A DNA stretch of 64,000 nt, from positions 62,001 through 126,000 of the forward strand of contig JADLHZ010000151.1 in the NCBI GenBank assembly GCA_020848545.1. Reading direction: 5' to 3'. This document shows positions 1 to 64,000 of this stretch, piece by piece. The notes beneath the pieces were generated by a model. That model saw nothing but the letters and a program-made list of their open reading frames with translations, was not told the origin of the DNA and made no database searches. Position 1 is the first letter of the stretch. Each line of letters begins with the position of its first letter. The translations under genes were made by a program, and so were the position numbers. This stretch comes from Deltaproteobacteria bacterium (GTDB lineage: Bacteria > Myxococcota > JADLHZ01).

Positions 1-335
1 CCACGGGCGGCACCTTGTTTACCTTGCGCGGACGCGTCGGCGACTCGCCGCTCATCGGCTGCGGCGTCTTCGCAGGGCCGCGTGGCGCGGTCGCCTGCAC
101 CGGCGCCGGCGAGGAGATCGTGCGCCGCTTCTTGGCGAAGACGGTTTACGACGCCCTCGCCCGCGGCAACGGCGCCCGCGCCACGATCGATGCGGCGCTC
201 GCCGAGATCCCGGCCGCGATCCCGATGGGCATCCTCGCGGTGACCTCAACCGAGCATGCGCACGGGTGCAATCGTGAGATGCCCGTCGGTGTCGCGGCGC
301 GCCCCAAAGTTGCCCCTGCGCCGCGCCGCGGCTAA
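1..335 (+). CDS. Isoaspartyl peptidase / type 2 L-asparaginase, 3' end (partial)
   Basis: The frame is open from the window edge (codons start at base 3) to a TAA at 333-335. The first visible residues are TGGTLFTLRGRVGDSPLIG. This matches the GRVGDSP signature just downstream of the catalytic Thr in Ntn-hydrolase asparaginase/isoaspartyl peptidases, which hydrolyse beta-aspartyl (isoAsp) peptides and asparagine after self-cleavage into alpha and beta chains. The later segment with TGAGEEIVRR fits the family's TGxGE motif. The catalytic Thr and the whole alpha chain lie outside the window, so activity cannot be judged. The last ~30 residues are Arg/Pro/Ala-rich and not recognisably conserved. 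The gene ends 9 bases before the thioesterase start, so the two may be cotranscribed. Confidence 0.8.
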   Translation, partial: TGGTLFTLRGRVGDSPLIGCGVFAGPRGAVACTGAGEEIVRRFLAKTVYDALARGNGARATIDAALAEIPAAIPMGILAVTSTEHAHGCNREMPVGVAARPKVAPAPRRG

Positions 336-344
336 CTCTATGGA

Positions 345-1100
345 GTGATCGATAGTCCCTGGTTCGTGGGTTTCCGTCCGGTTCTGGCGCCCGCGCTGCG
401 TTGGTTCGCTTTTCCGCACGCGGGCGGCGCCGCGTCGGCGTTTCGTCCACTCTCCATCGCGTTGCCCCCGTCCATCGAGCTCGTCGGGGTACAGCCCCCA
501 GGGCGCTGGAATCGGATCAAGGAAGCGCCGCACCGTCGCGTGCTCGATCTCGTCGATGCGATGTTCGCGCCGTTCGTGAGCGCTGCCGCCGAGGCCCCGT
601 TCGCGCTGTGGGGCCACAGCCTCGGCGCGCTCGTCGCGTTCGAGCTCGCGCGGCGGCTGCAACGCGAGGGAAAGCCGGCGCCTCGGCTGCTGCTCGTGTC
701 GGCGCGCCGTGACCCGACGCTGGCCCCGCTCGGCGCGCCGATGGCCCACCTCGACGACGAGGCGTTCATCAACGCAGTCGATGAGCGCTACGGCGGTATC
801 AATCCCGCGGTGCGCGCCGACAAAGAGATGATGGCGCTCACGCTGCCCGCGCTGCGCGCCGACATGGAGATGTACGAGACGTACCGCGCGTCCGACGGCG
901 ACAAGCTCCTCGCGCCGATCGTCGCTCTGCGAGGGGTCGCCGACCCGATCACCAGCGAGGAAACGGTCGCCGGGTGGGCGGCGCAGACGCGCGCTGGGTT
1001 CCAGGCGACGGTCTTTTCAGGGGGCCACTTCTTCCCCTTCGACGCGAGCAACAAGGCCACCCTGATCGAGCTCCTGCGGACGGCCGAGCTTCGCGCGTGA
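345..1100 (+). CDS. Type II thioesterase (alpha/beta hydrolase)
   Basis: A 251-aa protein with the layout of GrsT/RifR-type type II thioesterases, which remove aberrant acyl groups from carrier proteins of polyketide or nonribosomal peptide synthases. Visible motifs are FPHAGGAASAF near residues 23-33 (oxyanion region), the nucleophile elbow GHSLGA with Ser92, a late Asp in GVADPITS, and the catalytic His in SGGHFFPF. Length is normal for the family. The GTG start at 345 follows the asparaginase stop by 9 bases. No PKS or NRPS gene is visible, so the partner is unknown. The stop overlaps the next GTG start (GTGA), which suggests translational coupling to the DUF4388 gene. Confidence 0.85.
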   Translation: MIDSPWFVGFRPVLAPALRWFAFPHAGGAASAFRPLSIALPPSIELVGVQPPGRWNRIKEAPHRRVLDLVDAMFAPFVSAAAEAPFALWGHSLGALVAFELARRLQREGKPAPRLLLVSARRDPTLAPLGAPMAHLDDEAFINAVDERYGGINPAVRADKEMMALTLPALRADMEMYETYRASDGDKLLAPIVALRGVADPITSEETVAGWAAQTRAGFQATVFSGGHFFPFDASNKATLIELLRTAELRA

Positions 1101-2401
1101 GCACGTCGCCGCCAGACGGGCTCACGGGCAACTTCGCTCTCGCTGAGCTGCCGCGGATCCTCATCGCACCGTGTCGCGCGCAATTGAGCGGCGCGCTTTG
1201 GCTCGAGCACGGCGAAAGCGCGCGCCGCATCGTCTACTCGAACGGCTGGCCGATCGCGGCGGCGTCGAACCTCGCCGATGAGCAAATCGAAGCGCACTTG
1301 CTCAACGGCAACCACCTGAGCCCGCCGAACCTGCAAAAAGCGATCTCCCACGCTGCAAAGAAGAAGATCGACCTGCAGCAAGCGCTTTCCGAGTTGCAGC
1401 TCCTGTCGAAGACGACCTTCGTCGATCAGCTGCTGGAGCTGCGCAAGCGCATCGTCACGAACGCCCTGCAGGGACCCTGCAAGACGCGCTTCGAGCCGAG
1501 CGCGGCCGATCCGATCGGCTTCTCGTCCCTCCCCCTGCTCGAGTGTTGCACGCGCGCCGTCAGCCGCTGGTCGCCGCAGGATCAGCAAGCCGTCCTCGCG
1601 GCCGTCGGCAACCGCGCGCTCTCCGTGCACACCGCCGACGCCGAGCTCGCGATGACGCTCGGGGCGCCGAAGACTTTGCTCGCGCTGATGCAGAGCTTGA
1701 CCAAGGAGCCGAAGCCCGCCTCCCAGGTCGCTGCGAACGCGCGCACCGACCTCATCGCCGCGGTCGCGACCCGCCTCGTGCAGCCGCCGCAAGACATGAA
1801 GCCGATGGACGGTCCGCTCGACCGCGAGCTGAACGACGCCATCGCCAAGGTTCAACAGACGAGCCGCGGCGACTGGGAGCCGATCCTGCCAGCGGCCGTC
1901 GAGCGTCGTGGGCTGAGCCCGCGCCTGCTCGCAGCCGCGGTCGCGATCACCGCGCTCGTCAGCGTCGGCTTGACGTGGACGCTCGCTCGTTCGCCGCCGC
2001 CGCCATCACCATCCGTCGAGGCACCGCCGCCGGAGCCGCCGCCGAGCTCGCAGCCGGTGATGCCTTCGGTGCTCGCCGTCGCCGCCGACCGGGTCAAGCA
2101 GCAGAGCAAGCCAAAGCTCAGCGAAGAAGATCAGGCCCGACTCGAAGCGTTGCTCAAGCGCGGCAACGCTTGGATGAAGAAGAAGAAGGCGGACGCAGCG
2201 ATCAAGGAGTACAAGCTCGCCCTCGAGGTCGATCCGTCATCAGCCGCGGCGCACCGCGCGCTGGGCATCGCCTACACCAAGACGGGTGAGGCCGAACAGG
2301 CGGTGTTCGAGTTCAAGCTCTACCTTCGCTTGTCGCCGTTCGCCGACGACGCCGACGCCGTCAAAGACCTCATCGATAACTTCGAGAAGCGCGCTCGTTG
2401 A
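1097..2401 (+). CDS. DUF4388/PATAN-like protein with one TM segment and TPR tail
   Basis: I start this at GTG 1097, which overlaps the thioesterase stop (GTGA); the open frame reaches further upstream only as out-of-frame overlap with that gene. The 434-aa product opens with a region resembling DUF4388/PATAN domains, which are common in myxobacterial regulators (GNFALAELPRILI near residue 10, then EHGESARRIVYSNGWPIAA). A long alpha-helical middle follows, then a hydrophobic segment near residues 275-297 (LLAAAVAITALVSVGLTWTLA), a Pro-rich linker, and a C-terminal TPR-like pair (WMKKKKADAAIKEYKLALEV; AHRALGIAYTKTGEAEQAVF). I infer a membrane-anchored scaffold or regulator whose TPR part lies across the membrane from the DUF4388 part. 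The partner is unknown. It converges with the GGDEF gene 8 bases downstream. Confidence 0.75.
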   Translation: MSTSPPDGLTGNFALAELPRILIAPCRAQLSGALWLEHGESARRIVYSNGWPIAAASNLADEQIEAHLLNGNHLSPPNLQKAISHAAKKKIDLQQALSELQLLSKTTFVDQLLELRKRIVTNALQGPCKTRFEPSAADPIGFSSLPLLECCTRAVSRWSPQDQQAVLAAVGNRALSVHTADAELAMTLGAPKTLLALMQSLTKEPKPASQVAANARTDLIAAVATRLVQPPQDMKPMDGPLDRELNDAIAKVQQTSRGDWEPILPAAVERRGLSPRLLAAAVAITALVSVGLTWTLARSPPPPSPSVEAPPPEPPPSSQPVMPSVLAVAADRVKQQSKPKLSEEDQARLEALLKRGNAWMKKKKADAAIKEYKLALEVDPSSAAAHRALGIAYTKTGEAEQAVFEFKLYLRLSPFADDADAVKDLIDNFEKRAR

Positions 2402-2408
2402 GCGGCGC

Positions 2409-3395
2409 TCAGCGAAACATCTCGACGCGATTGCGGCCTTTCCCTTTCGCCGTATAGAGCGCGCGATCCGCCGCCTTGAACAGCTCCTCTTCGGACACCG
2501 CGTGGCGAGGGCAGGCGGCGACCCCGGCGCTGAAGGTCGTGTGCAGCCCGTCGGTCTCCTGCGTGCGGCGCAGGCGATCGACGACCACCATGGCGTCCTC
2601 CACGTTGGTCTCGGGCAAGACGAGGGCGAACTCCTCGCCGCCGATCCGCGCGACCGTGTCGACGGTGCGCGTCTGCGCCGTGAGGATGCGGGAAACCGTG
2701 CGCAGGGCGTCGTCGCCGGCTTGATGGCCGAGCTTGTCGTTCACTTGCTTGAAGTGGTCGAGGTCGATAACGACGAGCGACATCTCGCGCTTGAAGCGGA
2801 TCGCGCGCTGCACCTCGCGCGTGAGCTGCTCATCGAACACGCGCCGGTTGTGCAGCATCGTCAGCGGATCGGTGCGCGCCAAGGTCGAGACCTGCTGCAG
2901 CGCGCGGTTCAGCGCTTCGTTGGCGCGATGCAAGTCTGCCGTGCGGCGTTGCACCTCTTGCTGCAGGAGCTCGGCGCGGCGGCGCTCGCGGTCGAGCAGA
3001 CCCTTGTAGTTGTTTTGCATCCGGCTCTCGGCCGTGACGTCGCGATAGATCTCGATGCACGCGTAGGCATGGAGCCGCTCGTCGACCAACGGAATGGCGA
3101 GCAAGTTCACCGTCAGATCGCGCTTGCTCGAGCCGACCTCGTCGATGCGGATGCTCTTGCCAGTCTCCATCGCCCGCTGCGAAAGACAGCCGTCCTTTTC
3201 GCACACCGTGAGCCCGAAGTGCTCGTGACACATCCGCGCGTGCGGATCTTTCTTCATGGCGCGCGGGCTGAGCTCAGCGAGCTGCAGGTACGCGCGGTTG
3301 TAGTGCAGCACCTCGAGGTCCGGCCCAACGAGCGCCGCCGCATCGAACGAGGTGTCGATGAAGACGTTGACGAGCGGGTGGATCTCCGTGGTCAT
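2409..3395 (-). CDS. PAS-GGDEF diguanylate cyclase
   Basis: A 328-aa cytoplasmic protein: a PAS-like sensor at about residues 8-120, a coiled coil at about 125-170, and a GGDEF domain at about 172-328. The active-site loop is GGEEF (residues 252-256) and an intact inhibitory I-site RTVD (243-246) lies exactly five residues upstream. Both are canonical, so it should make c-di-GMP and be product-inhibited. The PAS part carries C56, C65 and C70 in CHEHFGLTVCEKDGC; the histidine kinase at 4913 has nearly the same cysteine pattern, suggesting a shared redox or metal signal. It is the last gene of a minus-strand trio with the STAS and HATPase genes (15-base gap to the STAS gene). Confidence 0.92.
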   Translation of the reverse strand: MTTEIHPLVNVFIDTSFDAAALVGPDLEVLHYNRAYLQLAELSPRAMKKDPHARMCHEHFGLTVCEKDGCLSQRAMETGKSIRIDEVGSSKRDLTVNLLAIPLVDERLHAYACIEIYRDVTAESRMQNNYKGLLDRERRRAELLQQEVQRRTADLHRANEALNRALQQVSTLARTDPLTMLHNRRVFDEQLTREVQRAIRFKREMSLVVIDLDHFKQVNDKLGHQAGDDALRTVSRILTAQTRTVDTVARIGGEEFALVLPETNVEDAMVVVDRLRRTQETDGLHTTFSAGVAACPRHAVSEEELFKAADRALYTAKGKGRNRVEMFR

Positions 3396-3410
3396 GGCGT
3401 TTGCGCCTCG

Positions 3411-3881
3411 TCATTGCTGACGAAACGCCAAGTAGCTCTCCGGTAAGTCGTCGAACTCCATCGTTTCTTTGCAGTTGGGACACGCGACCGGCGCCTCGAG
3501 ATCTGGCGTAGGGTTCGCTTTGAAGTCGACGAGCTTCGCCTCTTCGGTGTCGCACGAGGGGCAGATGTACGGCGCGAAGACGGAGTGCACCTCCGCACGA
3601 TCGGCGAAGTTCGCGATCATGTTGAGCTGCTGGACGATGGCGACCGAGCAGCGCTCGAAGTTGATGCGCGCGCCGTCCTTGCGCAACGCCGTCATGAAGT
3701 TGATCCACTCGCGCACCCCCGTCGAGTTGATGCGCTTGATCCCGGCGAGGTCGAGGGTGAGGAGCAGAGGCTTCTCGCTCAAGATCGCGTTGAACTCGCT
3801 GTCTTCGGTGATGTCGCCAGACAGCTCCGCCCACAACCCCGAGGGCCGCTTTTCGACTTTCACGTTCAAAGAGTTGGCCAT
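3411..3881 (-). CDS. STAS domain protein with C-terminal zinc ribbon
   Basis: A 156-aa protein. Residues ~1-98 form a STAS (anti-sigma-factor antagonist type) domain, with the central stretch LDLAGIKRINSTGVREW; Ser53 in NSTG sits where SpoIIAA-type antagonists are phosphorylated. Residues 101-156 carry two CxxC knuckles, CPSC (107-110) and CPNC (134-137), a likely zinc ribbon that ordinary STAS antagonists lack. The gene follows the receiver-like/HATPase gene by 7 bases, so I infer that the HATPase protein binds or phosphorylates this STAS protein in a partner-switching pair. No sigma factor is adjacent. Start at ATG 3881 is preceded by a weak GTGAAGA-type ribosome site. Confidence 0.82.
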   Translation of the reverse strand: MANSLNVKVEKRPSGLWAELSGDITEDSEFNAILSEKPLLLTLDLAGIKRINSTGVREWINFMTALRKDGARINFERCSVAIVQQLNMIANFADRAEVHSVFAPYICPSCDTEEAKLVDFKANPTPDLEAPVACPNCKETMEFDDLPESYLAFRQQ

Positions 3882-3888
3882 TTGTTCT

Positions 3889-4866
3889 TCACCCGTCGAC
3901 GACGAAAATGTTGAAGGACTTACCTTTGGTCACGAAGTCTTTGTACGTGCCGCTGATGTCGATGAGCCCGATCATCTCGGTCGTGCTCCCCGGCTTGATG
4001 TTGATCACGAAGTGCGAGAGCGCGTCCAAGATCTGGTAGAAGCCGAGCCCCGCGCCCCCTGCCTTGTTGTCGACCTGACCGTCGCCCCGGCGAAAGCACT
4101 TCGCCAGATATTCGATGATGGTCGAGCGGGTCAGCGAGCCGAAGGGATCCGAAATCGAGACGCCGAGGCGGCGGGCGTCGCAACAGACTTTCAGATTGAT
4201 GACCTCGTCGGGCTCGAGCTCGATGCGCTGCGTACGCGACGTGCTCGCGTAGCGATACTTGCCGTCGGCGTCGACCGGCGAGTTGTAGAGCGCGTTCGTG
4301 ACGAACTCGTCCACGACCGTCTCGAAGAGATTGGCGAGGCGCTGGGGGATGCCGAGCTGCGACGCGTACTCCTGCATCTGGGCGAGGAGCGCGTCCTTTT
4401 CGGCCGACTTGTTGATCCGCGCGGTCCGCGTTGGCACGCCCCAGACGAAGTACTTCTCGAGGCCGAAGATGTCGCGGCGCAAGATCTTCTGGCAGGTGAC
4501 GATGAGCCCATCGACGTCGAGCTCGTCGTCGCCGCTCGTGGCCAGCAGGTTGGTGAGCGACTTCGTGCCGAACATGTTCGGCAGCCCGGCGCGCATCGTC
4601 CCGGCCGAGAGCAAGAGCACCTTCGGCTCGCTGTGCGCCGCGCTGAACTCCTGCAGGCGCTGGAGATCACCGGCGTCGAGGCCCTCGTAGTGCGCGACGA
4701 TCAGATTGTACGGCGCCCCGCCTTCGAGCGCGCCGAGCGTCTCGCGAGTTTCTGGCGCGCCGATGACGCGCGTGATGATCTGGCGCAAATGTTTCTGTCG
4801 CTTTGGATCCGCATCGATGAGCAGTACGCGACGCGTCGCCTCCGACAGCTGAAGGATGGGGCTCAT
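3889..4866 (-). CDS. Degenerate receiver-like domain + HATPase regulator
   Basis: A 325-aa protein. The N-terminal ~110 residues look like a receiver fold (RRVLLIDADPKRQKHL), but the strand that should carry the phosphoacceptor Asp reads LIVAHYEGLDAG, so phosphorylation there is doubtful. The middle DIFGLEKYFVWG segment is shared with the paralogue at 12955. The C-terminal half is a GHKL-type ATPase: N-box VVDEFVTNALYNSP, G1-like ISDPFG, and G2 GGAGLGFYQ. There is no histidine-kinase H-box, so it resembles serine-kinase anti-sigma proteins rather than a sensor kinase. It is the first gene of the STAS/GGDEF trio, divergent from the kinase at 4913 with only 46 bases between starts. Confidence 0.78.
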   Translation of the reverse strand: MSPILQLSEATRRVLLIDADPKRQKHLRQIITRVIGAPETRETLGALEGGAPYNLIVAHYEGLDAGDLQRLQEFSAAHSEPKVLLLSAGTMRAGLPNMFGTKSLTNLLATSGDDELDVDGLIVTCQKILRRDIFGLEKYFVWGVPTRTARINKSAEKDALLAQMQEYASQLGIPQRLANLFETVVDEFVTNALYNSPVDADGKYRYASTSRTQRIELEPDEVINLKVCCDARRLGVSISDPFGSLTRSTIIEYLAKCFRRGDGQVDNKAGGAGLGFYQILDALSHFVINIKPGSTTEMIGLIDISGTYKDFVTKGKSFNIFVVDG

Positions 4867-4912
4867 GAAAATCTGGATGCCTCGATGAAAAGAGTAGACG
4901 CCGGCTGATGGC
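4867..4912. promoter_or_regulatory. Short divergent intergenic region between HATPase regulator and PAS kinase
   Basis: Only 46 bases separate the ATG of the minus-strand regulator (4866) from the GTG of the kinase (4913), so both promoters must lie here or overlap the 5' ends of the genes. I see no clear -35/-10 pair or palindrome. An alternative kinase start, ATG 4922, would enlarge the region by 9 bases. Confidence 0.4.
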
Positions 4913-6274
4913 GTGTCAAAAATGGTTCAAGGAAGCAGCTTGCCCGGAAAAAAAGGCACAGACGGACGTTCAGATGACCGACTCGCCGGCGCGTTGGCGC
5001 ACACCGGCATCGACGTCCTGCTCGAGGGCTTGCCCGACGCCGCAGTGATCGTCGACCTCGACCTCATGCCGATGGCGTGGAACTCGGCGTACGCACATAT
5101 GAGCGGGCTGCGCTCGCGCCGCTTCGCCGAAGAGGCTGAGAACAGTCACTGCCACGAGCTGCTCACGCTCGGGATCTGCAAGACCGAGTGCTTGGCGCGA
5201 CGCGCGGCGAGTGGCAAGCGCCCGATGCGCGTCGACGAGATCGCGGCAGTGCAAGCCAAGGTGAAAGACCCCGCGCAGCTGACGTTGGTCGTGCAAGCGA
5301 TCCCGCTGACCAATGCGGCGAACGAGGTATACGCCGTCCTCGAGCTGTACCGCGACGTCACCGCCGAGGCCGGCATTCAAACCCGCTACAAGGCGCTGCT
5401 CGAGAACGAGAAGCGGCGCGCCGAAGAGCTCGAGCGGATCGTCGAGCAGCGAACGCAGGAATTGCGTCACTCGCTCGCCGAGCTCCAATCGACGCAGGCT
5501 CAGCTCATCCAAGCCGAGAAGCTGTCGTCGCTCGGGCGCTTGGTCTCGGGCATCGCGCACGAGCTGAACAACCCTCTGAATTTCGTGTATGCCAACCTCG
5601 ACTTCCTCGACAGCTACGTGAAGGATCTCGTCGACTACATCGGCGAGCTCGAGCGCGACGGCACCAGCGCGCGTCGAGACCTCGACTACATGAAGAACGA
5701 CGTGAAGAAGGTCGCCGGCACGATCCGCGAAGGTGCCGAGCGGGCGATCCGCATCGTCAAGGACCTGCGAACCTTCTCGCACACCGGCACGCACACGGGC
5801 GAGGCCGTCGATCTTCGCGCGTGCATCGACTCCGTCCAGAGCTTGCTGCACCACGAGCTGAGCCGGTCCAAGGTCACCATCGATGTGCAGCTGCCGCCGC
5901 AGATGCCCATGGTGTTCGCCAATCAGCCGCAGGTCGAGCAGGTGCTCATCAACCTGCTGACCAACGCGGCCCACGCGATGGCGCCCGCAGGTGGCATCGT
6001 CGAGATCGCGGGGCGGGAGGCGTTCGACGACGTGTGCTTGACGCTGACCGACAACGGCACCGGCATCCGCGCCGAGAACCTGTCACGGCTCTTCGATCCC
6101 TTCTTCACGACGAAGCCGGTTGGGCAAGGCACCGGGCTCGGACTATCGATCTCGCGCTCGATCATGCTGTCGTGGGGCGGCAGCATCAAGGCGACGAATA
6201 CGCCAGGTAAGGGGGCGTGCTTCTCGCTGCACTTCCAGCGCGCGGCTACAGGATCCGGCGCAAGTAAACGTTGA
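4913..6274 (+). CDS. PAS-domain sensor histidine kinase
   Basis: A 453-aa soluble kinase: a PAS-like sensor at about residues 30-155, a coiled coil (ALLENEKRRAEELERIVEQR), a HisKA domain with H-box GIAHELNNPLNF (His216), and an HATPase with N-box QVLINLLTNAAHAM, G1 DNGTGI, F-box FDPFFTTK and G2 GQGTGLGLS. All catalytic boxes are intact. The sensor has C80, C89 and C93 (CHELLTLGICKTEC), mirroring the diguanylate cyclase at 2409. No TM segment is visible. Candidate partners are the stand-alone receivers at 7060, 15256 and 15969. The 3' end overlaps the convergent metallophosphoesterase by 29 bases. Start at GTG 4913; ATG 4922 is possible. Confidence 0.93.
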   Translation: MSKMVQGSSLPGKKGTDGRSDDRLAGALAHTGIDVLLEGLPDAAVIVDLDLMPMAWNSAYAHMSGLRSRRFAEEAENSHCHELLTLGICKTECLARRAASGKRPMRVDEIAAVQAKVKDPAQLTLVVQAIPLTNAANEVYAVLELYRDVTAEAGIQTRYKALLENEKRRAEELERIVEQRTQELRHSLAELQSTQAQLIQAEKLSSLGRLVSGIAHELNNPLNFVYANLDFLDSYVKDLVDYIGELERDGTSARRDLDYMKNDVKKVAGTIREGAERAIRIVKDLRTFSHTGTHTGEAVDLRACIDSVQSLLHHELSRSKVTIDVQLPPQMPMVFANQPQVEQVLINLLTNAAHAMAPAGGIVEIAGREAFDDVCLTLTDNGTGIRAENLSRLFDPFFTTKPVGQGTGLGLSISRSIMLSWGGSIKATNTPGKGACFSLHFQRAATGSGASKR

Positions 6275-7052
6275 TGTCTTCGCCGCGCCACTGCCGCGGA
6301 TAGCCGAGCGACACTTCTTCGAAGCGGACGCCGTCGATGTGTCGCGTGCCGCGCATGTGCAGATGGCCGGAGACGACGACCTCGGCACGAAAACGCGTGT
6401 GCCAAGACTCGGTGAGCCGCGTGCCGCACCAGATAGAGAAGCGCGGGATCGCCGGCAGAAAGACGAGATCGTAGCGCAAAGGAAAGTGGTTGATGATCAC
6501 GGTCGGTTCGCTGATCGCGCTCAACCTTCGCTCGGCGTCCTCCACGCGCGCGTGACACCACGCGGTCTTCGTCGCGTGAGGATCGCTGTGCAGCCGATAC
6601 TCGTCGCTGCACATGAGCCCGGCCTCGCGCGCCCATTCGATCGCGCCGTCGTCGGGCACCTCCGGCGGCCGAAACGAATAGTCGTAGAGCAGAAAGAGCG
6701 GCGCGATCACCCGCGCGCCGCTGGACGTCGCGAAGCGTGGAAAAGGATCCTCGGGCGTCAGAACACCGTGCTTGCGAGCTAGGGCGACGACGGCGTCGTA
6801 CTTCGCTTGCCCGCGGAGCTCGGGTGCGTCGTCCATCGACCACAGCTCGTGGTTGCCCGGCACCCAGATGACGCGCGCGAAGCGCTCGGTCGCCGCGACG
6901 AACGACCGCTCGAGGTCGGCGAGCTTCTCGGCGATGTCGCCGGCGAGGATCAGCCAATCGTTGGGGCGCGCGCGCAAGGTCTCGAAGAGGCGCCGGTTCT
7001 GCTCATAGGCGAGGTGGAGATCACTGATCGCCCAAAGCTGCGGCGACGTCAC
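6246..7052 (-). CDS. Calcineurin-like metallophosphoesterase
   Basis: A 268-aa protein with the complete metallophosphoesterase signature in order: SDLHLAYEQN (D-x-H, residues ~10-12), LAGDIAEK (GD), PGNHELW (GNHE), the INHFPLRYD histidine, and the terminal GHLHMRG (GHxH). These are the two-metal ligands and catalytic His of the calcineurin-like superfamily; the substrate (phosphoprotein, nucleotide or phospholipid) cannot be told from sequence. No signal peptide. It starts at GTG 7052, 7 bases after the stop of the response regulator transcribed in the same direction, so the two are probably cotranscribed. Its 3' end overlaps the histidine kinase tail by 29 bases. Confidence 0.9.
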   Translation of the reverse strand: MTSPQLWAISDLHLAYEQNRRLFETLRARPNDWLILAGDIAEKLADLERSFVAATERFARVIWVPGNHELWSMDDAPELRGQAKYDAVVALARKHGVLTPEDPFPRFATSSGARVIAPLFLLYDYSFRPPEVPDDGAIEWAREAGLMCSDEYRLHSDPHATKTAWCHARVEDAERRLSAISEPTVIINHFPLRYDLVFLPAIPRFSIWCGTRLTESWHTRFRAEVVVSGHLHMRGTRHIDGVRFEEVSLGYPRQWRGEDINVYLRRIL

Positions 7053-7059
7053 GAGTGAC

Positions 7060-7437
7060 TCAGAGCTTCGACGCGAAGCGATCGACCGTCCGCACGAGAT
7101 CGAGCGCGCGCCAGGGCTTCGGCACGATGCCGCGGACGAGCCCTTCTTGCCACATGTCGATGACTTCCTTCAGCTCGGGGAAGGCGGTGACCATGATGAC
7201 CTGCGGCTTGTAGCCGCGTTTGTGAATCTCTCGCACGAACTCGGTCCCGCTCATCTGCGGCATCGATTGGTCGACGAGCAACACGTGCACCTGATGACCG
7301 GCCGCGAGATAGACGAGCGCGTCAGCCGCAGACGTCGCCACGTGCACGTCGTACTGAGGGTACGCGCGAAAGGTGCGCTGCAAGAGCTCGTTGTTCAGCG
7401 TCTCGTCGTCGACCGCCAGAATGTTGATCTTTTGCAA
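7060..7437 (-). CDS. Single-domain response regulator
   Basis: A 125-aa stand-alone receiver. I place the start at TTG 7437 (LQKINILAVDDE); the open frame extends much further upstream, but only as a mirror of the carboxylase gene. Acidic pocket DDE in ILAVDDETLN, phosphoacceptor Asp in LLVDQSMPQMSG, the switch Thr in MVTAF and Lys in PKPW are all present. The MPQMSG and PKPWR segments resemble receivers of c-di-GMP or HD-GYP regulators, but no output domain is encoded. It is followed at 7 bases by the metallophosphoesterase and lies near the PAS kinase, a plausible phosphodonor. The start has no obvious ribosome site, so it could lie a few codons away. Confidence 0.85.
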   Translation of the reverse strand: MQKINILAVDDETLNNELLQRTFRAYPQYDVHVATSAADALVYLAAGHQVHVLLVDQSMPQMSGTEFVREIHKRGYKPQVIMVTAFPELKEVIDMWQEGLVRGIVPKPWRALDLVRTVDRFASKL

Positions 7438-7503
7438 GCACGACTCCGCGCTGCCCGTGCGCGATTGTTGAACTCGGGTCACTTGAGTGTTTACCTCATC
7501 TGT

Positions 7504-12912
<5,409 letters not shown>

Positions 12913-12954
12913 GGAATCGGTGCGCGTGCGAAGCGCAGCCATTAGGATGTCCGC

Positions 12955-13959
12955 ATGAGCGTCTCGGTCGGCGTCGTCAGCCGAAAGCCCCAATCTCGCC
13001 GGCAGATTTCTCGCGCGCTCGTGTCCGGCGGCCTCGCTGTAGAGTTCGCCGATGATGCCGAGGGGCTCGGCGCCTTGCGTGTCAGCAAAGAAGTCCAGCT
13101 CGTCGTCATCGACAGCGATCTCGAGGTCGCCGAAGAGATCGCGGACCTCATCGCGAGGATCCGTGCCAGCGGCCCCCCTGTGCCGGTGGTGCTGCTCTCG
13201 CTCGGTGAGCACAAGAGCGCGCTCATCGAGCTGTTTCGCCAGCGCGACATCGTCAACTTGGTCGCCAAGCACGGCGCCGTACGCGCGGTCTATCCGGTGC
13301 TCGACGAGCGCGAGCTGCTCGTCACCTGCAAGAAGGTCACCGAGCAGGACATCTTCGGCATCGAGAAGTACATCGGCGGCTTCGGCCCGAGGCTGCACAG
13401 AGAAACGCTCGGCGCGATGGCAGAAAAACAGCCGGCGATCGCGCGGCTCGAGCGCTACCTCACCTCGCTCGCCTGCCCGGCGGGCGTCATCCCGGACATC
13501 CTGAACGTCGCCGACGAGCTGATGTTGAACGCCATCGTCCACGCGCCGCGCAACCCGGACGGCAGCGGGCGCTACGAGAAGATCGGTCCTTCCCCGAGCC
13601 TCATGCTCGATCCGCACGAGCGCGTCAGCTTCAGCTACGGCTGCGACGGCCAACGCTTCATCCTTGGCGTCAGCGACAACTTCGGCCGGCTCGGACGCGA
13701 GACGCTCTATCAATACGTGGCCAAAGGCTTCGGCGACGAGAAGCTCGCGCCGGAGGACAAGGCGAGCGGTGCCGGCCTCGGGCTGACGCTGGCGTTTCGT
13801 AGCATCCACCAGCTCGTCTTCAACATCCAAGCGAACGAGCGCACCGAGTGCATCGCCGGTTGGTACTTGCGGGTGAGCAACGCGAAGGAATTCCGCCAAG
13901 TCGGCAAGTCGTTCAACTTGTTCTGGCTGCCCGAAGGCGCCCGGCCGATCGCGCGTTAG
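12955..13959 (+). CDS. Receiver-like + HATPase regulator, paralogue of 3889-4866
   Basis: A 334-aa protein with the same layout as the gene at 3889: a receiver-like N-terminus (VGVVSRKPQSRRQI; VQLVVIDSDLEVAEE, here keeping an Asp at the phosphoacceptor strand), the shared hinge LLVTCKKVTEQDIFGIEKYI, then a GHKL ATPase with N-box ADELMLNAIVHAP, G1-like VSDNFGRLG and G2 ASGAGLGLTLAF. There is no H-box. I infer an anti-sigma or serine-kinase-like role and, as for the paralogue, a STAS protein as possible partner, although none adjoins this copy. It starts 42 bases after the carboxylase stop on the same strand. Its 3' end meets the coiled-coil gene tail to tail (4 bases). Confidence 0.78.
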   Translation: MSVSVGVVSRKPQSRRQISRALVSGGLAVEFADDAEGLGALRVSKEVQLVVIDSDLEVAEEIADLIARIRASGPPVPVVLLSLGEHKSALIELFRQRDIVNLVAKHGAVRAVYPVLDERELLVTCKKVTEQDIFGIEKYIGGFGPRLHRETLGAMAEKQPAIARLERYLTSLACPAGVIPDILNVADELMLNAIVHAPRNPDGSGRYEKIGPSPSLMLDPHERVSFSYGCDGQRFILGVSDNFGRLGRETLYQYVAKGFGDEKLAPEDKASGAGLGLTLAFRSIHQLVFNIQANERTECIAGWYLRVSNAKEFRQVGKSFNLFWLPEGARPIAR

Positions 13960-13963
13960 GAGG

Positions 13964-14701
13964 CTACGGCCCGATCGCGCGCGTCGTCGCCCGCTGCTTC
14001 TTCATGATCTCGTCGTGCTCGGTGTCCGCGCGCAGTGCCGCGTCGAGGTCGTCGGCGATGCGGGTCTCGGCCTCGAGCTGTCGCTTCAGCTCGCGCAGCC
14101 GCTCGATCGTCTGGTCTTCGAGGGAGACGTCGACGCGCGTGCGCCCCAAGGCCAAGCGCAACCCGTGCACCTCGTGCAGCATCGCGCGGAGCCGCGCCGC
14201 GTTTTCGATCCGCGCGGCCTCCGCCCGCTCGAGGCTGCGAATGCGCCCTTCGATCGCGCGCACCTCGTCGGCGAGCGCGTCGCGCAGCGAAGGATCAGCG
14301 CCCTCGGCCGCCGTCGCGCGCGCCTGACACGCCTGCAGCTCCTTCACCAACGCGTCGCGCGACTCGCGCCCGGCGAGCGCTTCGAGCTGCGATCCTTGCG
14401 CGCGCAGGTTCGCGACCACGTTTCGGATCGTCGTGACGTCGGCCGTGGCGCGCACCGCTGAAGAGGCCTGCGCGAGATCTTGTTCGAGCGCGGCGATGGC
14501 GTCCGAGAGCGCGTCGTGCGCTTCGATGTGCGGTGTCTGCTTGATCACGGCCTTCCGCTTCACGCGCGTACGGTACGCGATGATGCCCCCAACTGCCGCC
14601 GCGATGCCTAGCGAGATCGCGGCGCCGGCCGGCCGCTGCGCCGCAGGCAGCCCGGACAACAAGCCGCCCATGAAGGCCAGCGACATGTAGCCACCGAGCA
14701 C
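13964..14701 (-). CDS. Membrane-anchored coiled-coil protein (probably the 3' part of a frameshifted gene)
   Basis: A 245-aa open frame from GTG 14701. It has two Gly/Ala-rich hydrophobic stretches (residues ~5-20 and ~24-42, the latter ISLGIAAAVGGIIAY), then a long alpha-helical, heptad-like region (EALAGRESRDALVKELQACQ; LEDQTIERLRELKRQLEAE). No enzyme motif. The start sits in a GC-rich run without a ribosome site, and a well-formed N-terminal domain lies immediately upstream in another frame (14702-14957), so this is more likely the C-terminal part of one protein: GYF-like domain, membrane anchor, coiled coil. Function unknown. Confidence 0.6.
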   Translation of the reverse strand: MLGGYMSLAFMGGLLSGLPAAQRPAGAAISLGIAAAVGGIIAYRTRVKRKAVIKQTPHIEAHDALSDAIAALEQDLAQASSAVRATADVTTIRNVVANLRAQGSQLEALAGRESRDALVKELQACQARATAAEGADPSLRDALADEVRAIEGRIRSLERAEAARIENAARLRAMLHEVHGLRLALGRTRVDVSLEDQTIERLRELKRQLEAETRIADDLDAALRADTEHDEIMKKQRATTRAIGP

Positions 14702-14957
14702 GCCGCCGCAGCACCCGCCACTTCTTGCTGCGGCGGCGCATGGCGATGAGCTCGAGGTCGGCGTCTGGTGCCGCCTTCACCAGCTCGCGAAACCACGGCA
14801 GCGTGTAAAGCGGCACCCAGTCGCTGCTGCGTTCGTCGAGCTTGACCAGCTCCATGCCACTCGCCGTCCCCATGCGCACGAAGCGCATCAGCTCTTGGTC
14901 GGTATAGCTCGCGAGGAGCTTCGAGCTCGGGTCGCGGCGATAGATCCAAACGGCCAT
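14702..14957 (-). CDS. GYF-like N-terminal segment, open into a second frame
   Basis: From ATG 14957 the frame reads MAVWIYRRDPSSKLLASYTD and continues with SSDWVPLYTLPWFRELVK, a compact module resembling bacterial GYF/DUF4339-like domains (aromatic residues, 'WxPL' pattern). After ~75 residues it turns into Arg-rich sequence typical of an out-of-frame reading and only stops at 14295, inside the downstream coiled-coil gene. I therefore treat 14702-14957 as the true 5' part of the gene at 13964, with a one-base error or mutation in the GC-rich run near 14700-14735. If there is no frameshift, it would be a ~220-aa protein with an unconserved tail. Confidence 0.5.
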
Positions 14958-15002
14958 GGTCGTCTTTCTAGCTAGCACACGCACAAGGCGCGCGCCGTCA
15001 CA

Positions 15003-15188
15003 CTACTCGCTGAGCAAGAGCCCGCGCTTTTGGCCGCTCGACGAGTCGAAGGTATCGATGGCGGCGAACAAGCGCTCGCGCTCGATGCGCCACGGCGCGA
15101 AGGTCTGATTGACGTCGAGGACGAGCACGAGATCCTCGGCCTCCAAGTACGCGCCGATCGGCGAATGGTGGCCGCCGTGGCGCCCACC
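15003..15188 (-). pseudogene. Remnant of a phytochelatin-synthase-like cysteine peptidase (C-terminal part)
   Basis: Not a full ORF: a 61-codon open stretch from after a TAA (15189-15191) to TAG at 15003-15005. It reads GGHHSPIGAYLEAEDLVLVL followed by DVNQTFAPWRIERERLF and ends RGLLLSE. This closely follows the part of phytochelatin-synthase-family proteins that carries the catalytic His (G-H-x-S-P-I-G) and Asp (L-D-V), 18-20 residues apart as expected. The upstream part with the catalytic Cys is absent and there is no good start codon, so I read it as a decayed 3' fragment. It lies between the GYF-like gene and the REC-HPt gene. Confidence 0.5.
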
Positions 15189-15255
15189 TTAGACCACACG
15201 GTTTGACGCGTGCTTCTTTTTCGTCCTCCAGCGAGGTTCTGCTAACCTGGCACCC

Positions 15256-15972
15256 GTGGCCAGAAACACCGCCGATGTCCGCCGCGTGCTCGTCGTCGAC
15301 GACAGCGCGGTCAATCAAAAGGTCGCCAAAGCGATGCTCGAGCGCTTCGGCTGCAAGGTCGATCTCGCCGCCAACGGTCGCGAGGCCGTCACCCTGTGCA
15401 ACGCTCAGTCCTATGATCTCGTCCTGATGGACTGCGAGATGCCGGAGATGGACGGCTATGAAGCGACGCGCGAGATCCGTCGCCAAGAAGGTCAGAAGAA
15501 GCACACGCCTATCGTCGCCGCGACCGCGATGGCCAACGCGCGCGAACGCTGCCTCGCGGTCGGGATGGACGAGCATCTGAGCAAGCCGCTCACCGTCGAG
15601 CACTTGGACGCTGTCCTCTCGCGCTTCGCCGCCGCCGAGATCCGCATCGACACGAGCGCGATCGAGGCGCTGCGCGGGCTCTCCGAAGACGCGAGCTTCC
15701 TGCGCGAAATCTTCGCCGCCTTCGAGTGCTCGCTCGACGACGCTCTCGCGCAGCTGCGCGCCGCGTTGAAGAACGATGACGCGACGGCGTTGAGCCGCCA
15801 CGCGCACACCTTGAAAGGCTCGAGCCGCCAGCTGGGCGCCACCGACGTCGCCACGATCTGCGAGCGCCTAGAGGCCGGCGATCCTGAGCCCGCGCGTCAG
15901 GTCGCCCTGCTCGAGGTCAGCGCCGCCGCGACGCGCAAGCGCTTGGGCGAGATCGTTCGAGGCGCCGAGTGA
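15256..15972 (+). CDS. Receiver-HPt phosphorelay protein
   Basis: A 238-aa protein. Residues ~8-128 are a complete receiver (RRVLVVDDSAVNQ; phosphoacceptor Asp in LVLMDCEMPEMDG; ATAM; SKPL) of the kind found at the C-terminus of hybrid kinases. Residues ~135-238 form an HPt domain with the phosphorylatable His in HAHTLKGSSRQLGA. This is a stand-alone phosphotransfer hub that could pass phosphate between a hybrid kinase and another receiver, for instance the one encoded next (15969), whose GTG start overlaps this stop (GTGA). Start at GTG 15256; ~60 bases upstream are free for a promoter. Confidence 0.9.
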   Translation: MARNTADVRRVLVVDDSAVNQKVAKAMLERFGCKVDLAANGREAVTLCNAQSYDLVLMDCEMPEMDGYEATREIRRQEGQKKHTPIVAATAMANARERCLAVGMDEHLSKPLTVEHLDAVLSRFAAAEIRIDTSAIEALRGLSEDASFLREIFAAFECSLDDALAQLRAALKNDDATALSRHAHTLKGSSRQLGATDVATICERLEAGDPEPARQVALLEVSAAATRKRLGEIVRGAE

Positions 15973-16511
15973 ACGTGCTCATCGCCGACGATGAGGCCGT
16001 CTCGCGGCTCATCGTGAAGAAGGTCGTCGAGGACGCCGGGCACCGCGCGGTGCTCGCCGTCAACGGCGCCGAGGCGATGCTCCTCTTCGAGCGCGCGCAG
16101 CCCGACGTCGTGCTCGCCGATTGGCAAATGCCGGAGCTCTCGGGCGTGCAGCTGTGCCAAAAGATCCGCGCCCTGCGCCGACAACGCTACACCTACGTCG
16201 CGATCATCACCTCGCAGGACGACAAGACGAGCTGCATCGAAGCGCTCGACGCCGGCGCCGACGACTTCATGTCGAAGCCGATCACGCCGGGAGAGCTGAG
16301 CGCGCGCCTGAAGGTGGCCAAGCGGATCTTGGAGCTGCAGGCGGAGGTCACGCAGATGCGCGGCCTCTTGTCGATCTGCTCGTACTGCAAGAAGATCCGC
16401 GAAGGCGAAGCGTGGGTCGCCGTCGAGCAATACGTCGGCAAGCGCAGCGATGCGTCGTTTTCGCACGGCATCTGTCCGAGCTGTTTTCAGCAGCACTATC
16501 CTGACGGCTGA
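15969..16511 (+). CDS. Receiver protein with C-terminal CxxC/CxxC module
   Basis: A 180-aa protein. The receiver spans residues ~1-120 (VLIADDEAVSRL; phosphoacceptor Asp in VVLADWQMPELSG; IITS; SKPI). A short helix leads to a small cysteine module, LLSICSYCKKIREGEAW then SFSHGICPSCF. CSYC and CPSC give four cysteines able to bind a metal; the 'SICSYCKKIR...W...E.Y' pattern recurs at the end of many bacterial receiver and PAS proteins. Output unknown. Translationally coupled to the REC-HPt gene by a GTGA overlap, so the two are a likely phosphate donor/acceptor pair. 68 non-coding bases separate it from the convergent helicase gene. Confidence 0.88.
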   Translation: MNVLIADDEAVSRLIVKKVVEDAGHRAVLAVNGAEAMLLFERAQPDVVLADWQMPELSGVQLCQKIRALRRQRYTYVAIITSQDDKTSCIEALDAGADDFMSKPITPGELSARLKVAKRILELQAEVTQMRGLLSICSYCKKIREGEAWVAVEQYVGKRSDASFSHGICPSCFQQHYPDG

Positions 16512-16579
16512 GCCGATCGATCCTTAGATGGCCAGCATCATGTCGCTGATCCTGCTTGTCGGCTTGCGTTGGTGACGAC

Positions 16580-19500
16580 TCAGCGCGCCACGAAGCCGAG
16601 CGACGACGCCACAAAGCCAGCGTCCGCGAGGTAGAGCGCGAACGGGTGCTCGACCGCACGCGCACCATTGATCTGCTCGACGACGAGGCGGCGACCTTGG
16701 GCGCGATCTTGGAGCAGCGCGGCGGCGAGCAACGTGCCATCGCGCGACCGCTCGGGCTCACGCTCCGGCAAGAACACGTGGATCGCTTTGGCGCCGCGCG
16801 GCAGGTACGCGAGCAGACGCCCGCCCGCGATCACGACCTCGGCGCCGGCGCTGCGCGTGAGCCCGGGCACCGGCCACGGTAGCAGCGCGCCGTACGGATT
16901 CGCCGGATCGGTCGCGGCCAGCCGCGCGAGCTCGACCGCGTCGCCGACCTCGCGCAGCGCGCGCAGTCGTTCGATCGCGGCGGGCACCGCGAACTGCATC
17001 GCCGCCACCTCGCCCACGAAGTAACCGCGCCGCACGCGGCCTTGATCCTCGAGGGTCCGCAGGACGTCGTAGACCGCGGAGAAGCCGCCGCCGATCCCTT
17101 CGAGCTGGGCGACCTCGCGTGTGACGACGCCGTAGCGGCGCAGGAGCTGCTCCGCGATCGCCAGCGCGCGAACCGAGTCACTCGGTCGAGGCAGCGCCCG
17201 CGCGGCGACGAGCGACCAGCGGCCGTCGCCCGCCAGCGGCGCTGCGCGGCGCGATCGAAACGCCGGCGCCGCACGATCGCGGCCGCGCTTCGTCTTCTTG
17301 CTCGTGCGCATGAACGTGCGCAGCGCGCGAAAGGTGTCGTTGACGACGACGCCCCTGAAGAACAAGCGCCAAAGGGCGGCCGTGAGATCGGGCATGAAGC
17401 CGCCGCCCTGCGCGCGTGCGATCGACAGCGAGAACGAGGCGCCGTTCGCCTCCAAGTGCGCGACGATACGCGCCTCGTCTGGCGGAAGCTCCGCGGCGAC
17501 TGGCGGCGACCACAGGCGCGGCAGATGATCGCTGAGATAGAAGGCAACGCGCCCGTCGCGATCGCCGAGCGGCTCGACACCGACGCACACGACTTCGCCG
17601 GCGGCGCACAGCGCATCGAGATCGGCGGCCGCATAGCCGTCGATCCGCGCCGGCAAGATGTCGCGCTCGATGGCCGACGCGACGAGCGGCGCGCCCTGCA
17701 GCTGCTCGATCGTGTCGAGCAGCGCGTCGAGGCCGCGACGCACGAAGCGCGGCTTGCCGTGGAGCCACGTCGCGACGCCCTGCCAGCTCGTGAGCAGACG
17801 CGCGTACGCGGCCGGCGGCACCGGCTCGATTGCTTGGCGCAATTTTTGGAGCGAGCGACGCCGGATCTGAGCCAAGATCTCGGGGTCGCTGAGCTCCCGG
17901 CCGCTGCCGCCCGGGAGAAACTCGCCCTCGAGCAAGCGACCGCCACGCACGAGGCTCTGCAGCACGTCGGCGGCGACGGCGGGCGGCAGCGCGTAGCGAT
18001 CGGCGAGAGCGCGCACCGTGAACGGCGCATGCGTCCGCGCGTAGCGTTGGGCGAGGCCGAGCAAAGGATCCGCGGCAGGTCCGAGCAACACGCGGGGCAG
18101 GCCAGGTGGCAACGAGACGCCGAGCGCATCGCGGTAACGCGCGGCGTCCTCGACGGCGACGAAGCGCTCTTCGCCGGCAATCTGCAGGGGCACGACGCGC
18201 CGTTCGGCGACCAGCTCGCGCAGCCACGCCGCGTCGACGCCGCGCTCGTCGAGCTCCGGCCGGCTGAGATCGCCGAGGCGCAGGAGCAAGTCGTTCAGCT
18301 GATCGGCGCTCTTTGGCGGATAAGCCGTGAGCCGCACGCGCGCTTCGACCTCGGCGATCGCGTCTGCGTCGAGCAGCTCGCGCAGCTCCGCCTCGCCGAG
18401 GAGCTCCTTCAGCTGCGCGCGATCGATCGTCAGCGCCTGCGCCCGGCGCTCTTGCAGGGGCGCGTCGCCGTCATAGAGGTAGTTGGCGACGAAGCCGAAC
18501 ATCAGCGCCGCGGCGAACGGCGAAGGCGCGGCGGCCTCGGCCACGACGACGCGCGTCTCTTGGCGGGCGATCTGCGTGAGCAACGCATGCAGCGCCGGCA
18601 CGTCGAAGAGATCGCGCATGCACTCTCGGTAGGTCTCGAGCAGGATCGGAAAGCTCGGATGCCGCGCCGCCACCGCGAGCAAGTCGGCGGCGCGCTTCCG
18701 CTGTTGCCAGAGCGGAGTCCTCGAGCCCGGACGCCGGCGCGGCAGGAGCAGCGCTCGCGCCGCGTTCTCGCGAAACTTCGCCGCAAACAGGGCGGTGGCG
18801 CCGAGCTGCTCGAGGAGCATCGGCTCGATCTCGGCGGGCGTCGGGATCAAGAGGTCTGCGTCGGGCGGCACGTCACTCTCGGGGAAGCGCACGACGAAGC
18901 CGTCGTTGGTCCACATCGACTCGACGTCGAGGCCAGCGTGCTCCTTCACCCGTAGCACCGCGATCATCGACCACGGCATGTGCACCTGGCCGCCGTAGGG
19001 CGTGAGCACGCAGACGCGCCAGGCGCCGAGCTCATCCTTGTGGCGTTCGACGAGGATCGTGCGATCGTCAGGAACGGCGGCGCCGCGGGTCTGCTGATCG
19101 CCGAGGTACGCGAGCAAGTTCGCCGCCGCCGCGGCATCGAGATCGTGCTCTTCGGTGAGGCGCGCCGTCGCCGTCTTCGCGTCGAACGCCAAGAGCTCGC
19201 GCGTGAACGCACCGATGCGTGCGCCGACCTCGTAGGGCCGCAGCGGCTGCTCACCGCGCCAGAACGGCATCTTCCCAGGCTCACCCGGCGCGGGAGACAC
19301 GAGCACGCGATCGTGTGTCACCTCTTCCACGCGCCACGTCGACGCACCGAGCACGAAGGTCTCGCCGCGCTTCGTCTCGAACACCATCTCCTCGTCGAGC
19401 TCACCGATGCGGCCAGCGGCGGTGGTCTTCGCGCCGGCGAGAAAGACACCGTAGAGGCCGCGGTCGGGAATCGTCCCGCCGCTCGCGATCGCGATGCGCT

Positions 19501-20965
19501 TGCTGCCGTCGCGCGCCTTGATGAGCTTCGCCACGCGATCCCAGGTGATCCGCGGGCGCAGCTCGGCGAAGTCGTCGCTCGCGTAGCGGCCGGAGAGCAT
19601 GTCGAGCACGCCCTCGAAGAGCGCCGGCGTCAGCTCGGAGAACGGCGCCGCCTGTCGCAGGCGCGCAAAGAGCTCATCCGTCGGCCACGCGCGCATCGCG
19701 GCCATCGCGACGATCTGCTGCGCGAGGACGTCGAGGGCGTTCTTCGGCGCGCGGGTGGCTTCGACCTTGCCTTCGTGCATGGCGCGGGTGAGCGCAGCGC
19801 ACGCCAGCAGATCGGCGCGAAACTTCGGGAAGATGACGCCCTCGCTGACGCCACCGACTTGGTGGTTCGCGCGGCCGATGCGCTGCAGCCCGCTCGCGAC
19901 GGACGGCGGCGCTTCGATCTGCACGACGAGATCGATCGCGCCCATGTCGATGCCGAGCTCGAGCGACGACGTGGCGACGAGGCCGCGGACGGCGCCGCGC
20001 TTCAGCCGCTCTTCGATCTCGAGGCGCTGCGGCCGCGCGACCGAGCCGTGGTGGGCGTAGACCAAGGTCTCGCCAGCGAGCTCATTGATCGCGCCCGCCA
20101 AGCGCTCGGCGATGCGCCGGCTGTTGACGAAGATCAACGTCGAGCCGTGCGCGCGCACGAGGTCGAGCAGGCGCGGGTGAATCGCCGCCCAAATCGACGA
20201 AGGCGCCGAGCCGTCTGGCGACTCCGCGCTCATCGTCATGTCTTCGAGCGGCGTTTCGACGCGCAGCGCGAGGCGCTTCACCGCACCGGCATCGGCGATC
20301 GTCACCGGCCGCGTCGCACCGTCACGCTCGAAGCCGCCGAGGAAGCGCGCGACTTCGTCGAGCGGCCGCTGCGTCGCCGACAAGCCGATACGCTGCACGC
20401 GGCGCTCGCACAGGGCCTCGAGACGTTCGAGCGAGAGCATCAGGTGCGCGCCACGCTTCGTCGGCACGAGCGCGTGGATCTCGTCGATGATGACCGTGTC
20501 GACTGCGCGGAGCTGCGCGGCGGCGTTCGACGTGAGCATCAAGTACAGAGACTCGGGCGTCGTGATGAGGATGTCCGGCGCGCGGCGGAGGAAGCGCACG
20601 CGCTCTTGGCTCGGCGTGTCGCCGGTGCGCACCCAGAGCTCGGGGATCACGAAGGTGTCGCCGCGCGCAGCGGCCACCTGGGCAATGCCGGCGATCGGCG
20701 CCCGCAGATTGCGCTCGACGTCGGTCGCGAGCGCCTTCAGCGGCGACACGTAGAGCACGCGACAACGTTGTTTCGGCGGCGGCGCCGGCGCGAACATCAA
20801 CCGATCGATGCAAGCGAGAAACGCGGCGAGCGTCTTTCCGCTGCCGGTCGGCGCGAGCAGCAGCGTGGAGTCGCCGCGCGCGATCGGGGGCCACGCCAGC
20901 GCCTGCGCCCGCGTCGGCGCAGCGAAGCGCGCGTCAAACCAAGCTGCGACCGCCGGATGAAACAC
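16580..20965 (-). CDS. lhr: Lhr-family ATP-dependent DNA/RNA helicase
   Basis: A 1461-aa superfamily 2 helicase of full Lhr length. Motif I is APTGSGKT (residues ~38-45), motif Ia YVSPLKALATD, motif Ib TTPESLYLML, motif II VIIDEIHAL, motif III LSATQ, motif IV TLIFVNSRR, and motif VI region VQIEAPPSVASGLQRIGRA. The long C-terminal part corresponds to the Lhr-specific domains; bacterial Lhr is linked to DNA repair. It starts at GTG 20965, overlapping the antiporter 3' end by 32 bases on the same strand, so they are probably cotranscribed. No frameshift or missing motif seen. Confidence 0.93.
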   Translation of the reverse strand: MFHPAVAAWFDARFAAPTRAQALAWPPIARGDSTLLLAPTGSGKTLAAFLACIDRLMFAPAPPPKQRCRVLYVSPLKALATDVERNLRAPIAGIAQVAAARGDTFVIPELWVRTGDTPSQERVRFLRRAPDILITTPESLYLMLTSNAAAQLRAVDTVIIDEIHALVPTKRGAHLMLSLERLEALCERRVQRIGLSATQRPLDEVARFLGGFERDGATRPVTIADAGAVKRLALRVETPLEDMTMSAESPDGSAPSSIWAAIHPRLLDLVRAHGSTLIFVNSRRIAERLAGAINELAGETLVYAHHGSVARPQRLEIEERLKRGAVRGLVATSSLELGIDMGAIDLVVQIEAPPSVASGLQRIGRANHQVGGVSEGVIFPKFRADLLACAALTRAMHEGKVEATRAPKNALDVLAQQIVAMAAMRAWPTDELFARLRQAAPFSELTPALFEGVLDMLSGRYASDDFAELRPRITWDRVAKLIKARDGSKRIAIASGGTIPDRGLYGVFLAGAKTTAAGRIGELDEEMVFETKRGETFVLGASTWRVEEVTHDRVLVSPAPGEPGKMPFWRGEQPLRPYEVGARIGAFTRELLAFDAKTATARLTEEHDLDAAAAANLLAYLGDQQTRGAAVPDDRTILVERHKDELGAWRVCVLTPYGGQVHMPWSMIAVLRVKEHAGLDVESMWTNDGFVVRFPESDVPPDADLLIPTPAEIEPMLLEQLGATALFAAKFRENAARALLLPRRRPGSRTPLWQQRKRAADLLAVAARHPSFPILLETYRECMRDLFDVPALHALLTQIARQETRVVVAEAAAPSPFAAALMFGFVANYLYDGDAPLQERRAQALTIDRAQLKELLGEAELRELLDADAIAEVEARVRLTAYPPKSADQLNDLLLRLGDLSRPELDERGVDAAWLRELVAERRVVPLQIAGEERFVAVEDAARYRDALGVSLPPGLPRVLLGPAADPLLGLAQRYARTHAPFTVRALADRYALPPAVAADVLQSLVRGGRLLEGEFLPGGSGRELSDPEILAQIRRRSLQKLRQAIEPVPPAAYARLLTSWQGVATWLHGKPRFVRRGLDALLDTIEQLQGAPLVASAIERDILPARIDGYAAADLDALCAAGEVVCVGVEPLGDRDGRVAFYLSDHLPRLWSPPVAAELPPDEARIVAHLEANGASFSLSIARAQGGGFMPDLTAALWRLFFRGVVVNDTFRALRTFMRTSKKTKRGRDRAAPAFRSRRAAPLAGDGRWSLVAARALPRPSDSVRALAIAEQLLRRYGVVTREVAQLEGIGGGFSAVYDVLRTLEDQGRVRRGYFVGEVAAMQFAVPAAIERLRALREVGDAVELARLAATDPANPYGALLPWPVPGLTRSAGAEVVIAGGRLLAYLPRGAKAIHVFLPEREPERSRDGTLLAAALLQDRAQGRRLVVEQINGARAVEHPFALYLADAGFVASSLGFVAR

Positions 20966-22352
20966 TTTCTTCGCTCCACGGCGCGCGCCGCGTGATCAGG
21001 TGAAGGATGGGCGACGTCGCCACCGTCGTGACGACCGCCATGATGACGAGCATTGCGAAGAGCACCGGGGAGAGGATCTTCAAGTCGTAGCCGATGTTGA
21101 GGACGATGAGCTCCATCAGGCCGCGGGTGTTCATCAAGATGCCGAGCGCAGAAGCGTCGCGCCACGAGAGCCCGGTAACGCGCGCGGCGACGGTCGAGCC
21201 GAGAAACTTTCCGGCCGACGCGACGAGCACGATCAGCGCGCACATGAGCCACGCACCCTGACCGTCGACGAGGCCGATCTGCGTGCGCATGCCGGTGAAG
21301 GCAAAGAACGCGGGCAAGAACACGATCGTGACGACGTCTTCGAGCTTCTGCACGAGTGACTTCGCCAGCGCGCTGTCGCTCGGGATGATCGCGCCGAAGA
21401 GGAAGGCGCCGAAGATCGCGTGCACACCGATCGCTTCGGTGGCGAGCGCCGAGCAGAGCAGCCCAACGAACGCGAGCGGCACGAAACGCCCGTGGCCTTC
21501 GCCGTTCGCCTCGGCCCGCTGCAGCTTCCGATCGAGCCACGGCCGCAGAGCGAAGACGACGAGCACCGCGTAGCCGACCGCGAGGCCGATGGTCACGAAC
21601 GCCGAGCCGACGTCCGCGCGTGCGATGCCGACGACAAACGCGAGCAGACACCACGCGCTCACGTCGTCGGCGGCGGCGCAGGTGAGCGCGATGACGCCCA
21701 TGCGCGTCTTGTGCACGCGGCGGTCGGTCAAGATGCGCGCGAGGACCGGGAACGCCGTCACCGACATCGACACGGCGACGAAGAGCGCGAACACCGTGAA
21801 CGGCACGTCGTTGGTGGCGACGCGCGGGTAGAGGAAGAGCGCGAGCACGGCGCCGAGCGTGAACGGCAAGACGATGCTCGCGTGCGAGATCGCGACCGTC
21901 GTGTGCTCGCGGCCGCGCAGCGTGCGCATGTCGAGCGAGAGCCCGACGATGAACATGTAGAGGATGACCCCGATCTGCGAGAGGATACCGAGCATCGGCG
22001 CCATCGCCGCCGGCAGCACGAAGGCGTACGCCTCGGGCCAAACGCGGCCGAGCAGCGACGGGCCGAGCATGATGCCGGAAATCACCTCGCCGATGACCGG
22101 CGGCTGGCCGATGCGGCGAAAGAGCGCGCCGACCACGCGGCCGCACACGATGATGACGACGAGCGCGATGAGCACGTGCAACAAAGGATGTGCCTTTGAT
22201 GCGACGACCGCGGCGCCGAACCCCGGCGAAGGGCTCACGAGCATCGGCGCCGTCAGCTCCGCGCCCTGGTGCTGCACGAGGACGAAGACCAACCCTGCGA
22301 GCACCAGCATCGCCGGATACGCGAAGTATGTGCCGAGCGTCTTCGGTGCCAC
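20934..22352 (-). CDS. CPA2-family cation:proton antiporter
   Basis: A 472-aa integral membrane protein with ~12-13 hydrophobic segments and the monovalent cation:proton antiporter-2 pattern: GRVVGALFRRIGQPPVIGEV at about residues 75-94, GIMLGPSLLG, LSLDMRTLRG, and the helix-5 motif TCAAADDVSAW with paired Asp residues that bind cation and proton in NapA/KefB-type transporters. The NTRGLMELIVLNIG segment near the C-terminus is also typical. There is no KTN/RCK regulatory domain. The likely role is Na+/H+ or K+/H+ exchange at the inner membrane; ion choice cannot be read. Starts at GTG 22352, divergent from the M20 gene. Confidence 0.9.
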   Translation of the reverse strand: MAPKTLGTYFAYPAMLVLAGLVFVLVQHQGAELTAPMLVSPSPGFGAAVVASKAHPLLHVLIALVVIIVCGRVVGALFRRIGQPPVIGEVISGIMLGPSLLGRVWPEAYAFVLPAAMAPMLGILSQIGVILYMFIVGLSLDMRTLRGREHTTVAISHASIVLPFTLGAVLALFLYPRVATNDVPFTVFALFVAVSMSVTAFPVLARILTDRRVHKTRMGVIALTCAAADDVSAWCLLAFVVGIARADVGSAFVTIGLAVGYAVLVVFALRPWLDRKLQRAEANGEGHGRFVPLAFVGLLCSALATEAIGVHAIFGAFLFGAIIPSDSALAKSLVQKLEDVVTIVFLPAFFAFTGMRTQIGLVDGQGAWLMCALIVLVASAGKFLGSTVAARVTGLSWRDASALGILMNTRGLMELIVLNIGYDLKILSPVLFAMLVIMAVVTTVATSPILHLITRRAPWSEESVSSGGRSLV

Positions 22353-22586
22353 CGCCCTGCGCAGCTAGCCGATGCCGATGCCGGAGGCTAGGAGTCTGGC
22401 TGAGTAATCCGGACCGAGCGATTTGGTGCGATTTCGAGCCGAGGTCGTGTTCCAAAAAACGCACGCCGAGCGCTTCGCGTTTCACTTGTCGATCGGCGGC
22501 GCGTTCTGATGTAGCGGCCCATGAGCGTGCCGGCGCCAGCCGGACGCCAACGCAGAGCCGAGCTTGTCTCGGCTGGAGTGTAATAA
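22353..22586. promoter_or_regulatory. Divergent intergenic region, antiporter / M20 protein
   Basis: 234 bases between two divergent starts. No ORF of convincing codon use, no tRNA and no clear palindrome. Promoters for both neighbours must lie here. A GGAGTG lies 10 bases before the ATG at 22587. Confidence 0.45.
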
Positions 22587-24032
22587 ATGCTCATCGCGCT
22601 CTTCGTCCTCGCGGCCATGGATCCTGTCTACGCGGAGATCAAGAAGCAGCACGCCCAAAACATTGAGCGCCTGCAGCAATGGATCGCGCTGCCGAGCATC
22701 GCCGCCGAGAACCTCGCGAGCGAAGAAGGCGCCACGAAGATGATGGCGCTGTTGAAGGAGGCCGGGTTTCAACGCGTCGAGCGCGTGGCGACCGACGGCA
22801 AGCCCGGGGTGTTCGCGACGCTCGACGCCGGCGCCAAGAAGTCGCTCGGCCTCTACTTCATGTACGACGTAAAGCAGTACGACCCGAAGGAGTGGTCGTC
22901 GCCGCCGCTCGCCGCCGCGATCGTCGACAAGCCGGGCATGGGCAAGATCATGATCGGCCGCGGCACCGTGAACCAGAAGGGACCGCAAGCGGCGTTCCTC
23001 GCGGCGCTGCTGGCGTTCAAAGCGGCAGGCCAGAAGCTGCCGGTGAACCTCGTGCTCGTCGCCGAGGGCGAGGAAGAGATCGGCTCGCCGCACTTTCATC
23101 AAATCGTGAAGAAGCCCGAGGTGCAGCAGGCGCTGAGCAAGACGATCGGCGTGTTCATGCCGTCAGCGGCGCAGGCGCTCGACGGCGAGGTCGTCGTGTC
23201 GCTAGGGGCCAAGGGCGTCGTCGAGCTCGAGCTCGTCGCGAGCGGCGAGAAGTGGGGCCGCGGGCCGCAGAAAGACGTGCACTCTGGGCAGCGCGCGCGC
23301 ATCGACAGCCCGGCGTTTCACTTGGTGCAAGCGCTCGCGACGCTGGTGAACAAGGACGGCGATCCCGCGATCGACGGCTTCGCCGACGCCGCCCGCGCGC
23401 TCACGGCCGACGAGAACGCCATGATCGAGAGCGCCGCGAAGCGTTCGAGCGAAGCCGACGCGAAGAAGACCTTCAGCGTGACGAAGTGGGCGCACGACGT
23501 GTCGTGGAAGGAGTCGCTCGTGATGCTCGCGGCGCGCCCGACGGTGAACATCGAAGGCCTCGTAGGCGGCTACACCGGTCCCGGCGGCAAGACCGTGCTG
23601 CCGAACCGCGCCGTCGCCAAGATCGATCTGCGCCTCGTGCCGAACATGCGCTTCGACGCCGCCGTCCTTGCGCTGCGAGCCCACCTGAAAAAGCGAGGGT
23701 TCGGCGACATCGAGGTGAACGTGAGCGGCGGCTATGATCCCACCGAGACGAAGAAGGACGCGTGGCTCGTGCGCGCGCAACAGAAGACCTACGCGAGCTA
23801 CGGAATCGAAGCGCCGTTCTGGGTGCGCAACGCCGGATCGTATCCCGGCTTCGTCTTCACGAACCCGCCGTTGTCCTTGCCGGCCGGGCACTTCGGCCTG
23901 GGGCACGGCGGCGGGGCGCATGCGCCGGACGAGTACATATTAATAGAGAGCGCCACACCTAAGCTCAAAGGCTATGACGACGCGATCCGCTCCTTCGCCG
24001 ACTATTTAGTCACCCTTGCCGAGGGTTCCTGA
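22587..24032 (+). CDS. M20-family metallopeptidase-like protein with altered metal ligands
   Basis: A 481-aa protein of M20 peptidase/dipeptidase layout. The start LIALFVLAAMDPVYA could be a signal peptide, so export is possible. The family's HxDV motif reads FMYDVKQYD: the zinc-binding His is Met92 while the catalytic-support Asp94 is kept. The bridging-Asp motif GRGxxDxKG reads GRGTVNQKG, with Asn129. The EGEEEIGS glutamates (162-164 region) are intact and a C-terminal GHGGGAHAPDE region carries late histidines. It therefore lacks two standard metal ligands; it may bind one metal, or have become non-catalytic. 89 bases separate it from the acyltransferase-P450 gene on the same strand. An internal ATG (Met11) would remove the signal-like part. 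Confidence 0.82.
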   Translation: MLIALFVLAAMDPVYAEIKKQHAQNIERLQQWIALPSIAAENLASEEGATKMMALLKEAGFQRVERVATDGKPGVFATLDAGAKKSLGLYFMYDVKQYDPKEWSSPPLAAAIVDKPGMGKIMIGRGTVNQKGPQAAFLAALLAFKAAGQKLPVNLVLVAEGEEEIGSPHFHQIVKKPEVQQALSKTIGVFMPSAAQALDGEVVVSLGAKGVVELELVASGEKWGRGPQKDVHSGQRARIDSPAFHLVQALATLVNKDGDPAIDGFADAARALTADENAMIESAAKRSSEADAKKTFSVTKWAHDVSWKESLVMLAARPTVNIEGLVGGYTGPGGKTVLPNRAVAKIDLRLVPNMRFDAAVLALRAHLKKRGFGDIEVNVSGGYDPTETKKDAWLVRAQQKTYASYGIEAPFWVRNAGSYPGFVFTNPPLSLPAGHFGLGHGGGAHAPDEYILIESATPKLKGYDDAIRSFADYLVTLAEGS

Positions 24033-24121
24033 GCCACCGCCGACAATTGTCTCGAGGGGGGCGCCCCTCCGACGCCGAGGCTGGACGCACCTTCGACTGA
24101 GGTCGCGCGATAACGCACGGC

Positions 24122-26914
24122 ATGAGGCTCGGTGCCCTGCCGGAGCGCATGACGGAGTTCATGGCGCTCCTCGACGATCCACGCGCCCCGCTCGTGATGC
24201 ACTTTCACGTGCGCTGGCAGGCGGATGCGCTTTTCTCGCTCGACGCCCTGCGCGCGGCGACGCGGCGGCTCTTCGAGAAGCACCCGCGCCTCACGGAGCG
24301 CTTCGCGCTCGACCGCGCCTGCTGGGAGCACGCCTCTGACCTCGACGCGCTCGTCGATCGCGTGTGGGAAGCGAATGGCGCATCGCTCGCGGAGTTTCGC
24401 GCATGCAAGATCGCCTTCGATCGCGCCCCGCTCTTTCGCCTGCGCGCAGACGGCGACGGTCTCTCGCTGGCGATGCACCACGTGCTCGCTGACGGAAAAT
24501 CCGGCGCGCACTTTCTCGGGCTCCTGCTCGCCGAGCTCACCAGCGAAGCGCTGCCGCAGCTGCGCGTGCGCGAGCGACCGGAAGCGAAGCTGACCTGGAA
24601 GCAGCTCTTCTTCGCGATCGTCGAGTGCTTCACGCGCGTCTTCGATCTCTTGTTTCGACCGCCGGTGATGCTCGGGCCCGTGACCTACGCAGGCGCCGGC
24701 GAGAGCTTCACCGCGCGCGTCGTTCCGAAGGGGGAGCTCGACGCGATGAACGCAGCGCTCAAGTCCGCGCACCCGGGCGCCACCTTGAACGAAGCGCTCT
24801 TGGCCGCGGTGCACCTGAGCGCGGCAGATCTTCTCGCCGAGCAGAAGGCGCGCGGCGTGGTGCACGGCGGCAGCGGGCGCATCTCGGTCATGATGCCGCT
24901 CGACTTGCGCCAAGCGTTGGGCCGCGCCGAGCCCTTTCACAACTTCTCGACGACCTTCTCGGTGACGAGCGCGCCGCGCCATCGCCGCCATGCGCACGCG
25001 TTGCTCCAGCACGTCCACGCGCAGGTCGATCGCGCGCGGCGCCGGCTCGCGGGGTTCGGACCCTTCTTGCTCTTCTCGCTCGCGCGCAGGCTCGGCGCCG
25101 TCGCCAAGGACCGCGCGCACCGTTCGCGACACGGCGCGCCGAAGCGGCTGACCGGCGGCGACCCGAAGTTTTGGCGCCAGCTCGACACCGTGATCTTCAC
25201 CTACCTCGGCAAGCTGCGTTTTCCGGCGGCGCTCGACCAGAAGGTGGACGGCATCGAGGGCTACGCGCCGGTGCTGCCGCCGTGCGGCGTGGCGATCGAC
25301 GCGGCGACGACGCAGCAAGGCCTGTGCTTCTGGCTGCACGCGAGCGACGCGACGCTGTCGCCAAAAGACGCCGAGCGCTTCTGCGATCTCGTGGTCGCCC
25401 ACACGCGAGCGATCTTGCAGCCGGCGGTCGCGGTGGCCGGGAGCCCTTCGCGCTTTGCCACGACGCGCGCGTTCTTTCGTGATCCCTTGGCGTTGCTCGG
25501 TCTTTGCCGCGACAAAGGTGACTTCGTGCGCTTGAACGTGCTTGGCCCGAAGCAATACGTCGCCAGCCACCCGGCGCTGATCGAAGAGATCTTGGTCGAC
25601 AAGGGCCGCGTGTTTCGCAAGGACCAGGCGCTGCGCATGCTCGCGCGCGTGCTCGGCGAGGGCTTGCTCACGAGCGACGGCACGTTTTGGGCGCAGCAAA
25701 GGAAGCTCTTGCTGCCGGCGTTCCACCCCTCGCGCATGGCCGGCTACGCGGCGCAGATGGTCGCCGCGAGCGATCGCTTGGCCAGCACCTGGAAGCCCTT
25801 CGAGCAGAAGGACGTTTACAAAGAGATGCTCGCGCTGACGATCGACATCGTCGGCCGCACGCTCTTTGGCGCCGAAGAGGCGGAGGACGCCGAGGAAGTC
25901 GGCGGCGCGCTCGACGCCGTGATCCAACGCTTGAGCGATCCGCTCTACGTGATGGCGCCGTGGGCGGTGCACCTCGGCCTGCCGAGCGGGCGCCGCTTCG
26001 TCCGCGCGCTGAAGACGCTCGACGCGCTCGTCGCTCGCCTCATCGCGCGCCGCCGCACGCGCCCGCTCGACGAAGGCGATCTCTTGGGCCTGATGATCGG
26101 CGCCGTCGATCGCGGCGCGATGACAAAGGAGGAGCTGCGCAACGAAGCGCTCATCCTCTACGTCACGGGTCACGAGACGACGGCGATCGCGCTCGCCTAT
26201 ACGCTGTGGCTCGTCGCCCAGAGCCCTGCGGTCGAGCGGCGCTTGCAAGGCGAGCTCAGCAGCGTCCTCAACGGGCGCTTGCCCACGCTCGACGACGTGC
26301 GCGCGCTGCCGTTCACCGAGTGCGTCGTCAAAGAAGCGCTGCGCCTGTATCCGCCGGCCTGGTCGCTCGCGCGGCAAGCGACCGAGACGACCAAGATCGG
26401 CCCGCACACGATCGAGAAAGGCGCCGCGATCTGGATGGGCCCGTGGGCCGTGCAACACGACGCGCGCTTCTTCCCGGATCCCGAGCGCTTCTCGCCGGAG
26501 CGCTGGCTCGATCCGAAGATGGAGCAGCTGCCGAAGTGCGCGTACTTCCCCTTCGGCTCGGGCCCGCGCGTGTGCATCGGCCAAGCGTTCGCGAAGAGCG
26601 AGCTCGTGCTGGTGCTCGCGACGATCGCCCAGCGCTTCAAGCTGCGCTTCGCCGAGCAGGCGCCGCCGAAGATGCGCCCGAGCTTCACGCTGCGGCCGAT
26701 CTCTTCGTTCGCCGCGACCGTTGTCCCGCGCGATCCCGAGGCGATGCCGGCACAGGAGCCCGTGCCGCTCCCGCAGGCCACGCGCATCATGGCGCCGTCG
26801 AAGTGCCCATTTCGCCGCATGCTCGGCATCGGACAAGTGTCGGAGAGCACCGATGAGAGCGACAAAACTCCCGTCCAGACGCTGCCGCCGGCGCCCTCGA
26901 TAACGGAAGCATGA
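24122..26914 (+). CDS. Condensation-like acyltransferase fused to cytochrome P450
   Basis: A 930-aa two-enzyme fusion in one uninterrupted frame. Residues ~1-440 resemble the condensation/PapA/wax-synthase acyltransferase superfamily: the active-site motif MHHVLADGKSG (HHxxxDG, H119-G125) is complete and SVMMPLDLR resembles the family's second conserved segment. Residues ~450-890 are a complete P450: C-helix WAQQRK, I-helix VTGHETTAIA, K-helix EALRLYPP, and heme loop FPFGSGPRVCIG with Cys at about 818. No TM anchor and no fused reductase, so electrons must come from elsewhere. I infer that an acyl group is transferred and the acyl or its acceptor hydroxylated. Its stop overlaps the next start (ATGA) of the GT-desaturase fusion, so the two are coupled. 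Confidence 0.88.
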   Translation: MRLGALPERMTEFMALLDDPRAPLVMHFHVRWQADALFSLDALRAATRRLFEKHPRLTERFALDRACWEHASDLDALVDRVWEANGASLAEFRACKIAFDRAPLFRLRADGDGLSLAMHHVLADGKSGAHFLGLLLAELTSEALPQLRVRERPEAKLTWKQLFFAIVECFTRVFDLLFRPPVMLGPVTYAGAGESFTARVVPKGELDAMNAALKSAHPGATLNEALLAAVHLSAADLLAEQKARGVVHGGSGRISVMMPLDLRQALGRAEPFHNFSTTFSVTSAPRHRRHAHALLQHVHAQVDRARRRLAGFGPFLLFSLARRLGAVAKDRAHRSRHGAPKRLTGGDPKFWRQLDTVIFTYLGKLRFPAALDQKVDGIEGYAPVLPPCGVAIDAATTQQGLCFWLHASDATLSPKDAERFCDLVVAHTRAILQPAVAVAGSPSRFATTRAFFRDPLALLGLCRDKGDFVRLNVLGPKQYVASHPALIEEILVDKGRVFRKDQALRMLARVLGEGLLTSDGTFWAQQRKLLLPAFHPSRMAGYAAQMVAASDRLASTWKPFEQKDVYKEMLALTIDIVGRTLFGAEEAEDAEEVGGALDAVIQRLSDPLYVMAPWAVHLGLPSGRRFVRALKTLDALVARLIARRRTRPLDEGDLLGLMIGAVDRGAMTKEELRNEALILYVTGHETTAIALAYTLWLVAQSPAVERRLQGELSSVLNGRLPTLDDVRALPFTECVVKEALRLYPPAWSLARQATETTKIGPHTIEKGAAIWMGPWAVQHDARFFPDPERFSPERWLDPKMEQLPKCAYFPFGSGPRVCIGQAFAKSELVLVLATIAQRFKLRFAEQAPPKMRPSFTLRPISSFAATVVPRDPEAMPAQEPVPLPQATRIMAPSKCPFRRMLGIGQVSESTDESDKTPVQTLPPAPSITEA

Positions 26915-29127
26915 TGACCACGGTGCTCATCACGCTCGCCGGCTTCGCGTTCGTCGCGCACGCCGGCATCTTCTTGCTCGGCATCGCGCTCGCGTGGCGG
27001 CAACACTCGAAGAAAGCGCCGCCGGCCCGCGCGCTGCCCGTGACGATCCTGAAGCCGCTCGCCGGCTTCGACGACGGCCTCGAGGACAACCTGCGCTCGT
27101 TCTTCGCGCTGCAGCACGCGGCGCCGTTCGAGCTCGTGTTCTCGATCGACGCCTCCGAGCGCACGGGTGACGCCGCGGCGCTCGCGCAGCGTCTGATCGC
27201 CGAGCATCCTGCGGTGAGCGCCCGCTTCGTCCTCTCAGCGCGCGACGCTGGCGACAACCCGAAGATCGCGAACTTACTCGCCGGCGCCGCCGTCGCGCGT
27301 CACGATTTCGTGCTCGTGAGCGACGCCAACGTGCGCGTCGCGCCGGACTATCTGACGCGGCTCACCTCGCACTACTCGGACGACGTCGGCGTCGTGTGCA
27401 GCTGCATCGTCGGCAAGGGCGCGGAGAGCTTCGGCGCGGCAGTCGACGGGCTCGGCCTCAACACCTTCTACACGCGTGGCATGTTCCTCTCGATGCTCGG
27501 CGGCGAACCGGCCGTGCCGGGCAAAGGGATGCTCTTCTCCACGCGCGCGGCCGAGCGCTTCGGCGGTCTGCGATCGCTCTTGCGTTACTTCGCCGAGGAC
27601 TACCTCTTCGGCAAGCGCATGCTGGGCCTCGGCCTGCGCATCGTCGCGACCGAAGAGGGCCTCGTGCAGCACATGGGGCGGTCGAGCGTGCTCGACTACA
27701 TGCGCCGGCAAATCCGCTGGAGCCAGATTCGCCGGCTCTACGGCGGCGCCGCGTACGCGTTCGAGCTGTTGACGATGAACGCGCTCGCTCCGGCGGTGCT
27801 CGGCGGCGTCGCGGCGGCGTGGCTCTTCGGCTTCTCGGCCGTCTCGTTCGCGGCGGCGTGGCTCGCGTTCGAGCTCCTCTGCGATCTCGCGCTTACGCTG
27901 AAGGTCGGCGGCGACGTGAGCGCCCGCTTCCCCCTCTATTGGCTCGCGCGCGAAGCCCTCGCGCTTCCGATCTGGATCGCCACCTACGCGTCACGGCACA
28001 TCGTCTGGCGTGGCAAGAGACTGCCCTTCGATCGCGAAGGCCGCGTCACCGAGCCGGTCGAGATGTTCACGAAGACGAAGAAGGGCGAGCCGCACTACGA
28101 GCGCCGCCGCTTCATCATGAAGAAGTATCCGCAGATCCGTTCGTTGATGGGCCACGACACGCGCACGGCGTGGGTGACCATCGCCGTCGTGATCCTGCAG
28201 CTCGCGCTCGCGTGGGGCTTCGCGCTGCTCGCCGCGCAAGGGAGCGTCTTCGCGCATCCGATCGCCATGGTCGTCTACGCCTACGCGTTCGGCGCGATCC
28301 TGACGCACTGGCTGAGCATGACCATCCACGAGACCTCGCACGATCTCGCCTTCAAATCGCACCGCGCGAACCAGGCGCTGGCGTTGCTCGCCAACATTCC
28401 GATGCTCGTGCCGATCGCGATGACCTTCCATCGCTATCACTTGGGCCACCACGCGCTGCTCGGCGTCGACAAAGAGGACACCGACCTGCCGACGCGGTGG
28501 GAAGCGCGCGTGATCCGCCGCTCGACCGTGCTGAAGTTTCTGTGGCTCTCGCTCTACTTCTTCGTCTACTCGCTGCGCGGGCTCACCTTCGCCAAGAAGC
28601 CGAACCGCGCCGAGTGGCTGAACATCGTGTTCAGCTTGACGATGACTGCTTTGATCGTGAAGACGCTCGGCTGGACGGCGTTCGCGTACCTCGCGTGGAG
28701 CATGTTCTTCGCGCACAGCCTGCACCCGGTCGCGGCGCACTTCATCCACGAGCACTACATCTTCTCGGCGCCGCAGGAGACGTACTCGTACTACGGCGTG
28801 TTGAACCGGGTGACCTTCAACGTCGGCTATCACGTGGAGCACCACGACTTCATGAACGTGCCGGGGTGGAAGCTGCCGGCGCTCCACGCGATGGCGGGCA
28901 CCGAGTACTCGCGCCTCGTGTCGCACAAGTCGTGGACGCTCGTCCTGCTCGAGTTCATCTTCTGCCCGCGGATCGGCGTCGACAGCCGCGTCGTGCGCAG
29001 CCGCGCGGCGTTTCAGCGCACGCGCACGCAGGCTCACAAGGAGAGCAACGAGCGCGAGCATCGCTGGAAGAAGCCGGCGCACGAGAATGACCTCGGCGAG
29101 ATCACCGGCGAGGTGCTCCTATGGTGA
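26911..29127 (+). CDS. Ceramide-glucosyltransferase-like GT fused to dihydroceramide delta-4-desaturase
   Basis: A 738-aa membrane protein. Residues ~1-385 are a GT-A glycosyltransferase of GT21/HpnI type: N-terminal TM, ILKPLAGFDDGLEDNL, DxD-like SDANVRV, EDYLFGK, and the (Q/R)xxRW motif in RRQIRWSQIRR. Residues ~395-738 match sphingolipid delta-4 desaturases (DEGS/DES1) nearly end to end: KKYPQIRSLMGHDTRTAW, box 1 HETSHD, box 2 HRYHLGHH, ETYSYYG, and box 3 FNVGYHVEHHDFMNVPGWKL. All three His boxes and both GT active-site regions are intact. I infer that one polypeptide both desaturates the sphingoid base and adds a sugar to the ceramide at the inner membrane. Overlaps both neighbours (4 and 7 bases). 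Confidence 0.92.
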   Translation: MMTTVLITLAGFAFVAHAGIFLLGIALAWRQHSKKAPPARALPVTILKPLAGFDDGLEDNLRSFFALQHAAPFELVFSIDASERTGDAAALAQRLIAEHPAVSARFVLSARDAGDNPKIANLLAGAAVARHDFVLVSDANVRVAPDYLTRLTSHYSDDVGVVCSCIVGKGAESFGAAVDGLGLNTFYTRGMFLSMLGGEPAVPGKGMLFSTRAAERFGGLRSLLRYFAEDYLFGKRMLGLGLRIVATEEGLVQHMGRSSVLDYMRRQIRWSQIRRLYGGAAYAFELLTMNALAPAVLGGVAAAWLFGFSAVSFAAAWLAFELLCDLALTLKVGGDVSARFPLYWLAREALALPIWIATYASRHIVWRGKRLPFDREGRVTEPVEMFTKTKKGEPHYERRRFIMKKYPQIRSLMGHDTRTAWVTIAVVILQLALAWGFALLAAQGSVFAHPIAMVVYAYAFGAILTHWLSMTIHETSHDLAFKSHRANQALALLANIPMLVPIAMTFHRYHLGHHALLGVDKEDTDLPTRWEARVIRRSTVLKFLWLSLYFFVYSLRGLTFAKKPNRAEWLNIVFSLTMTALIVKTLGWTAFAYLAWSMFFAHSLHPVAAHFIHEHYIFSAPQETYSYYGVLNRVTFNVGYHVEHHDFMNVPGWKLPALHAMAGTEYSRLVSHKSWTLVLLEFIFCPRIGVDSRVVRSRAAFQRTRTQAHKESNEREHRWKKPAHENDLGEITGEVLLW

Positions 29128-30431
29128 CGCACGCGCTTGCGGCCCGCGCTGCCCCGTCAACGAAGGCGCATCGCTTGTCCCTGCCCGGCGCGATCCGCTT
29201 GGGGAACCACATCGCCGTCGACGCCGCCGAGGCGATCCGCCAGGTGTGCGATCGGCACGGCGAAGTGGTGCGGGTGCGCATGCCGCGGCACACGCTCTAC
29301 CTGACGAGCAGCGACGTCGCCATCCAGCACGTGTTGAAGACGCGGCAAGCGAACTACGAGAAAGCGACCTTGCGCGGGGCCTTCGCCTCCTTGTTCGGCG
29401 ACGGCCTCATCATCTCGGACGGGCCGCGCTGGCTCGCCGATCGCCGCCTGATGCAGCCCTTCTTCGGCAAGACGAGCATGACCAAGCTGAAGGAAGACAT
29501 CGGCGCGTCGATCGCCGAAGAGGTGCGGGCGTTCGGTGCCGGCAGCGTGAACGTTCAGGCCGCCGCCGATCGCGCGAGCCTCGTCACCTTCGCGCGGACG
29601 ATCTTCGGCGTCGAGATCGGCCCGCACGTCGCCGCGCTGCGCCGCCTGTTCGCCGCCGGCGTGCACGCGGTCTACGAGCGCGACGGCGCGTTGATCGACT
29701 GGGACCGCTGGTTCACGACGAAGAGGCAGGAACGCTTCCTCGGCGATCGCGCCGAGCTCTACGCGATCGTCGACGCTTTGGTGCGCGATCACACGCCGAA
29801 CGGCACCATGTTCGACGCGCTCATCGACGCGGCGCGCGCGATGCCGAACGGTGCGCAATGGCTGCGCGACCACGTGATCACCATGCTCATCGCTGGCCAC
29901 GAGACGGTCGCCGCTACGCTCGTTTGGGGCATGATGCTGCTCGCCGCCGCTCCGCGCGCGCAAGCCGAGCTGCGCCTCGGGATCGATCACGGCGACGACA
30001 GCTATCTGAAGCAGGTGCTCTTCGAGACGATGCGCCTCTACCCGGCCGTGTGGTGCGTCAGCGGCCGGCGCGCCCTCGAGGCCGACGAGATCGCCGGCGT
30101 TCCGATCGCCGCCGGCGAGATGGTCGTGCCGTGCATCTACGCCATGCATCGCAACGCACGCTTGTGGTCGCAGCCCGACGCGTTCTTGCCCGAGCGCTTC
30201 GCCCACGCGCAAGCGAGCAAGCGCCCGAGCTACCTGCCCTTCGGCGCCGGCGCCCGCGTCTGCATCGGCGAGCACATGGCGATGATCATGCTCGAAGCGG
30301 CGTTGAAGGAGCTCATCGCGCGCTACGAGATCGCGCCGATCGACCGGTCGATGCTCCGTGAAGTCGGCCACGACGCGGCGCTCACTTTGCGGCCGAAGAC
30401 TGAGCCCTTCCTCACCCTGACCACGCGCTGA
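29121..30431 (+). CDS. Cytochrome P450
   Basis: A 436-aa soluble bacterial P450. Visible are the C-helix DGPRWLADRRLM, the I-helix MLIAGHETVAATLV with the oxygen-activating Thr replaced by Val at the second position (GHETVA), the K-helix ETMRLYPAVW (ExxR), and the heme loop LPFGAGARVCIGE with Cys at about 381. No reductase domain. The start overlaps the GT-desaturase stop by 7 bases, making it the third gene of the inferred sphingolipid operon; a fatty-acyl or sphingoid-base hydroxylase is a reasonable guess, but the substrate is not visible. It is shorter than, and clearly distinct from, the P450 half of the 24122 gene. Confidence 0.92.
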   Translation: MVTHALAARAAPSTKAHRLSLPGAIRLGNHIAVDAAEAIRQVCDRHGEVVRVRMPRHTLYLTSSDVAIQHVLKTRQANYEKATLRGAFASLFGDGLIISDGPRWLADRRLMQPFFGKTSMTKLKEDIGASIAEEVRAFGAGSVNVQAAADRASLVTFARTIFGVEIGPHVAALRRLFAAGVHAVYERDGALIDWDRWFTTKRQERFLGDRAELYAIVDALVRDHTPNGTMFDALIDAARAMPNGAQWLRDHVITMLIAGHETVAATLVWGMMLLAAAPRAQAELRLGIDHGDDSYLKQVLFETMRLYPAVWCVSGRRALEADEIAGVPIAAGEMVVPCIYAMHRNARLWSQPDAFLPERFAHAQASKRPSYLPFGAGARVCIGEHMAMIMLEAALKELIARYEIAPIDRSMLREVGHDAALTLRPKTEPFLTLTTR

Positions 30432-30508
30432 CAGGCGCGCTTGTCGCTTTCGTCAACGCCGCTTGCCGGCCACGAACGTGACGCGCTCCCGCTGCCGACA
30501 ACGATCAG

Positions 30509-31492
30509 GTGAAGACGCTCACCTACTCCGGCGGCCACAATTGGAACTATCTCGGCAAGTACTACGGGATCGATCCGACGGTGCTCGCCGCGTACAACGG
30601 TCAGGCCTTTGCCGATCTCAACGCGCCCGTAGCGGCGAAGTTCGTGTTGCGCGTGCCGAACGCTGCCGAGCTCACCGCGTTCTACCCGCAATATCGCAAG
30701 ATCTTCATGACCGCCCACGAGAGCTTCGGCCTCGCTCTGCGCCCGCCGACGTTGACGAACGCGCCCCAGGTGCTGAAGACGCCGCTCCTGCAGGGCTCCG
30801 GCAACATGGTCATCGTCAACGCCGCCCGGATGCGCCGCTTCAGCCACACCGGCGACAATTACGGCGTGTTCGCGCGCCTGCGCACGCCAAATCCGAGGCA
30901 CGAAGGCCGCTTCCTCGGCCCGGACGTCAACGCGCTGAGCTTCACCGAGGGTTGGTGGAAGTGCAACGTGCTCGTCGGCGACGTGCTCTACGCCGCGGGC
31001 TACGATTGGCCGATGAGCGAGTTCAAGCGCTACCTGCAGCCGAACGGCCTGCTCCGCTACATGAGCGTACCGAACACTTACGCGAAGCCGGTGTGGGTGG
31101 CGCAGCGCTTCTCGGGCGGCGGCCGGCCGCAGCAGAACGTGCCCTACGTCCCACCGACGGCGCGCGATCTCAGCGATGTGCAGCCAGGCGACGTCATGTT
31201 GCTGCACGGCGGCGACGACGACACCGGACACGCGGCCATCGTCACGAGCACGGTGCGCGTCGACGAGAAGGGCCGCGTGCTCGTGCGCGTCGTCGATATC
31301 TACGGCGAGGATTGGTACGACGTCACCGAGCACAAGGTGAAGGCGATCGTGCGACCGACGAAGAAGCTTGGGTACATGCCGGCCGAGAGCGTGGGAGGGG
31401 ATCCGAACTCGACGAAGCTGCTCGAAGGCGACGAACAGATCGACGACACCCCGGTCGGCGAGCCCTTGTACGCCGCGTGGCTAGATCCGTAA
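30509..31492 (+). CDS. LysM-like protein with CHAP/NlpC-like C-terminal region
   Basis: A 327-aa protein starting at GTG 30509. The first ~50 residues look like a LysM module (NWNYLGKYYGIDPTVLAAYN then AAKFVLRVPN), suggesting peptidoglycan or chitin binding, although no signal peptide precedes it. The C-terminal half contains DLSDVQPGDVMLLHGGDDDT followed by GHAAIVTSTV, which resembles the D-x-x-PGD...GH(A/V)A pattern of CHAP or NlpC/P60 domains. The cysteine nucleophile is not obvious (one candidate in WWKCNVLVGDVLYAAGYDW), so catalysis is uncertain. It lies 77 bases after the P450 and overlaps the convergent MYXO-CTERM gene by 12 bases. Confidence 0.7.
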   Translation: MKTLTYSGGHNWNYLGKYYGIDPTVLAAYNGQAFADLNAPVAAKFVLRVPNAAELTAFYPQYRKIFMTAHESFGLALRPPTLTNAPQVLKTPLLQGSGNMVIVNAARMRRFSHTGDNYGVFARLRTPNPRHEGRFLGPDVNALSFTEGWWKCNVLVGDVLYAAGYDWPMSEFKRYLQPNGLLRYMSVPNTYAKPVWVAQRFSGGGRPQQNVPYVPPTARDLSDVQPGDVMLLHGGDDDTGHAAIVTSTVRVDEKGRVLVRVVDIYGEDWYDVTEHKVKAIVRPTKKLGYMPAESVGGDPNSTKLLEGDEQIDDTPVGEPLYAAWLDP

Positions 31493-32719
31493 GCGGCGTC
31501 GCACGAACAACGCAGCGACCAGGAGCCACCACGCGTGAGACGCCGGCGCCGACGCACAGCCCTTCGCCTTCACGGCAGGCTCGTTCGACGGGTTGGTCGA
31601 TCCGCCGCCCGGAGTGCCGCTCGGGTTCGGCGTGGCTTCGCCGCCGCCAGCGCTCGCGCCGCCGCTCGAACCGCTCGAACCTGTGGGGGCCGCGACGCCC
31701 GGCGCCGCCGCCGAATTCGCGTCGAAGCTCGCGTGCGTGGTGAGCGGCGTGAGATCCACCGCTTCGAAGTGCGTGTGCGGAATGCTCTGCACTTGCGAGA
31801 AGGTCGAGTCTTGCCAGTCGCTGCTCGGATCGCCCGTGATGTACATGTCGGAGCCGCCGTCGGCGAGGTACATGCCGTAGGTCTTCAGCGCCTGCACGAT
31901 CGCTTTACTCTGCGTGTTCCAGTTGTTCGGCGCTTGGAAGCTCGCCTTCAAGCGAAAGAGCTGACCCATCTGCGGCTTGTCGATCGACGCGTCGCCCCTG
32001 TTCGTCTTGTGCGTGGCTGGCCACGTGTAGCTCGTGCGGATCGTGTCGCTCTCGATCGTGAAGCGCAGCGCATGCGCGATGGTGCCGGTCGACGCTTCGT
32101 CGGCGCGCAGGAGCAGCGGCAGGATCGGAAAGCCGGCGGCGTCGGCCGAGGTCCACGTCGCCGGCCGCAGCGCGGTACTCTTGAGATCCCAGACCGCTGA
32201 AGACAAGATGTCCCAGCCGCCGACGCCGTTCGGATACGCGTGATAGCTCTCCCACAGGAGACACGTGTCGCTGTCGACCACGAGGATGTGGTGATCGCCG
32301 TACACGCTTTGATCGCTGACGATGCCGCCTTCCACGAGCGGCGACGGCGGGATCAGAAAGTACGGCGCAGCGCTCGTGCACGGCGTCTGCTTGGCGCGCG
32401 CGCTGTTCGCGCAGTCGCTCTCGTCGGGCGCCGCGTCGTCGGTCACGCCTTCCGACTCGTAGCGCACGCGCGGCCACGCAAAGCCGCCGCCGGCGACGAC
32501 TTGGTACGGAATGCCGTAGAAGTCCGCCTGCGTTTGATCCGTTTGCTGCCCGAGGTCCAAGTGCAGATTGCGCGGCGTCGCGCTGATCGTCTGGAGGAAC
32601 GCGGCGGAGTTCGGATGCACCGGCAGATCGGCGATCGGCGTGTTGAAGATGTGGTTCGCCGGAAGCTGCGAGCACGGGCCGATGGTCGGAGCGGCGATGA
32701 GAACGAGCGCGAGGAGCAT
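31481..32719 (-). CDS. Secreted protein with MYXO-CTERM-like anchor
   Basis: A 412-aa exported protein. A signal peptide (MLLALVLIAAPTIGPCS) is followed by a ~300-residue extracellular domain without a motif I can name (ANHIFNTPIADLPVHPNS; GDHHILVVDSDTCLLWESYH; TGDPSSDWQDSTFSQVQSI). A Gly/Ser/Pro-rich linker leads to a C-terminal tripartite signal: GCASAP, a hydrophobic helix (AWWLLVAALFV) and a basic end (RRRLRI). That Cys/TM/Arg tail is the layout of MYXO-CTERM sorting signals, known from myxobacteria, so I infer surface anchoring. It supports the taxonomic reading of the whole window. ATG start at 32719; 17 bases downstream of the Rieske-like gene. Confidence 0.85.
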   Translation of the reverse strand: MLLALVLIAAPTIGPCSQLPANHIFNTPIADLPVHPNSAAFLQTISATPRNLHLDLGQQTDQTQADFYGIPYQVVAGGGFAWPRVRYESEGVTDDAAPDESDCANSARAKQTPCTSAAPYFLIPPSPLVEGGIVSDQSVYGDHHILVVDSDTCLLWESYHAYPNGVGGWDILSSAVWDLKSTALRPATWTSADAAGFPILPLLLRADEASTGTIAHALRFTIESDTIRTSYTWPATHKTNRGDASIDKPQMGQLFRLKASFQAPNNWNTQSKAIVQALKTYGMYLADGGSDMYITGDPSSDWQDSTFSQVQSIPHTHFEAVDLTPLTTHASFDANSAAAPGVAAPTGSSGSSGGASAGGGEATPNPSGTPGGGSTNPSNEPAVKAKGCASAPASHAWWLLVAALFVRRRLRI

Positions 32720-32736
32720 TGGTAGATCCTAGCACG

Positions 32737-33531
32737 TCATGGCGACGTCAAGAACTGCGCGTACCAGGCGCGTAACGGCATGACGAAGCGATCGACGCTG
32801 CTCAGGCGCGGGGCGGCGAGGTACTGTCGGCGATCCCAGATCGCGCGTTCTTTCATCGTGTCGGCGCGGGACTTGGCGAAGACGACCCACGCAGCGAGCA
32901 GCGGAAGCAGCGGTAGCCAGCGCGGCTTCTTGGCGCGGACCGAGATGCGATAGCGCGTCAGCCCGGCCCGAATCGGATAGGTCGTCGTCATGACCATCGC
33001 GTCGAAGAGCAGCCACGTCTTCATCAGCATCAACGCCGGCCCGATCATCTCGATGTCTAGGCGCGCGGGGAACCCAGGCACCGGCGTCGCCAGCGGAAAA
33101 CGCGCCTCGAGACGCGCCTCTGCGCCCGCTGGCTCGAAGCGCAGCGTGGCGGGAGCTTTGGCGCCGTGGATCTCGACAAAGTGCGCGGCGTCGCTCACGT
33201 TCTCGACGACGTCGATCGGATGGCCGCGATAGTCGCTCTCGTCGGTGAAGACGCGCGTCCATCGGCGGGTGAGATACTCGTCGAGCTTCGGCGGCGGTGG
33301 CGGCGCGCGGCCGCTGCGATCGTAGTGCACGAAGATCAAGCCGCCGGTCTCGTGAATCGGCCACGGCTCTTGCGCGTCGCGAGCGAGATCGCGCGCCTCG
33401 ACCGCGCCGCTCGCGCTGCGCACGATCTCGATGCGACGCGAGAAGGCTTCGACGCAACGGGCCCGGCCGCGCGGCAGCTCGGGGCTCGAGAGCAGCGCAA
33501 ACCAGCCGTTCGGCATCGGCAGATCGCTCAT
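32737..33531 (-). CDS. Steroid-type Rieske oxygenase catalytic domain lacking the Rieske cluster
   Basis: A 264-aa protein. It opens like a Rieske oxygenase (MPNGWFALLSSPELPRG) and resumes with the post-Rieske segment WPIHETGGLIFVHYD. The mononuclear iron site motif ENVSDAAHFVEIHG gives D114, H117 and H122 (D-x2-H-x4-H). The ~80-residue 2Fe-2S Rieske domain (C-x-H ... C-x2-H) that should lie between these parts is missing; residues ~40-56 bridge the gap in frame. The rest resembles cholesterol-7-desaturase / ketosteroid-hydroxylase-like catalytic domains. Without the cluster it cannot accept electrons in the usual way, so it is either inactive or uses another partner. ATG start at 33531. It lies 17 bases before the MYXO-CTERM gene. 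Confidence 0.72.
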   Translation of the reverse strand: MSDLPMPNGWFALLSSPELPRGRARCVEAFSRRIEIVRSASGAVEARDLARDAQEPWPIHETGGLIFVHYDRSGRAPPPPPKLDEYLTRRWTRVFTDESDYRGHPIDVVENVSDAAHFVEIHGAKAPATLRFEPAGAEARLEARFPLATPVPGFPARLDIEMIGPALMLMKTWLLFDAMVMTTTYPIRAGLTRYRISVRAKKPRWLPLLPLLAAWVVFAKSRADTMKERAIWDRRQYLAAPRLSSVDRFVMPLRAWYAQFLTSP

Positions 33532-33579
33532 GCCTCAATATCGACGATGTGAAAGCGAGGGACGCTCGTACCGCGCATG

Positions 33580-34308
33580 TCACACCGACTTTCGTCCGGT
33601 CCGGCGCTTCTTCTTCACGCGCCGCCTCTTCTTCGATCGCTCCGGTCGCGTCATCGCGCCGCCGGCCGCGTGCAGGAGCATGGACTCGTCGAGCCGGCCG
33701 AGGCGAAAGAGAAAGTCCGCCTTCGCGAAGAGCGGCGCGGGATCGTTCGGCTTCTCTTTGGTCTCCGCGTCGAGCTGTCGCTCCGTCTCGTCGACGAGCT
33801 CACAGCCACGCGCAATTGTCTCTGCGCGCCTGCGGATGTCTCCGTCGTCGGGCGCGAGCGCGAGCGCCTTCTCGATCGCCACACGGGCTTCGCTCCAGCG
33901 ATCGCGTAGGGAGAGGCTTGACGCCATCGCCGACCAAGCCTCGGCGATCTCGTCGTAGTGCAATGCCTCTTCTGCCAGAGCCTCGGCCGCATCGAGTCTC
34001 CTCTCCTCGAGGGCCGTCCACGCGTGGGCCGCCAACGCGAGCGCGAGATCCTCCGCGACACGCTTGTCCTTAGGCGCCAGCGCGAACCCTCGACGCGCGA
34101 GTGCCACGGCTTCTTCGCTTCGATCGAGCTGCGTCATCACGTAGGCGAGCATTCCATGCGCGCGCGCGTGCTTCGGATCGTCGGCGATCACCCGGCGCAG
34201 CTCGCGCTCGGCGTCGTCGTAACGCTCTTCGTTGCAAGCGCGCCCCGCGCGCTCGTAGGCGGCGTTCACGGCGCCCTCAGCCACGACGCTGGCGAGGACA
34301 GCAAGCAC
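33580..34308 (-). CDS. TPR-repeat protein
   Basis: A 242-aa protein of tandem tetratricopeptide-like helices: YERAGRACNEERYDDAEREL, then HARAHGMLAYVMTQLDRSEE, EEALHYDEIAEAWSAMASSL, and PLFAKADFLFRLGRLDESML. A short hydrophobic N-terminus (LAVLASVVAEGAV) may be a weak signal peptide or just helix. The last ~20 residues are extremely basic (RSKKRRRVKKKRRTGRKSV), which could bind nucleic acid or lipid head groups. No catalytic motif; a protein-interaction role is inferred. GTG start at 34308; the 95 bases upstream, before the ruvA stop, hold no gene and probably contain its promoter. Confidence 0.75.
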   Translation of the reverse strand: MLAVLASVVAEGAVNAAYERAGRACNEERYDDAERELRRVIADDPKHARAHGMLAYVMTQLDRSEEAVALARRGFALAPKDKRVAEDLALALAAHAWTALEERRLDAAEALAEEALHYDEIAEAWSAMASSLSLRDRWSEARVAIEKALALAPDDGDIRRRAETIARGCELVDETERQLDAETKEKPNDPAPLFAKADFLFRLGRLDESMLLHAAGGAMTRPERSKKRRRVKKKRRTGRKSV

Positions 34309-34403
34309 GCGATGATGACGAGCATGCCCTCCACTACGCGAATCCGAGCCGTGTTTGTGAAGCGCGGGGCGAATGTGAGGGATCGCTGCGAACCGGTCGA
34401 GCG

Positions 34404-35006
34404 CTAACGCAAGCGCTGCAACGCTTCTCTTACGAGCTGCTCGAACGGCGCCTGCGCGTGCTCCTTCAGCACCTTCTCGGCGACGGGCTCGACGAGCACC
34501 GGCTTGTAGCCCAAGTTGACGAGCGCCGAGACGAGCTCCGCATGAACGCCGGCGAGCGTGCGCGGCAAGCTTGGTGCGGAGCCCGACGCAGGAACGGCGC
34601 CGAGCGTCTTCACCGCCGTCTTCAATTCGAGCAACAAGCGCTCGGCGGTCTTCTTGCCGACGCCCGGGATCTTCGTGAGGACGGCGAGGTTCTCGCTCGC
34701 GATCGCTTGCACGAGCGCGTCGGCCGGCATTCCGCTGAGCACGTTCACCGCCATCTTCGGCCCGACGCCGCTGACAGAGAGGAGCAGCTGGAACACGTCC
34801 TTCTCGAACGCATCCGCGAAGCCGAACAAGGCGAGCTGATCTTCACGCACGTGGGTGTGCACGTCGACGAACACGTCGGCGCCCGGCAGCCCGAGCTTCG
34901 CCAGCGAGTGCGCGCTCATCGTCACGAGGTAACCGACGCCCATGCACTCGATGATCGCGGCACCGTCGATCTTGCGGACGATTTTTCCACGCAGGGTCGC
35001 GATCAT
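34404..35006 (-). CDS. ruvA: Holliday junction branch migration protein RuvA
   Basis: A 200-aa protein matching RuvA throughout: the OB-fold N-terminus MIATLRGKIVRKIDGAAII, then the two helix-hairpin-helix motifs LLLSVSGVGPKMAVNVLSGM and LTKIPGVGKKTAERLLLELK, and a C-terminal domain III that contacts RuvB. RuvA binds Holliday junctions as a tetramer and loads the RuvB motor. Its ATG (35006) overlaps the 3' end of ruvC by 4 bases on the same strand. ruvB is not in the window on either side. Confidence 0.97.
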   Translation of the reverse strand: MIATLRGKIVRKIDGAAIIECMGVGYLVTMSAHSLAKLGLPGADVFVDVHTHVREDQLALFGFADAFEKDVFQLLLSVSGVGPKMAVNVLSGMPADALVQAIASENLAVLTKIPGVGKKTAERLLLELKTAVKTLGAVPASGSAPSLPRTLAGVHAELVSALVNLGYKPVLVEPVAEKVLKEHAQAPFEQLVREALQRLR

Positions 35007-35506
35007 CGGCCTGCCTTCAGCTGCAGGATCTGCGGCATGCTCTTGAACTGCAGGTGACAGATCGCCGCGGCGAGCGCATCGGACGCGTCTTCTTGCGCGA
35101 CTTCCTTCAATCCGAGAATCACGCGCACCATCTCGGCCACTTGCTGCTTCTCGGCGCGACCGTGGCCGACGGTCGCCTGCTTGATCTGCCCGGCGGTGTA
35201 CTCAAAGACGGCGAGCCCGGCTTCCGCAGCGACCATCATCGCGACACCCCGCGCGTGGGCGAGCTTCATCGCGCTCTGGGCGTTCTTCGCGTGAAAGAGC
35301 GTCTCAATCGACACCGCTTCGGGCTTGAGCTCGCGGATCAGCCGGCGCAGCCCGTCTCCGATGCCGTGCAGCCGATCAGCGAACGACCAGCGCGTGTCCG
35401 GCGCGACGATGCCGCAGTCGACGTGCACGAAGCCGCCGCCGCGCCGCTCTTCGACGACGCCATAGCCGGTCTTGACGGATCCAGGATCGATTCCGAGGGT
35501 ACGCAC
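35003..35506 (-). CDS. ruvC: Crossover junction endodeoxyribonuclease RuvC
   Basis: A 167-aa RuvC with the RNase H-fold catalytic acids: LGIDPGSVKTGYGVVE (first Asp), SIETLFHAKNAQSA (Glu), and a C-terminal DASDALAAAICH (two Asp). These bind the Mg2+ pair that cleaves Holliday junctions. GTG start at 35506. It overlaps ruvA by 4 bases, an operon order ruvC-ruvA common in bacteria, and follows the YebC-family gene after 72 bases that hold tandem repeats. Confidence 0.97.
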   Translation of the reverse strand: MRTLGIDPGSVKTGYGVVEERRGGGFVHVDCGIVAPDTRWSFADRLHGIGDGLRRLIRELKPEAVSIETLFHAKNAQSAMKLAHARGVAMMVAAEAGLAVFEYTAGQIKQATVGHGRAEKQQVAEMVRVILGLKEVAQEDASDALAAAICHLQFKSMPQILQLKAGR

Positions 35507-35516
35507 GGCTGAGCGA

Positions 35517-35541
35517 TCAGCTATCAGCTATCAGCCATCAG
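35517..35541. repeat. Short tandem repeat, unit TATCAGC / ATCAGCT
   Basis: Three adjacent near-copies (ATCAGCTATCAGCTATCAGCCATCAG) lie in the 72-base gap between the YebC-family gene and ruvC, both on the minus strand. It is not a clear terminator, as no stable hairpin with a T-run is present. It may be neutral or a slippage-prone tract. Confidence 0.7.
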
Positions 35542-35578
35542 TCCAAGCGCTGAAAACGGAGGGCTGAGCGCAGCCCGC

Positions 35579-36310
35579 TCAGAGATCGGCCTCGTCGATG
35601 TCGACGTTGGCGTAGACGTTCTGCACGTCGTCGTTCTCTTCCAAGAGCTGGATGAGGTTGAGCACCTTTTCGGCGTCAGCGCCCTTCAGCTTCACGTTGG
35701 TGTCGGCGACGCGGGTGATCTCGCCTTCGAACGCGAGCTTCTTGGCCTCGAACGCCTTCTTCAAGCCTTCGAAGGCATCCGGCGTGCTCAGGACGACGAC
35801 GCGGCTGCCTTCCGTCTTCACGTCGTCGGCGCCGGCGTCGAGCGCGACCTCCATCACTTGATCTTCCGAGTGCTTGCTCGCGTCGAAGACGAACTGGCCC
35901 TTCTTGTTGAACATGTAGGCGACGGAGCCCGAGGCGCCGATGTTGCCGCCGCCTTTGGCGAACAAGGTGCGCAGCTCGGCGCTCGTCCGGTTGCGGTTGT
36001 CGGTCATGATCTCGACGTAGAGCGCGACGCCGGCGGGGCCGTAGCCTTCGAACACGAGCTCTTCGTAGCTGACGCCCTCGAGCTCGCCCGTCCCTTTCTT
36101 GATCGCGCGCTCGACGTTGTCGCGCGGCATGTTGGCGGCCTTCGCTTTGTCGAGCGCGAGGCGCAGGCGCGGGTTGGCGTCAGGGCTGCCGCCGCCGAGC
36201 CGCGCCGCCGTCGTGATCTCGCGGATCACTTTGGTCCACAGGTTGCCGCGCGCCGCGTCGATGACGCCCTTCTTGCGTTTGATCGTTGCCCACTTTGAAT
36301 GTCCAGACAT
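35579..36310 (-). CDS. YebC/PmpR family transcriptional/translation regulator
   Basis: A 243-aa protein matching the YebC family over its full length: MSGHSKWATIKRKKGVIDAA at the start, GGGSPDANPRLRLALDKAKA, NMPRDNVERAIKKGTG, and YEGYGPAGVAL-type core (FEGYGPAGVALYVE). The family binds DNA or acts on ribosomes stalled at proline stretches, depending on the member; which applies here cannot be told. It sits between rnhB (10-base gap upstream) and ruvC, the usual bacterial order yebC-ruvC-ruvA. Confidence 0.96.
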   Translation of the reverse strand: MSGHSKWATIKRKKGVIDAARGNLWTKVIREITTAARLGGGSPDANPRLRLALDKAKAANMPRDNVERAIKKGTGELEGVSYEELVFEGYGPAGVALYVEIMTDNRNRTSAELRTLFAKGGGNIGASGSVAYMFNKKGQFVFDASKHSEDQVMEVALDAGADDVKTEGSRVVVLSTPDAFEGLKKAFEAKKLAFEGEITRVADTNVKLKGADAEKVLNLIQLLEENDDVQNVYANVDIDEADL

Positions 36311-36320
36311 CGCGATCCTC

Positions 36321-36962
36321 TCAGAAACCGAAGGTCAGCTGCTTGTTGTTCACCGGCGCGAAGCTCTTCCGGTGCACGATCGACGGGCCTAAAGCGGCGA
36401 GCGCTTTGATGTGCTCTTCGGTGCCGTACCCTTTGTGCTTCGCAAAGCCGTAGCCCGGGTATTCCTGATCGAGGGCGATCATCAAGTGATCGCGGTGCAC
36501 TTTGGCGAGGATCGAGGCCGCGGCGATGGACGCGCAGCGGGCGTCCCCTTTGACGATCGCCTCGTGGGCGATGCCGAGGTTCGGGAGCTTGCGCGCGTCG
36601 GTGAGGACGAAGTCGGGCTTGGTGCTCAGTGCTTTGACCGCTTCGCTCATGCCCTTCAAGCACGCCTGGAGGATGTTCAGGCGATCGATCTCATCGGCGC
36701 TGACCTCGACGACAGCGTAGGCAACCGCGCGTTCTTTGATCGTGAGGTAGAGCTCTTCGCGCTTCTTCTCGCTGAGCTGCTTCGAGTCGTCGATCCCGGG
36801 GATGGGGTCGGCAGGGAGGATGACAGCCGCCGCGACGACCGGTCCCGCGAGGGGTCCAGCGCCGGCTTCGTCGGTACCGGCGACAACGCGGCCGGCGGCG
36901 AGCTGGCGTTCGAAGTCGTACAGGGCGCGCAGGCGACGCTCGGCATCTTCGGCTTTCCCCAT
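36321..36962 (-). CDS. rnhB: Ribonuclease HII
   Basis: A 213-aa enzyme with the RNase HII signatures: GTDEAGAGPLAGPVVAAAV (catalytic Asp-Glu), DSKQLSEKKREEL, LTDARKLPNLG (third acid), and IAAASILAKVHRDHLM (fourth). It removes RNA from RNA-DNA hybrids and excises misincorporated ribonucleotides. ATG start at 36962. It heads the minus-strand group rnhB-yebC-ruvC-ruvA; the promoter probably lies in the 94 bases between it and inverted repeat A. Confidence 0.97.
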   Translation of the reverse strand: MGKAEDAERRLRALYDFERQLAAGRVVAGTDEAGAGPLAGPVVAAAVILPADPIPGIDDSKQLSEKKREELYLTIKERAVAYAVVEVSADEIDRLNILQACLKGMSEAVKALSTKPDFVLTDARKLPNLGIAHEAIVKGDARCASIAAASILAKVHRDHLMIALDQEYPGYGFAKHKGYGTEEHIKALAALGPSIVHRKSFAPVNNKQLTFGF

Positions 36963-37056
36963 GGGTTCCCGTCTCTAGTGGGATCGTCGGGTCGGAGGAA
37001 GGGGCGGAAGGAAATTCCGGCGGCTTTGGGGGAGCACGAAAGCGGGAGCCGCTGCC

Positions 37057-37215
37057 GCGCGCTTGGTCATTCGCATGTCGACCTTTCGTACGAGCGCAGG
37101 CTTCAGGGCTTCTGCGGCTTTCCATCGAGACTTCTGCGTGCTGCGGCCGAAGTGGGGCTTGGCGGCTGCGCATGCGATATTCGTGGCGGCCTTTATGCGA
37201 CGGCAGCGGCGCGAC
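37057..37215 (-). repeat. Inverted repeat copy A flanking the RAYT remnant
   Basis: On the minus strand this ~159-base stretch aligns with copy B (37911-38070, plus strand) at roughly 75-80% by eye, including CGCATAAAGG, CATGCGCAGCCGCCA, CCCCACTTCGGCCGCAGCA and GCGAATGACCAA. The pair is in inverted orientation around the transposase-like gene. Both copies are open in one shared frame, but differences fall at all codon positions, so coding is unlikely. Confidence 0.8.
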
Positions 37216-37798
37216 CGTTCTGTTGCCGCACCGCCGCACCGCCGCACCGCTAGTGTCCCCTTCGAGCCCGCGCGCGGAGGCCCCGGCGGATGCGGTGCGC
37301 GACGAGAACGGCTTTCGTTTGGTGCACTTTGCGGTGCTCGGCGACCACCTCCATATGTTGTGCGAGGTCGACGGCCAAAAGTGGCTCGCCCGCGGCGTAC
37401 AGAAGATCGCGCTCAGCCTTGCGCGCTCGTTGAATGCCGCGGCAGTGCGGGACGCGGGAGGCTCGCTCGATCCGCGCGCCGGCACGATGCACGATAGGCC
37501 CGGTTGGATCGGTCCCGTTTTCGCCGAACGTTACCACTTGCACATGCTCACGACGCCGACCGAGATCGCGCATTGTCTCGAGTACCTGTTCACGAACGCG
37601 GCGAAGCACTTCGGCACGATCAACGTCGTGCGCTGCAAGCTCACCGAGTCGCAGACGCGTGCTCGCTACATTGACATCGACGCCTTCACGTCGTTCGCCG
37701 AGCTGCATACGAGCGCCGATCCCCCGATTGCACCCGCGCGCGGGCGCCGCCTCGAACGCGTCCTCGCAAGACACCCCTGGGCCATCCGCACCGCGTGA
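37172..37798 (+). CDS. REP-associated tyrosine transposase (RAYT, Y1/IS200-like), probably N-terminally degraded
   Basis: A 208-aa frame. From about residue 45 it matches Y1-type RAYT proteins: GFRLVHFAVLGDHLHMLCE with the HUH metal motif (HLH), VQKIALSLARSLN, then VFAERYHLHMLTTPTEIAHC and LEYLFTNAAKHFG, where the Tyr is the likely nucleophile. The first ~44 residues are Pro/Ala/Arg-rich and lack the HVTLR strand that starts this fold, and the start overlaps inverted repeat A. I therefore think the original 5' end was lost and the gene may be inactive. RAYTs process single-stranded REP hairpins; REP-like arrays lie just downstream (37834-38194). Confidence 0.72.
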   Translation: MRYSWRPLCDGSGATVLLPHRRTAAPLVSPSSPRAEAPADAVRDENGFRLVHFAVLGDHLHMLCEVDGQKWLARGVQKIALSLARSLNAAAVRDAGGSLDPRAGTMHDRPGWIGPVFAERYHLHMLTTPTEIAHCLEYLFTNAAKHFGTINVVRCKLTESQTRARYIDIDAFTSFAELHTSADPPIAPARGRRLERVLARHPWAIRTA

Positions 37799-38199
37799 AA
37801 ACCGAAATCACGCTGTCCCGCTGTCCCCGCGAAACGGACCGGGAGCGTTGACCCCGAACGGACCGGGAGCGTTCCCGAAGCGGACCGGGAGCGTGCACAA
37901 CGATCGATCGATCGCGCCGCTGATCACGCATAAAGGTCGCCGCGAAAACCACATGCGCAGCCGCCAGGCCCCACTTCGGCCGCAGCATGCAGGAGTCGCG
38001 ATCGGAAGCCGTAGAAGCAACCAAGTCTAAGCCGGCACGAAAGGCCGACCTGCGAATGACCAACCGCGCCAAATGCTCCGCGCCCCGCGTCGCAAAGGGA
38101 CCGGGGAGCGGACCGAAAAGGGACCGGGGAGCGGGACCGGGGACGGTTGACCACCGGGGAGCGTTGACCCCGATCGCGGTCCCTGGCACCTGAGCGCGC
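37799..38199. repeat. 401-bp non-coding REP-like array downstream of the RAYT
   Basis: Holds no convincing gene. It contains three copies of a GGACCGGGAGCG unit (37837-37893), inverted repeat copy B (37911-38070), a second cluster of AAAGGGACCGGGGAGC units (38094-38144), a GTTGACCCCGA repeat shared by both clusters, and a GGTCCCTGGCACC palindrome-like site (38179-38191). The GT87 gene starts at GTG 38200. Confidence 0.8.
37911..38070 (+). repeat. Inverted repeat copy B flanking the RAYT remnant
   Basis: The partner of copy A (37057-37215), in opposite orientation; shared blocks include TCGCGCCGCTG, CGCATAAAGG, CATGCGCAGCCGCCA and CCACTTCGGCCGCAGCA. Together they bracket ~700 bases carrying the RAYT, like long inverted ends of a small mobile element, though I see no target-site duplication. 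Confidence 0.8.
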
Positions 38200-39390
38200 G
38201 TGCGACTGGGAGCGATCCGAGAGCAAACCATCGCCGCGTGGCGCCGGATCGACGCCGTCTACCAACGCCACCCGTTCCTCGTCGTCGCCGCCGCCATGCT
38301 CGCCTTCGCGATCCACGTGAGCTTCGTCCGCCACGGCGCCGTCGGTATCGACTTCGAAGTCTTCCGAAAGACCGGCGCGCGGCTCATCGCCGGCGAAGCG
38401 ATCTATCAGCCCGACGAGAACATGCCGTTCAAGTACGCGCCCGTCTTCGCCGTCGTGTTCATGGCGCTCGGCGTCGCCCCGCCGCTCCCGACCTATTGGG
38501 CGTGGAACATCCTGAACGCGCTCGCCCTCGCGATCTTCGTCTCCTGGGGCGCGCGCTCCTTGAAGCCCGAGCATCGCCTCCTCGGCACTGCCCTCGCCTT
38601 CTTCGCGTGCGCGAGCATGGTGCAGCATCACTATGCGCTCGGCCAGATCGACTGCTGCGTCCTCGCGGCGATCGCGCTCAGCGAAACCCAGCGCACCAAG
38701 AACCCCGTCGCCAGCGGCGCGCTCCTCGCCTTCGCCGCCCTCATCAAGATCACCTTCGTCGCGTTCATCGCCGTCGCCTTCGTCTTCTTCGCACGCAAGC
38801 GTATCCTCGGCGTCGCGCTTGGGCTCGCCGTCGGCCTCCTCGCCCCCACACCTTTCTACGGCGTGACGCAAACCCACACCTGGACCTTCGAGTGGCTGCA
38901 CTTGCTCGGCGCGAGCTTGGAGCCGTGGATCTGCTGGCGCGACAACCAGGGCGCCTTCGGCATCGCGTGCCTCTTCGGCCTGCACCCAGCATCACCCGAG
39001 CACATGCGCGCGGGCTACGCGGTGGCGCTCCTTGCCGTCATCCCCGCGGGCCTCGTCGTCCTCAAGAAGCTCCTCGCCAAAGAGAGCGAGCAAGCCCGCC
39101 GCGCCGCCGTGCTCTTCGCGCTCTTCATGACCTTCTTCCTCTCGCCGCTCGGTTGGTACACGAACCTCGTCGCGATGATCCCGCTCTGCCAGCGCGCCGT
39201 CGCGTTTGCGGCGAAGCGTCCGTCGCGCGCGCTCTTCTTCCTGCCGATCCTCGTGCAAGCCTTCCTCGTCCACGATACGCTCGGCGAAGCGTTCGTCGGC
39301 TATAAAGCCGCGCGCGCGATGGGCTTCGAGTTTCTGTGGCTCTTGTGGGTGCTCGCGTGGTTCATCCACCGCGAAGGCACAGAGGACTAA
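38200..39390 (+). CDS. GT87/DUF2029-type membrane glycosyltransferase
   Basis: A 396-aa multi-pass protein with ~9-10 hydrophobic segments. The first periplasmic loop carries VGIDFEVFRKTGARLIAGEA then IYQPDENMPFKYAP, the pattern of polyprenol-phosphate-mannose-dependent transferases (GT87), whose acidic residue in the 'D-F' loop is catalytic. Later SPLGWYTNLVAM also recurs in the family. I infer transfer of a mannosyl-type sugar to a lipid-linked or envelope acceptor outside the inner membrane; the acceptor is unknown. GTG start at 38200 directly after the REP-like array; lgt follows after 14 bases on the same strand. Confidence 0.8.
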   Translation: MRLGAIREQTIAAWRRIDAVYQRHPFLVVAAAMLAFAIHVSFVRHGAVGIDFEVFRKTGARLIAGEAIYQPDENMPFKYAPVFAVVFMALGVAPPLPTYWAWNILNALALAIFVSWGARSLKPEHRLLGTALAFFACASMVQHHYALGQIDCCVLAAIALSETQRTKNPVASGALLAFAALIKITFVAFIAVAFVFFARKRILGVALGLAVGLLAPTPFYGVTQTHTWTFEWLHLLGASLEPWICWRDNQGAFGIACLFGLHPASPEHMRAGYAVALLAVIPAGLVVLKKLLAKESEQARRAAVLFALFMTFFLSPLGWYTNLVAMIPLCQRAVAFAAKRPSRALFFLPILVQAFLVHDTLGEAFVGYKAARAMGFEFLWLLWVLAWFIHREGTED

Positions 39391-39404
39391 GAACAGAGGA
39401 CTAG

Positions 39405-40256
39405 ATGTTTCCGTACTTCTTCAAGCTGCCGGCGTTCGGGCCGTTCTCGGAGCCGCAGCCCATCCACTCCTACGGCATTCTCATCGCCATCGGCTTCGTA
39501 CTCGCCACGCAGATGATCGCGCGTGAAGCCAAGCGCCTCGGAGAGCTGCGACCAGACAAGCTCACCGATCTCGCGTTTTACTTGCTCTTGGTCGGCCTCG
39601 TCGGCTCGCGCGTGCTCTACATCATCGTCAACATCGAGGAGTACGCCGCGCACCCCTACGAGATCCTCTACTTCTGGCGCGGCGGCTTGGTCTTCTACGG
39701 CGGCTTCTTCGCGGCCGTCGGCTACGCCGTTTGGTGGTGCCGGCGAAACGGCAAGCCGTTCTTCCTCATCGCCGACATTTTGATTCCGATGGTCGCGTTC
39801 AACCACGTCTGGGGCCGCATCGGTTGCGTCGCCGCCGGTTGCTGCTTCGGCGCGATCACGCACTCGCCTGTCGGCATCGAGTATCCGATCCAAAGCGTCG
39901 TCCAACAGATGCAGCACGCGCAAGGCTTCATCCGCGCCTTCGATCGGCCGCTGCCGGTGCACGCCGTGCAGCTCTATGAGGCCGCGGGCGAGCTCGCGCT
40001 CTTCATGCTGCTCATGTGGCTGCGCGATCGCAAGCGCTACCACGGCCAACTCTTGCTCGTGTGGCTCGCGCTCTATCCGATCCTGCGCTCGTTCTGCGAG
40101 GCGCTGCGCGGCGACAAAGAGCGCGGCTTCGTGGTGCCGGGCCTGATCTCGACGAGCCAGTTCGTCTCAGCCCTCACCGCCCTCGCGGCCATCGCGCTCT
40201 TCTTCTACCTAAAGCGCGCCGGTGACCGACAAGAGCGCGCCGCCGCTCAACCCTGA
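39405..40256 (+). CDS. lgt: Prolipoprotein diacylglyceryl transferase
   Basis: A 283-aa integral membrane enzyme with ~7 TM segments and the Lgt landmarks: IHSYGILIAIGFVLA, the essential HxGG-type loop as WRGGLVFYGGFF, and the Lgt signature GRIGCVAAGCCFG (canonical GRIGNFINGELWG is diverged, with Cys-rich replacement). LRSFCEALRGDKERG follows near the C-terminus. It transfers diacylglycerol from phosphatidylglycerol to the lipobox cysteine of prolipoproteins, matching the several lipoproteins predicted here. Its last 48 bases overlap the convergent PAP2 gene. The signature variant with two adjacent cysteines is seen in some myxobacterial-type Lgt proteins, as far as I recall. Confidence 0.92.
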   Translation: MFPYFFKLPAFGPFSEPQPIHSYGILIAIGFVLATQMIAREAKRLGELRPDKLTDLAFYLLLVGLVGSRVLYIIVNIEEYAAHPYEILYFWRGGLVFYGGFFAAVGYAVWWCRRNGKPFFLIADILIPMVAFNHVWGRIGCVAAGCCFGAITHSPVGIEYPIQSVVQQMQHAQGFIRAFDRPLPVHAVQLYEAAGELALFMLLMWLRDRKRYHGQLLLVWLALYPILRSFCEALRGDKERGFVVPGLISTSQFVSALTALAAIALFFYLKRAGDRQERAAAQP

Positions 40257-41006
40257 CACGCCCACGTTCACCGGCAGCGGCCGCCGGTGCAGCAACGTTA
40301 CGCCGGCCGAGATCCCCGCCCCGACCATGGCGCCGACGATCACATCGCTCGGAAAGTGCTTGCCGGCGAGCACGCGCTCGACGCTGATCGTCGCCGCGAG
40401 CGCCGCGCCGCCCACGATCGCGAGCGCGCTCTGCCAGCTCCCTGGCCGCCGCAACCACGTGGTGATGGCGAAGCTCGTGGCCGCCGCGAAGGCGATCGCC
40501 GCGTGCATCGAGAAGAAGGACATATAATTGTCGGTCGCCGCGAAAAACGGCGACCCCGGCTCGGCGCGATAGAGCAGCGGCCGCGGGCGCTGCACGGCGA
40601 TCTTCACGAGCTCCGTCGCCGCCGCCGCCGCGAGCACGGCCTCGGTCATCACCAAGAGATCCTCCGCGAAGCCGATCCAAGGCGCGCTCGTGAGCCCCAC
40701 GTGCAGCGCGTCGAGCCCCGCGGCCAAGACGAGCACGCTGACGATCGACACATCGCTGACGAGCGCAACAGCATGCGAGTACGGCCGCGCCGCCGCCGCG
40801 TCGAACGCATCGACCACGCCGAGATCGCACGGGCAGCTCTTCCTCACGAAGCGCGACGCGAAGATCTCCGGCACGACGAGCGTCGCTGCCAGCGCAAGCG
40901 TGACCGGAACATCGGCCCCGAGCACCAGCTCATACGGCCGGGACGCCGGCGTCGCCGCCAGCACGAGGAGAACGGCGAGCATGCACGCGCACGCTACCCG
41001 CGGCAT
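40209..41006 (-). CDS. PAP2-family membrane phosphatase
   Basis: A 265-aa membrane protein with ~6 hydrophobic segments. The PAP2 tripartite motif is present: KIAVQRPRP (KxxxxxRP), SFFSMHAAIAF in place of PSGH (the catalytic His kept, PSG reads FSM), and SVERVLAGKHFPSDVI in place of SRxxxxxHxxxD (Arg, His and Asp kept). Such enzymes dephosphorylate lipid phosphates, for example undecaprenyl-PP, PGP or phosphatidate. N-terminal MPRVACACMLAVLLVLAATP may be a signal or first TM. It overlaps lgt tail to tail by 48 bases and is divergent from the DUF4412 gene (36-base gap). Confidence 0.85.
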   Translation of the reverse strand: MPRVACACMLAVLLVLAATPASRPYELVLGADVPVTLALAATLVVPEIFASRFVRKSCPCDLGVVDAFDAAAARPYSHAVALVSDVSIVSVLVLAAGLDALHVGLTSAPWIGFAEDLLVMTEAVLAAAAATELVKIAVQRPRPLLYRAEPGSPFFAATDNYMSFFSMHAAIAFAAATSFAITTWLRRPGSWQSALAIVGGAALAATISVERVLAGKHFPSDVIVGAMVGAGISAGVTLLHRRPLPVNVGVSGLSGGALLSVTGAL

Positions 41007-41042
41007 CGACGCCGTTCAACGTTCCGTGTATGGCGCGCCTCC

Positions 41043-41870
41043 ATGAACGTCATCATCATCGCCGCCCTCGCCTTGGTCTCGGCGCACCGCTTCGAGCAGA
41101 AGATCAGCATGTCCGGCCCGCCGACCGCGGCGATGCAGCAGCAGCCCGACCAGAAGAGCGTGATGATCTGGGACGGCCCGCGCATGCGCACCGATCAAGG
41201 CAGCGAGTCGAGCTCGATCGTCGACTTCAAGACCGACTCGATGATCATGCTCGATCACCAGAAGAAGCAGTACGTCGAGATGAAGGTGTCGCAGATGCTC
41301 GCGCAGGCTCAGGCGATGCTCGCGCACATGAAGGCGCAAGCCTCGGCGCTGCCGCCCGAACAGAAGAGCCAATACGAGGAGATGCTCCGCCAGCAGACGG
41401 CGCCGCTCAGCGTCGTCGCCACGGAAGAGACGCAAAAGATCCTCGGCTTCGACGCGAAGAAGTTCGTGTTGAAGCAGGGCGAGAAGACCCTCGGCGACGT
41501 TTGGTACACCAAAGCGATCGACATGAGCGACCTCGCGCCCTTCACCAAGCAGTTCGCGGAGATGATGCGTGGGGCCACCGGCAGCAACTGGGGCGACATC
41601 CTGACCAAGACCGAGCACGGCTACCCGCTGCGCACGGCGATCTCGATCGATCTCGGCGGCAAGCGAGCGACGTACACCACCGAGACGACGAAGTACGAAA
41701 AGGTGCCGACCGACTCGAAGGACTTCAGCGCGCCCGCGGGCTACAAGAAGGTCGATCCGAACGCCGCGCAGCAGCCCGGAAAAACGCTCGCCGACCCGGG
41801 CGGCGCGACGCCGGCGAAGCGCTCGACCGACGCGCCGAGGGAACCCGCGAAGGACGCGCCGAAAAAGTAG
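41043..41870 (+). CDS. DUF4412-like exported protein
   Basis: I start at ATG 41043; the longer open frame upstream merely mirrors the PAP2 gene. The 275-aa product has a short signal-like N-terminus (MNVIIIAALALVSAHRF), then a beta-rich domain typical of DUF4412 proteins (SVMIWDGPRMRTDQG; SIVDFKTDSMIMLDHQKKQY; FDAKKFVLKQGEKTLGDVWY). These are thought to be periplasmic proteins of unknown role with a lipoprotein-carrier-like fold. The C-terminal ~50 residues are Lys/Pro/Ala-rich and probably disordered. A small LCCL lipoprotein follows 50 bases downstream with its own strong ribosome site. Confidence 0.78.
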   Translation: MNVIIIAALALVSAHRFEQKISMSGPPTAAMQQQPDQKSVMIWDGPRMRTDQGSESSSIVDFKTDSMIMLDHQKKQYVEMKVSQMLAQAQAMLAHMKAQASALPPEQKSQYEEMLRQQTAPLSVVATEETQKILGFDAKKFVLKQGEKTLGDVWYTKAIDMSDLAPFTKQFAEMMRGATGSNWGDILTKTEHGYPLRTAISIDLGGKRATYTTETTKYEKVPTDSKDFSAPAGYKKVDPNAAQQPGKTLADPGGATPAKRSTDAPREPAKDAPKK

Positions 41871-41920
41871 CGTCGTGCCGGCGATATGGTCAGATTCCGC
41901 CTCACGGAGGAGGAAATCAC

Positions 41921-42283
41921 ATGCGCCTGTTCGTCGCTTTCGCAGTTGTTGCCGCGTTTTCGCTCGGGGCCTGCAAGTCGAACGAGAAGCCCATCTATCT
42001 CACTTGCGGCGATTCGGCGGGGAAGCTCGTCGGTGAGGCCGGCACGAAGTACCGCATCAGCTGCCCACAGCTCTGCACCAACGGCTCGCTCTGGGGCAGC
42101 GATCCGTACACGGCTGACTCGTCGGTGTGCAAAGCCGCGATCCACGCTGGCGCGTTGAAGCCGGCTGGCGGCGAAGCCACCGTCATCATCAAGGGCGGCG
42201 AGCCGAAGTTCGACGGCACCACGAAAAACGGCGTGACCAGCGCGAGCTGGGGCAAGTACGATCGCACGTTCACCTTCGACTGA
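41921..42283 (+). CDS. LCCL-domain lipoprotein
   Basis: A 120-aa protein with a lipoprotein signal peptide (MRLFVAFAVVAAFSLGAC; lipobox LGAC, Cys18). The mature part is a compact LCCL domain: CPQLCTNGSLWGSDPYTADS followed by SVCKAAIHAGAL, matching the Y-x3-S-x2-C-x-AA-x-HAG core, and a terminal SWGKYDRTFTF strand. LCCL domains are mostly eukaryotic or found in myxobacterial and related secreted proteins; ligand unknown. The ribosome site GGAGGAGG (41906-41913) is one of the best in the window, 7 bases from the ATG. Lgt encoded at 39405 would lipidate it. Confidence 0.88.
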   Translation: MRLFVAFAVVAAFSLGACKSNEKPIYLTCGDSAGKLVGEAGTKYRISCPQLCTNGSLWGSDPYTADSSVCKAAIHAGALKPAGGEATVIIKGGEPKFDGTTKNGVTSASWGKYDRTFTFD

Positions 42284-42320
42284 CTAGCCCAGCAGGGCTG
42301 TCCAGCGTTCGCGCCTGGGA

Positions 42321-43016
42321 TCACTCCGCTTCGTTGCCGAGCATGACGTCCGAGAGCGCGTGCTTCGTCGCGAACGCGCGCGCTTCGTCCTCGCTCGCGA
42401 ACACCTGCAGCACCTCGAACACGCGGTACTCGTCCTTGCCGCCGCGCACGACCTTCACCGTCGGCCGCGCGTAGTCGCCGTACGGGCACACGTCGAGCAG
42501 CTTCGCTTTGGCCGGCAGTGCCTCGGCCGCCTGGCACTTTTCGCAACGCTTGCTGCCGCGGGCGCAGTGGATGTCGCGCATGAGGCGAACCGCCAAGCAC
42601 GCATCGCCGCGCTCGCTCTCGACGTAAAGCTTCTCCGCCGTCGCCTTTTCGTGCACCGCGGTGACCGAGAACACCGGCGTCTTGTTGTCGGCGCTCGGCA
42701 TCGGAAAGCGATCGCCGAAGCGGCCCGAGAGCCACACCACGATCGGCGCCTGATCCGGTTGCAGGTGCCGCAAACGCTCTACCAACGGAATACCGAGCGC
42801 GCCGTCGCTCAAGCGGTGAACGTCCTTCGGCACGCTGGCGTGGCGCCCGATGGCCGCGGTCTTCACCTCGCCGTGATCTCCGCGCCACACCGTGAACGGC
42901 AGCTTCACGGTGGTTTGACCGTCCTGCATCTTCGCCAACCAGGCGGCGAGCGCTTTACCGTCCTCGAGCGACGGTCCGGTGCCGAAGATCGGCGGTACGA
43001 AGTCTTGCTTGTTCAT
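42321..43016 (-). CDS. Uncharacterised 231-aa protein
   Basis: I place the start at ATG 43016 (MNKQDFVPPIFGTGPSLEDG); the open frame extends to 43274, but the extension runs antisense to the divergent gene and across an operator-like palindrome. A reading from ATG 43115 would add a hydrophobic N-terminus (YFIATPVVMFVIAI) and cannot be excluded. The protein has TVWRGDHGEVKTAAIGR and a cysteine cluster (CARGSKRCEKCQ, then LLDVCPYGDY) that could bind a metal or form disulfides. I do not recognise the family. It is divergent from the DUF4185 gene at 43099. Confidence 0.65.
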   Translation of the reverse strand: MNKQDFVPPIFGTGPSLEDGKALAAWLAKMQDGQTTVKLPFTVWRGDHGEVKTAAIGRHASVPKDVHRLSDGALGIPLVERLRHLQPDQAPIVVWLSGRFGDRFPMPSADNKTPVFSVTAVHEKATAEKLYVESERGDACLAVRLMRDIHCARGSKRCEKCQAAEALPAKAKLLDVCPYGDYARPTVKVVRGGKDEYRVFEVLQVFASEDEARAFATKHALSDVMLGNEAE

Positions 43017-43061
43017 GGCGCGCGGCACGGGGGCTCCTTCGATTGGCGACACCGAAAACGA

Positions 43062-43077
43062 TGTTATGGCGATAACA
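43062..43077. promoter_or_regulatory. Palindromic operator TGTTAT-N4-ATAACA
   Basis: A perfect 6-base inverted repeat with a 4-base spacer lies in the 82-base gap between the divergent starts at 43016 (minus) and 43099 (plus). The surrounding ~40 bases are unusually AT-rich for this genome, as expected for a promoter. A related half site (ATAAC) follows at 43081. It probably binds a dimeric repressor controlling both genes; no regulator gene adjoins. Confidence 0.6.
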
Positions 43078-43098
43078 AACATAACCACTGGTGTTGCT

Positions 43099-44292
43099 AT
43101 GAAATACGCTTTCATCTCGCTCATGCTCCTGGGCGCCCTCGATCCGACCGACCTCGACGCCGACGCGGCCGACAGTATGTCCGGGTGCGACTGCAACCGC
43201 AAACGCGAGAAGGCGAAGGCCGACGTCCCCGAGAATACGCCGCTGGCGCCGCCCGCCGTCACGCTCATAGACACCGCGCAAGTCGCGCCGCTCTCGAACG
43301 TGCCGAGCCTCTACTACGCCGACGGGCTCGGCACCGATCTCGGCGTCAGCTTCGTGCGCGACGGCCAGCTCGTCTTTCTCTTCGGCGACACGAACCCGAA
43401 GGATCCCGACGACGACTGTTGCGTAGACAGCGTCGCCGTCACACCGGATGGCGCGTTCGCGCAGCGCCAGCCCCTCGAGTTCCTGCGCAAACCGGGCGGC
43501 GGGTTTCTGCCCCTCGCTCCTCCCGGCGTGAAGCTGAAGGGCATGGAGGTTCCCGTCGAAGGCGTCGCCGCCGGCCCGGACACCTACGTCTTCTTCAGCA
43601 CCGGCTGGCACGACGACTGGGGGCGCCACGAGTCGTTGGCCCTCGCGAAGACGCAGGGCACGGACTTCGGCCGCCTGCAAACGCTGTGGATCCAACCGAG
43701 CGATCGCTTCATCAACGTGAGCATCGTCGAAGACGGCAACGACTACTGGATCTTCGGCAGCGGCTCGTACCGCTTGAGCGCCGTCTACCTCGCGCGCGTT
43801 CCGAAAGCGCAGCTCGCCGATCATTCGGCGTGGCGCTACTGGCGTCGCGATCCCGGCGGCGCCATCAGCTGGGTCGCCGACGAGCGGGCGGCGTCGCAGG
43901 TCGTGCCGAACAACTGCGTCGGCGAGCTCAGCGTGCGCTACGAGCCGAAGCTCGCGCTCTACCTCATGGCGTACAACTGCGGCACACCGCGCGGTGTCAC
44001 GCTGCACACCTCTCCCGCGCCGGACGGCCCGTGGTCCGAAGGCGTGCACATCTTCGATCCTGGCCTGCACGGCTACGGCAAGTTCATGCACGTGCCGGTG
44101 AGCTTCGCCGGCAAGGACGATCACCTGAGCGATCCGCGCCGGGAAGAAGAGTGGGGCGGCGAGTACGGCCCGTACTTCGTGCCGAGCTGGACGACCGTCG
44201 AATGGAACGGCGACGTCAGCATCTACTACGCGCTCTCGTCGTGGAATCCGTACCACGCGCACATCATTCGCTCGACGCTGCGCCGCCGCTGA
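43099..44292 (+). CDS. DUF4185-type secreted beta-propeller (GH43-like) protein
   Basis: Start at ATG 43099 (MKYAFISLMLLGALDPTD), preceded by the AT-rich operator region; the frame is open further upstream but not plausibly translated. The 397-aa product begins with a hydrophobic stretch and Cys pair (SGCDCNRK), so it may be a lipoprotein or secreted. The body shows repeated blades of five-bladed-propeller type (LGVSFVRDGQLVFLFGDTNP; TYVFFSTGWHDDWGRHESLA; NDYWIFGSGSYRLSAVYLAR; WSEGVHIFDPGLHGYGKF), as in DUF4185 proteins related to GH43/GH32 folds. Sugar substrate unknown; catalytic residues not assigned. Confidence 0.75.
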   Translation: MKYAFISLMLLGALDPTDLDADAADSMSGCDCNRKREKAKADVPENTPLAPPAVTLIDTAQVAPLSNVPSLYYADGLGTDLGVSFVRDGQLVFLFGDTNPKDPDDDCCVDSVAVTPDGAFAQRQPLEFLRKPGGGFLPLAPPGVKLKGMEVPVEGVAAGPDTYVFFSTGWHDDWGRHESLALAKTQGTDFGRLQTLWIQPSDRFINVSIVEDGNDYWIFGSGSYRLSAVYLARVPKAQLADHSAWRYWRRDPGGAISWVADERAASQVVPNNCVGELSVRYEPKLALYLMAYNCGTPRGVTLHTSPAPDGPWSEGVHIFDPGLHGYGKFMHVPVSFAGKDDHLSDPRREEEWGGEYGPYFVPSWTTVEWNGDVSIYYALSSWNPYHAHIIRSTLRRR

Positions 44293-44307
44293 CGCACCGG
44301 CGTGTGG

Positions 44308-46656
44308 TCACTGCCCCATGAACGCGAGGATCGCCGAGAGCACCTGCTCGCGCAGCAGAGAAGTCTCGAGGGCCTCGAAGGGAAAGCCGAAGACGACGAT
44401 CTTCGCCGCGCCGGTGAACGAAACCGCCGCCGTGCCGGCCGTTCCTCCGAGGTACGCGAGCTCCGCTTTGCCGCCCGCGGCCGGCGCGATGCGATCCGGA
44501 TAGGTAACGTCTAGGGTGCCCGGCGTGTTGAAGCCGAGCTCGGGGATCGCGGCGAAGAGCCCGCCGCTCACACCGGCCGCGTTCTTCGTGCCAGCGCTGT
44601 CCGCCACGTAGGTCAGATGCAGCACGTCCTTCGCGAACGCTTTGTCGGCGGCGGTGCCCTTGTTGTCCAAGTCCCACGCGAGCTCGGCGCCGGAGACGAA
44701 GAGGTGTACGCCGCTCGCGACCGCGCCGCTGATCTTCGCTTGCTCGTTCACATCGAGCGTCTCGTCCGCGGTCGACTCCTCGCCGAGCTCCCAGAGCACC
44801 GCGGCGTAGTCCGTGAGCGCGATCTCGCCGCTCTGCACACGCGCGTGGCTCGCGCTGTCGAAGCTGCGATCGCCGAGCGCGCGCGCGAAGGCCGCGATGA
44901 AGTCGTGACCGCGGCCGAGCGGATTCTCCGGCGCCGTCTTCCAACGATCGAAGCCGTCGACGACGAGGAGCGAGGGCTTCGTCAGGCGTGTGCTTGCCGC
45001 GAGCACCGTCGACGGCTCGCTCTCGCCGGCGCCGTTCGTGGCGACGACGCGCGCGTAGTAGGTCGTGCCGACGACGAGCTCGTCCGCGACGTGCTCGGTG
45101 ACGTTGCCGACGCGGCGGGCCTGCGCGCGATCCCAAGTGACGCCGTCATGCGAGAGCCAGAGGTCATAGCCCGTCGCGTTCGCGGCAGCGTCCCACGAAA
45201 AGCGCATGCGCCCGTCGCCGAGCGTCTGCGCCGCGCGCAAGGTGGGCATCGCGGGTCGGGCGCCGGCCGTACGCCGATCCTTCGCCACGGCGAGGACGAT
45301 CTTGTCGTGCGCGCTGCGCGTCGCGGCCACGTCGGTCACGTCGTTCATCAAGATCGAGAACGCGTAGCGGTGGCCGTCGTGGCGGTGAAAGAGCACGCCG
45401 GAGGTCGTGATGACGCCGTTGATCGTGCCAGTCTTGCCGTAGACGCGCCCGTTCGTGTCCGTGTCGAGCATGCGCGCATCGAGCGTGCCGATGACGCCGG
45501 CGATGCTCAGCGTGCGAACCCACGCTTGGCCCGCGGGCTGCTTCGCCATGTGCGCGATCAGTCCGACGATCTGCCGCGCGGTCACGCGGTTACTGTGAGA
45601 GAGGCCGCTGCCGTCGTGCAGCTGAAAGCCGGCCGTCGCGACGCCGATGCTCGTGAGCCATTGCTGCGCGGCGCTCGCCCCTTCGTCGTAGCTGCTGCCG
45701 CCAGCGAGCAGGTAGCCGTTGTGGCGCGCGAGCACGTCGGCGAACTCGTTGTGGCTGATCGTGTTCAGCGGGTGCGCCGCCGACAAGAGCGGGAGCGATC
45801 CGCGCTTGCCGATCGCGACGGCGCCCGGCGGCCGCTGAAAGCTCGGCGTCGTCTGCTCGCTCGCGATCGTGACGCCTTTGCCTTCGATCGCCGATGCGAC
45901 GAGCGCGGCGCCAAGCGAGCGCTCGTTGTCTTCGTCGTAGGTGCCGAACTGTTCACCTTGGACGAGATAATCGCCGGCGACCGTCAGCGTCCCGATCGAT
46001 CGCACGCCGGCCGCGTAGATCCGCTCGGCGAGGCGATCGGTCGCGTAGCCGGTCGACGGATAGAGCAGCGTCGACCACGTGAAGTCGTGCTCTCCGATGA
46101 TCGTCAGCTGCGCGACGTTGCCCGCGGGCGACGGCGTGGCGTTGCCCCACGCTTGCGCTTCGAGGCGGTGCTCGTCGCCGAGCATGTCGAAGGCGACGGC
46201 CGTCGTGAACAGCTTGGTGTTCGACGCGGGCTTCAACGGAAGATCCGCGGCGCGCTCGTAGACGACTTGGCCGTTGTCGAGATCGACGATGAGGATGCCG
46301 CTCGTGGCGCTGATGGGAGCGATCGCCGCGTCGACGGCGTTCTTGATGTTCGTGAGCGCGACCTGGCCGAACAAAGGCGGCGGGTCGACGACGGCGAATG
46401 GATCGCCGGTCGGCGCGGTCGGGCCCGTGGGACCGGTCGGGTTCGTCGGTCCGGTGGGCCCGGTGGGGTTCGAAGGTCCGCTCGGGCCGGAGGGGCCAGA
46501 AGGGCCCGTCGGACCGGTGGGGTCGCCAGGACCGGTCGGTCCGGTCGCGGTCGGTGTGAAGCTGTCGGAGGCGCTGCCCGGGGGCTTGTCGCAAGCGGAC
46601 GAGACCGGGCACACTGCCAGCACCACTGCGGCGAGCGTGCAGCGTCGAAACGACAT
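44308..46656 (-). CDS. PBP4-type D-Ala-D-Ala carboxypeptidase/endopeptidase lipoprotein with collagen-like linker
   Basis: A 782-aa protein from ATG 46656. Signal peptide with lipobox-like VSSAC (Cys22), then a collagen-like Gly-Pro-Thr/Ser linker (residues ~39-84, about 15 GPx-type triplets), then an S13 (DacB/PBP4) domain with SxxK as SNTK (S145-K148), SxN in LSHSNR, and KTG in YGKTGTING. Then comes an FN3-like module ([31 protein letters not shown]) and a C-terminal ~200-residue domain ([19 protein letters not shown]) of golvesin/DUF4350-like aspect. The enzyme should trim or cut peptidoglycan crosslinks, held at the envelope on a long spacer. The longer reading to 46887 adds only Arg/Pro-rich sequence. 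Confidence 0.85.
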
Positions 46657-46717
46657 TCGCCTGTCCTCCGCTCGGTGCCTGGGTATGCGCGGTATCGGCC
46701 AGCGGCGCCGCGGGTTG

Positions 46718-47230
46718 CTAGCCCTTGATGCCGAACGCGCGCAGAAAGGCCTGGGCGTCCATTCCCTCGATGCGAACGCCGTCGCTGGGAGCGCCGAAGA
46801 GCCAGGCGCGCACGGCGTCTTCCGCGCCCTGGATGCGAACGCGAGCATGCGGCGAAGGGCGCTCGGCGACGGCCAAGGACGCACCAAGGCCCGCGAGCTC
46901 GAAGGTGCGGCGCGGCGTCTCGATAGCGACGAGCACGCCGTCGAGGGTCCCCGTGACGTAGCGGCGCTTCAAGGAGAACACCGCCGACACGAGGTCGGTG
47001 CGCTCGCCGCGCCGTGGCCGATCCATCGTCCGCGCGCCGAAGCGGCCGAGCTCCAAGACCACGGGTTCGAGCGTGCGCCCGAGCTCGGTCAGCGCCCAGA
47101 GCTGCGCGTCTTGGGTCTGCTGGTGCTCGACGATGCCGCGCGCTGCGAGCTCCTTCAGGCGCTTGGCCAGCAGGTTCGTCGTGATGCCCGGGGTATCATG
47201 AAGTGAAGCATCAAAGGAGACCCCGTGCAC
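46718..47230 (-). CDS. HxlR-type winged-helix regulator, N-terminally truncated
   Basis: A 170-aa frame. [20 protein letters not shown] and [20 protein letters not shown] match the recognition helix and wing of HxlR regulators, and the C-terminus resembles the SCP2-like extension found in some ([23 protein letters not shown]). The first ~40 residues that normally precede (the KWTLLILRELL helix pair) are missing: upstream codons run straight into the divergent gene, whose ribosome site and start at 47225 overlap this start by 6 bases. It may therefore be a 5'-deleted remnant, or a functional short form. GTG start at 47230. Confidence 0.6.
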
Positions 47231-47755
47231 CCGAGCGCATCGCCCAACTTGACCTGGCTCTTCGCCGCCGTCGTCGCCCTCACCGCCGGCGGCTTCTTGG
47301 CGCTCGTCTGGCGCTACGACAGACCGTCGGTCGCAAAGGCGGCAGGCGGCTTGCTCGCTTGGTTCGTGGTCTTCGGTGCCGTGTCGTCGAGCGGCGTCCT
47401 CGCGCGCTTCGACGCCCGCCCGCCGCCGTTTGCGTTCGTCCTACTCTCGGTGCTCGGCGGCGGCGTGTGGCTCGGGCGCTCTTCGTTCCTGCAGCGGCTG
47501 CTGGCGAAGGCGCCGCTCTGGACGATCGTCCTTTATATGGGCTTCCGCCTCCCGCTCGAGCTCGTGATGCACCTGGCCGCGAGCGAAGGCACGATGCCGG
47601 TCGAGATGAGCTACTCGGGCTACAACTTCGACATCGTCACCGGCGCGAGCGCCATGGCCGTGGCGATCGCGCTGCGTCTGGGCGCGCCGCTCTGTTGGCC
47701 GCACTGGCGACGCATGTGGCGCTGTTCACTTGGTTTGCACGACAGGGTGCGCTAG
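47225..47755 (+). CDS. Small four-TM membrane protein, probably frameshifted near its end
   Basis: Starts at GTG 47225 with a good ribosome site (AAGGAG, 47214-47219). The 176-aa product has four hydrophobic segments (LTWLFAAVVALTAGGFLALV; GGLLAWFVVFGAVSSSGVLA; PLWTIVLYMGFRLPLELVMH; IVTGASAMAVAIALRLG). After LRLG the frame becomes Trp/Arg/Cys-rich. In another frame the same DNA reads RAALLAALATHVALFTWFAR and stops at 47767-47769, forming an ATGA overlap with the ankyrin gene start (47766). That tail is hydrophobic and the overlap is typical of this genome, so I suspect a one-base frameshift near 47675-47690; the intact gene would end at 47769. No function assigned. Confidence 0.65.
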   Translation: MHPSASPNLTWLFAAVVALTAGGFLALVWRYDRPSVAKAAGGLLAWFVVFGAVSSSGVLARFDARPPPFAFVLLSVLGGGVWLGRSSFLQRLLAKAPLWTIVLYMGFRLPLELVMHLAASEGTMPVEMSYSGYNFDIVTGASAMAVAIALRLGAPLCWPHWRRMWRCSLGLHDRVR

Positions 47756-47765
47756 GGCGCCGCGC

Positions 47766-48530
47766 ATGAACGAGCCCAGCACGGACACCTCGCAGATCCT
47801 CGACGCCTTCACGCAACGCCGCGACGACCTCATCCTCGTCGCCGTCCAACAGGGGCTCGACCCCGACGCGATCTTGAACGGCGCGTCGTTGCTCTCGCTC
47901 GCCTGCGCGTCGGAGCGGTGGCCGCTCGTGCGCGGGCTGCTCGTGCTCGGCGCGAACCCGAGCGGCGCAGACAAGGAAGACATGGCGCCGCTCCACTGGG
48001 CGATCAACAAGAACACGCTGCCGATGGCCACGCTCCTGCTCGAGCAAGGCGCCGACATCGAGAGGAAGGATCGCCACTACGAGCGTTCGCCCTTGTGGAA
48101 CGCGGCGGCGAAGTGCGGCGAGGCGATGGTGCGCATGTTGGTCGACCGCGGGGCGGACTTGCTCTCGCGCGATCGCGAGGGTGCGTACCCGCTGCACGGC
48201 GCGGTGCTCTATGAGAACCCGAGCGGCGCGCGGGCGCTGGCGCCGCTGATGACCACCGTCGACGTGCGCGACGCGCAGGGGATCACGCCGCTGCAGCTCG
48301 CGATCGCGTTGCTCGAAGAGTCGGCGCCGGACGGGCCGCTCCCAGAGATCGCCGCCATCCTGCGCGAGCATGGCGCGAACGCGGAGGCCGAGATCGTGCC
48401 GGACGAAGCGTTTCGGCGCGCGCAGTACAGCCGCATCGTCGCTAACATGAAGGCGGCGGCGCCAGGCTGGGAGCCGAGCGCGGAGCAGATCGAAGCCGGC
48501 TTTCGCGAGATGTATCCGCAGGCCGACTGA
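47766..48530 (+). CDS. Ankyrin-repeat protein
   Basis: A 254-aa protein from ATG 47766. Four to five ankyrin repeats are readable: GASLLSLACASERWPLVRGL, MAPLHWAINKNTLPMATLLL, RSPLWNAAAKCGEAMVRMLV, GAYPLHGAVLYENPSGARAL and GITPLQLAIALLEESAPDGP, each with the TPLH/A-like turn. No signal peptide or catalytic motif, so a cytoplasmic protein-binding role is inferred. Its start overlaps the alternative-frame stop of the membrane protein upstream (ATGA), suggesting coupling. The TGA at 48528-48530 abuts the hexanucleotide microsatellite. Confidence 0.85.
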   Translation: MNEPSTDTSQILDAFTQRRDDLILVAVQQGLDPDAILNGASLLSLACASERWPLVRGLLVLGANPSGADKEDMAPLHWAINKNTLPMATLLLEQGADIERKDRHYERSPLWNAAAKCGEAMVRMLVDRGADLLSRDREGAYPLHGAVLYENPSGARALAPLMTTVDVRDAQGITPLQLAIALLEESAPDGPLPEIAAILREHGANAEAEIVPDEAFRRAQYSRIVANMKAAAPGWEPSAEQIEAGFREMYPQAD

Positions 48531-48737
48531 TCGCCATCGCCATCGCCATCGCCATCGCCATCGCCATCGCCATCGCCATCGCCATCGCCATCGCCATCGC
48601 CATCGCCATCGCCATCGCCATCGCCATCGCCATCGTCATCGCCATCGTCATCGCCATCGTCATCGCCATCGTCATCGCCATCGTCATCGCCATCGTCATC
48701 GCCATCGTCATCGCCATCGCCATCGCCATCGCCATCG
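48531..48737. repeat. Hexanucleotide microsatellite (ATCGCC)n with alternating ATCGTC variant
   Basis: About 34 tandem hexamers fill the gap between the ankyrin gene and the next membrane protein. From 48531 to about 48633 the unit is uniform ATCGCC; from about 48634 to 48713 it alternates ATCGTC-ATCGCC, a 12-base higher-order unit; the end is uniform again. The opposite strand is open as Gly-Asp/Met-Ala dipeptide repeats, which I take as incidental. Confidence 0.97.
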
Positions 48738-48746
48738 TCTACGCTC

Positions 48747-49436
48747 ATGGCTGTGGACGATCGAACCATCCGCCGCCGCTTTGTCTGGCTCGCGCTCGTG
48801 CTCGGCGTGGAGATCGGCGCGCTCATCGCGTTTCTCTTGCCGTGGGCCGCGGTGTTCTTCGGCGCCTTCATGGTGTTCCTCTTCACGCACGACGCCGGCC
48901 GCACCCTCGATCGCTCGCCGCGGGCGGTGCACCTCGTGCGCGCGCGCTCGCTGGCGAAGATGTTCTACGTGACGCCGGCGTTCGCTGCGGCCCGCGCGCT
49001 CGCTGCCGAGCTCGAAGCGCCGCGCCACGTCGAGCGCGCACGGGCCGATCGCTTCTTCGCCGCCGACGACCTCGATGAACGGCAGTGGCTGGCGCTCGCG
49101 AAGGCGTATGCTGCGATCGCGTCCGGCCGCGACTCGGCGATCGTCTGCTTCCTGCTCGCGATGCTCGGCGCCATCGCGCTCCCCGGGACGCGCGCGGGAG
49201 CGAGCGCGATCATGGGCGTCGGCATCGTGTTCATCGCGAGCCTCGTCGCGATGGTTTGCGGCGGCGTGGCGATGCGCTGCTTGCGGGTGCCGACGCGGCG
49301 ACGCGTGATCGCGGCGATGGTGTTCACGGCGGTGTACTTGGTGCTGCCGCCCTTCCACACGGCGCTCGGCGTGGTCGCGCTCGTGCGACTGCGCAGCGTC
49401 AGAACCCCGCGCCGATCCGCAGCATCTGCAAGCTGA
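48747..49436 (+). CDS. Uncharacterised membrane protein
   Basis: A 229-aa protein beginning 9 bases after the microsatellite. Two N-terminal TM segments (FVWLALVLGVEIGALIAFLL; AVFFGAFMVFLFT), a ~70-residue basic cytoplasmic-type loop (ARSLAKMFYVTPAFAAARAL; LDERQWLALAKAYAA), then three more TM segments (AIVCFLLAMLGAIALPG; IMGVGIVFIASLVAMVCGG; VIAAMVFTAVYLVLPPF). No family recognised. There is no ribosome site; the bases before ATG 48747 are the end of the repeat, so repeat length could influence expression. Confidence 0.65.
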   Translation: MAVDDRTIRRRFVWLALVLGVEIGALIAFLLPWAAVFFGAFMVFLFTHDAGRTLDRSPRAVHLVRARSLAKMFYVTPAFAAARALAAELEAPRHVERARADRFFAADDLDERQWLALAKAYAAIASGRDSAIVCFLLAMLGAIALPGTRAGASAIMGVGIVFIASLVAMVCGGVAMRCLRVPTRRRVIAAMVFTAVYLVLPPFHTALGVVALVRLRSVRTPRRSAASAS

Positions 49437-49447
49437 CGCAAGAACGC

Positions 49448-49604
49448 GTGGACGTTCCCGTGCAGGAGCACGAGCTGCACGAGCAGGAGCACGCATCCGA
49501 GCACGAGCCGGAGGATCGTGGACGGCGACAATACGTCCACGCTTTTGTCCTTCACGTGCTCGTCGATCTGCTCGTGCTCCTGCTCGGGAACGGGACCGTC
49601 CACG
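49448..49604. repeat. Imperfect long inverted repeat
   Basis: The left arm begins GTGGACGTTCCCGTGCAGG and is rich in AGGAGCACGAG units; the right arm ends GCTCGGGAACGGGACCGTCCAC and is rich in CTCGTGCTCCTGCTC. Arms are ~45 bases each, with a smaller nested GTGGAC/GTCCAC pair (49517-49540) in the centre. It could fold as a cruciform or a large RNA hairpin downstream of the membrane protein gene. Confidence 0.7.
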
Positions 49605-49708
49605 CGTCAGCGGGAAAAACGGCGGGGATCCTTGTCTTCGACTCGGCTCGCAATTAGCTCACATCACTCGCGGCGGCGGATGCAGCCGCCAAGAACATTC
49701 GCCCAATC

Positions 49709-49758
49709 GGCGTGCGAGTCTGCACGCCGACGGAGCGCAGCGACGCGGGCGAAAGCCC
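49709..49758 (+). promoter_or_regulatory. Hairpin leader of the fadB-type gene
   Basis: Two perfect stems, GGCGTGC-GAGTCT-GCACGCC (49709-49728) and GGGC-GAAA-GCCC (49747-49758, a GNRA tetraloop), lie just upstream of the AGGAGA ribosome site (49761-49766). The second stem is followed by ACAGGAG, as is the hairpin before the thiolase gene. Confidence 0.5.
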
Positions 49759-49773
49759 ACAGGAGACGCAGCC

Positions 49774-52155
49774 ATGGCAGAACAGACGATCAAGAAAGTC
49801 GCAGTCCTCGGCGCCGGAGTCATGGGCTCGGGCATCGCCGCTCACGTCGCCAACGCGGGCATTCCGGTGCTCTTGCTCGACATCGTGCCGCCGAACCTCA
49901 CCGAGGCCGAAAAGGGCCAACGCTCCGCGCGCAATCGCTTCTCCGCGGGCTCGCTCGAAAAGGCGCTGAAGCAAAAGCCGGCGCCGTTCTTTCACGCGCG
50001 CAACGCCGAGCTCGTCGAGATCGGCAACTTCGACGACGATCTCGCGCGCATCGCCGAGTGCGACTGGGTGGTCGAGGTCGTCAAAGAAGATCTCGCGGTG
50101 AAGAAGGCGCTCTTCGAGAAGATCGACAAAGTGCGCAAGCCCGGCACGTTGATCACCTCGAACACGAGCGGCATTCCGCTGGCGAAGTTGATCGAAGGCC
50201 GCTCGCAGGACTTCCGGAAAAACTTCTTTATCACGCACTTCTTCAACCCGGTCCGCTACATGAAGCTCTTGGAGCTCGTGACCGGCGGCGAGACCGATCA
50301 AAACGCCGTCAAAGCGTTTCACCACTTCGGCGAAGAGCGGCTCGGCAAGGGCGTCGTCTACGGTAAAGACACGCCGAACTTCGTGGCGAACCGCATCGGC
50401 ATCTTCGGCATGATGTACGCGATCCACGAGATGATGCGCCAAGGCCTCTCGATCGAGGAAGTCGACGCCATCGTCGGCCCGCCGCTCGGCCGTCCGAAGA
50501 GCGCCGCGTTTCGCACCGCAGACATCGTCGGCCTCGACACCTTCGCGCACGTCGCGCGCAACTGTTTCGACTTGCTGCCGAACGATCCGCAACGCGATGT
50601 CTTCAAGATCCCCGAGTTCATCGACAAGCTCATCGCGGCCGGCAAGCTCGGCGACAAGACGAAGGGCGGCTTCTACGAAAAAACGAAAAACGGCCTCGTC
50701 GCCCTCGACTGGAAGAGCGGCACTTGGAAGCCGCAAGAGAAGGTGCGCATCGATTCACTAGGGGTGGCAAAAAACACCGAAGAGCTCGACGCGCGCATGA
50801 AGGTCGTCGTCAACGCGAGCGACAAGGCCGGAAAATACGCGTGGCCAGTGATGGCGCAAACGCTCGTCTACTCCGCGAATCGCCTGGGCGAGATCGCCGA
50901 CGACGTGCGCGCGATCGATCAAGGCATGCAGTGGGGCTTCAACTGGGAGAAGGGCCCGTTCCAATCGTGGGACGCCATTGGCGTGCCGGAGTCCGTCGAG
51001 CGCATGAAGAAAGACGGCATCCAGGTGCCGGCGTGGGTCACCGAGATGCTCGCCACGGGCTGTAAGAGCTTTTACAAGAGCGAAGGCGGCAAGGACTTCT
51101 ACTACGACCCGAAGAAGAAAGGGTACATCGCGATCAGCGAGAAGCCGCGCGAGCTGCGCTACGCCGCGCTGAAGGCCGACAAGAAGCGCGTGGTCAAGGA
51201 CAACTACGGCGCGTCGCTCGTCGACCTCGGCGACAGCGTGCTCGGCCTCGAGTTCCACACGAAGATGAACGCGCTCGACGCCGACATCATCTCGCTGCTC
51301 AACGACGGCATCGACGAAGCGGAGAAGAACTGGAAGGCGCTCGTCGTCGCCAACGACGGCGAGCACTTCTCGGCCGGCGCGAACTTGATGCTCGTGTTCT
51401 TGGAGTCGCAGAACAAGAACTGGGACGGCCTGAAGACGATGGTGAAGGGCCTGCAAAGCGCGGCGATGCGCATGCGCCAAAGCAACATCCCGGTCGTCAC
51501 GGCGCCGTTCGGCATGGCGCTCGGCGGCGGCTGCGAAGTGGCGATGGCCGCCGACGCGATGCGCGCGCACGGCGAGCTCTACATGGGCCTCGTCGAAGTC
51601 GGCGTCGGCCTGATTCCCGCGGGCAGCGGCACGAAGGAGCTCCTCTGCCGCACGCTCGAGCGCATCCCGGACGGCATGGACGTCGATCTCTTGCCGTGGG
51701 TGGGCCGCGCCTTCGAAGCGATCGCGTTGGCCAAGGTGTCGACGAGCGCGGAAGAGGCGAAGTCGATTGGCTTCTTGAACGCCCGCGACGGCATCACCAT
51801 GCACCGCGATCACTTGTTGCACGACGCCAAGCACACGGCGCTCGGCCTCGCCAACGCGGGCTATCGCAAGCCGGCGCTGCGCAAAGTGAAGGCGATGGGC
51901 CGCGGCGGCTTTGCGGCGTTGAAGACGATGGTCATCAACTTGGTCGAAGCCGGACGCGCGTCCGAGCACGACGCGAAGATCGCCATCCACGTGGCCCGGA
52001 TTCTCACCGGCGGCGACGTGGCACCGGGCTCGCTGGTCACCGAGCAACACTTGCTCGACCTCGAGTGCGAAGCCTTCCTGTCTCTGTGCGGCGAAGAGAA
52101 GTCGCTCGCGCGCATTCAGGCGATGCTCACGACCGGAAAGCCGCTGAGGAATTAA
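49774..52155 (+). CDS. 3-hydroxyacyl-CoA dehydrogenase / enoyl-CoA hydratase (beta-oxidation, FadB/FadJ-type)
   Basis: A 793-aa bifunctional enzyme. The N-terminal NAD-binding dehydrogenase comes first (KVAVLGAGVMGSGIAAHVAN, residues ~8-27; TSNTSGIPLAKL; FFNPVRYMKLLELV), then the 3HCDH C-terminal domains (KDTPNFVANRIG; TKGGFYEKTKNG), and a C-terminal crotonase domain (ALVVANDGEHFSAGANLML; FGMALGGGCEVAMAADAM). This HAD-first, ECH-last order is the reverse of E. coli FadB and common in other bacteria. It hydrates enoyl-CoA and oxidises the 3-hydroxyacyl-CoA to 3-ketoacyl-CoA, which the thiolase at 52554 would cleave. Ribosome site AGGAGA; structured leader. Confidence 0.95.
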   Translation: MAEQTIKKVAVLGAGVMGSGIAAHVANAGIPVLLLDIVPPNLTEAEKGQRSARNRFSAGSLEKALKQKPAPFFHARNAELVEIGNFDDDLARIAECDWVVEVVKEDLAVKKALFEKIDKVRKPGTLITSNTSGIPLAKLIEGRSQDFRKNFFITHFFNPVRYMKLLELVTGGETDQNAVKAFHHFGEERLGKGVVYGKDTPNFVANRIGIFGMMYAIHEMMRQGLSIEEVDAIVGPPLGRPKSAAFRTADIVGLDTFAHVARNCFDLLPNDPQRDVFKIPEFIDKLIAAGKLGDKTKGGFYEKTKNGLVALDWKSGTWKPQEKVRIDSLGVAKNTEELDARMKVVVNASDKAGKYAWPVMAQTLVYSANRLGEIADDVRAIDQGMQWGFNWEKGPFQSWDAIGVPESVERMKKDGIQVPAWVTEMLATGCKSFYKSEGGKDFYYDPKKKGYIAISEKPRELRYAALKADKKRVVKDNYGASLVDLGDSVLGLEFHTKMNALDADIISLLNDGIDEAEKNWKALVVANDGEHFSAGANLMLVFLESQNKNWDGLKTMVKGLQSAAMRMRQSNIPVVTAPFGMALGGGCEVAMAADAMRAHGELYMGLVEVGVGLIPAGSGTKELLCRTLERIPDGMDVDLLPWVGRAFEAIALAKVSTSAEEAKSIGFLNARDGITMHRDHLLHDAKHTALGLANAGYRKPALRKVKAMGRGGFAALKTMVINLVEAGRASEHDAKIAIHVARILTGGDVAPGSLVTEQHLLDLECEAFLSLCGEEKSLARIQAMLTTGKPLRN

Positions 52156-52264
52156 AAAGGTCCCAGGGACCATTTTCGCGGGACTCAGCCCGCAAGTGCC
52201 CGGGCATGCCATCCATCCTCGGGACGAAACGGAGTGCTTGAAAATGGTCCCTGGGACCTTTTTC
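52156..52264. repeat. Perfect 24-bp inverted pair of a GGTCCCTGGGACC REP-like element
   Basis: AAAAAGGTCCCAGGGACC at 52156-52173 runs on as ATTTTC, and its exact reverse complement, beginning GAAAATGGTCCCTGGGACC, lies at 52240-52263. Each copy is itself palindromic (GGTCCCTGGGACC). The loop between them is ~60 bases. This two-REP inverted layout is that of a REPIN-like element; the RAYT at 37172 is a possible driver. Confidence 0.85.
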
Positions 52265-52519
52265 GTCGTCCAGGAAGATCGCCTGCTATTTCGGCTCGAA
52301 CAAGGACCGGGCCTCTTGCGATCGGCATCTAAGAAGAATCCGCAGGACCAGGACTGCGGGTTCGCGCACGGCGAGTCGCTGAGCACGAAGACCGAGGCCT
52401 TGGTCTTCGCAGCGGCGCAAAAGGCGCGGGATTGGGACAATTTCGTATTCAAATTGAAGCTCGAAGGCTTCGATGTGCGTGAAGGTGGTACGGTAAAGCT
52501 GCCGACCGGAAAGCTGTAG
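52244..52519 (+). CDS. Small uncharacterised protein whose start lies in the REP element
   Basis: A 91-aa frame from ATG 52244 (MVPGTFFVVQEDRLLFRLEQ). GGAG at 52231-52234 is 9 bases upstream, a plausible ribosome site; a longer reading to ATG 52196 exists. The latter half looks like ordinary protein (TEALVFAAAQKARDWDNFVF then KLKLEGFDVREGGTVKLPTG). No family recognised. It ends 34 bases before the thiolase and shares its strand. The first five codons come from the REP-like repeat, so either the insertion replaced an older 5' end or the ORF is fortuitous. Confidence 0.4.
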   Translation: MVPGTFFVVQEDRLLFRLEQGPGLLRSASKKNPQDQDCGFAHGESLSTKTEALVFAAAQKARDWDNFVFKLKLEGFDVREGGTVKLPTGKL

Positions 52520-52524
52520 AAACG

Positions 52525-52539
52525 CCGACCACAGGTCGG
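52525..52539 (+). promoter_or_regulatory. Hairpin CCGACC-ACA-GGTCGG before the thiolase ribosome site
   Basis: A perfect 6-base stem with a 3-base loop, followed directly by ACAGGAG, 14 bases before ATG 52554. The placement matches the GGGC-GAAA-GCCC-ACAGGAG leader of the dehydrogenase gene at 49774. Confidence 0.5.
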
Positions 52540-52553
52540 ACAGGAGATCATAT

Positions 52554-53723
52554 ATGTCGAACGAAGTGTGGATCATCGCAGCAGGCCGCTCGGCCATGGG
52601 TCGCGGAGTCAAAGGCACCTTGAAGGACACGCGGCCGGACAGTCTGCTCGCGCAAGTGATGTCGCAGGTCGTCGCGCGCGTGCCGGGCCTGCAGCCGGGC
52701 ATGCTCGAAGACGTCGTCATCGGCTGTGCGTTTCCCGAGGGAGAGCAAGGTATGAACATGGCGCGCCTCGCCGTGCTGCTCGCGAAGTGGCCGGACACGG
52801 TGCCCGCGGTGACCGTGAACCGCTTCTGCTCGTCCGGCCTGCAAGCCGTCGCGCAAGGTGCGGAGCGCATCGCGTTCGGCTCTGTCGACGTGCTGCTCGC
52901 CGGCGGCGTCGAGTCGATGTCGATGGTGCCGATGACCGGCAACAAGTTCAGCGCGAATCCCGAGCTCGCCGACAACATGCCGCAAGCGTACATGCCGATG
53001 GGTATCACGGCAGAACGCGTCGCCAAGCGCTTCGAAGTGAACCGGCAACAGCAAGACGAGTTCGCGCTGAAGTCGCACCAAAAGGCCGTCGCGGCGCAAA
53101 AAGAAGGCAAGTTCAAGGACGAGATCATCCCGGTGCACGCCGTCAAGTACGGTGAAGACGGCAAGCAGACGACGGTGACCTTCGATCAAGACGAGATGCC
53201 GCGCGCCGACACCTCTATGGAAGTGCTCGCGAAGCTGAAGCCGGCGTTCGCCGAAGGCGGCAGCGTCACGCCAGGGAACAGCTCGCCATTGACGGACGGT
53301 GCGTCGGCGGTGGTGTTGATGTCGAAGGACAAGGCAACGTCGCTCGGACTGAAGCCGCTCGGCGTATTCCGCGGCTTCGCCGTGACCGGCGTCGCGCCCG
53401 ACATCATGGGCATCGGGCCGGTGCCGGCGATTCGCAAACTCTTGGAGAAGCACAAGCTGACGGTGAAGGACATCGACCTCTTCGAGATCAACGAAGCGTT
53501 CGCGTCGCAAGCCGTCTACTGCGGGCGAGAGCTCGGGATTCCCGAGAACAAGCTGAACGTCAACGGCGGCGCGATCGCGCTCGGCCACGCGCTCGGCTCG
53601 ACCGGCGCGCGCATGACGGCGACCTTGCTCCACGAGATGAAGCGGCGCAACGTGCGCTACGGCGTCGCCTCGATGTGCATCGGCGGCGGTCAGGGTGCAG
53701 CAGCACTTTACGAGAGAGTATAA
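52554..53723 (+). CDS. Acetyl-CoA acyltransferase (thiolase, FadA-type)
   Basis: A 389-aa thiolase with the complete active site: nucleophile Cys92 in VTVNRFCSSGLQAV, the EINEAFASQA loop, NVNGGAIALGHALGSTGARM with the catalytic His, and the C-terminal CIGGGQGAA with the second catalytic Cys. It releases acetyl-CoA from 3-ketoacyl-CoA, the last beta-oxidation step, and pairs with the bifunctional enzyme at 49774. The REP-like pair and small ORF (52156-52519) separate the two, yet strand and function suggest an operon. Ribosome site AGGAG within ACAGGAG. Confidence 0.95.
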   Translation: MSNEVWIIAAGRSAMGRGVKGTLKDTRPDSLLAQVMSQVVARVPGLQPGMLEDVVIGCAFPEGEQGMNMARLAVLLAKWPDTVPAVTVNRFCSSGLQAVAQGAERIAFGSVDVLLAGGVESMSMVPMTGNKFSANPELADNMPQAYMPMGITAERVAKRFEVNRQQQDEFALKSHQKAVAAQKEGKFKDEIIPVHAVKYGEDGKQTTVTFDQDEMPRADTSMEVLAKLKPAFAEGGSVTPGNSSPLTDGASAVVLMSKDKATSLGLKPLGVFRGFAVTGVAPDIMGIGPVPAIRKLLEKHKLTVKDIDLFEINEAFASQAVYCGRELGIPENKLNVNGGAIALGHALGSTGARMTATLLHEMKRRNVRYGVASMCIGGGQGAAALYERV

Positions 53724-53822
53724 GATCGCGATACGGGGTAGGCCTCGGGCGACCCAAATCCGACCCTCCGGCCGGCCACCATGCCTTGAAATATTTGCGC
53801 GCTCGGGCCAGGTTCCCGCGCC

Positions 53823-54875
53823 GTGACGGCCCCCACGCTGACCGATCCCGAATCTGCGCCGAAAGCGACCGGTGTTTGGCGCCTCGCTCTGCCGCTGCTC
53901 GAGGACGAGCGCGATCTGCCCTTCGTGAAGCTGGCGCTGCTCTTGTCGCTCATCGCGCTGCCCTTCGCGGCGCTGATGTTCTTCGGCGGGCTGTCGGTCG
54001 GAACGCGCTTCTTGCTGTCGGTGCCCTACTACGGGCTCCTGCTCGGCTGGTACGGCGGCCCGTACAACCTCATGCTGCACAACACCTCGCACCGCCGGCT
54101 CATGAAGTGGCGGCCGCTGAACCATTACATCCCCAACGTGCTCGGCTTCTTCTTCGGCCACTCGGCGAACACTTACTTCGCGCACCACGTGGGCATGCAT
54201 CATCCGGAGAACAACCTTCGGGACGATCTCAGCAGCACGCTCGACTATCAGCGCGACAGCTTCATCGACTTTCTAAAATACTTTGCGCGCTTCTTCTTCC
54301 TCATCGTCATCGAGTTGCCGCTCTACTTCAAACGCAAAGGCCGCACGCGCTTGCTGCGGCAGGTCCTCTTCGGCGAGCTCTCGCTGTATGCCGGCCTCAC
54401 CGCGCTGCTCTTCGTCGATTGGAGCGCGACGGTCATCGTCTTCGTCATCCCCTTCGTCATGATGCGCTTCATGATGATGGCGGGAAACTGGGGGCAGCAC
54501 GCGTTCGTCGATGTGCGCACTCCCGAGAACTGCTACCGAAACAGCCTCACCTGCATCAACGCGACCTACAACCGGCGCTGCTTCAACGACGGCTATCACA
54601 TCGGCCACCATCTGAAGGCGACCCGGCACTGGACCGAGATGCCGAAGGACTTTCGCGACAACGTGCAGAGCTACGCGTCCGAGGACGCGATCGTGTTCCA
54701 CGGCATCGACTTCTTCGTCGTCTGGCTCTTTCTCATGCTCGGGCGCTACGATCTGCTCGCGCGCCGCGTGGTGTCGCTCGACGGCAAGGCGCGCAGCGAA
54801 GCCGAGATCATCGCGTGGCTGAAGACGCGCACGCGGGCGGCGTCGAGCACAGAGGCCGAGCTCGCCGCGGCCTAG
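53823..54875 (+). CDS. Membrane fatty-acid desaturase/hydroxylase
   Basis: A 350-aa protein starting at GTG 53823. It has ~4-5 hydrophobic segments and a di-iron histidine set: LHNTSHRR (HxxxH), AHHVGMHHPENN (HxxxHH) and NDGYHIGHHL (HxxHH). NWGQHAFVD adds a further His between them. This is the general pattern of membrane fatty-acid desaturases, although spacing is somewhat unlike the sphingolipid desaturase half at 26911, so a different substrate is likely. 99 bases separate it from the thiolase, on the same strand. Substrate (acyl-lipid, acyl-CoA or other) not determined. Confidence 0.88.
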   Translation: MTAPTLTDPESAPKATGVWRLALPLLEDERDLPFVKLALLLSLIALPFAALMFFGGLSVGTRFLLSVPYYGLLLGWYGGPYNLMLHNTSHRRLMKWRPLNHYIPNVLGFFFGHSANTYFAHHVGMHHPENNLRDDLSSTLDYQRDSFIDFLKYFARFFFLIVIELPLYFKRKGRTRLLRQVLFGELSLYAGLTALLFVDWSATVIVFVIPFVMMRFMMMAGNWGQHAFVDVRTPENCYRNSLTCINATYNRRCFNDGYHIGHHLKATRHWTEMPKDFRDNVQSYASEDAIVFHGIDFFVVWLFLMLGRYDLLARRVVSLDGKARSEAEIIAWLKTRTRAASSTEAELAAA

Positions 54876-55117
54876 GATCGCTTCTTCAACAGCAGGTCGA
54901 TCCGCACGCCGTCGATGGTGAGCCCATCGATGTTCGCGTCGGTGATCTTCACGTTGCGCAGGTCGACGTCGTTCAAGCGGGCGCCTTTGAAGGTGACGTC
55001 CTCGAAGCGCGCGTTGGAACAATCGGCGTCGTGAATGCGCATGGCGTCGAAGCGGACGTCGTGGGCGGAAAAGCGAACGGCGGCATCTTCGAGCTCGATC
55101 GTGGTCATTTTCGCCAT
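54872..55117 (-). CDS. Small pentapeptide-repeat-like protein
   Basis: I start at ATG 55117 (MAKMTTIELEDAAVRFSAHD); ATG 55108 is equally possible and the frame is open to 55201. The ~81-aa product is a run of five-residue steps with a central hydrophobic residue (ARFEDVTFKGARLNDVDLRN; VKITDANIDGLTIDGVRIDL), the pattern of a pentapeptide-repeat beta-helix of about two to three coils. Such proteins act as binding scaffolds; no target is visible. Its 3' end overlaps the desaturase stop by 4 bases, tail to tail, and it is divergent from the secreted protein at 55180. Confidence 0.65.
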   Translation of the reverse strand: MAKMTTIELEDAAVRFSAHDVRFDAMRIHDADCSNARFEDVTFKGARLNDVDLRNVKITDANIDGLTIDGVRIDLLLKKRS

Positions 55118-55179
55118 GCGACTCGCCTTCGCATCGGGTCGAGGCAACGTCCAGCGCCCGCGACCGATGATCCATCCTG

Positions 55180-56115
55180 ATGTTCCAGGCGTTCCTCGCA
55201 CTGCTCTTCACAGCGGGCTCGGCGTTCTTCGTCGAGCGCGAGGACCTCGCGTGCCCGGACGACGCCGCCATGCAAGCGCTGATCGCGCATCGGCTCGGGC
55301 GGGATGCGTGGGCGGCAAAGAGCGGCAGCGTCGTCTCGGTCCGCTTCACCCGTGAAAGCGGCCCGGCGTTCGCGGCCCGCATCCATGTTCGAACGGACGA
55401 CGGACACGGCATCGGCGAGAAGATCCTGCGCGGCGACGACTGCGGCGATCTCGGCGCCGCGGCTTCGCTAGCGATCTCGCTCGTCCTCGCCGATCTCGCG
55501 GAGGACGCCGCCGCCGCGCCGCTCACGGAGAACGCACCGCGCTACGTGGGCCGCGAGCGCGACGCGCCGATGGCGACCGTGCCCGCTCGCCTCGACGCGA
55601 CTCCGGCAACGCCCTCGCGGCTGTCGAGCGTCGCCCTCGAAGGCGGCCCGGCGTTCGAAGCGTTCTCTCTGCCGGCGGCCGCGTTCGGCGCCGAGCTCGG
55701 GCTCACACTGCAAGCGCGCTGGTTCTCGTTCTCCGCGCGCGGACGGGTGCTGGCGCCGCTCGTCTATGCATCCGGCACCGCGCGGGTGACCAGCGTCGTC
55801 GCTGGCGCGCTCGTCGAAGGCTGCGGCCACGCGAGCATCGTCGCGATCTGCGCCATCTTCAACGCCGCGGCGCTGCGCGTTTCGGTCGCCGGCCTGAGCG
55901 AGCCGCGCGATCTGACCACCCCGTGGCTCGCCACCGGCCTGCGGGTCGGCGTTCGCCTGGCGATGGGCGGCGGCGTCGCGCTCAGACCCTACGCTACCTT
56001 GGTCGTGCCGGTGCTCGCGCCGGCGCTCCTCATCGATGGGCGCGCCGTCTGGACCGCGCCCCCGGTCGCGGCGTCGTTCGGCATCGACGCGGCCTACGGA
56101 TGGGCGCTCCAATGA
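55180..56115 (+). CDS. Exported protein preceding an ECF sigma operon
   Basis: A 311-aa protein with a signal peptide (MFQAFLALLFTAGSAFFVE). Residues ~20-110 form a small domain (LACPDDAAMQALIAHRLGRD; AASLAISLVLADLAEDAAA), then a Pro/Ala linker, then a Gly/Ala-rich beta-strand region (VALEGGPAFEAFSLPAAAFG; AELGLTLQARWFSFSARGRV; WLATGLRVGVRLAMGGGVAL) resembling an outer-membrane barrel. The family is not recognised by name. Its stop overlaps the sigma factor start (ATGA), so the three genes 55180-57517 are coupled; this may be an envelope component sensed or controlled by that sigma system. Confidence 0.7.
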   Translation: MFQAFLALLFTAGSAFFVEREDLACPDDAAMQALIAHRLGRDAWAAKSGSVVSVRFTRESGPAFAARIHVRTDDGHGIGEKILRGDDCGDLGAAASLAISLVLADLAEDAAAAPLTENAPRYVGRERDAPMATVPARLDATPATPSRLSSVALEGGPAFEAFSLPAAAFGAELGLTLQARWFSFSARGRVLAPLVYASGTARVTSVVAGALVEGCGHASIVAICAIFNAAALRVSVAGLSEPRDLTTPWLATGLRVGVRLAMGGGVALRPYATLVVPVLAPALLIDGRAVWTAPPVAASFGIDAAYGWALQ

Positions 56116-56690
56116 ATTTCGTGACGGAAAGCGCCCGCACGCCCCAAGCTCCCGTCGTGGTGGACTCGCGCGCGTTCGTGCGCCGCCTGTACGAAGCGCA
56201 CTTCGACTACGTGTGGCACACGCTGCGGCGTCTAGGCGTGCGCCCGGCGGAGCTCGAAGACGTGGCGCATGAGGTGTTCATCGTGGTGCAGCGAAAGGCC
56301 TCGGACTTCGATCCGACGCGCCCCGAGAAACCCTGGCTCTTCGGCATCGCCTATCGCGTGGCGGCGGATCAGAAGCGCCTCGTTCGCCACGCGCGCGAGA
56401 CTGCGCTCGAGCACGATCCGCCGTCTGGCGCAGGAAACGCCGAGGCCGCCGCGATCGCCCGGCAACATCGCCGCCTCGTCGAAGCCGCGCTGGCCGGGCT
56501 GCCGCTCGACCAACGCGCCGTCTTCATCATGCACGACGTCGACGAGCTGACGATGCCCGAGATCGCGCGCGCCCTCGATGTACCGCTGAACACCGCATAC
56601 TCACGCCTGCGCCTCGGCCGTGAAGCGTTCACTGCCGCCGTGCGCCGAATCCGTGCGCGCAGCGAGACGATGAAAGGAGCCGCGCCATGA
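56112..56690 (+). CDS. ECF (RpoE-like) RNA polymerase sigma factor
   Basis: Start at ATG 56112, in ATGA overlap with the upstream gene. The 192-aa product has region 2 (FVRRLYEAHFDYVWHTLRRL; LEDVAHEVFIVVQRKASDFD; RPEKPWLFGIAYRVAADQKR) and region 4 (LAGLPLDQRAVFIMHDVDEL; TMPEIARALDVPLNTAYSRL) in the usual ECF arrangement. It should direct transcription from its own promoter class; ECF operons are often autoregulated, but I could not identify the motif upstream of 55180. The next gene (56687, ATGA overlap) is in the position of an anti-sigma factor. Confidence 0.95.
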   Translation: MNFVTESARTPQAPVVVDSRAFVRRLYEAHFDYVWHTLRRLGVRPAELEDVAHEVFIVVQRKASDFDPTRPEKPWLFGIAYRVAADQKRLVRHARETALEHDPPSGAGNAEAAAIARQHRRLVEAALAGLPLDQRAVFIMHDVDELTMPEIARALDVPLNTAYSRLRLGREAFTAAVRRIRARSETMKGAAP

Positions 56691-57517
56691 CCCACGATCC
56701 GTCGCCGGACGACCTCGCGCCTTTGGCCGACGACGTCGCCGACATGCTCGCGACTGAACGCGCCGCGCCTCCTGCGCCTGCTGCCGCGCGCGCCCGCGTC
56801 CTCGAACGACTCGAGCACGGTCCGCCGCCCACGCCGCCGCCCTCCGCGGCGTCGCCCGTGGCGAAGCTCGCGGTTGTCTGCGCTGTCCTCGGCCTCGGCG
56901 TCGCGGCGCTCATCCTGCGCGGCACGGACAGCGGCTCCGATCGCAACACCGAACACACCTCCGATCCCGCCCCGCAAAATGTTGCCCCCGGTCCGCTTTC
57001 GCCGAGCGGGGACAGCGGGCAAGGCCCTGTCGTTCCTGCCGCGCCGACGCCGAAAAATATTGCCCCCGGTCCGGCCGCGGGTCCGGCCGCGGGTGCGCAA
57101 AATAGTCTCCCCGGTCCCTTTTCGGCGGCGCCGGCGGGGCCACGGCAGCGCTCGGCGGCGAACCAGCGCGTCGTACCGGCGCCGCTGCCGGTGGAGACAG
57201 CGCCGCCGGTGCCGGAGCGGCCGAAGACCTTGCTCGCCGATGAGCGCGCGCTGCTCGACTCGGCGCGCATGTCGTTGCGTCACGAGGACTCGATCGCCGC
57301 GCGTGTGGCGTTGAGGAAGCACGAGCGCGAGTACGCCGGCGGCCAGCTCGAAGAAGAGCGCGAAGCGTTGTGGATCCTCGTGCTCGACTTCGAGCGCGAC
57401 GATCAAGGCGTCGAGCGCGAGGCTGCGTTGTTCGCCGCCAAGCATCCGGCGAGCATCTTCACGCGCAGCATCGAAGCCGCGAAGAAGCGCGCGCAGAAAC
57501 GGGCACGCGAGCGATGA
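56687..57517 (+). CDS. Anti-sigma-factor-like single-TM protein with repeat-bearing Pro/Ala linker
   Basis: A 276-aa protein. An acidic N-terminal ~60 residues (DLAPLADDVADMLATERAAP) would face the cytoplasm, followed by one TM segment (VAKLAVVCAVLGLGVAALIL) and a ~110-residue Pro/Ala/Gly linker. The C-terminus is a helical, TPR-like or FecR-type tail (ERALLDSARMSLRHEDSIAA; EEEREALWILVLDFERDDQG). No zinc-binding ASD motif, so the anti-sigma role is inferred from position (ATGA overlap with the sigma gene) and topology. The linker repeats QNVAPGP, KNIAPGP and QNSLPGPF, encoded by three copies of the CCCCGGTCC-type motif otherwise seen beside the RAYT. Confidence 0.7.
   Translation: MTHDPSPDDLAPLADDVADMLATERAAPPAPAAARARVLERLEHGPPPTPPPSAASPVAKLAVVCAVLGLGVAALILRGTDSGSDRNTEHTSDPAPQNVAPGPLSPSGDSGQGPVVPAAPTPKNIAPGPAAGPAAGAQNSLPGPFSAAPAGPRQRSAANQRVVPAPLPVETAPPVPERPKTLLADERALLDSARMSLRHEDSIAARVALRKHEREYAGGQLEEEREALWILVLDFERDDQGVEREAALFAAKHPASIFTRSIEAAKKRAQKRARER
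56974..57122. repeat. Three in-frame CCCCGGTCC-type motif copies inside the anti-sigma-like gene
   Basis: Copies at 56974-57000, 57052-57073 and 57098-57122 share the core (G)AAAAT-N2-T-N-(C/T)CCCCGGTCC, two of them ending in CTTTCG or CTTTTCG. On the opposite strand this is CGAAAAGGGACCGGGG, the same unit as in the array at 38094-38144. Confidence 0.7.
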
Positions 57518-57576
57518 TCGAATCTGTGACGGAAGCGACCCGCCGCGCCCAAACGTAGCGACCGAGGAGACCGAAC

Positions 57577-58740
57577 ATGCGCTACGTCATCATCGTTTTT
57601 TTGCTCGCTGCCTGCCGCCCGACCCTCGACCTCGGCGTCACCAACCCGACCGGGACCGGGACGACGAACGAAGGCGTCACTGACGTCGACGCCGTCAGTG
57701 GTCCGACGAGCAGCACAGGCGCCACCGGAACCACGGGCACCACCGCGACGACCGGAGTCAGCGGCAACACCGGCGGCGCCACCGGCCTCGCCGATCTCGC
57801 AGGCGTCTGGGTGCGCGACGTGCCACCGCCGCCGAACGCACGGCCGCTGCACGCGGATCGCTTGAGCTTCGCGAAGAGCGGCGCCGTCGTCTCGACGATC
57901 GATCCTTGGCGCATGGTCACGCTCGCTTACGAGCTGCGCATCGAGCACAGCCCGACGCGCCTGCAGTGGCTCGTCGGCGGCCAGGTGCAGCGCGAAGACC
58001 AACGCAACATCTTCGCCTACTTCTGGCGGCACGAGCGCTATCCCTATCTCGCGTATGGCTCGTTCAAACGCCAAGGCGCCGGCACTGGGCCGGTGGGCTT
58101 CTGGAAGAACACCTTCATCATCACCGAGAACGCCGAGACGACGACCTACGAAGAGGGCTACTCCCTGCTCGCTGACGGCAGCGCCACGCACTCGCTCAAC
58201 GTGTTCGGCACGCAGCCGACGCCGCTGCCGATCTCGCAGCACGGCACCTATACCTGCCCGGAGCCCGACCTCTGCGCGGTCGTGCTCGGCGGCTTCACCA
58301 TCGAGCTGCACTTTGTCACCGCCGACGAGCTGGTCGATGCGTTCAACAGCCGCTGGGATCGCGCGCGCACCTGCGCCACGGGCGGCCCGGCGCTGTGGAC
58401 GGTGCCTTCGGCATGCCCGCCCTTCGTCGCGCAGTGCCAAGCGGGTCAGACCGCCGACTGGGATGGCTGCGTTTGGTCTTGCGAGTGGCCGCAGCGCTGC
58501 GACAATCCGACCGTGACCATCTGCAAATCGCAGAACGACTGCGCCGCCGGCGAGACCTGCGAATTCAACAGCATCGGCATGCACGATCCGGATCCGACGA
58601 TCTCGGCGCTGCGCGGCCTGTGCGTGAAGCCGCGAAAGCTCTGCGGAAACGACAGCGAATGCGGGGCGGACAGCCTGTGCAGCTACGCACATTGTCCGCT
58701 GAACGCCACGTGCCAAGGCCAGTGCGAGCACGCGTTCTAG
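57577..58740 (+). CDS. Lipoprotein with Thr/Gly linker and Cys-rich C-terminus
   Basis: A 387-aa protein. MRYVIIVFLLAAC gives a lipobox (LAAC, Cys13). A Thr/Gly/Ser repeat linker (TGATGTTGTTATTGVSGNTG) leads to a globular domain with LADLAGVWVRDVPPPPNARP and AYFWRHERYPYLAYGSFKRQ, a lipocalin- or META-like beta pattern. The last ~110 residues hold ~14 cysteines (CVWSCEWPQRCDNP; ICKSQNDCAAGETC; CGADSLCSYAHCPLNATC), typical of myxobacterial surface proteins with Dickkopf/EGF-like Cys modules. Function unknown. It follows the anti-sigma-like gene by 59 bases with a GAGGAG ribosome site, and could be part of that regulon. Confidence 0.75.
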   Translation: MRYVIIVFLLAACRPTLDLGVTNPTGTGTTNEGVTDVDAVSGPTSSTGATGTTGTTATTGVSGNTGGATGLADLAGVWVRDVPPPPNARPLHADRLSFAKSGAVVSTIDPWRMVTLAYELRIEHSPTRLQWLVGGQVQREDQRNIFAYFWRHERYPYLAYGSFKRQGAGTGPVGFWKNTFIITENAETTTYEEGYSLLADGSATHSLNVFGTQPTPLPISQHGTYTCPEPDLCAVVLGGFTIELHFVTADELVDAFNSRWDRARTCATGGPALWTVPSACPPFVAQCQAGQTADWDGCVWSCEWPQRCDNPTVTICKSQNDCAAGETCEFNSIGMHDPDPTISALRGLCVKPRKLCGNDSECGADSLCSYAHCPLNATCQGQCEHAF

Positions 58741-58797
58741 GACGCGAACAACCGTCCGGACGGCGGCGCCGATAACGCCGTCAGCCCGGAGACGCCC

Positions 58798-60915
58798 ATG
58801 TCACGCATCCCGCCTGCCCTCGCCCGCTTGGAAGCCACCCGTGTCAGCGCGACCCCCGACGCCGACACCATCAAGCCACTGCCGCCGCTGCCGAACACGC
58901 CCGAGATCCGCGCGCAGCTCGCCGACGCGCCGGCGCCCGCGTTGAACGCCGCGCTCGGCCTCGGCTTCGCCAAAGTGCGCGGCGGCGCCATCGTCGCGCC
59001 GGGCGTGCGCCTCGCCGGCGTCGGTCGCCTGGCCGCGCTCACGCAAACCCAGGGCACGGAAGCGCTCGCCGATCGCAAGACCTTCGACCTCATGAGCAAG
59101 CGTGAGGATCGCCCCGGGCAAAAAGCCGCACGCGAAGTGAAGTTCCTGATCGTCGACGCCGATACGGCCAACCCGAAGGTCTACTTCCTGAACACGAACA
59201 ACGTGCAATACCACTACTTCTTCTACCGCGACGCGCTTGGACACTCGAGCACGACGAATGAAGCGTTCAACGCGATGACCTACTTCAGCGACAAGCGAAA
59301 GTGCATCGCCGGCACGCTCGTCGCGCACGACAAGTTCGAAGACAGCCAAGGAGCGAAGGGCCTCTACACGATGGAGTTCTGGCCGACCGATCCGGTGAAG
59401 GCGAAGCACGTCGGCGCCGCGTTCAAAGCGCTCGCAGCGGCGATGCCGTTCGCCAAGGGCAAGCTCGCGTACCATCCGGCGGGCGATACGCAGGAGGCCC
59501 TCTTCGCGCAGGAGAAGGCGGCCATCGACGCGCTCGGCGTGAAGACCGTCGACACGACGAAGCTCTTCGGCGCGACGTCGTTCTCGTCGATGAACACCGG
59601 CGTCGGCTTCGGCATGCTGCGCGTGATCGATCCGAGCCAAGCTGGCCAGCGCCCGCCGACCGCGCGTGACGTCGTCATCTTCAAGACGCTCCCGAACGAT
59701 CTCGGCCACGTCAGCGGGGTCATCACCGAGCAGCCGCAGACGAACCTCTCGCACGTCAACCTGAAGGCGATTCAGAACAAGACGCCGAACGCGTACCTGA
59801 AGAACGCGTCGAGCGATCCGGACCTCAAGAAGCTCATCGGCAAGATCGTGCGCTACGAAGTCACGGGCGACGGCTACAAGATCGTGGAAGCCACCGAGGC
59901 CGAAGCGACGAAGTTCATGGACTCGATCCGCCCGAAGAAGGCGACGATCCCGAAGCGCAACCTCAAAGAGACGAAGATCCGCACGCTCGCCGAGCTGCGC
60001 AACGCCCAAGCGACCGCGTACGGCGCCAAAGCCGCGAACCTCGGCGAGCTCGACACGATCCTCCCCGGCAACACGCCCGACGGCTTCGCGATCCCGTTTT
60101 CGTTCTACGATCGCTTCATGAAGGAGAACGGCTTCTACCAAGAGGCGAAGAAGATGCTCGCCGATCCGAAGTTCAAGAACGACCCCATGGTGCGCGAAGA
60201 GAAGCTGAAGGAATTCCAGAAGCTGATCAAGAAGGCGAAGGTGCCGGCGGCGCTGCAAAAAGAGCTCGACGCGATGTACGCGAAGTTTCCGGCCGGCACC
60301 AACGTGCGCTGCCGCTCGAGCACGAACAACGAGGATCTCGAAGGCTTCAACGGCGCCGGCCTGTACGACTCGTATACGCACCGGACGACCGAAGGCACGA
60401 TCGACAAGACGGTGAAGCAAGTGTGGGCCAGCTTGTGGAACTTCCGCGCCTTCGAAGAGCGCGAGTTCTACCGCATCGATCACCTGAAGGCGGCGATGGC
60501 CGTCGCCGTGCATCCGAACCAAGACGACGAGATCGCCAACGGCGTCGCCGTCACGAAGAACATCTACGATCCGAACTGGCCCGGCTTCTACGTGAACGCG
60601 CAGGTCGGCGAGAGCTTGGTGACGAACCCGACGCCGGGCGCCACGCCGGACGAGATGCTCGTCGCCGCGCTCGGTGAGCATGGCGAGTACGAGACGCAGT
60701 ACGTGCGCCACTCGACGGAGCTGAAGAACGGGCAGAAGACGGTGCTCTCGAAGCAGCAGCTCACCGCGCTGACGCAGGCGATGGAGAAGATCCAGGCGCA
60801 CTTTCAGAAGGTGTACAAGAAGGTCGGCGACAAGAGCTTCGCCATGGACATCGAGTTCAAGATCACGAAGAGCGGCGCGCTCAGCGTCAAGCAAGCGCGC
60901 CCCTGGGTCGAGTAG
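58798..60915 (+). CDS. PEP/pyruvate-binding (PPDK-like) domain protein
   Basis: A 705-aa protein. The C-terminal ~330 residues match the ATP-grasp PEP/pyruvate-binding domain: YGAKAANLGELDTILPGNTP, GFAIPFSFYDRFM, RCRSSTNNEDLEGFNGAGLY, VKQVWASLWNFRAFEEREFY, and a final AMDIEFKITKSGALSVKQARPW. Upstream, LPNDLGHVSGVITEQPQTNL followed by SHVNLKAIQNKTPNAYLKN resembles the swivelling phosphohistidine domain, with His in SHVN. The N-terminal ~220 residues are not recognised (KVYFLNTNNVQYHYFFYRDA). Domain order is therefore swapped relative to PEP synthase, as in some secreted or water-dikinase-like proteins. Substrate unknown. No signal peptide is evident. Confidence 0.82.
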   Translation: MSRIPPALARLEATRVSATPDADTIKPLPPLPNTPEIRAQLADAPAPALNAALGLGFAKVRGGAIVAPGVRLAGVGRLAALTQTQGTEALADRKTFDLMSKREDRPGQKAAREVKFLIVDADTANPKVYFLNTNNVQYHYFFYRDALGHSSTTNEAFNAMTYFSDKRKCIAGTLVAHDKFEDSQGAKGLYTMEFWPTDPVKAKHVGAAFKALAAAMPFAKGKLAYHPAGDTQEALFAQEKAAIDALGVKTVDTTKLFGATSFSSMNTGVGFGMLRVIDPSQAGQRPPTARDVVIFKTLPNDLGHVSGVITEQPQTNLSHVNLKAIQNKTPNAYLKNASSDPDLKKLIGKIVRYEVTGDGYKIVEATEAEATKFMDSIRPKKATIPKRNLKETKIRTLAELRNAQATAYGAKAANLGELDTILPGNTPDGFAIPFSFYDRFMKENGFYQEAKKMLADPKFKNDPMVREEKLKEFQKLIKKAKVPAALQKELDAMYAKFPAGTNVRCRSSTNNEDLEGFNGAGLYDSYTHRTTEGTIDKTVKQVWASLWNFRAFEEREFYRIDHLKAAMAVAVHPNQDDEIANGVAVTKNIYDPNWPGFYVNAQVGESLVTNPTPGATPDEMLVAALGEHGEYETQYVRHSTELKNGQKTVLSKQQLTALTQAMEKIQAHFQKVYKKVGDKSFAMDIEFKITKSGALSVKQARPWVE

Positions 60916-62241
60916 TCACGCGCTGCGCACGGTGTAAACGAGCGATCCGATCCACCGCTTGAAGCGTTCGCCGAAAGAGAGCTTCGGCTCGGCGCCCGGC
61001 ACGTACCGCGTCGATCCCTTCGCGATCGACTCTTCCAAGATCGCGCGCATCTTCGCCACGTCGTTCGCGGCGGCGGTGAAGATCAGCGTCTCGCTCAAGC
61101 GGCCGTCGGCGTAGTCCGACAAGTTGTAGCTGCCGAACGCGGCGACGTCGTCGACCACGAAGATCTTCGCGTGATCCGGCGTGTCTTGGGTCTCGTAGAT
61201 TTCGACGCCCGCGGCGACCAGCTCGTCGTAGCCCGGCGTGGTCGCGCGATACGCCATCTTCGAGATGTGGCTCGCCGACTCGCCGGTCGTGATGATGCGC
61301 ACCTTCACGCCGAGCTGCGCCGCATCGATCAGCGCCTGGCGCAGCTCCGGATGGCCGACGACGTAGTTCGACGTCAGCGTGATCTCGCGACGCGCGCGCA
61401 GGAAGGTCATGAGCAGCGCCTGCGTGATCCGGTTCTTCTCGCGCATGATCTCGCCGCCGTCATGCAGCGGGTCCCAGGTGACCACGTGATACAGCCCCGC
61501 GATCTTCCCCGGTCCCTTTTCCCCGGGGCGCGCCGGCAGCGAAAACGTCCCCGGTCCCTTTTCGTAGTCGGTGCGGCCGAGGATCGTCATGAAGTCGGCT
61601 TGCATCTGCAGCGCGACGGGACCGGTCATGCGCATCTCGAAGTCGCGGAAGAGATGGCCGTAGTAGTTGCCGCCCACGTTTCGTCCGCCGGCGATCGCGT
61701 GCATTCCATCGACGACGAGCATCTTGGCGTGGTTGCCGCTCGCCAGCAGGCGCGACTGTTGTTCGAGGCCGCCGAAGCGCCGGACAGTGGCGCCGCTGGC
61801 TTCGAGCTCCTTCAGCTTCATGGCGAGCGCATCGGCCTGCGCGCCCTTCATCACGAACTTCTGCGCGAGCGTGTCGATGACGAGCGCGACGGCGACGCCC
61901 CGCTTCTTCGCCGCGATCAGCGCGTCGACGTAAGCGAGGCCGAAGGCGTCGGGCTCGATGCAATAGGTGCTGCAGACGATCGACTCGTTGGCGCCGTTGA
62001 CCAACGCGAGCCGCGCATTCCACGCCTTGTCGTGCTCGCGCAGGTACTCGACCTCGGTGGCGACGGCCGGGGCGCGGCGAGCGCACTGAGCGATGATCTT
62101 CCAGTACTCGCTGTCGAAGACTGCCCGCCGGGCGAGGATGCGCTCACGGCGGGCCAAGGGGATGAGCGGCGGAGCTTCGACGCCGGTTTCGAGCGTGACG
62201 AGAGCAGCAGGCGGAAAGTGCGCGGCGATGGCAGCAGGCAT
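60916..62241 (-). CDS. Phospholipase-D-superfamily protein (cardiolipin-synthase-like)
   Basis: A 441-aa protein with two HKD motifs: HAKMLVVDGMHAIAGGRN and HAKIFVVDDVAAFGSYN (H-x-K-x4-D each), both intact. ECTYCIEPD-type segments and LTSNYVVGHPELRQALIDAA also fit. The family includes cardiolipin synthases and phosphatidyltransferases as well as nucleases; the paired, well-separated HKD sites favour lipid chemistry. Between the two motifs a loop reads EKGPGTFSLPARPGEKGPGK; both EKGPG units are encoded by copies of the CCCCGGTCCCTTTT motif, so the loop seems to be a repeat insertion tolerated in frame. It converges directly on the PPDK-like gene, with no gap. Confidence 0.88.
   Translation of the reverse strand: MPAAIAAHFPPAALVTLETGVEAPPLIPLARRERILARRAVFDSEYWKIIAQCARRAPAVATEVEYLREHDKAWNARLALVNGANESIVCSTYCIEPDAFGLAYVDALIAAKKRGVAVALVIDTLAQKFVMKGAQADALAMKLKELEASGATVRRFGGLEQQSRLLASGNHAKMLVVDGMHAIAGGRNVGGNYYGHLFRDFEMRMTGPVALQMQADFMTILGRTDYEKGPGTFSLPARPGEKGPGKIAGLYHVVTWDPLHDGGEIMREKNRITQALLMTFLRARREITLTSNYVVGHPELRQALIDAAQLGVKVRIITTGESASHISKMAYRATTPGYDELVAAGVEIYETQDTPDHAKIFVVDDVAAFGSYNLSDYADGRLSETLIFTAAANDVAKMRAILEESIAKGSTRYVPGAEPKLSFGERFKRWIGSLVYTVRSA
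61506..61562. repeat. Two CCCCGGTCCCTTTT motif copies inside the phospholipase-D-type gene
   Basis: TCCCCGGTCCCTTTTCCCC at 61506-61524 and TCCCCGGTCCCTTTTCG at 61548-61564 are nearly identical and 42 bases apart (14 codons). On the coding strand each yields EKGPG. The same unit lies in the RAYT flank (38094-38144, opposite strand) and in the anti-sigma-like gene. Confidence 0.85.
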
Positions 62242-62286
62242 GGGGCCGCGATTATCGGCAGCGCGTCCCGTTTGTTTCCGCGCAAT

Positions 62287-63048
62287 TCATCGTGTCATTC
62301 TCATGCTGGCCGGCCAGACGCGATCAGAGCCGGCGTCCACCTGCACCGAGAAGGACACCTCACGGATGACGCCCGTGCGCGTGAACAGCGTGAGCAGGCC
62401 GTGCAGCTCGCGATCGCCCTCGATCGCCGCCTTCAGCTTGCTGGCGCTCGCCGCATCGAGCTGCGGAGAAGAAACGACGAGCACGCGCGCGGCGTCTTGC
62501 ACCTCCTGGCGGACCTCGAGCTCGAGCTTCTTCACGCCCGGATACCGAAAGCGATCGAGCGCCAACGAGAGCAGCGTCTTCACCTGCAAGTCGCTGTACG
62601 CAGGCGCCGCCGGCAATTCGGCGTCAGGCACCACCGCCATCGTGGCGCTGCCGCCCGCCGCGCTCGCCGCCAGCGCCGGCTGCAGGGTCTTCGGCGCAAA
62701 GAACTTCTTCGCGCTCGCACCTGGCGCGAGCGCGATCGATCGACCGAGCGCCGCCGAGCGCGGACCGGTGTTGAAGATCGACACCGGGTTCGTGTTCGGC
62801 CCGTTCAGCACTTCGCCGACCGTGAGATCGCCCGCGGCCGGCCCGCATACGTAGACGCTCTCGCCGACGACTTGTCGCGCGATCGTCTGCGGCGAGAGCC
62901 CCGGCGCGACTGCGCCCTTGACGTCCTGCACGGCGGCAGACGTGGCAAACGGCGTCTTCGCGTCGAACTTCGCGCTCTGCATCTGCGCCGGCAGCGTGCC
63001 GCGCAAGACGTCGCCCACCTTGTTGTCGAAGCCGGTGCACAAGACCAC
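62287..63048 (-). CDS. Flavoprotein-oxidoreductase-like fragment, probably 5'-truncated
   Basis: A 253-aa reading from GTG 63048 (VVLCTGFDNKVGDVLRGTLP); the frame is open back to 63324 but overlaps the GH5 gene. RVVLCTGF resembles the 'ATG' strand of FAD/NAD(P)-dependent oxidoreductases, which comes after the dinucleotide-binding domains, and GESVYVCGPAAGD and SIFNTGPRSAALGRSIAL are consistent with the late part of such a protein. No Rossmann GxGxxG is present. The remainder (KTLLSLALDRFRYPGVKKLE) has no motif I know. I infer loss of the N-terminal half, perhaps when it was joined to the GH5 gene. Activity is doubtful. Confidence 0.5.
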   Translation of the reverse strand: MVLCTGFDNKVGDVLRGTLPAQMQSAKFDAKTPFATSAAVQDVKGAVAPGLSPQTIARQVVGESVYVCGPAAGDLTVGEVLNGPNTNPVSIFNTGPRSAALGRSIALAPGASAKKFFAPKTLQPALAASAAGGSATMAVVPDAELPAAPAYSDLQVKTLLSLALDRFRYPGVKKLELEVRQEVQDAARVLVVSSPQLDAASASKLKAAIEGDRELHGLLTLFTRTGVIREVSFSVQVDAGSDRVWPASMRMTR

Positions 63049-63116
63049 GCGATCGACGATCTTCGTCTGCGCCTGGCCCTGCGCGTGTAGGGCGTGCGAC
63101 TCGGTCGCCGAGAATG

Positions 63117-64000
63117 CTACGTCGCGCTGCGCAGCCGCACCCGCGCCATGCCGCGCTCCTTGAAGCGCACGAGCACGAGCTCCTGCTCTGGGTGAAAGTC
63201 GAACGCGTAGTCCGAGCCCTGCACTTCGAGCTCGCGCATGACGCCGAGGTGGCGCGCCGGCGCGTAGAGGATGAGCGGCGCCTCGGTGTTCTTCACGTCG
63301 ATCTCGAGGCTCAACCGCCGCCACCCGAAGTCGTAGTACATCCAGCGCAGAATGCCCGGCGTCGCGATCGCGTAGGGCCGCGACAGAATATCGACGAGCT
63401 CTCGCTTCAACGTGTAGCTCTCGTCGAAGAGGGCTTGGCCGCCGCTGATCGAGGCGTCACCTTGGCCCGGCACTGCGCGGGTGATCGACCAGTAGCAAGA
63501 GCCCACGCGGTGATGATCCTCGAGCTCGACGTGCGCCTTCACGTAGTGTTGCCACTCGTCGAGCATCGTGTTGACGGCCCACTCGCCGTTCCACCACGGC
63601 ACGCCCATCACCTGCGCTTCTTTGTTCGCGGCGGCAAAGTCCATCGCCTTGGTGCGCCGGCGCGGCATCACGTTCGCGACGTAGAGCGAGAGCCAGCCGG
63701 AGTAGAGGTGCGGCGCGTAGACCACGCCGGGGCCAGCGTCGCGCATGCTCTCAGTGGCCATCGCGTTCGTCTCGTTGCGCAACGCCGGCGCGTCGAGGAA
63801 GAACAAGCCGCGCGCGCCGGCGTCCTTCAGCGCGGCGATCGTGCGGCGATAGGCCGGATACAGCACGCGCGTCTCGAAGCCCGGCGTGCCCTGCGGTTCG
63901 TTGAGCACGTCGTAGCCGATGACCGCCGGATGATCGCGAAAACGATCGGCGACTACGCTCCACGCGCGCAGATACTGATCGAAGCGCCCGTCACGATTGG
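63117..64000 (-). CDS. GH5-family glycosidase resembling endoglycoceramidase (5' end outside window)
   Basis: The frame is open to the right edge; the visible 293 codons start inside the catalytic barrel. DRFRDHPAVIGYDVLNEPQG carries the proton-donor Glu of GH5 (NEP), and VMGVPWWNGEWAVNTMLDEW carries the likely nucleophile Glu (GEW). YAPHLYSGWLS supplies the expected His-Tyr pair. After the barrel comes a ~90-residue beta-domain (LSLEIDVKNTEAPLILYAPA), as in GH5 endoglycoceramidases and related glycolipid hydrolases, which split oligosaccharide from ceramide. The substrate call is tentative; it is interesting because sphingolipid-type genes lie at 24-30 kb. Stop at 63117; the truncated flavoprotein follows. 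Confidence 0.75.
   Translation of the reverse strand, partial: NRDGRFDQYLRAWSVVADRFRDHPAVIGYDVLNEPQGTPGFETRVLYPAYRRTIAALKDAGARGLFFLDAPALRNETNAMATESMRDAGPGVVYAPHLYSGWLSLYVANVMPRRRTKAMDFAAANKEAQVMGVPWWNGEWAVNTMLDEWQHYVKAHVELEDHHRVGSCYWSITRAVPGQGDASISGGQALFDESYTLKRELVDILSRPYAIATPGILRWMYYDFGWRRLSLEIDVKNTEAPLILYAPARHLGVMRELEVQGSDYAFDFHPEQELVLVRFKERGMARVRLRSAT

Follow-up and report, generated by a model that had tools for sequence, protein, structure and literature searches.

A gene of a myxobacterium that joins a GT21-type glycosyltransferase and a Lipid_DES-type desaturase in one open reading frame

The fusion gene and its neighbours

The window, i.e., the whole analyzed stretch of 64,000 nucleotides from one contig of a bacterium of the phylum Myxococcota, contains a gene that encodes a two-domain protein of 738 amino acids (Table 1). 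The frame is uninterrupted from ATG to TGA, and its first in-frame stop codon is at position 29125. Its length is far beyond chance, and the frame is real. From about 27600 to 28700, a region that includes the join of the two domains, the coding score of this frame was between 0.26 and 0.60 in each step of 40 codons, and the scores of the other two frames were negative at every step. The GC content at third codon positions was 0.85-1.00 in each block of 50 codons, and the coding signal was as strong as that of the neighbouring genes. A previous sequence-only reading of this DNA had claimed one uninterrupted frame of 738 codons and had named a missed stop codon at residues 385 to 395 as the point to be checked. 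The frame was borne out, the sequence has no in-frame stop codon at these residues or elsewhere before 29125, and the coding signal is uniform over the join. A split gene or a frameshift was rejected on the basis of this uniform signal in one frame.

At the junction, the glycosyltransferase (GT) half ends near ...KRLPFDREGRVTEP and the desaturase (DES) half starts near MFTKTKKGEPHYERRR. The end of the GT family is at about W375-R376 of the ceramide glucosyltransferase UGCG, which corresponds to residues 366-367 here, and Met385 follows about 17 residues further. In standalone DES relatives, the segment FxxxxxxEPHxxRRxxI lies only a few residues behind the start. Thus, two complete enzymes follow one another with hardly any linker between them. 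Inspection of the sequence directly upstream of Met385 (GCCGGTCGAG-ATG) revealed no clear ribosome-binding site. The fusion itself is regarded as solid, based at the junction on the frame and the coding signal in a single genome.

The fusion gene is part of a tight operon with two cytochrome P450 proteins, one of which is fused to an acyltransferase-like domain. The stop codon of the upstream gene, P0002, overlaps the start codon of the fusion gene (ATGA). The N-terminal domain of P0002 has a weak likeness to condensation/PapA5 proteins. P0002 is a second unusual fusion in this operon; the other matches listed from 193 Myxococcota genomes cover only its P450 part. No sphingolipid backbone gene adjoins the fusion gene in the inspected neighbourhood, which counts against ceramide as the substrate.

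Table 1. Positions of the fusion gene, its parts and neighbours in the window, and of related features on other contigs
Feature	Position	Strand	Basis or remark
M20-family peptidase/deacylase	22587..24032	+	89 bp upstream of P0002; possible first gene of the operon
P0002, 930 aa, HHVLADG acyltransferase/condensation-like N-terminal domain and cytochrome P450	24122..26914	+	
GT21-DES fusion gene, 738 aa	26911..29127	+	Open frame, Pfam domains, coding signal
GT21 half, residues 1-384	26911..28062	+	Pfam, PDB match, alignment, hydrophobicity
Junction	28045..28080	+	Almost no linker, no stop codon
DES half, residues 385-738	28063..29127	+	Pfam, His boxes, alignment
P0003, cytochrome P450	29121..30431	+	First 7 bp shared with the end of the fusion gene
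327-aa protein, weak CHAP-like match	30509..31492	+	Operon membership unsure
Second, standalone DES with its flanking genes, same genome	L071:6554-9865		Contig C108
1827-aa PKS (KS, ACP, KR, DH) with C-terminal SPT-like domain, and its neighbouring genes, same genome	L069:8956-18998		Contig C65
Kbl/BioF-like protein, same genome	L070:7084-8289		Contig C147
Oxidosqualene-cyclase-like protein, same genome	L092:1501-3459		Contig C41
Ferritin-like-DES fusions, three other genomes	L007:9365-10993; L008:9317-10945; L041:1504-3138		
TetR-like regulators beside standalone DES genes	L005:9102-9737; L006:7432-8055		39% identical

Family assignment of the two halves

The GT half consists of an N-terminal membrane segment (about residues 5-23), a catalytic domain and a hydrophobic C-terminal region (about residues 283-362). 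The Pfam model Glyco_transf_21 matched residues 100-271 (6.9e-37, 127 bits versus a gathering score of 21.7), and human ceramide glucosyltransferase in the PDB (26qf) matched residues 10-372 at 1.3e-36. The model TIGR03472 for HpnI matched residues 9-380 over nearly its whole length, with 195.5 bits versus a cut-off of 310. The catalytic positions of UGCG, which we take to be D92, D144, D236 and R272xxR275W276, were located by alignment. D144, D236, R272, R275 and W276 are kept as D138, D230 and R266QIRW270. The position of D92 is occupied by Gly, an Asp (D87) follows one residue later, and a 2-residue insertion is present at this site, which is unique to the fusion protein among the aligned proteins. 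In terms of the motif D1, D2, D3, (Q/R)xxRW, D2, D3 and RxxRW are thus present, and D1 is displaced by one residue.

A phylogeny of each half had been proposed together with the sequence-only reading. The GT half has a long branch of 1.36 and fell together with human UGCG and with two alphaproteobacterial proteins annotated as ceramide glucosyltransferases; the support of 91/91 is below the threshold, and the grouping with UGCG is weak and at most suggestive. The identity of the GT half to any relative found is at most about 36%. Its structure prediction was poor because its alignment contained no GT relatives. A fold search gave no interpretable match.

The DES half was matched by the N-terminal domain model Lipid_DES at residues 389-417 (1.5e-11, 44 bits versus 23) and by FA_desaturase at residues 452-662 (4.2e-20, 73 bits versus 29.7). 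It has three His boxes (H473ETSH477, H510LGHH514 and H641VEHH645), the His residues of which are invariant in eight of eight aligned proteins, and the blocks ETYSYYG and FNVGYHxEHHDF, as in the DEGS family. It is 38% identical over 311 residues to what we take to be the human DEGS1 reference sequence. Its nearest relatives are myxobacterial desaturases with about 50-54% identity, and in the phylogeny it was placed inside a myxobacterial DES clade with a support of 100/98, distinct from the DEGS1 branch. Its structure prediction was mostly good (pLDDT mostly 70-96). A search for viral and plasmid relatives of this half found none. These results place the DES half firmly in the Lipid_DES family. 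Its reaction could be hydroxylation instead of Delta4-desaturation because members of this family may also hydroxylate, as described for DEGS2 (PMC10140171).

All motifs that had been named before were found (SDANVRV, EDYLFGK, RQIRW, KKYPQIRSLMGHDTRTAW, HETSH, HLGHH, ETYSYYG and HVEHH), and the proposed Pfam domains are all present. The fusion and its assignment to GT21 and Lipid_DES were thus correct by Pfam matches, motifs and coding signal.

Related genes and possible lipid substrates

The search for relatives covered 195 Myxococcota genomes, none of which is closer to the source organism than the same phylum. Named relatives likewise place the source organism in this phylum. GT21 proteins were found in many of these genomes and DES proteins in at least about 36 others. 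Among the matches listed, the two halves were never found in one frame or side by side. A scan of contigs by exact peptide patterns, which reaches close relatives only, detected seven DES relatives, none of which has a GT half in its vicinity. A precursor pair of adjacent genes was considered and rejected, as GT21 and DES were seen neither adjacent nor fused elsewhere in the genomes searched. In three other myxobacterial genomes, a ferritin-like (AurF/DUF455-like) domain precedes a DES of this clade in one protein, and the myxobacterial DES clade thus seems prone to N-terminal fusion. No description of a GT21-DES fusion was found in the open-licence literature. Both enzyme families are known, and their union in a single chain was unique to the source genome in everything searched. 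The bacterial desaturase alone is not exceptional; its relatives are common in Myxococcota.

The surroundings of two other DES genes resemble those of the fusion gene. One DES relative (L004) is followed by a P450 gene, as is the fusion gene, and the standalone DES of the source genome has a PapA-like HHxxxDG acyltransferase gene on one side and a convergent P450 gene on the other. The recurrence of P450 and acyltransferase genes points to later hydroxylation and acylation of the DES product. Two other standalone DES genes (L005 and L006) are adjoined by related regulators that look TetR-like by their sequence, which suggests regulated DES expression.

The genome contains candidate genes for two kinds of lipid acceptor. 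The large PKS carries a C-terminal domain similar to serine palmitoyltransferase (SPT-like) with the lysine motif TLSKS, and this is the only alpha-oxoamine synthase with a PLP lysine that was found in the genome. The SPT-like domain reached 320.8 bits with NF047600 (cut-off 640) and 340.6 bits with BioF, and it passed no cut-off, including those of the NCBIfam SPT models. Closely related domains are present in long frames in many Myxococcota. The neighbouring genes encode an ACP, a fatty acyl-AMP ligase (FAAL), an HpnA-like reductase and a GNAT protein. A search for LAG1-type ceramide synthases was silent in the source genome, and also in the controls, and is thus uninformative. In Pseudomonas, sphingolipids are made via a two-gene PKS/AOS route (PMC12134224). 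By its domain content, the locus is likely a PKS route to sphingoid bases, and a sphingoid base is thus plausible in the source organism. The domain search detected neither AT nor ER in the PKS. A KR-DH module without ER would leave an enoyl chain, and condensation of this chain with serine would yield a Delta4 base. The PKS might therefore itself leave the Delta4 bond, which is the main chemical doubt about a scheme with Delta4-desaturation; the desaturase step may then be redundant, partly redundant or act elsewhere. The Kbl/BioF-like protein on another contig contains the PLP-lysine motif as TGTFGHALGG, in which His replaces Lys, and is probably not a normal PLP enzyme.

The best PDB match of the oxidosqualene-cyclase-like protein was lanosterol synthase (7.6e-176). 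The source bacterium thus probably makes sterols, and sterols would also be possible acceptors. A role in hopanoid synthesis was rejected, and a hopanoid acceptor is disfavoured: the GT half scored below the HpnI cut-off, no HpnH above cut-off was detected in the source genome, and the cyclase resembles lanosterol synthase, not a hopene cyclase.

Proposed function and comparison with known systems

The explanation that we favour, with a probability of about one half, is one bifunctional inner-membrane enzyme that performs two coupled steps on a ceramide-type lipid. The DES domain, with a di-iron centre at its three His boxes, would introduce a Delta4 double bond or a C4 hydroxyl group into the long-chain base of dihydroceramide, and the GT21 domain would transfer a hexose from a UDP-sugar onto the headgroup of the same lipid. 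Judged by UGCG and DEGS1, both active sites presumably face the cytoplasm, and the fusion would thus allow the lipid to pass between the two. The P450s and the HHxxxDG acyltransferase domain, co-translated from the overlapping genes, would hydroxylate and acylate the glycolipid. We infer all of these details, i.e., the acceptor, the donor sugar, the order of the steps, the channelling and the roles of the neighbours. The more specific version, in which one enzyme combines Delta4-desaturation and ceramide glucosylation with physical channelling, in an operon for a new acylated and hydroxylated glycosphingolipid, is put forward tentatively, with odds below even.

In favour of the bifunctional enzyme are the single frame, the UGCG- and DEGS-type matches, the conserved residues, the placement in the DES clade, the SPT-like locus and the evidence against a hopanoid acceptor. 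The displaced D1, the preference of a bacterial GT21 enzyme for diacylglycerol (see below), the PKS without detected ER and the sub-cut-off SPT-like domain argue against it, as does the occurrence in only one of the genomes. To our knowledge, no characterized bacterial enzyme is close to either half, which also counts against it. Moss and Pichia pastoris no longer make glucosylceramide when their Delta4-desaturase is lost (PMC8318264); the two activities are thus functionally linked, and a fused enzyme makes biological sense. The sequence-only reading had called the protein a ceramide glucosyltransferase and dihydroceramide Delta4-desaturase. The families of this name stood, and the exact acceptor and reaction are plausible but unproven, in view of the HpnI score, the weak grouping with UGCG, the shifted D1, the preference for diacylglycerol and the hydroxylation by DEGS2. 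Overall, the results suggest cooperation of the two steps in the source bacterium, while the exact lipid is unproven.

The strongest rival is a real fusion that acts on a different lipid, which we consider less likely than the favoured explanation. The sugar acceptor would then be diacylglycerol or a sterol, and another lipid chain would be the target for desaturation or hydroxylation by the DES-type half. The acceptor of the GT half may indeed differ from ceramide because the first conserved Asp is displaced and because a preference for diacylglycerol occurs among bacterial GT21 enzymes: the characterized Agrobacterium Pgt accepts diacylglycerol and ceramide and prefers the former (PMC3972451), and Pgt was assigned to GT21 (PMC8231724). 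The low identity of the GT half to its relatives, the lanosterol-synthase-like cyclase, and P450 and HHxxxDG neighbours that suggest a specialized lipid point in the same direction. The sphingolipid-type Lipid_DES N-domain and the SPT-like locus speak against it. For a sterol acceptor it is a further difficulty that, as far as we know, all sterol glucosyltransferases known so far belong to GT1 and none to GT21.

The remaining alternatives are less likely still. One half could be dead or drifted, e.g., a GT half that no longer binds the donor because of its altered D1 loop and instead anchors the desaturase in the membrane. The insertion found in no other aligned protein and the long GT branch would fit, but D2, D3 and RxxRW have been kept, the expected place of D1 has an Asp only one residue away and the coding signal equals that of the neighbours, which makes this improbable. 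Even less probable is the production of a free desaturase next to the fusion from an internal start at Met385; this residue is at the place where standalone DES relatives naturally begin, but it is not preceded by a Shine-Dalgarno-like sequence, although such sequences are weak at the other starts in the operon, too. An assembly or sequencing artefact that joined two genes is very improbable: the assembly has 163 contigs and no second, independent example of the fusion was found, but the halves share a frame without a drop in coding signal, the matches listed from relatives never contain the two genes side by side, the L004 relative is followed by a P450 gene as here, and the fusion gene overlaps both neighbours at its start and stop in operon style.

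Two membrane enzymes that are kept separate in animals and fungi are thus encoded as one myxobacterial protein. In plants and fungi, Delta4-desaturation and glucosylation are metabolically coupled and separately encoded, and in some of these organisms Delta4-desaturation decides whether ceramide is turned into glucosylceramide. If the bifunctional enzyme is confirmed, the natural fusion would argue strongly for a direct transfer of the lipid and could itself serve to test this, and bacterial sphingolipid chemistry would extend to unsaturated glycosylceramides like those of eukaryotes; the lineage apparently makes sterols as well.

Among known systems, UGCG/GCS (GT21) is homologous to the GT half over residues 10-372 and shares the equivalents of D144, D236 and R272xxR275W276, the N-terminal membrane segment and the hydrophobic C-terminal region. 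It differs by the low identity and the position of the D92 equivalent, and the C-terminus of the fusion protein runs on into the desaturase. HpnI, the bacteriohopanetetrol glucosamine glycosyltransferase, is GT21-like and its model is nearly fully covered, but the score is below the cut-off and HpnH above cut-off is lacking in the genome. Pgt of Agrobacterium/Mesorhizobium is, by its family placement, a bacterial GT21 enzyme that accepts ceramide and diacylglycerol (PMC3972451, PMC8231724); it is a standalone protein. DEGS1 and DEGS2 (Lipid_DES) share with the DES half the N-domain, the three His boxes and both sequence blocks, at 38% identity for the presumed human DEGS1, whereas the DES half is preceded by a complete glycosyltransferase and belongs to a bacterial clade apart from the DEGS1 branch. 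The ferritin-like-DES fusions have a DES of the same clade and, likewise, another domain joined at its natural N-terminus; in contrast to the protein described here, their partner is ferritin-like (AurF/DUF455-like) and not a glycosyltransferase.

Follow-up and report, generated by a model that had tools for sequence, protein, structure and literature searches.

Three tightly coupled genes in a relative of the myxobacteria probably act, with coupled translation, as a unit that tailors a lipid of the ceramide type. They lie in the window, by which we mean the full 64,000-nt stretch of contig JADLHZ010000151.1 that was analysed, and the features considered are as follows.

22587-24032: M20 peptidase, upstream, 89 bases from gene 1; left out of the unit
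24122-26914, + strand: gene 1, fusion of an HHxxxDG acyltransferase to a cytochrome P450, 930 aa (open reading frame; P450 from Pfam, acyltransferase half from motif and HMM)
24122-25471, + strand: acyltransferase half of gene 1, condensation/PapA-type superfamily, residues 1-450 (motif, HMM)
24476-24496, + strand: HHVLADG (HHxxxDG motif), residues 119-125 of gene 1
25517-26683, + strand: P450 domain of gene 1, residues 466-854 (PF00067, 261 bits)
26911-26914, + strand: overlap of genes 1 and 2, ATGA, exactly 4 bases
26911-29127, + strand: gene 2, fusion of a GT21 glycosyltransferase to a sphingolipid Delta4-desaturase-type protein, 738 aa (open reading frame, Pfam)
26938-28026, + strand: GT21 domain of gene 2, residues 10-372, with Pfam Glyco_transf_21 at 100-271 (phmmer, Pfam)
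28075-28161, + strand: Lipid_DES N-terminal signature of sphingolipid Delta4-desaturases, residues 389-417 of gene 2 (PF08557)
28264-28896, + strand: membrane desaturase catalytic part of gene 2, residues 452-662 (PF00487 FA_desaturase, alignment with 18 relatives, motifs)
29121-29127, + strand: overlap of genes 2 and 3, exactly 7 bases
29121-30431, + strand: gene 3, cytochrome P450, 436 aa (open reading frame, Pfam, motifs)
30509-31492: neighbour downstream of gene 3, without a Pfam match, by eye related to the cell wall; left out of the unit

The sequence-only reading had described three same-strand genes overlapping by 4 and 7 bases, which encode an acyltransferase-P450 fusion, a glycosyltransferase-desaturase fusion and a P450; the reading frames and both overlaps were verified, and the domains were found with their catalytic motifs intact. 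A codon-usage gene caller trained on the window DNA returned genes 1 and 2 identically and placed the start of gene 3 at 29175, so that the 7-base overlap depends on the start that is chosen. The GC content of the unit (0.66-0.69) is similar to that of the remaining window, and a sigma-70 scan returned no promoter-like site, a point against the favoured reading, in which the three genes would be co-transcribed.

Gene 2 points to a sphingolipid substrate. Its GT21 domain aligned over its whole length with the ceramide glucosyltransferase of PDB entry 26qf (phmmer, 1.3e-36), from which it differs in carrying a fused desaturase, and the two share the motifs D, D, ED and (Q/R)xxRW that make up the GT21 set, which are intact in gene 2 as SIDAS, SDAN, AEDY and RQIRW. 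Human UGCG is likewise a GT21 ceramide glucosyltransferase. The desaturase part scored 44 bits on PF08557 (cut-off 23) and retains three His boxes (HETSH, HLGHH and HVEHH), and this combination of the signature with an FA_desaturase domain is common to the eukaryotic sphingolipid Delta4-desaturases (DEGS/DES), whereas the putative desaturase of gene 2 is bacterial and lies C-terminal to a fused GT21 domain. A search of the PDB sequence set at E values up to 1 gave no match to the desaturase part. A joint alignment of gene 2 was discarded due to apparently misplaced glycosyltransferase rows at 15-19% identity.

The GT21 family also includes hopanoid enzymes, and the acceptor specificity of the gene 2 glycosyltransferase does not appear to be separable by sequence from that of the HpnI type. 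Tailoring of a hopanoid through an HpnI-like transferase is nevertheless very improbable, because the 192 bits that the domain scored on the HpnI model fall under the NCBIfam equivalog cut-off of 310, and the search of the genome for a hopene cyclase gave a single match under its cut-off (237 bits against 431), which is an oxidosqualene cyclase that lies on another contig, C41, and matches lanosterol synthase 1w6k at 590 bits. The hopanoid pathway was rejected on these two grounds. Most of the glycosyltransferases tested from relatives in the phylum scored 227-280 on the HpnI model, also under 310 but closer to it.

Contig C65 of the same genome carries what looks, from homology, like a near-complete ceramide-making locus, with a YghO-type ceramide synthase homologue (35.5% over 379 of the 380 aa of YghO, 1e-83), an acyl-AMP ligase homologous to AasR (34.7%, 4e-96), an ACP, an epimerase and an SPT-like domain (34.5% to E. 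coli BL21 Spt, 2e-59). The epimerase, L035_7, is a candidate for the ketone reductase epi/CerR with a weak match over approximately 155 aa only (1e-9), and a gene on contig C108 matches this reductase better (6e-13). The SPT-like domain is the C-terminal part of a polyketide synthase whose other domains are KS-ACP-KR-DH. It keeps the columns of His137, Ser242 and Arg366, serine-binding residues of S. multivorum SPT whose roles are described in a passage of PMC3870968, whereas in the KBL structure 1fc4 the residue aligned with Ser242 is Gly. In a tree with long branches, the domain fell on the SPT side (93/91), and among the NCBIfam models both BioF and SPT matched it, all under cut-off. The sequence-only reading had placed serine palmitoyltransferase outside the window and had named its absence from the genome as an argument against itself; the search found two oxoamine synthases in the genome, both on contigs other than that of the window, and one of them is this SPT-like, PKS-fused domain. 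The other, on contig C147, was considered as an SPT and rejected as KBL.

Compared with the ceramide pathway of Caulobacter and E. coli BL21 (spt, acpR, aasR, epi, aca/yghO), the roles of which are assigned in passages of PMC9386255, C65 has homologues of YghO, AasR and Spt, an ACP and the weakly matching epimerase, and differs in that its SPT-like domain belongs to a PKS polypeptide. In E. coli BL21, the 44 kb stretch examined contains no counterpart of the tailoring unit. The passages of PMC12134224 on SgaA/SgaB of Pseudomonas fluorescens MYb115 present a PKS and an SPT-type alpha-oxoamine synthase as the source of a sphingoid base, as may be the case at C65; SgaA and SgaB are two separate genes there, whereas the C65 equivalent is one polypeptide. 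The main text of that paper contains neither the word "desaturase" nor the word "cytochrome". The earlier interpretation is supported in part, namely for sphingolipid tailoring, by the Lipid_DES signature, the ceramide glucosyltransferase match, the C65 locus and the lack of a hopene cyclase above cut-off.

Regarding gene 1, the acyltransferase label is based on the HHxxxDG motif and on an HMM match. A Pfam search with the N-terminal half gave no match at E<0.1, and an HMM built from six other proteins of the acyltransferase/condensation type matched it at E=1.4e-11; the best of 200 shuffled controls had E=1.6. Five of these six proteins had themselves been picked up by weak similarity to this half. 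An AlphaFold model of the half, made with seven sequences, was too poor for use (mean pLDDT 45.8). The fused P450 has intact I-helix GxET (TGHET), ExxR (EALR) and heme-Cys (FGSGPRVCIG) motifs. Since a P450 is a maker of hydroxyls, its fusion to the acyltransferase makes O-acylation more likely than N-acylation. Enzymes of the HHxxxDG/condensation type form amides as well as esters, and the coupling of this fusion to a glycosyltransferase and a desaturase would also suit an enzyme that N-acylates a long-chain base as a second ceramide synthase within the unit. We consider this unlikely, given that the P450 fusion appears better suited to O-acylation and that C65 already has a YghO-type ceramide synthase homologue, due to which the N-acylation previously allowed for the fused acyltransferase is not needed.

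The P450 of gene 3 scored 177 bits in Pfam and has an intact I-helix (AGHET), ExxR (ETMR) and heme-Cys motif (FGAGARVCIG). It distantly matches cholesterol 24-hydroxylase CYP46A1, and because the genome encodes an oxidosqualene cyclase, sterols are possible substrates of the P450s. A unit that tailors a sterol or another isoprenoid lipid, as a steryl glycoside or ester, would draw on both observations; the cyclase is on a different contig from the unit, and the Lipid_DES signature and GT21 domain of gene 2 also argue against this reading, to which we assign a low probability.

All other genomes compared share only the phylum with the host. A search of them for the same arrangement of the three genes found no conserved synteny, and both fusions were present in this genome only. 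A looser set of acyltransferase, desaturase and P450 recurs once, on C108 of the same genome, where 14 bases separate the acyltransferase from the desaturase (DES) gene, and DES and P450 genes are also adjacent in relative L053; both observations speak for the favoured reading. A ceramide synthase homologue was found in 36 of 37 desaturase-bearing genomes versus 103 of 158 others, and in all 18 DES genera, counts which are inflated by relatedness, with kinship being handled solely through the count by genus. DES showed no tendency to co-occur with a PKS-fused SPT (8 genomes observed, 9.3 expected), which counts against the favoured reading, and no DES, GT21 or matching P450 was seen near 20 further PKS-fused SPT genes. 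DES relatives have varied neighbour genes.

These comparisons also bear on the view that ordinary glycolipids or glycerolipids carry the acyl chains on which the desaturase acts, with a non-sphingoid glycolipid as the product. The variation in neighbours is consistent with it. None of the other 38 DES loci, each covering up to 20 kb, contains an Spt or YghO homologue, and the DES-P450 pair of L053 belongs to a genome with no YghO match; both results favour this view and count against ceramide tailoring. A GT21 match was likewise found in 0 of the 38 loci, which is a further point against the favoured reading. On the other hand, the Lipid_DES signature occurs in 14 of 19 aligned desaturases, nearly all DES genomes have a ceramide synthase homologue and the desaturase of gene 2 is fused to a ceramide glucosyltransferase-like protein, and we regard a non-sphingoid product as improbable.

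In the ceramide tailoring that we favour, the substrates, regiochemistry and sugar are predicted from enzyme families. The backbone would be made elsewhere, at C65, by the SPT-like enzyme fused to the polyketide synthase and N-acylated by the YghO-type ceramide synthase of that locus. The gene 2 fusion would act at two places, at C4 of the long-chain base by desaturation (or hydroxylation) and at the C1 hydroxyl by adding a sugar. The gene 1 P450 would hydroxylate a chain, its acyltransferase partner would esterify the new hydroxyl, and the gene 3 P450 may add one more. The step order that was deduced earlier from the gene order is a guess.

A literature search of titles and abstract openings, which covered few subscription journals, returned no description of a sphingolipid-synthesis enzyme in which GT21 is fused to a desaturase or an acyltransferase to a P450. 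In the passages of the papers cited here, work on bacterial sphingolipid genes focused on SPT, ceramide synthase and the reductase. The mammalian acylceramide pathway consists of hydroxylation, acyl transfer, desaturation and glucosylation, and its acyl transfer uses other enzyme families than that of gene 1. The same set of reaction types is predicted for the unit, a likeness that we regard as an analogy of reactions with no claim of a common origin of the enzyme set. We tentatively propose, as a possibility that we hold to be doubtful, that this bacterium produces a glycosylceramide which is hydroxylated, O-acylated and unsaturated, a counterpart of skin acylceramide on a PKS-built sphingoid base, with each fusion providing one polypeptide for hydroxylation plus esterification or for desaturation plus glycosylation; the fusions suggest which reaction steps belong together. 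The presence of tailoring-type enzymes and a ceramide-type locus in one genome makes a eukaryote-like complex sphingolipid a testable prediction. If this is true, a fusion of DES-type and ceramide glucosyltransferase-like proteins beside the organism's own ceramide-type locus would represent eukaryote-style tailoring in bacteria, which would be testable with few expressed proteins.

The three genes lie in the window (G000:C151:62001-126000, from a genome of 7.99 Mb in 163 contigs) as follows.

24122-26914, plus strand: gene 1, acyltransferase-P450 fusion
26911-29127, plus strand: gene 2, glycosyltransferase (GT21)-desaturase fusion
29121-30431, plus strand: gene 3, P450

The open reading frames, their shared strand and both overlaps, as claimed by the sequence-only reading, were all confirmed on the sequence, and gene 3 has an alternative start at 29175. 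The P450 domain of gene 1 (residues 466-854) and the GT21, Lipid_DES and membrane desaturase domains of gene 2 all exceeded Pfam cut-offs, and gene 3 encodes a P450; the GT, the desaturase and both P450s have their catalytic motifs. Both halves of gene 2 contain hydrophobic segments and are joined by a short linker (GT match ending at 372, desaturase signature starting at 389). A 327-aa gene (30509-31492, plus strand) starts 77 bases beyond the unit; its product gave no Pfam match and appears LysM/amidase-like by eye.

Residues 1-450 of gene 1 gave no Pfam match at E<0.1 and contain an HHVLADG motif. This region matched an HMM of six condensation/PapA-type proteins at E=1.4e-11 (best of 200 shuffles, 1.6), a flattering value because five of the six members were picked by weak similarity to the same acyltransferase half; the sixth, L033_8, came to light separately, as the gene beside the second desaturase of this genome. 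In 195 Myxococcota genomes, including its own, no more than five other sequences matched this half, each weakly and over part of its length; three of these lie in frames of >3000 aa.

Regarding the substrate, the desaturase half of gene 2 carries the sphingolipid Delta4-desaturase signature Lipid_DES (44 bits, cut-off 23), which was found in 14 of 19 aligned desaturases, that of the window included, and is missing from those of loci L037, L054 and L058 as gene-called. The GT half matched ceramide glucosyltransferase (1.3e-36, 129 bits) and scored 192 bits on the model of the hopanoid GT HpnI, below its cut-off of 310. Since nine other GT21 proteins also fall below the HpnI cut-off (119-280 bits) and the nearest is equally close to ceramide glucosyltransferase (141 bits), the acceptor is not fixed by sequence alone. 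A genome search found no hopene cyclase over the cut-off; the sole match to that model is an oxidosqualene cyclase on contig C41 (L050:16852-18855, minus strand; 590 bits to lanosterol synthase 1w6k); a P450 gene and a gene of an epimerase family lie on the same contig. This cyclase likely serves sterol synthesis, and its presence in the organism makes sterols another possible substrate of the unit.

For a sphingolipid substrate, the search for serine palmitoyltransferase (SPT) elsewhere in the genome, proposed by the sequence-only reading, yielded two oxoamine synthases. One was rejected as an SPT, being an ordinary KBL; the other forms the C-terminus of a polyketide synthase (PKS)-type protein on contig C65.

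L035:6956-12406, minus strand: KS-ACP-KR-DH-SPT-like fusion, 1816 residues, motifs intact

We compared the genome with the sphingolipid genes of E. coli BL21 (named in PMC9386255). The oxoamine synthase domain matched Spt (34.5%, 2e-59), and C65 also encodes a GNAT protein matching the ceramide synthase YghO over its full length (35.5%, 1e-83) and an acyl-AMP ligase (34.7%, 4e-96); the epimerase match was weak. The residues at the alignment positions corresponding to S. multivorum His137, Ser242 and Arg366, the roles of which are described in PMC3870968, are conserved, and a tree grouped the domain with the SPTs, at moderate support and with long branches; NCBIfam models were undecided. Pfam detected no enoylreductase or acyltransferase domain in the fusion, so that its product is predicted to be a 2-enoyl chain, which would yield a 4-ene sphingoid base with no desaturase step. 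Pseudomonas SgaA/SgaB are known to give rise to sphingolipids of PKS origin (PMC12134224).

Close homologues of the SPT-like domain (415 bits or more) occur in 49 of the 195 genomes (e.g., loci L111, L116, L125 and L127), mostly in frames >1800 aa, and the four scanned have a KS-AT-KR-DH-oxoamine synthase order without enoylreductase. Neighbours at 21 loci included acyl-AMP ligase (15), CMAS-like methyltransferase (9), ACP (8) and YghO-type genes (5). In a Planctomycetia-labelled assembly (G198:C932, from the genome of L059), a YghO-type match (10-342) and an oxoamine-synthase match (402-1499) are neighbours on one strand.

The search for conserved synteny proposed by the sequence-only reading did not find it: across the 195 genomes, gene 2 aligned end to end with itself only, GT21 and desaturase being separate elsewhere, and no acyltransferase-P450 fusion was spanned outside its own genome among the matches listed. 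Scanning the genome_contigs collection by pattern, which detects close relatives only, gave seven desaturase relatives and no GT21-desaturase fusion. Desaturases fused C-terminally to another domain occur in Archangium-labelled and other Myxococcota assemblies (L056/L131, L057/L133, L132); in L056, the one scanned, the partner is ferritin-like/AurF-like. The genome of the window has a second set on contig C108, where an HHxxxDG acyltransferase is followed after 14 bases by a desaturase (L033:9780-10811) with a converging P450; with the desaturase-P450 pair of L053, P450s akin to those of the unit occur in 2 of 38 other desaturase loci. None of the 38 contained an Spt or YghO homologue or a GT21 match. 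Among the matches listed (in full only to about E=1e-31, so that weaker desaturase genes may be missed), YghO-type ceramide synthase homologues were present in 36 of 37 desaturase genomes (26.4 expected; Fisher p 3e-5) and in 18/18 genera (p 1e-4), p-values that are too small because the genomes are related. Desaturase and PKS-fused SPT did not co-occur beyond chance (8 genomes, 9.3 expected), and the genome of L053 yielded no match to YghO; both results, like the lack of Spt, YghO and GT21 at the 38 loci and the presence of the oxidosqualene cyclase, weigh against the sphingolipid reading.

Of the N- or O-acylation originally proposed for gene 1, we infer that O-esterification is more likely because the YghO homologue would already provide for N-acylation; the acyltransferase half would esterify the hydroxyl made by the P450 fused to it, and the GT-desaturase fusion may couple C4 desaturation to C1 glycosylation. 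All domains of the unit fall into known families. What is new, judging by the literature searched, is that two such fusions exist, that they are coupled in a single unit and that they are paired with an SPT fused to a PKS.

Follow-up and report, generated by a model that had tools for sequence, protein, structure and literature searches.

Cytochrome P450s that share a polypeptide with a second enzyme are known from CYP102, in which the partner is a reductase, and from natural P450-peroxidase/dioxygenase fusions such as CYP5619 (PMC5919972). The protein described here resembles both in carrying a P450 and a second enzyme in one chain, and differs from both in that the partner is an acyltransferase and that no reductase or peroxidase domain is present. 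Its N-terminal half has the whole-domain fold and the HHxxxDG motif in common with the HxxxD O-acyltransferases of the PapA5 type (PapA_C, condensation superfamily) but, unlike those enzymes, it gives no Pfam-level match and is fused to a P450. A condensation-like fold also works together with a P450 in glycopeptide synthesis, where X-domains recruit Oxy P450s; by contrast, the protein considered here has an intact catalytic motif, is covalently fused and is accompanied by no NRPS. We know of no described P450 fused to a condensation/PapA-type acyltransferase, and none was found in the open-access literature. Each part of the protein is of a known kind; what is new is their joining, and the operon in which the joined gene is found.

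The window, by which we mean the whole stretch of 64,000 nucleotides of DNA, from a deep-branching myxobacterial genome, that was analysed, carries the fusion gene as the first of three overlapping genes, followed by a glycosyltransferase/desaturase fusion of GT21 type and a second P450. The features considered are the following:

22587..24032, plus strand: M20 metallopeptidase-like protein, 89 bases upstream of the fusion gene (Peptidase_M20 1.1e-14)
24122..26914, plus strand: acyltransferase-P450 fusion gene, 930 aa (open frame; p450 3.1e-77; acyltransferase fold)
24158..25432, plus strand: HxxxD (condensation/PapA-like) acyltransferase domain, residues 13-437 (AlphaFold model alignment; invariant H120, D124 and R263)
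24476..24496, plus strand: HHVLADG catalytic motif, residues 119-125 (H120 and D124 invariant in a 19-sequence alignment)
25418..25462, plus strand: linker, residues 433-447 (alignment of standalone acyltransferase ends and P450 starts)
25442..26707, plus strand: cytochrome P450 domain, residues 441-862 (Pfam p450; phmmer to solved P450s)
26552..26581, plus strand: heme-binding loop FGSGPRVCIG with Cys818 (motif)
26911..29127, plus strand: GT21-type glycosyltransferase fused to a sphingolipid desaturase, 738 aa (Glyco_transf_21 6.9e-37; Lipid_DES 1.5e-11; FA_desaturase 4.2e-20)
26938..28050, plus strand: ceramide glucosyltransferase-like domain, residues 10-380 (Glyco_transf_21; solved ceramide glucosyltransferase)
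28066..29010, plus strand: delta4-desaturase-like domain, residues 386-700 (Lipid_DES; FA_desaturase; relatives near SPT and GNAT genes in three loci)
29121..30431, plus strand: second cytochrome P450, 436 aa (p450 9.4e-52; clade with post-desaturase P450s)

The sequence-only reading had proposed that an acyltransferase and a P450 lie here in one frame, and this frame indeed runs from ATG to TGA without interruption over 930 codons, with no sign of an assembly join. When standalone homologues are aligned to it, the acyltransferases stop near residue 432-436 and the P450s start, past a proline-rich stretch, near 441-450, so that the linker measures about 15 residues and nothing of the P450 is missing but its usual proline-rich N-terminus. 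The P450 is unlikely to be translated by itself from an internal start, because the sole start-like codon in the linker, the GTG of residue 438, is not preceded by a Shine-Dalgarno sequence. Every relative seen consists of separate genes, as would be expected if two genes had been joined by an assembly or sequencing error, but the junction is buried about 42 kb deep in a contig of 130 kb, the window contains no N, third-position GC stays at 0.81-0.95 throughout both halves, the linker has no ribosome-binding site, and the fusion gene ends in a 4-base overlap between its own stop and the start of the gene that follows; the probability of such an error appears negligible. The genome is rated 100% complete. 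Chance is excluded, because both domains exist as full-length separate genes in other genomes, and we consider the fusion confirmed as real. Of the two observations named in advance as speaking against it, homologues that consistently form two genes were found and evidence of an assembly join was not, which leaves the fusion of neighbouring genes as the natural reading.

The N-terminal 436 residues fall below every Pfam cut-off (for Condensation, E = 0.14 and 11.2 bits against 30.6), and the homology of this half therefore rests on its motif, its relatives and its fold. All 19 sequences of an alignment have H54, H120, D124 and R263 in common. At E<0.01, 17 of the 19 give a match, the window member not being among them, and PapA_C is matched by 18, the window member being the sole exception. 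An AlphaFold model of the domain built on this alignment (pLDDT 72.7, pTM 0.79) aligns over residues 13-437 to NRPS condensation domains, with Z in the range 23-30 overall, and its fold matches include AzeD (Z 30.4), the TRI3 15-O-acetyltransferase (Z 24.9) and PapA5 (1q9j, Z 24.0). Among the features that define the HxxxD superfamily, the HHxxxDG motif and the two-lobed fold are thus present, and a sequence match above a Pfam cut-off is absent. The wax ester synthase/DGAT model (WS_DGAT_cat) gave no match to the window domain and matched three relatives weakly. The X-domain/OxyB complex (4tx3) is also among the structural matches and, given the condensation-type fold, the N-terminal half might be a non-catalytic domain that presents a carrier-bound substrate to the P450; known X-domains have a degenerate catalytic motif, whereas the catalytic His and Asp are here intact and invariant in the relatives, and we regard a role of this kind as very improbable. 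A model of the full-length fusion (pTM 0.48, with the P450 half mostly at pLDDT <70) is too poor for an interface or a hinge to be read from it.

The C-terminal domain matches Pfam p450 over residues 466-854 and carries all the hallmarks of the P450 superfamily, namely the heme loop FGSGPRVCIG (811) with Cys818, an ExxR motif of sequence EALR (738) and the acid-alcohol pair of the I-helix in TGHETT (682), together with FSPERW (790). With HHVLADG at 119, both active-site motif sets are therefore intact, as had been noticed from the sequence. The best solved relatives found by phmmer are a putative bacterial P450, the plant LUTEIN DEFICIENT 5, the putative P450 3dbg and CYP102 (BM3), and among NCBIfam models terpene hydroxylases are the nearest. 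The self-sufficiency of CYP102 is not found, since the fusion protein gives no reductase match and only about 70 residues remain after the P450; the operon also contains no redox partner gene. The bacterial P450s known to hydroxylate fatty acids at position 2 are CYP152 peroxygenases, a group without the acid-alcohol pair. As the I-helix Glu-Thr is kept, the fused P450 most likely works as a monooxygenase dependent on a redox partner rather than as a CYP152 peroxygenase, and the CYP152 model gives it 16.4 bits against a cut-off of 600. The main reason for expecting 2-hydroxy fatty acids is thereby removed, and the 2-hydroxy-acyl sphingolipid product that had been suggested for this protein finds no support; neither does the accompanying idea, that the acyl chain transferred is also the chain hydroxylated.

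The rarity suspected for this fusion was borne out in the genomes searched, as it occurred only in the window's own genome among about 900 (195 Myxococcota, 377 genomes of the phylum that includes locus L158, described below, and 345 of a third phylum), the nearest of the genomes compared sharing only its phylum. For the acyltransferase, a profile search recovered about 20 relatives that are full-length and stand alone; fusion to a P450 was seen in none. No close relative of the whole protein was returned by a pattern scan of 84,980 genomes, a method insensitive for so divergent a protein, and a search of plasmids gave no match to the fusion. A 1046-residue frame with a P450 in genome G002 was considered as a second fusion and rejected, its upstream part being antisense to a TetR-like gene.

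The gene that follows the fusion overlaps the second P450 gene by 7 bases and is itself composite. Its glycosyltransferase half matches a ceramide glucosyltransferase of the PDB at 1.3e-36, and the HpnI model gives this half 192 bits, below its cut-off of 310 although the profile still matches well. Its desaturase half has what characterises sphingolipid delta4-desaturases, that is, an N-terminal Lipid_DES domain, FA_desaturase and conserved His boxes. In kind, the two halves resemble animal UGCG and DEGS1 (GT21 and Lipid_DES/FA_desaturase), but here they are bacterial and form one polypeptide. Within the phylum, the genes that best match the glycosyltransferase half are distinct from those that best match the desaturase half, and among 80 desaturase loci of other genomes not one has a glycosyltransferase of GT21 type within reach; two fusion genes, acyltransferase-P450 and GT21-desaturase, therefore adjoin in one operon. 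The two enzymes of the latter polypeptide (26911-29127, plus strand) are separate in every relative seen. The second P450 groups in a tree with P450s located directly after desaturases in L157 and L158 (support 96/89), its own branch being long. Whether the M20 metallopeptidase-like gene belongs to the operon is uncertain. Elsewhere in the window (32737-33531, minus strand), a 264-residue KshA_C protein (Rieske oxygenase catalytic) has, as called, little room for a Rieske part.

With a desaturase and a ceramide-glucosyltransferase-like partner beside the fusion, and core sphingolipid genes on another contig of the genome, the sphingolipid-like setting that had been guessed was recovered. The dihydroceramide set of Caulobacter comprises five genes, AasR, AcpR, Spt, Epi and Aca (PMC9386255), and PKS-derived sphingolipids are known from SgaAB, where SgaA and SgaB are two genes (PMC12134224). 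On contig C65 of the window's genome, a PKS that ends in an SPT-like domain is accompanied by an ACP, an acyl-AMP ligase, an epimerase/dehydrogenase (SDR) and a GNAT; the ligase, ACP, SPT-like domain, SDR and GNAT match the Caulobacter pathway in kind, with the difference that this set lies on another contig than the fusion. In C65 as in SgaAB a PKS goes with an SPT-like domain, in one chain in the former and in two genes in the latter. The domain scores 321 bits against an SPT-model cut-off of 640 and, being below the cut-offs of SPT models, is called here SPT-like and not a proven SPT. The PKS (L108:8957-14440, minus strand, G000) has 1827 residues and combines KS, ACP, KR and DH with the SPT/AOS-like domain in one chain. 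No gene physically links the window operon to the C65 sphingolipid locus. In three loci (L186, L222 and L226), a desaturase of this family is found within about 8 kb of an SPT and of a GNAT like that of C65.

This sphingolipid context, and the fact that HxxxD enzymes include amide-forming condensation domains, would also suit an N-acyltransferase acting as a second ceramide synthase. However, the genome already possesses a GNAT of the kind found beside SPT in sphingolipid loci, which could serve N-acylation, and the fold matches outside the NRPS domains include the O-acyltransferases PapA5 and TRI3; O-acylation is for these reasons more likely, and a second ceramide synthase improbable.

The same parts occur elsewhere in unfused form. 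In the compared loci, genes were called with a simple script that uses the codon bias of the window as its training set, and starts may be misplaced. In the window's own genome, contig C108 carries an acyltransferase (HHAIVDG, 403 aa), a desaturase and a convergent P450, all as separate genes, and since this genome has only about six P450 genes, two meetings of acyltransferase and P450 in it are unlikely to have arisen by chance. Among other Myxococcota, with this genome left out, the standalone acyltransferase adjoins a P450 in 8 of 20 loci, in at least three independent arrangements: in G097 the P450 follows on the same strand with 98 bases between, G153, G154, G150, G165, G115 and G111 share one common cluster with the acyltransferase convergent to the P450, and G166 has another arrangement. 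With 15-70 P450 matches per genome, we estimate the probability of such adjacency by chance at about 1%. L158, from a MAG titled 'Proteobacteria', contains on one strand a P450, a UGT-type glycosyltransferase, a 281-aa protein, an acyltransferase (HHAVVDG), an uncharacterised protein, a desaturase and a P450. We consider a recurring lipid-tailoring neighbourhood to be well supported. Some acyltransferase relatives adjoin PKS/NRPS genes or a terpene-cyclase-like gene; the latter (L148:3667-5130, plus strand), which by eye resembles class II diterpene cyclases, has as neighbours an acyltransferase-P450 pair and a second P450. In Archangium-like genomes, relatives of the desaturase (L073:8611-10239 and L075:6975-8603) are extended at the N-terminus by about 220 residues, which by eye resemble a helical iron-binding domain.

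In the P450 tree, the P450s that adjoin acyltransferases fall in several lineages, and the fused P450 belongs to a lineage other than that of the second P450; its nearest relatives, at up to 48% identity, are standalone genes. The supposition that these close relatives travel with an acyltransferase failed, as none was nearby in 20 neighbourhoods. The several lineages would make the P450 partner exchangeable and, together with an adjacent fusion whose two enzymes could act in separate steps, this would agree with a fusion that serves co-expression only, its domains acting uncoupled on different substrates or steps. The pairing recurs in separate lineages, however, which suggests a shared product, though not coupling, and we hold a role in co-expression only to be unlikely.

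The product itself might be other than a sphingolipid, the operon modifying a hopanoid, terpenoid or polyketide that the acyltransferase-P450 pair decorates. Standalone acyltransferases of the family lie beside PKS and glycosyltransferase genes (L100, L143-L145) or beside the diterpene-cyclase-like gene of L148, the HpnI likeness of the glycosyltransferase half would suit a hopanoid-type acceptor, and terpene hydroxylase models are those nearest to the fused P450. On the other side, the glycosyltransferase carries a fused desaturase of Lipid_DES type, desaturases recur with acyltransferase and P450 in C108 and L158, and relatives of the desaturase are near SPT and GNAT genes in three loci, and such a product seems to us rather unlikely.

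Our preferred reading, to which we give a probability of roughly 0.5, is that neighbouring acyltransferase and P450 genes fused into one gene for a bifunctional enzyme, which oxidises and O-acylates a ceramide-type sphingolipid with its operon partners. The PapA/condensation-like domain would, via His120, acylate a hydroxyl, with the acyl group supplied by CoA or a carrier protein, and the C-terminal P450 would hydroxylate the lipid, receiving its electrons from a redox partner that is not linked to it; the ceramide-glucosyltransferase/delta4-desaturase fusion and the second P450 would tailor the same ceramide-type sphingolipid together with the fusion. In the simplest coupling, the P450 would make, or prepare, the hydroxyl that the acyltransferase esterifies. 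The sequence data establish the fusion, its intact motifs, the acyltransferase fold, the layout of the operon and the recurrent proximity of the unfused forms; that both halves are catalytic, that the substrate is a ceramide, that acylation is on oxygen and that the two reactions are coupled, in whatever order and to whatever product, are inferences. Several points weigh against the reading: the operon and the C65 locus are not physically connected, the glycosyltransferase half is also similar to HpnI, some acyltransferase relatives neighbour PKS/NRPS or terpene-cyclase-like genes, the closest relatives of the fused P450 have no acyltransferase near them, and the operon lacks a redox partner. 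It is conceivable, but quite doubtful, that one protein both hydroxylates ceramide and esterifies the new hydroxyl, leading to acyl-oxy glucosylceramides through two fusion enzymes of two steps each, both encoded in this operon; if true, bacteria would have a counterpart of the acylated ceramides found in skin.

The fusion offers a single expressible protein with which substrate and step order can be tested. Beyond this protein, the recurring trio of acyltransferase, desaturase and P450, with components close to the animal enzymes of glucosylceramide, suggests that the tailoring of sphingolipids, or of sphingolipid-like lipids, has in bacteria a branch that is so far unstudied.
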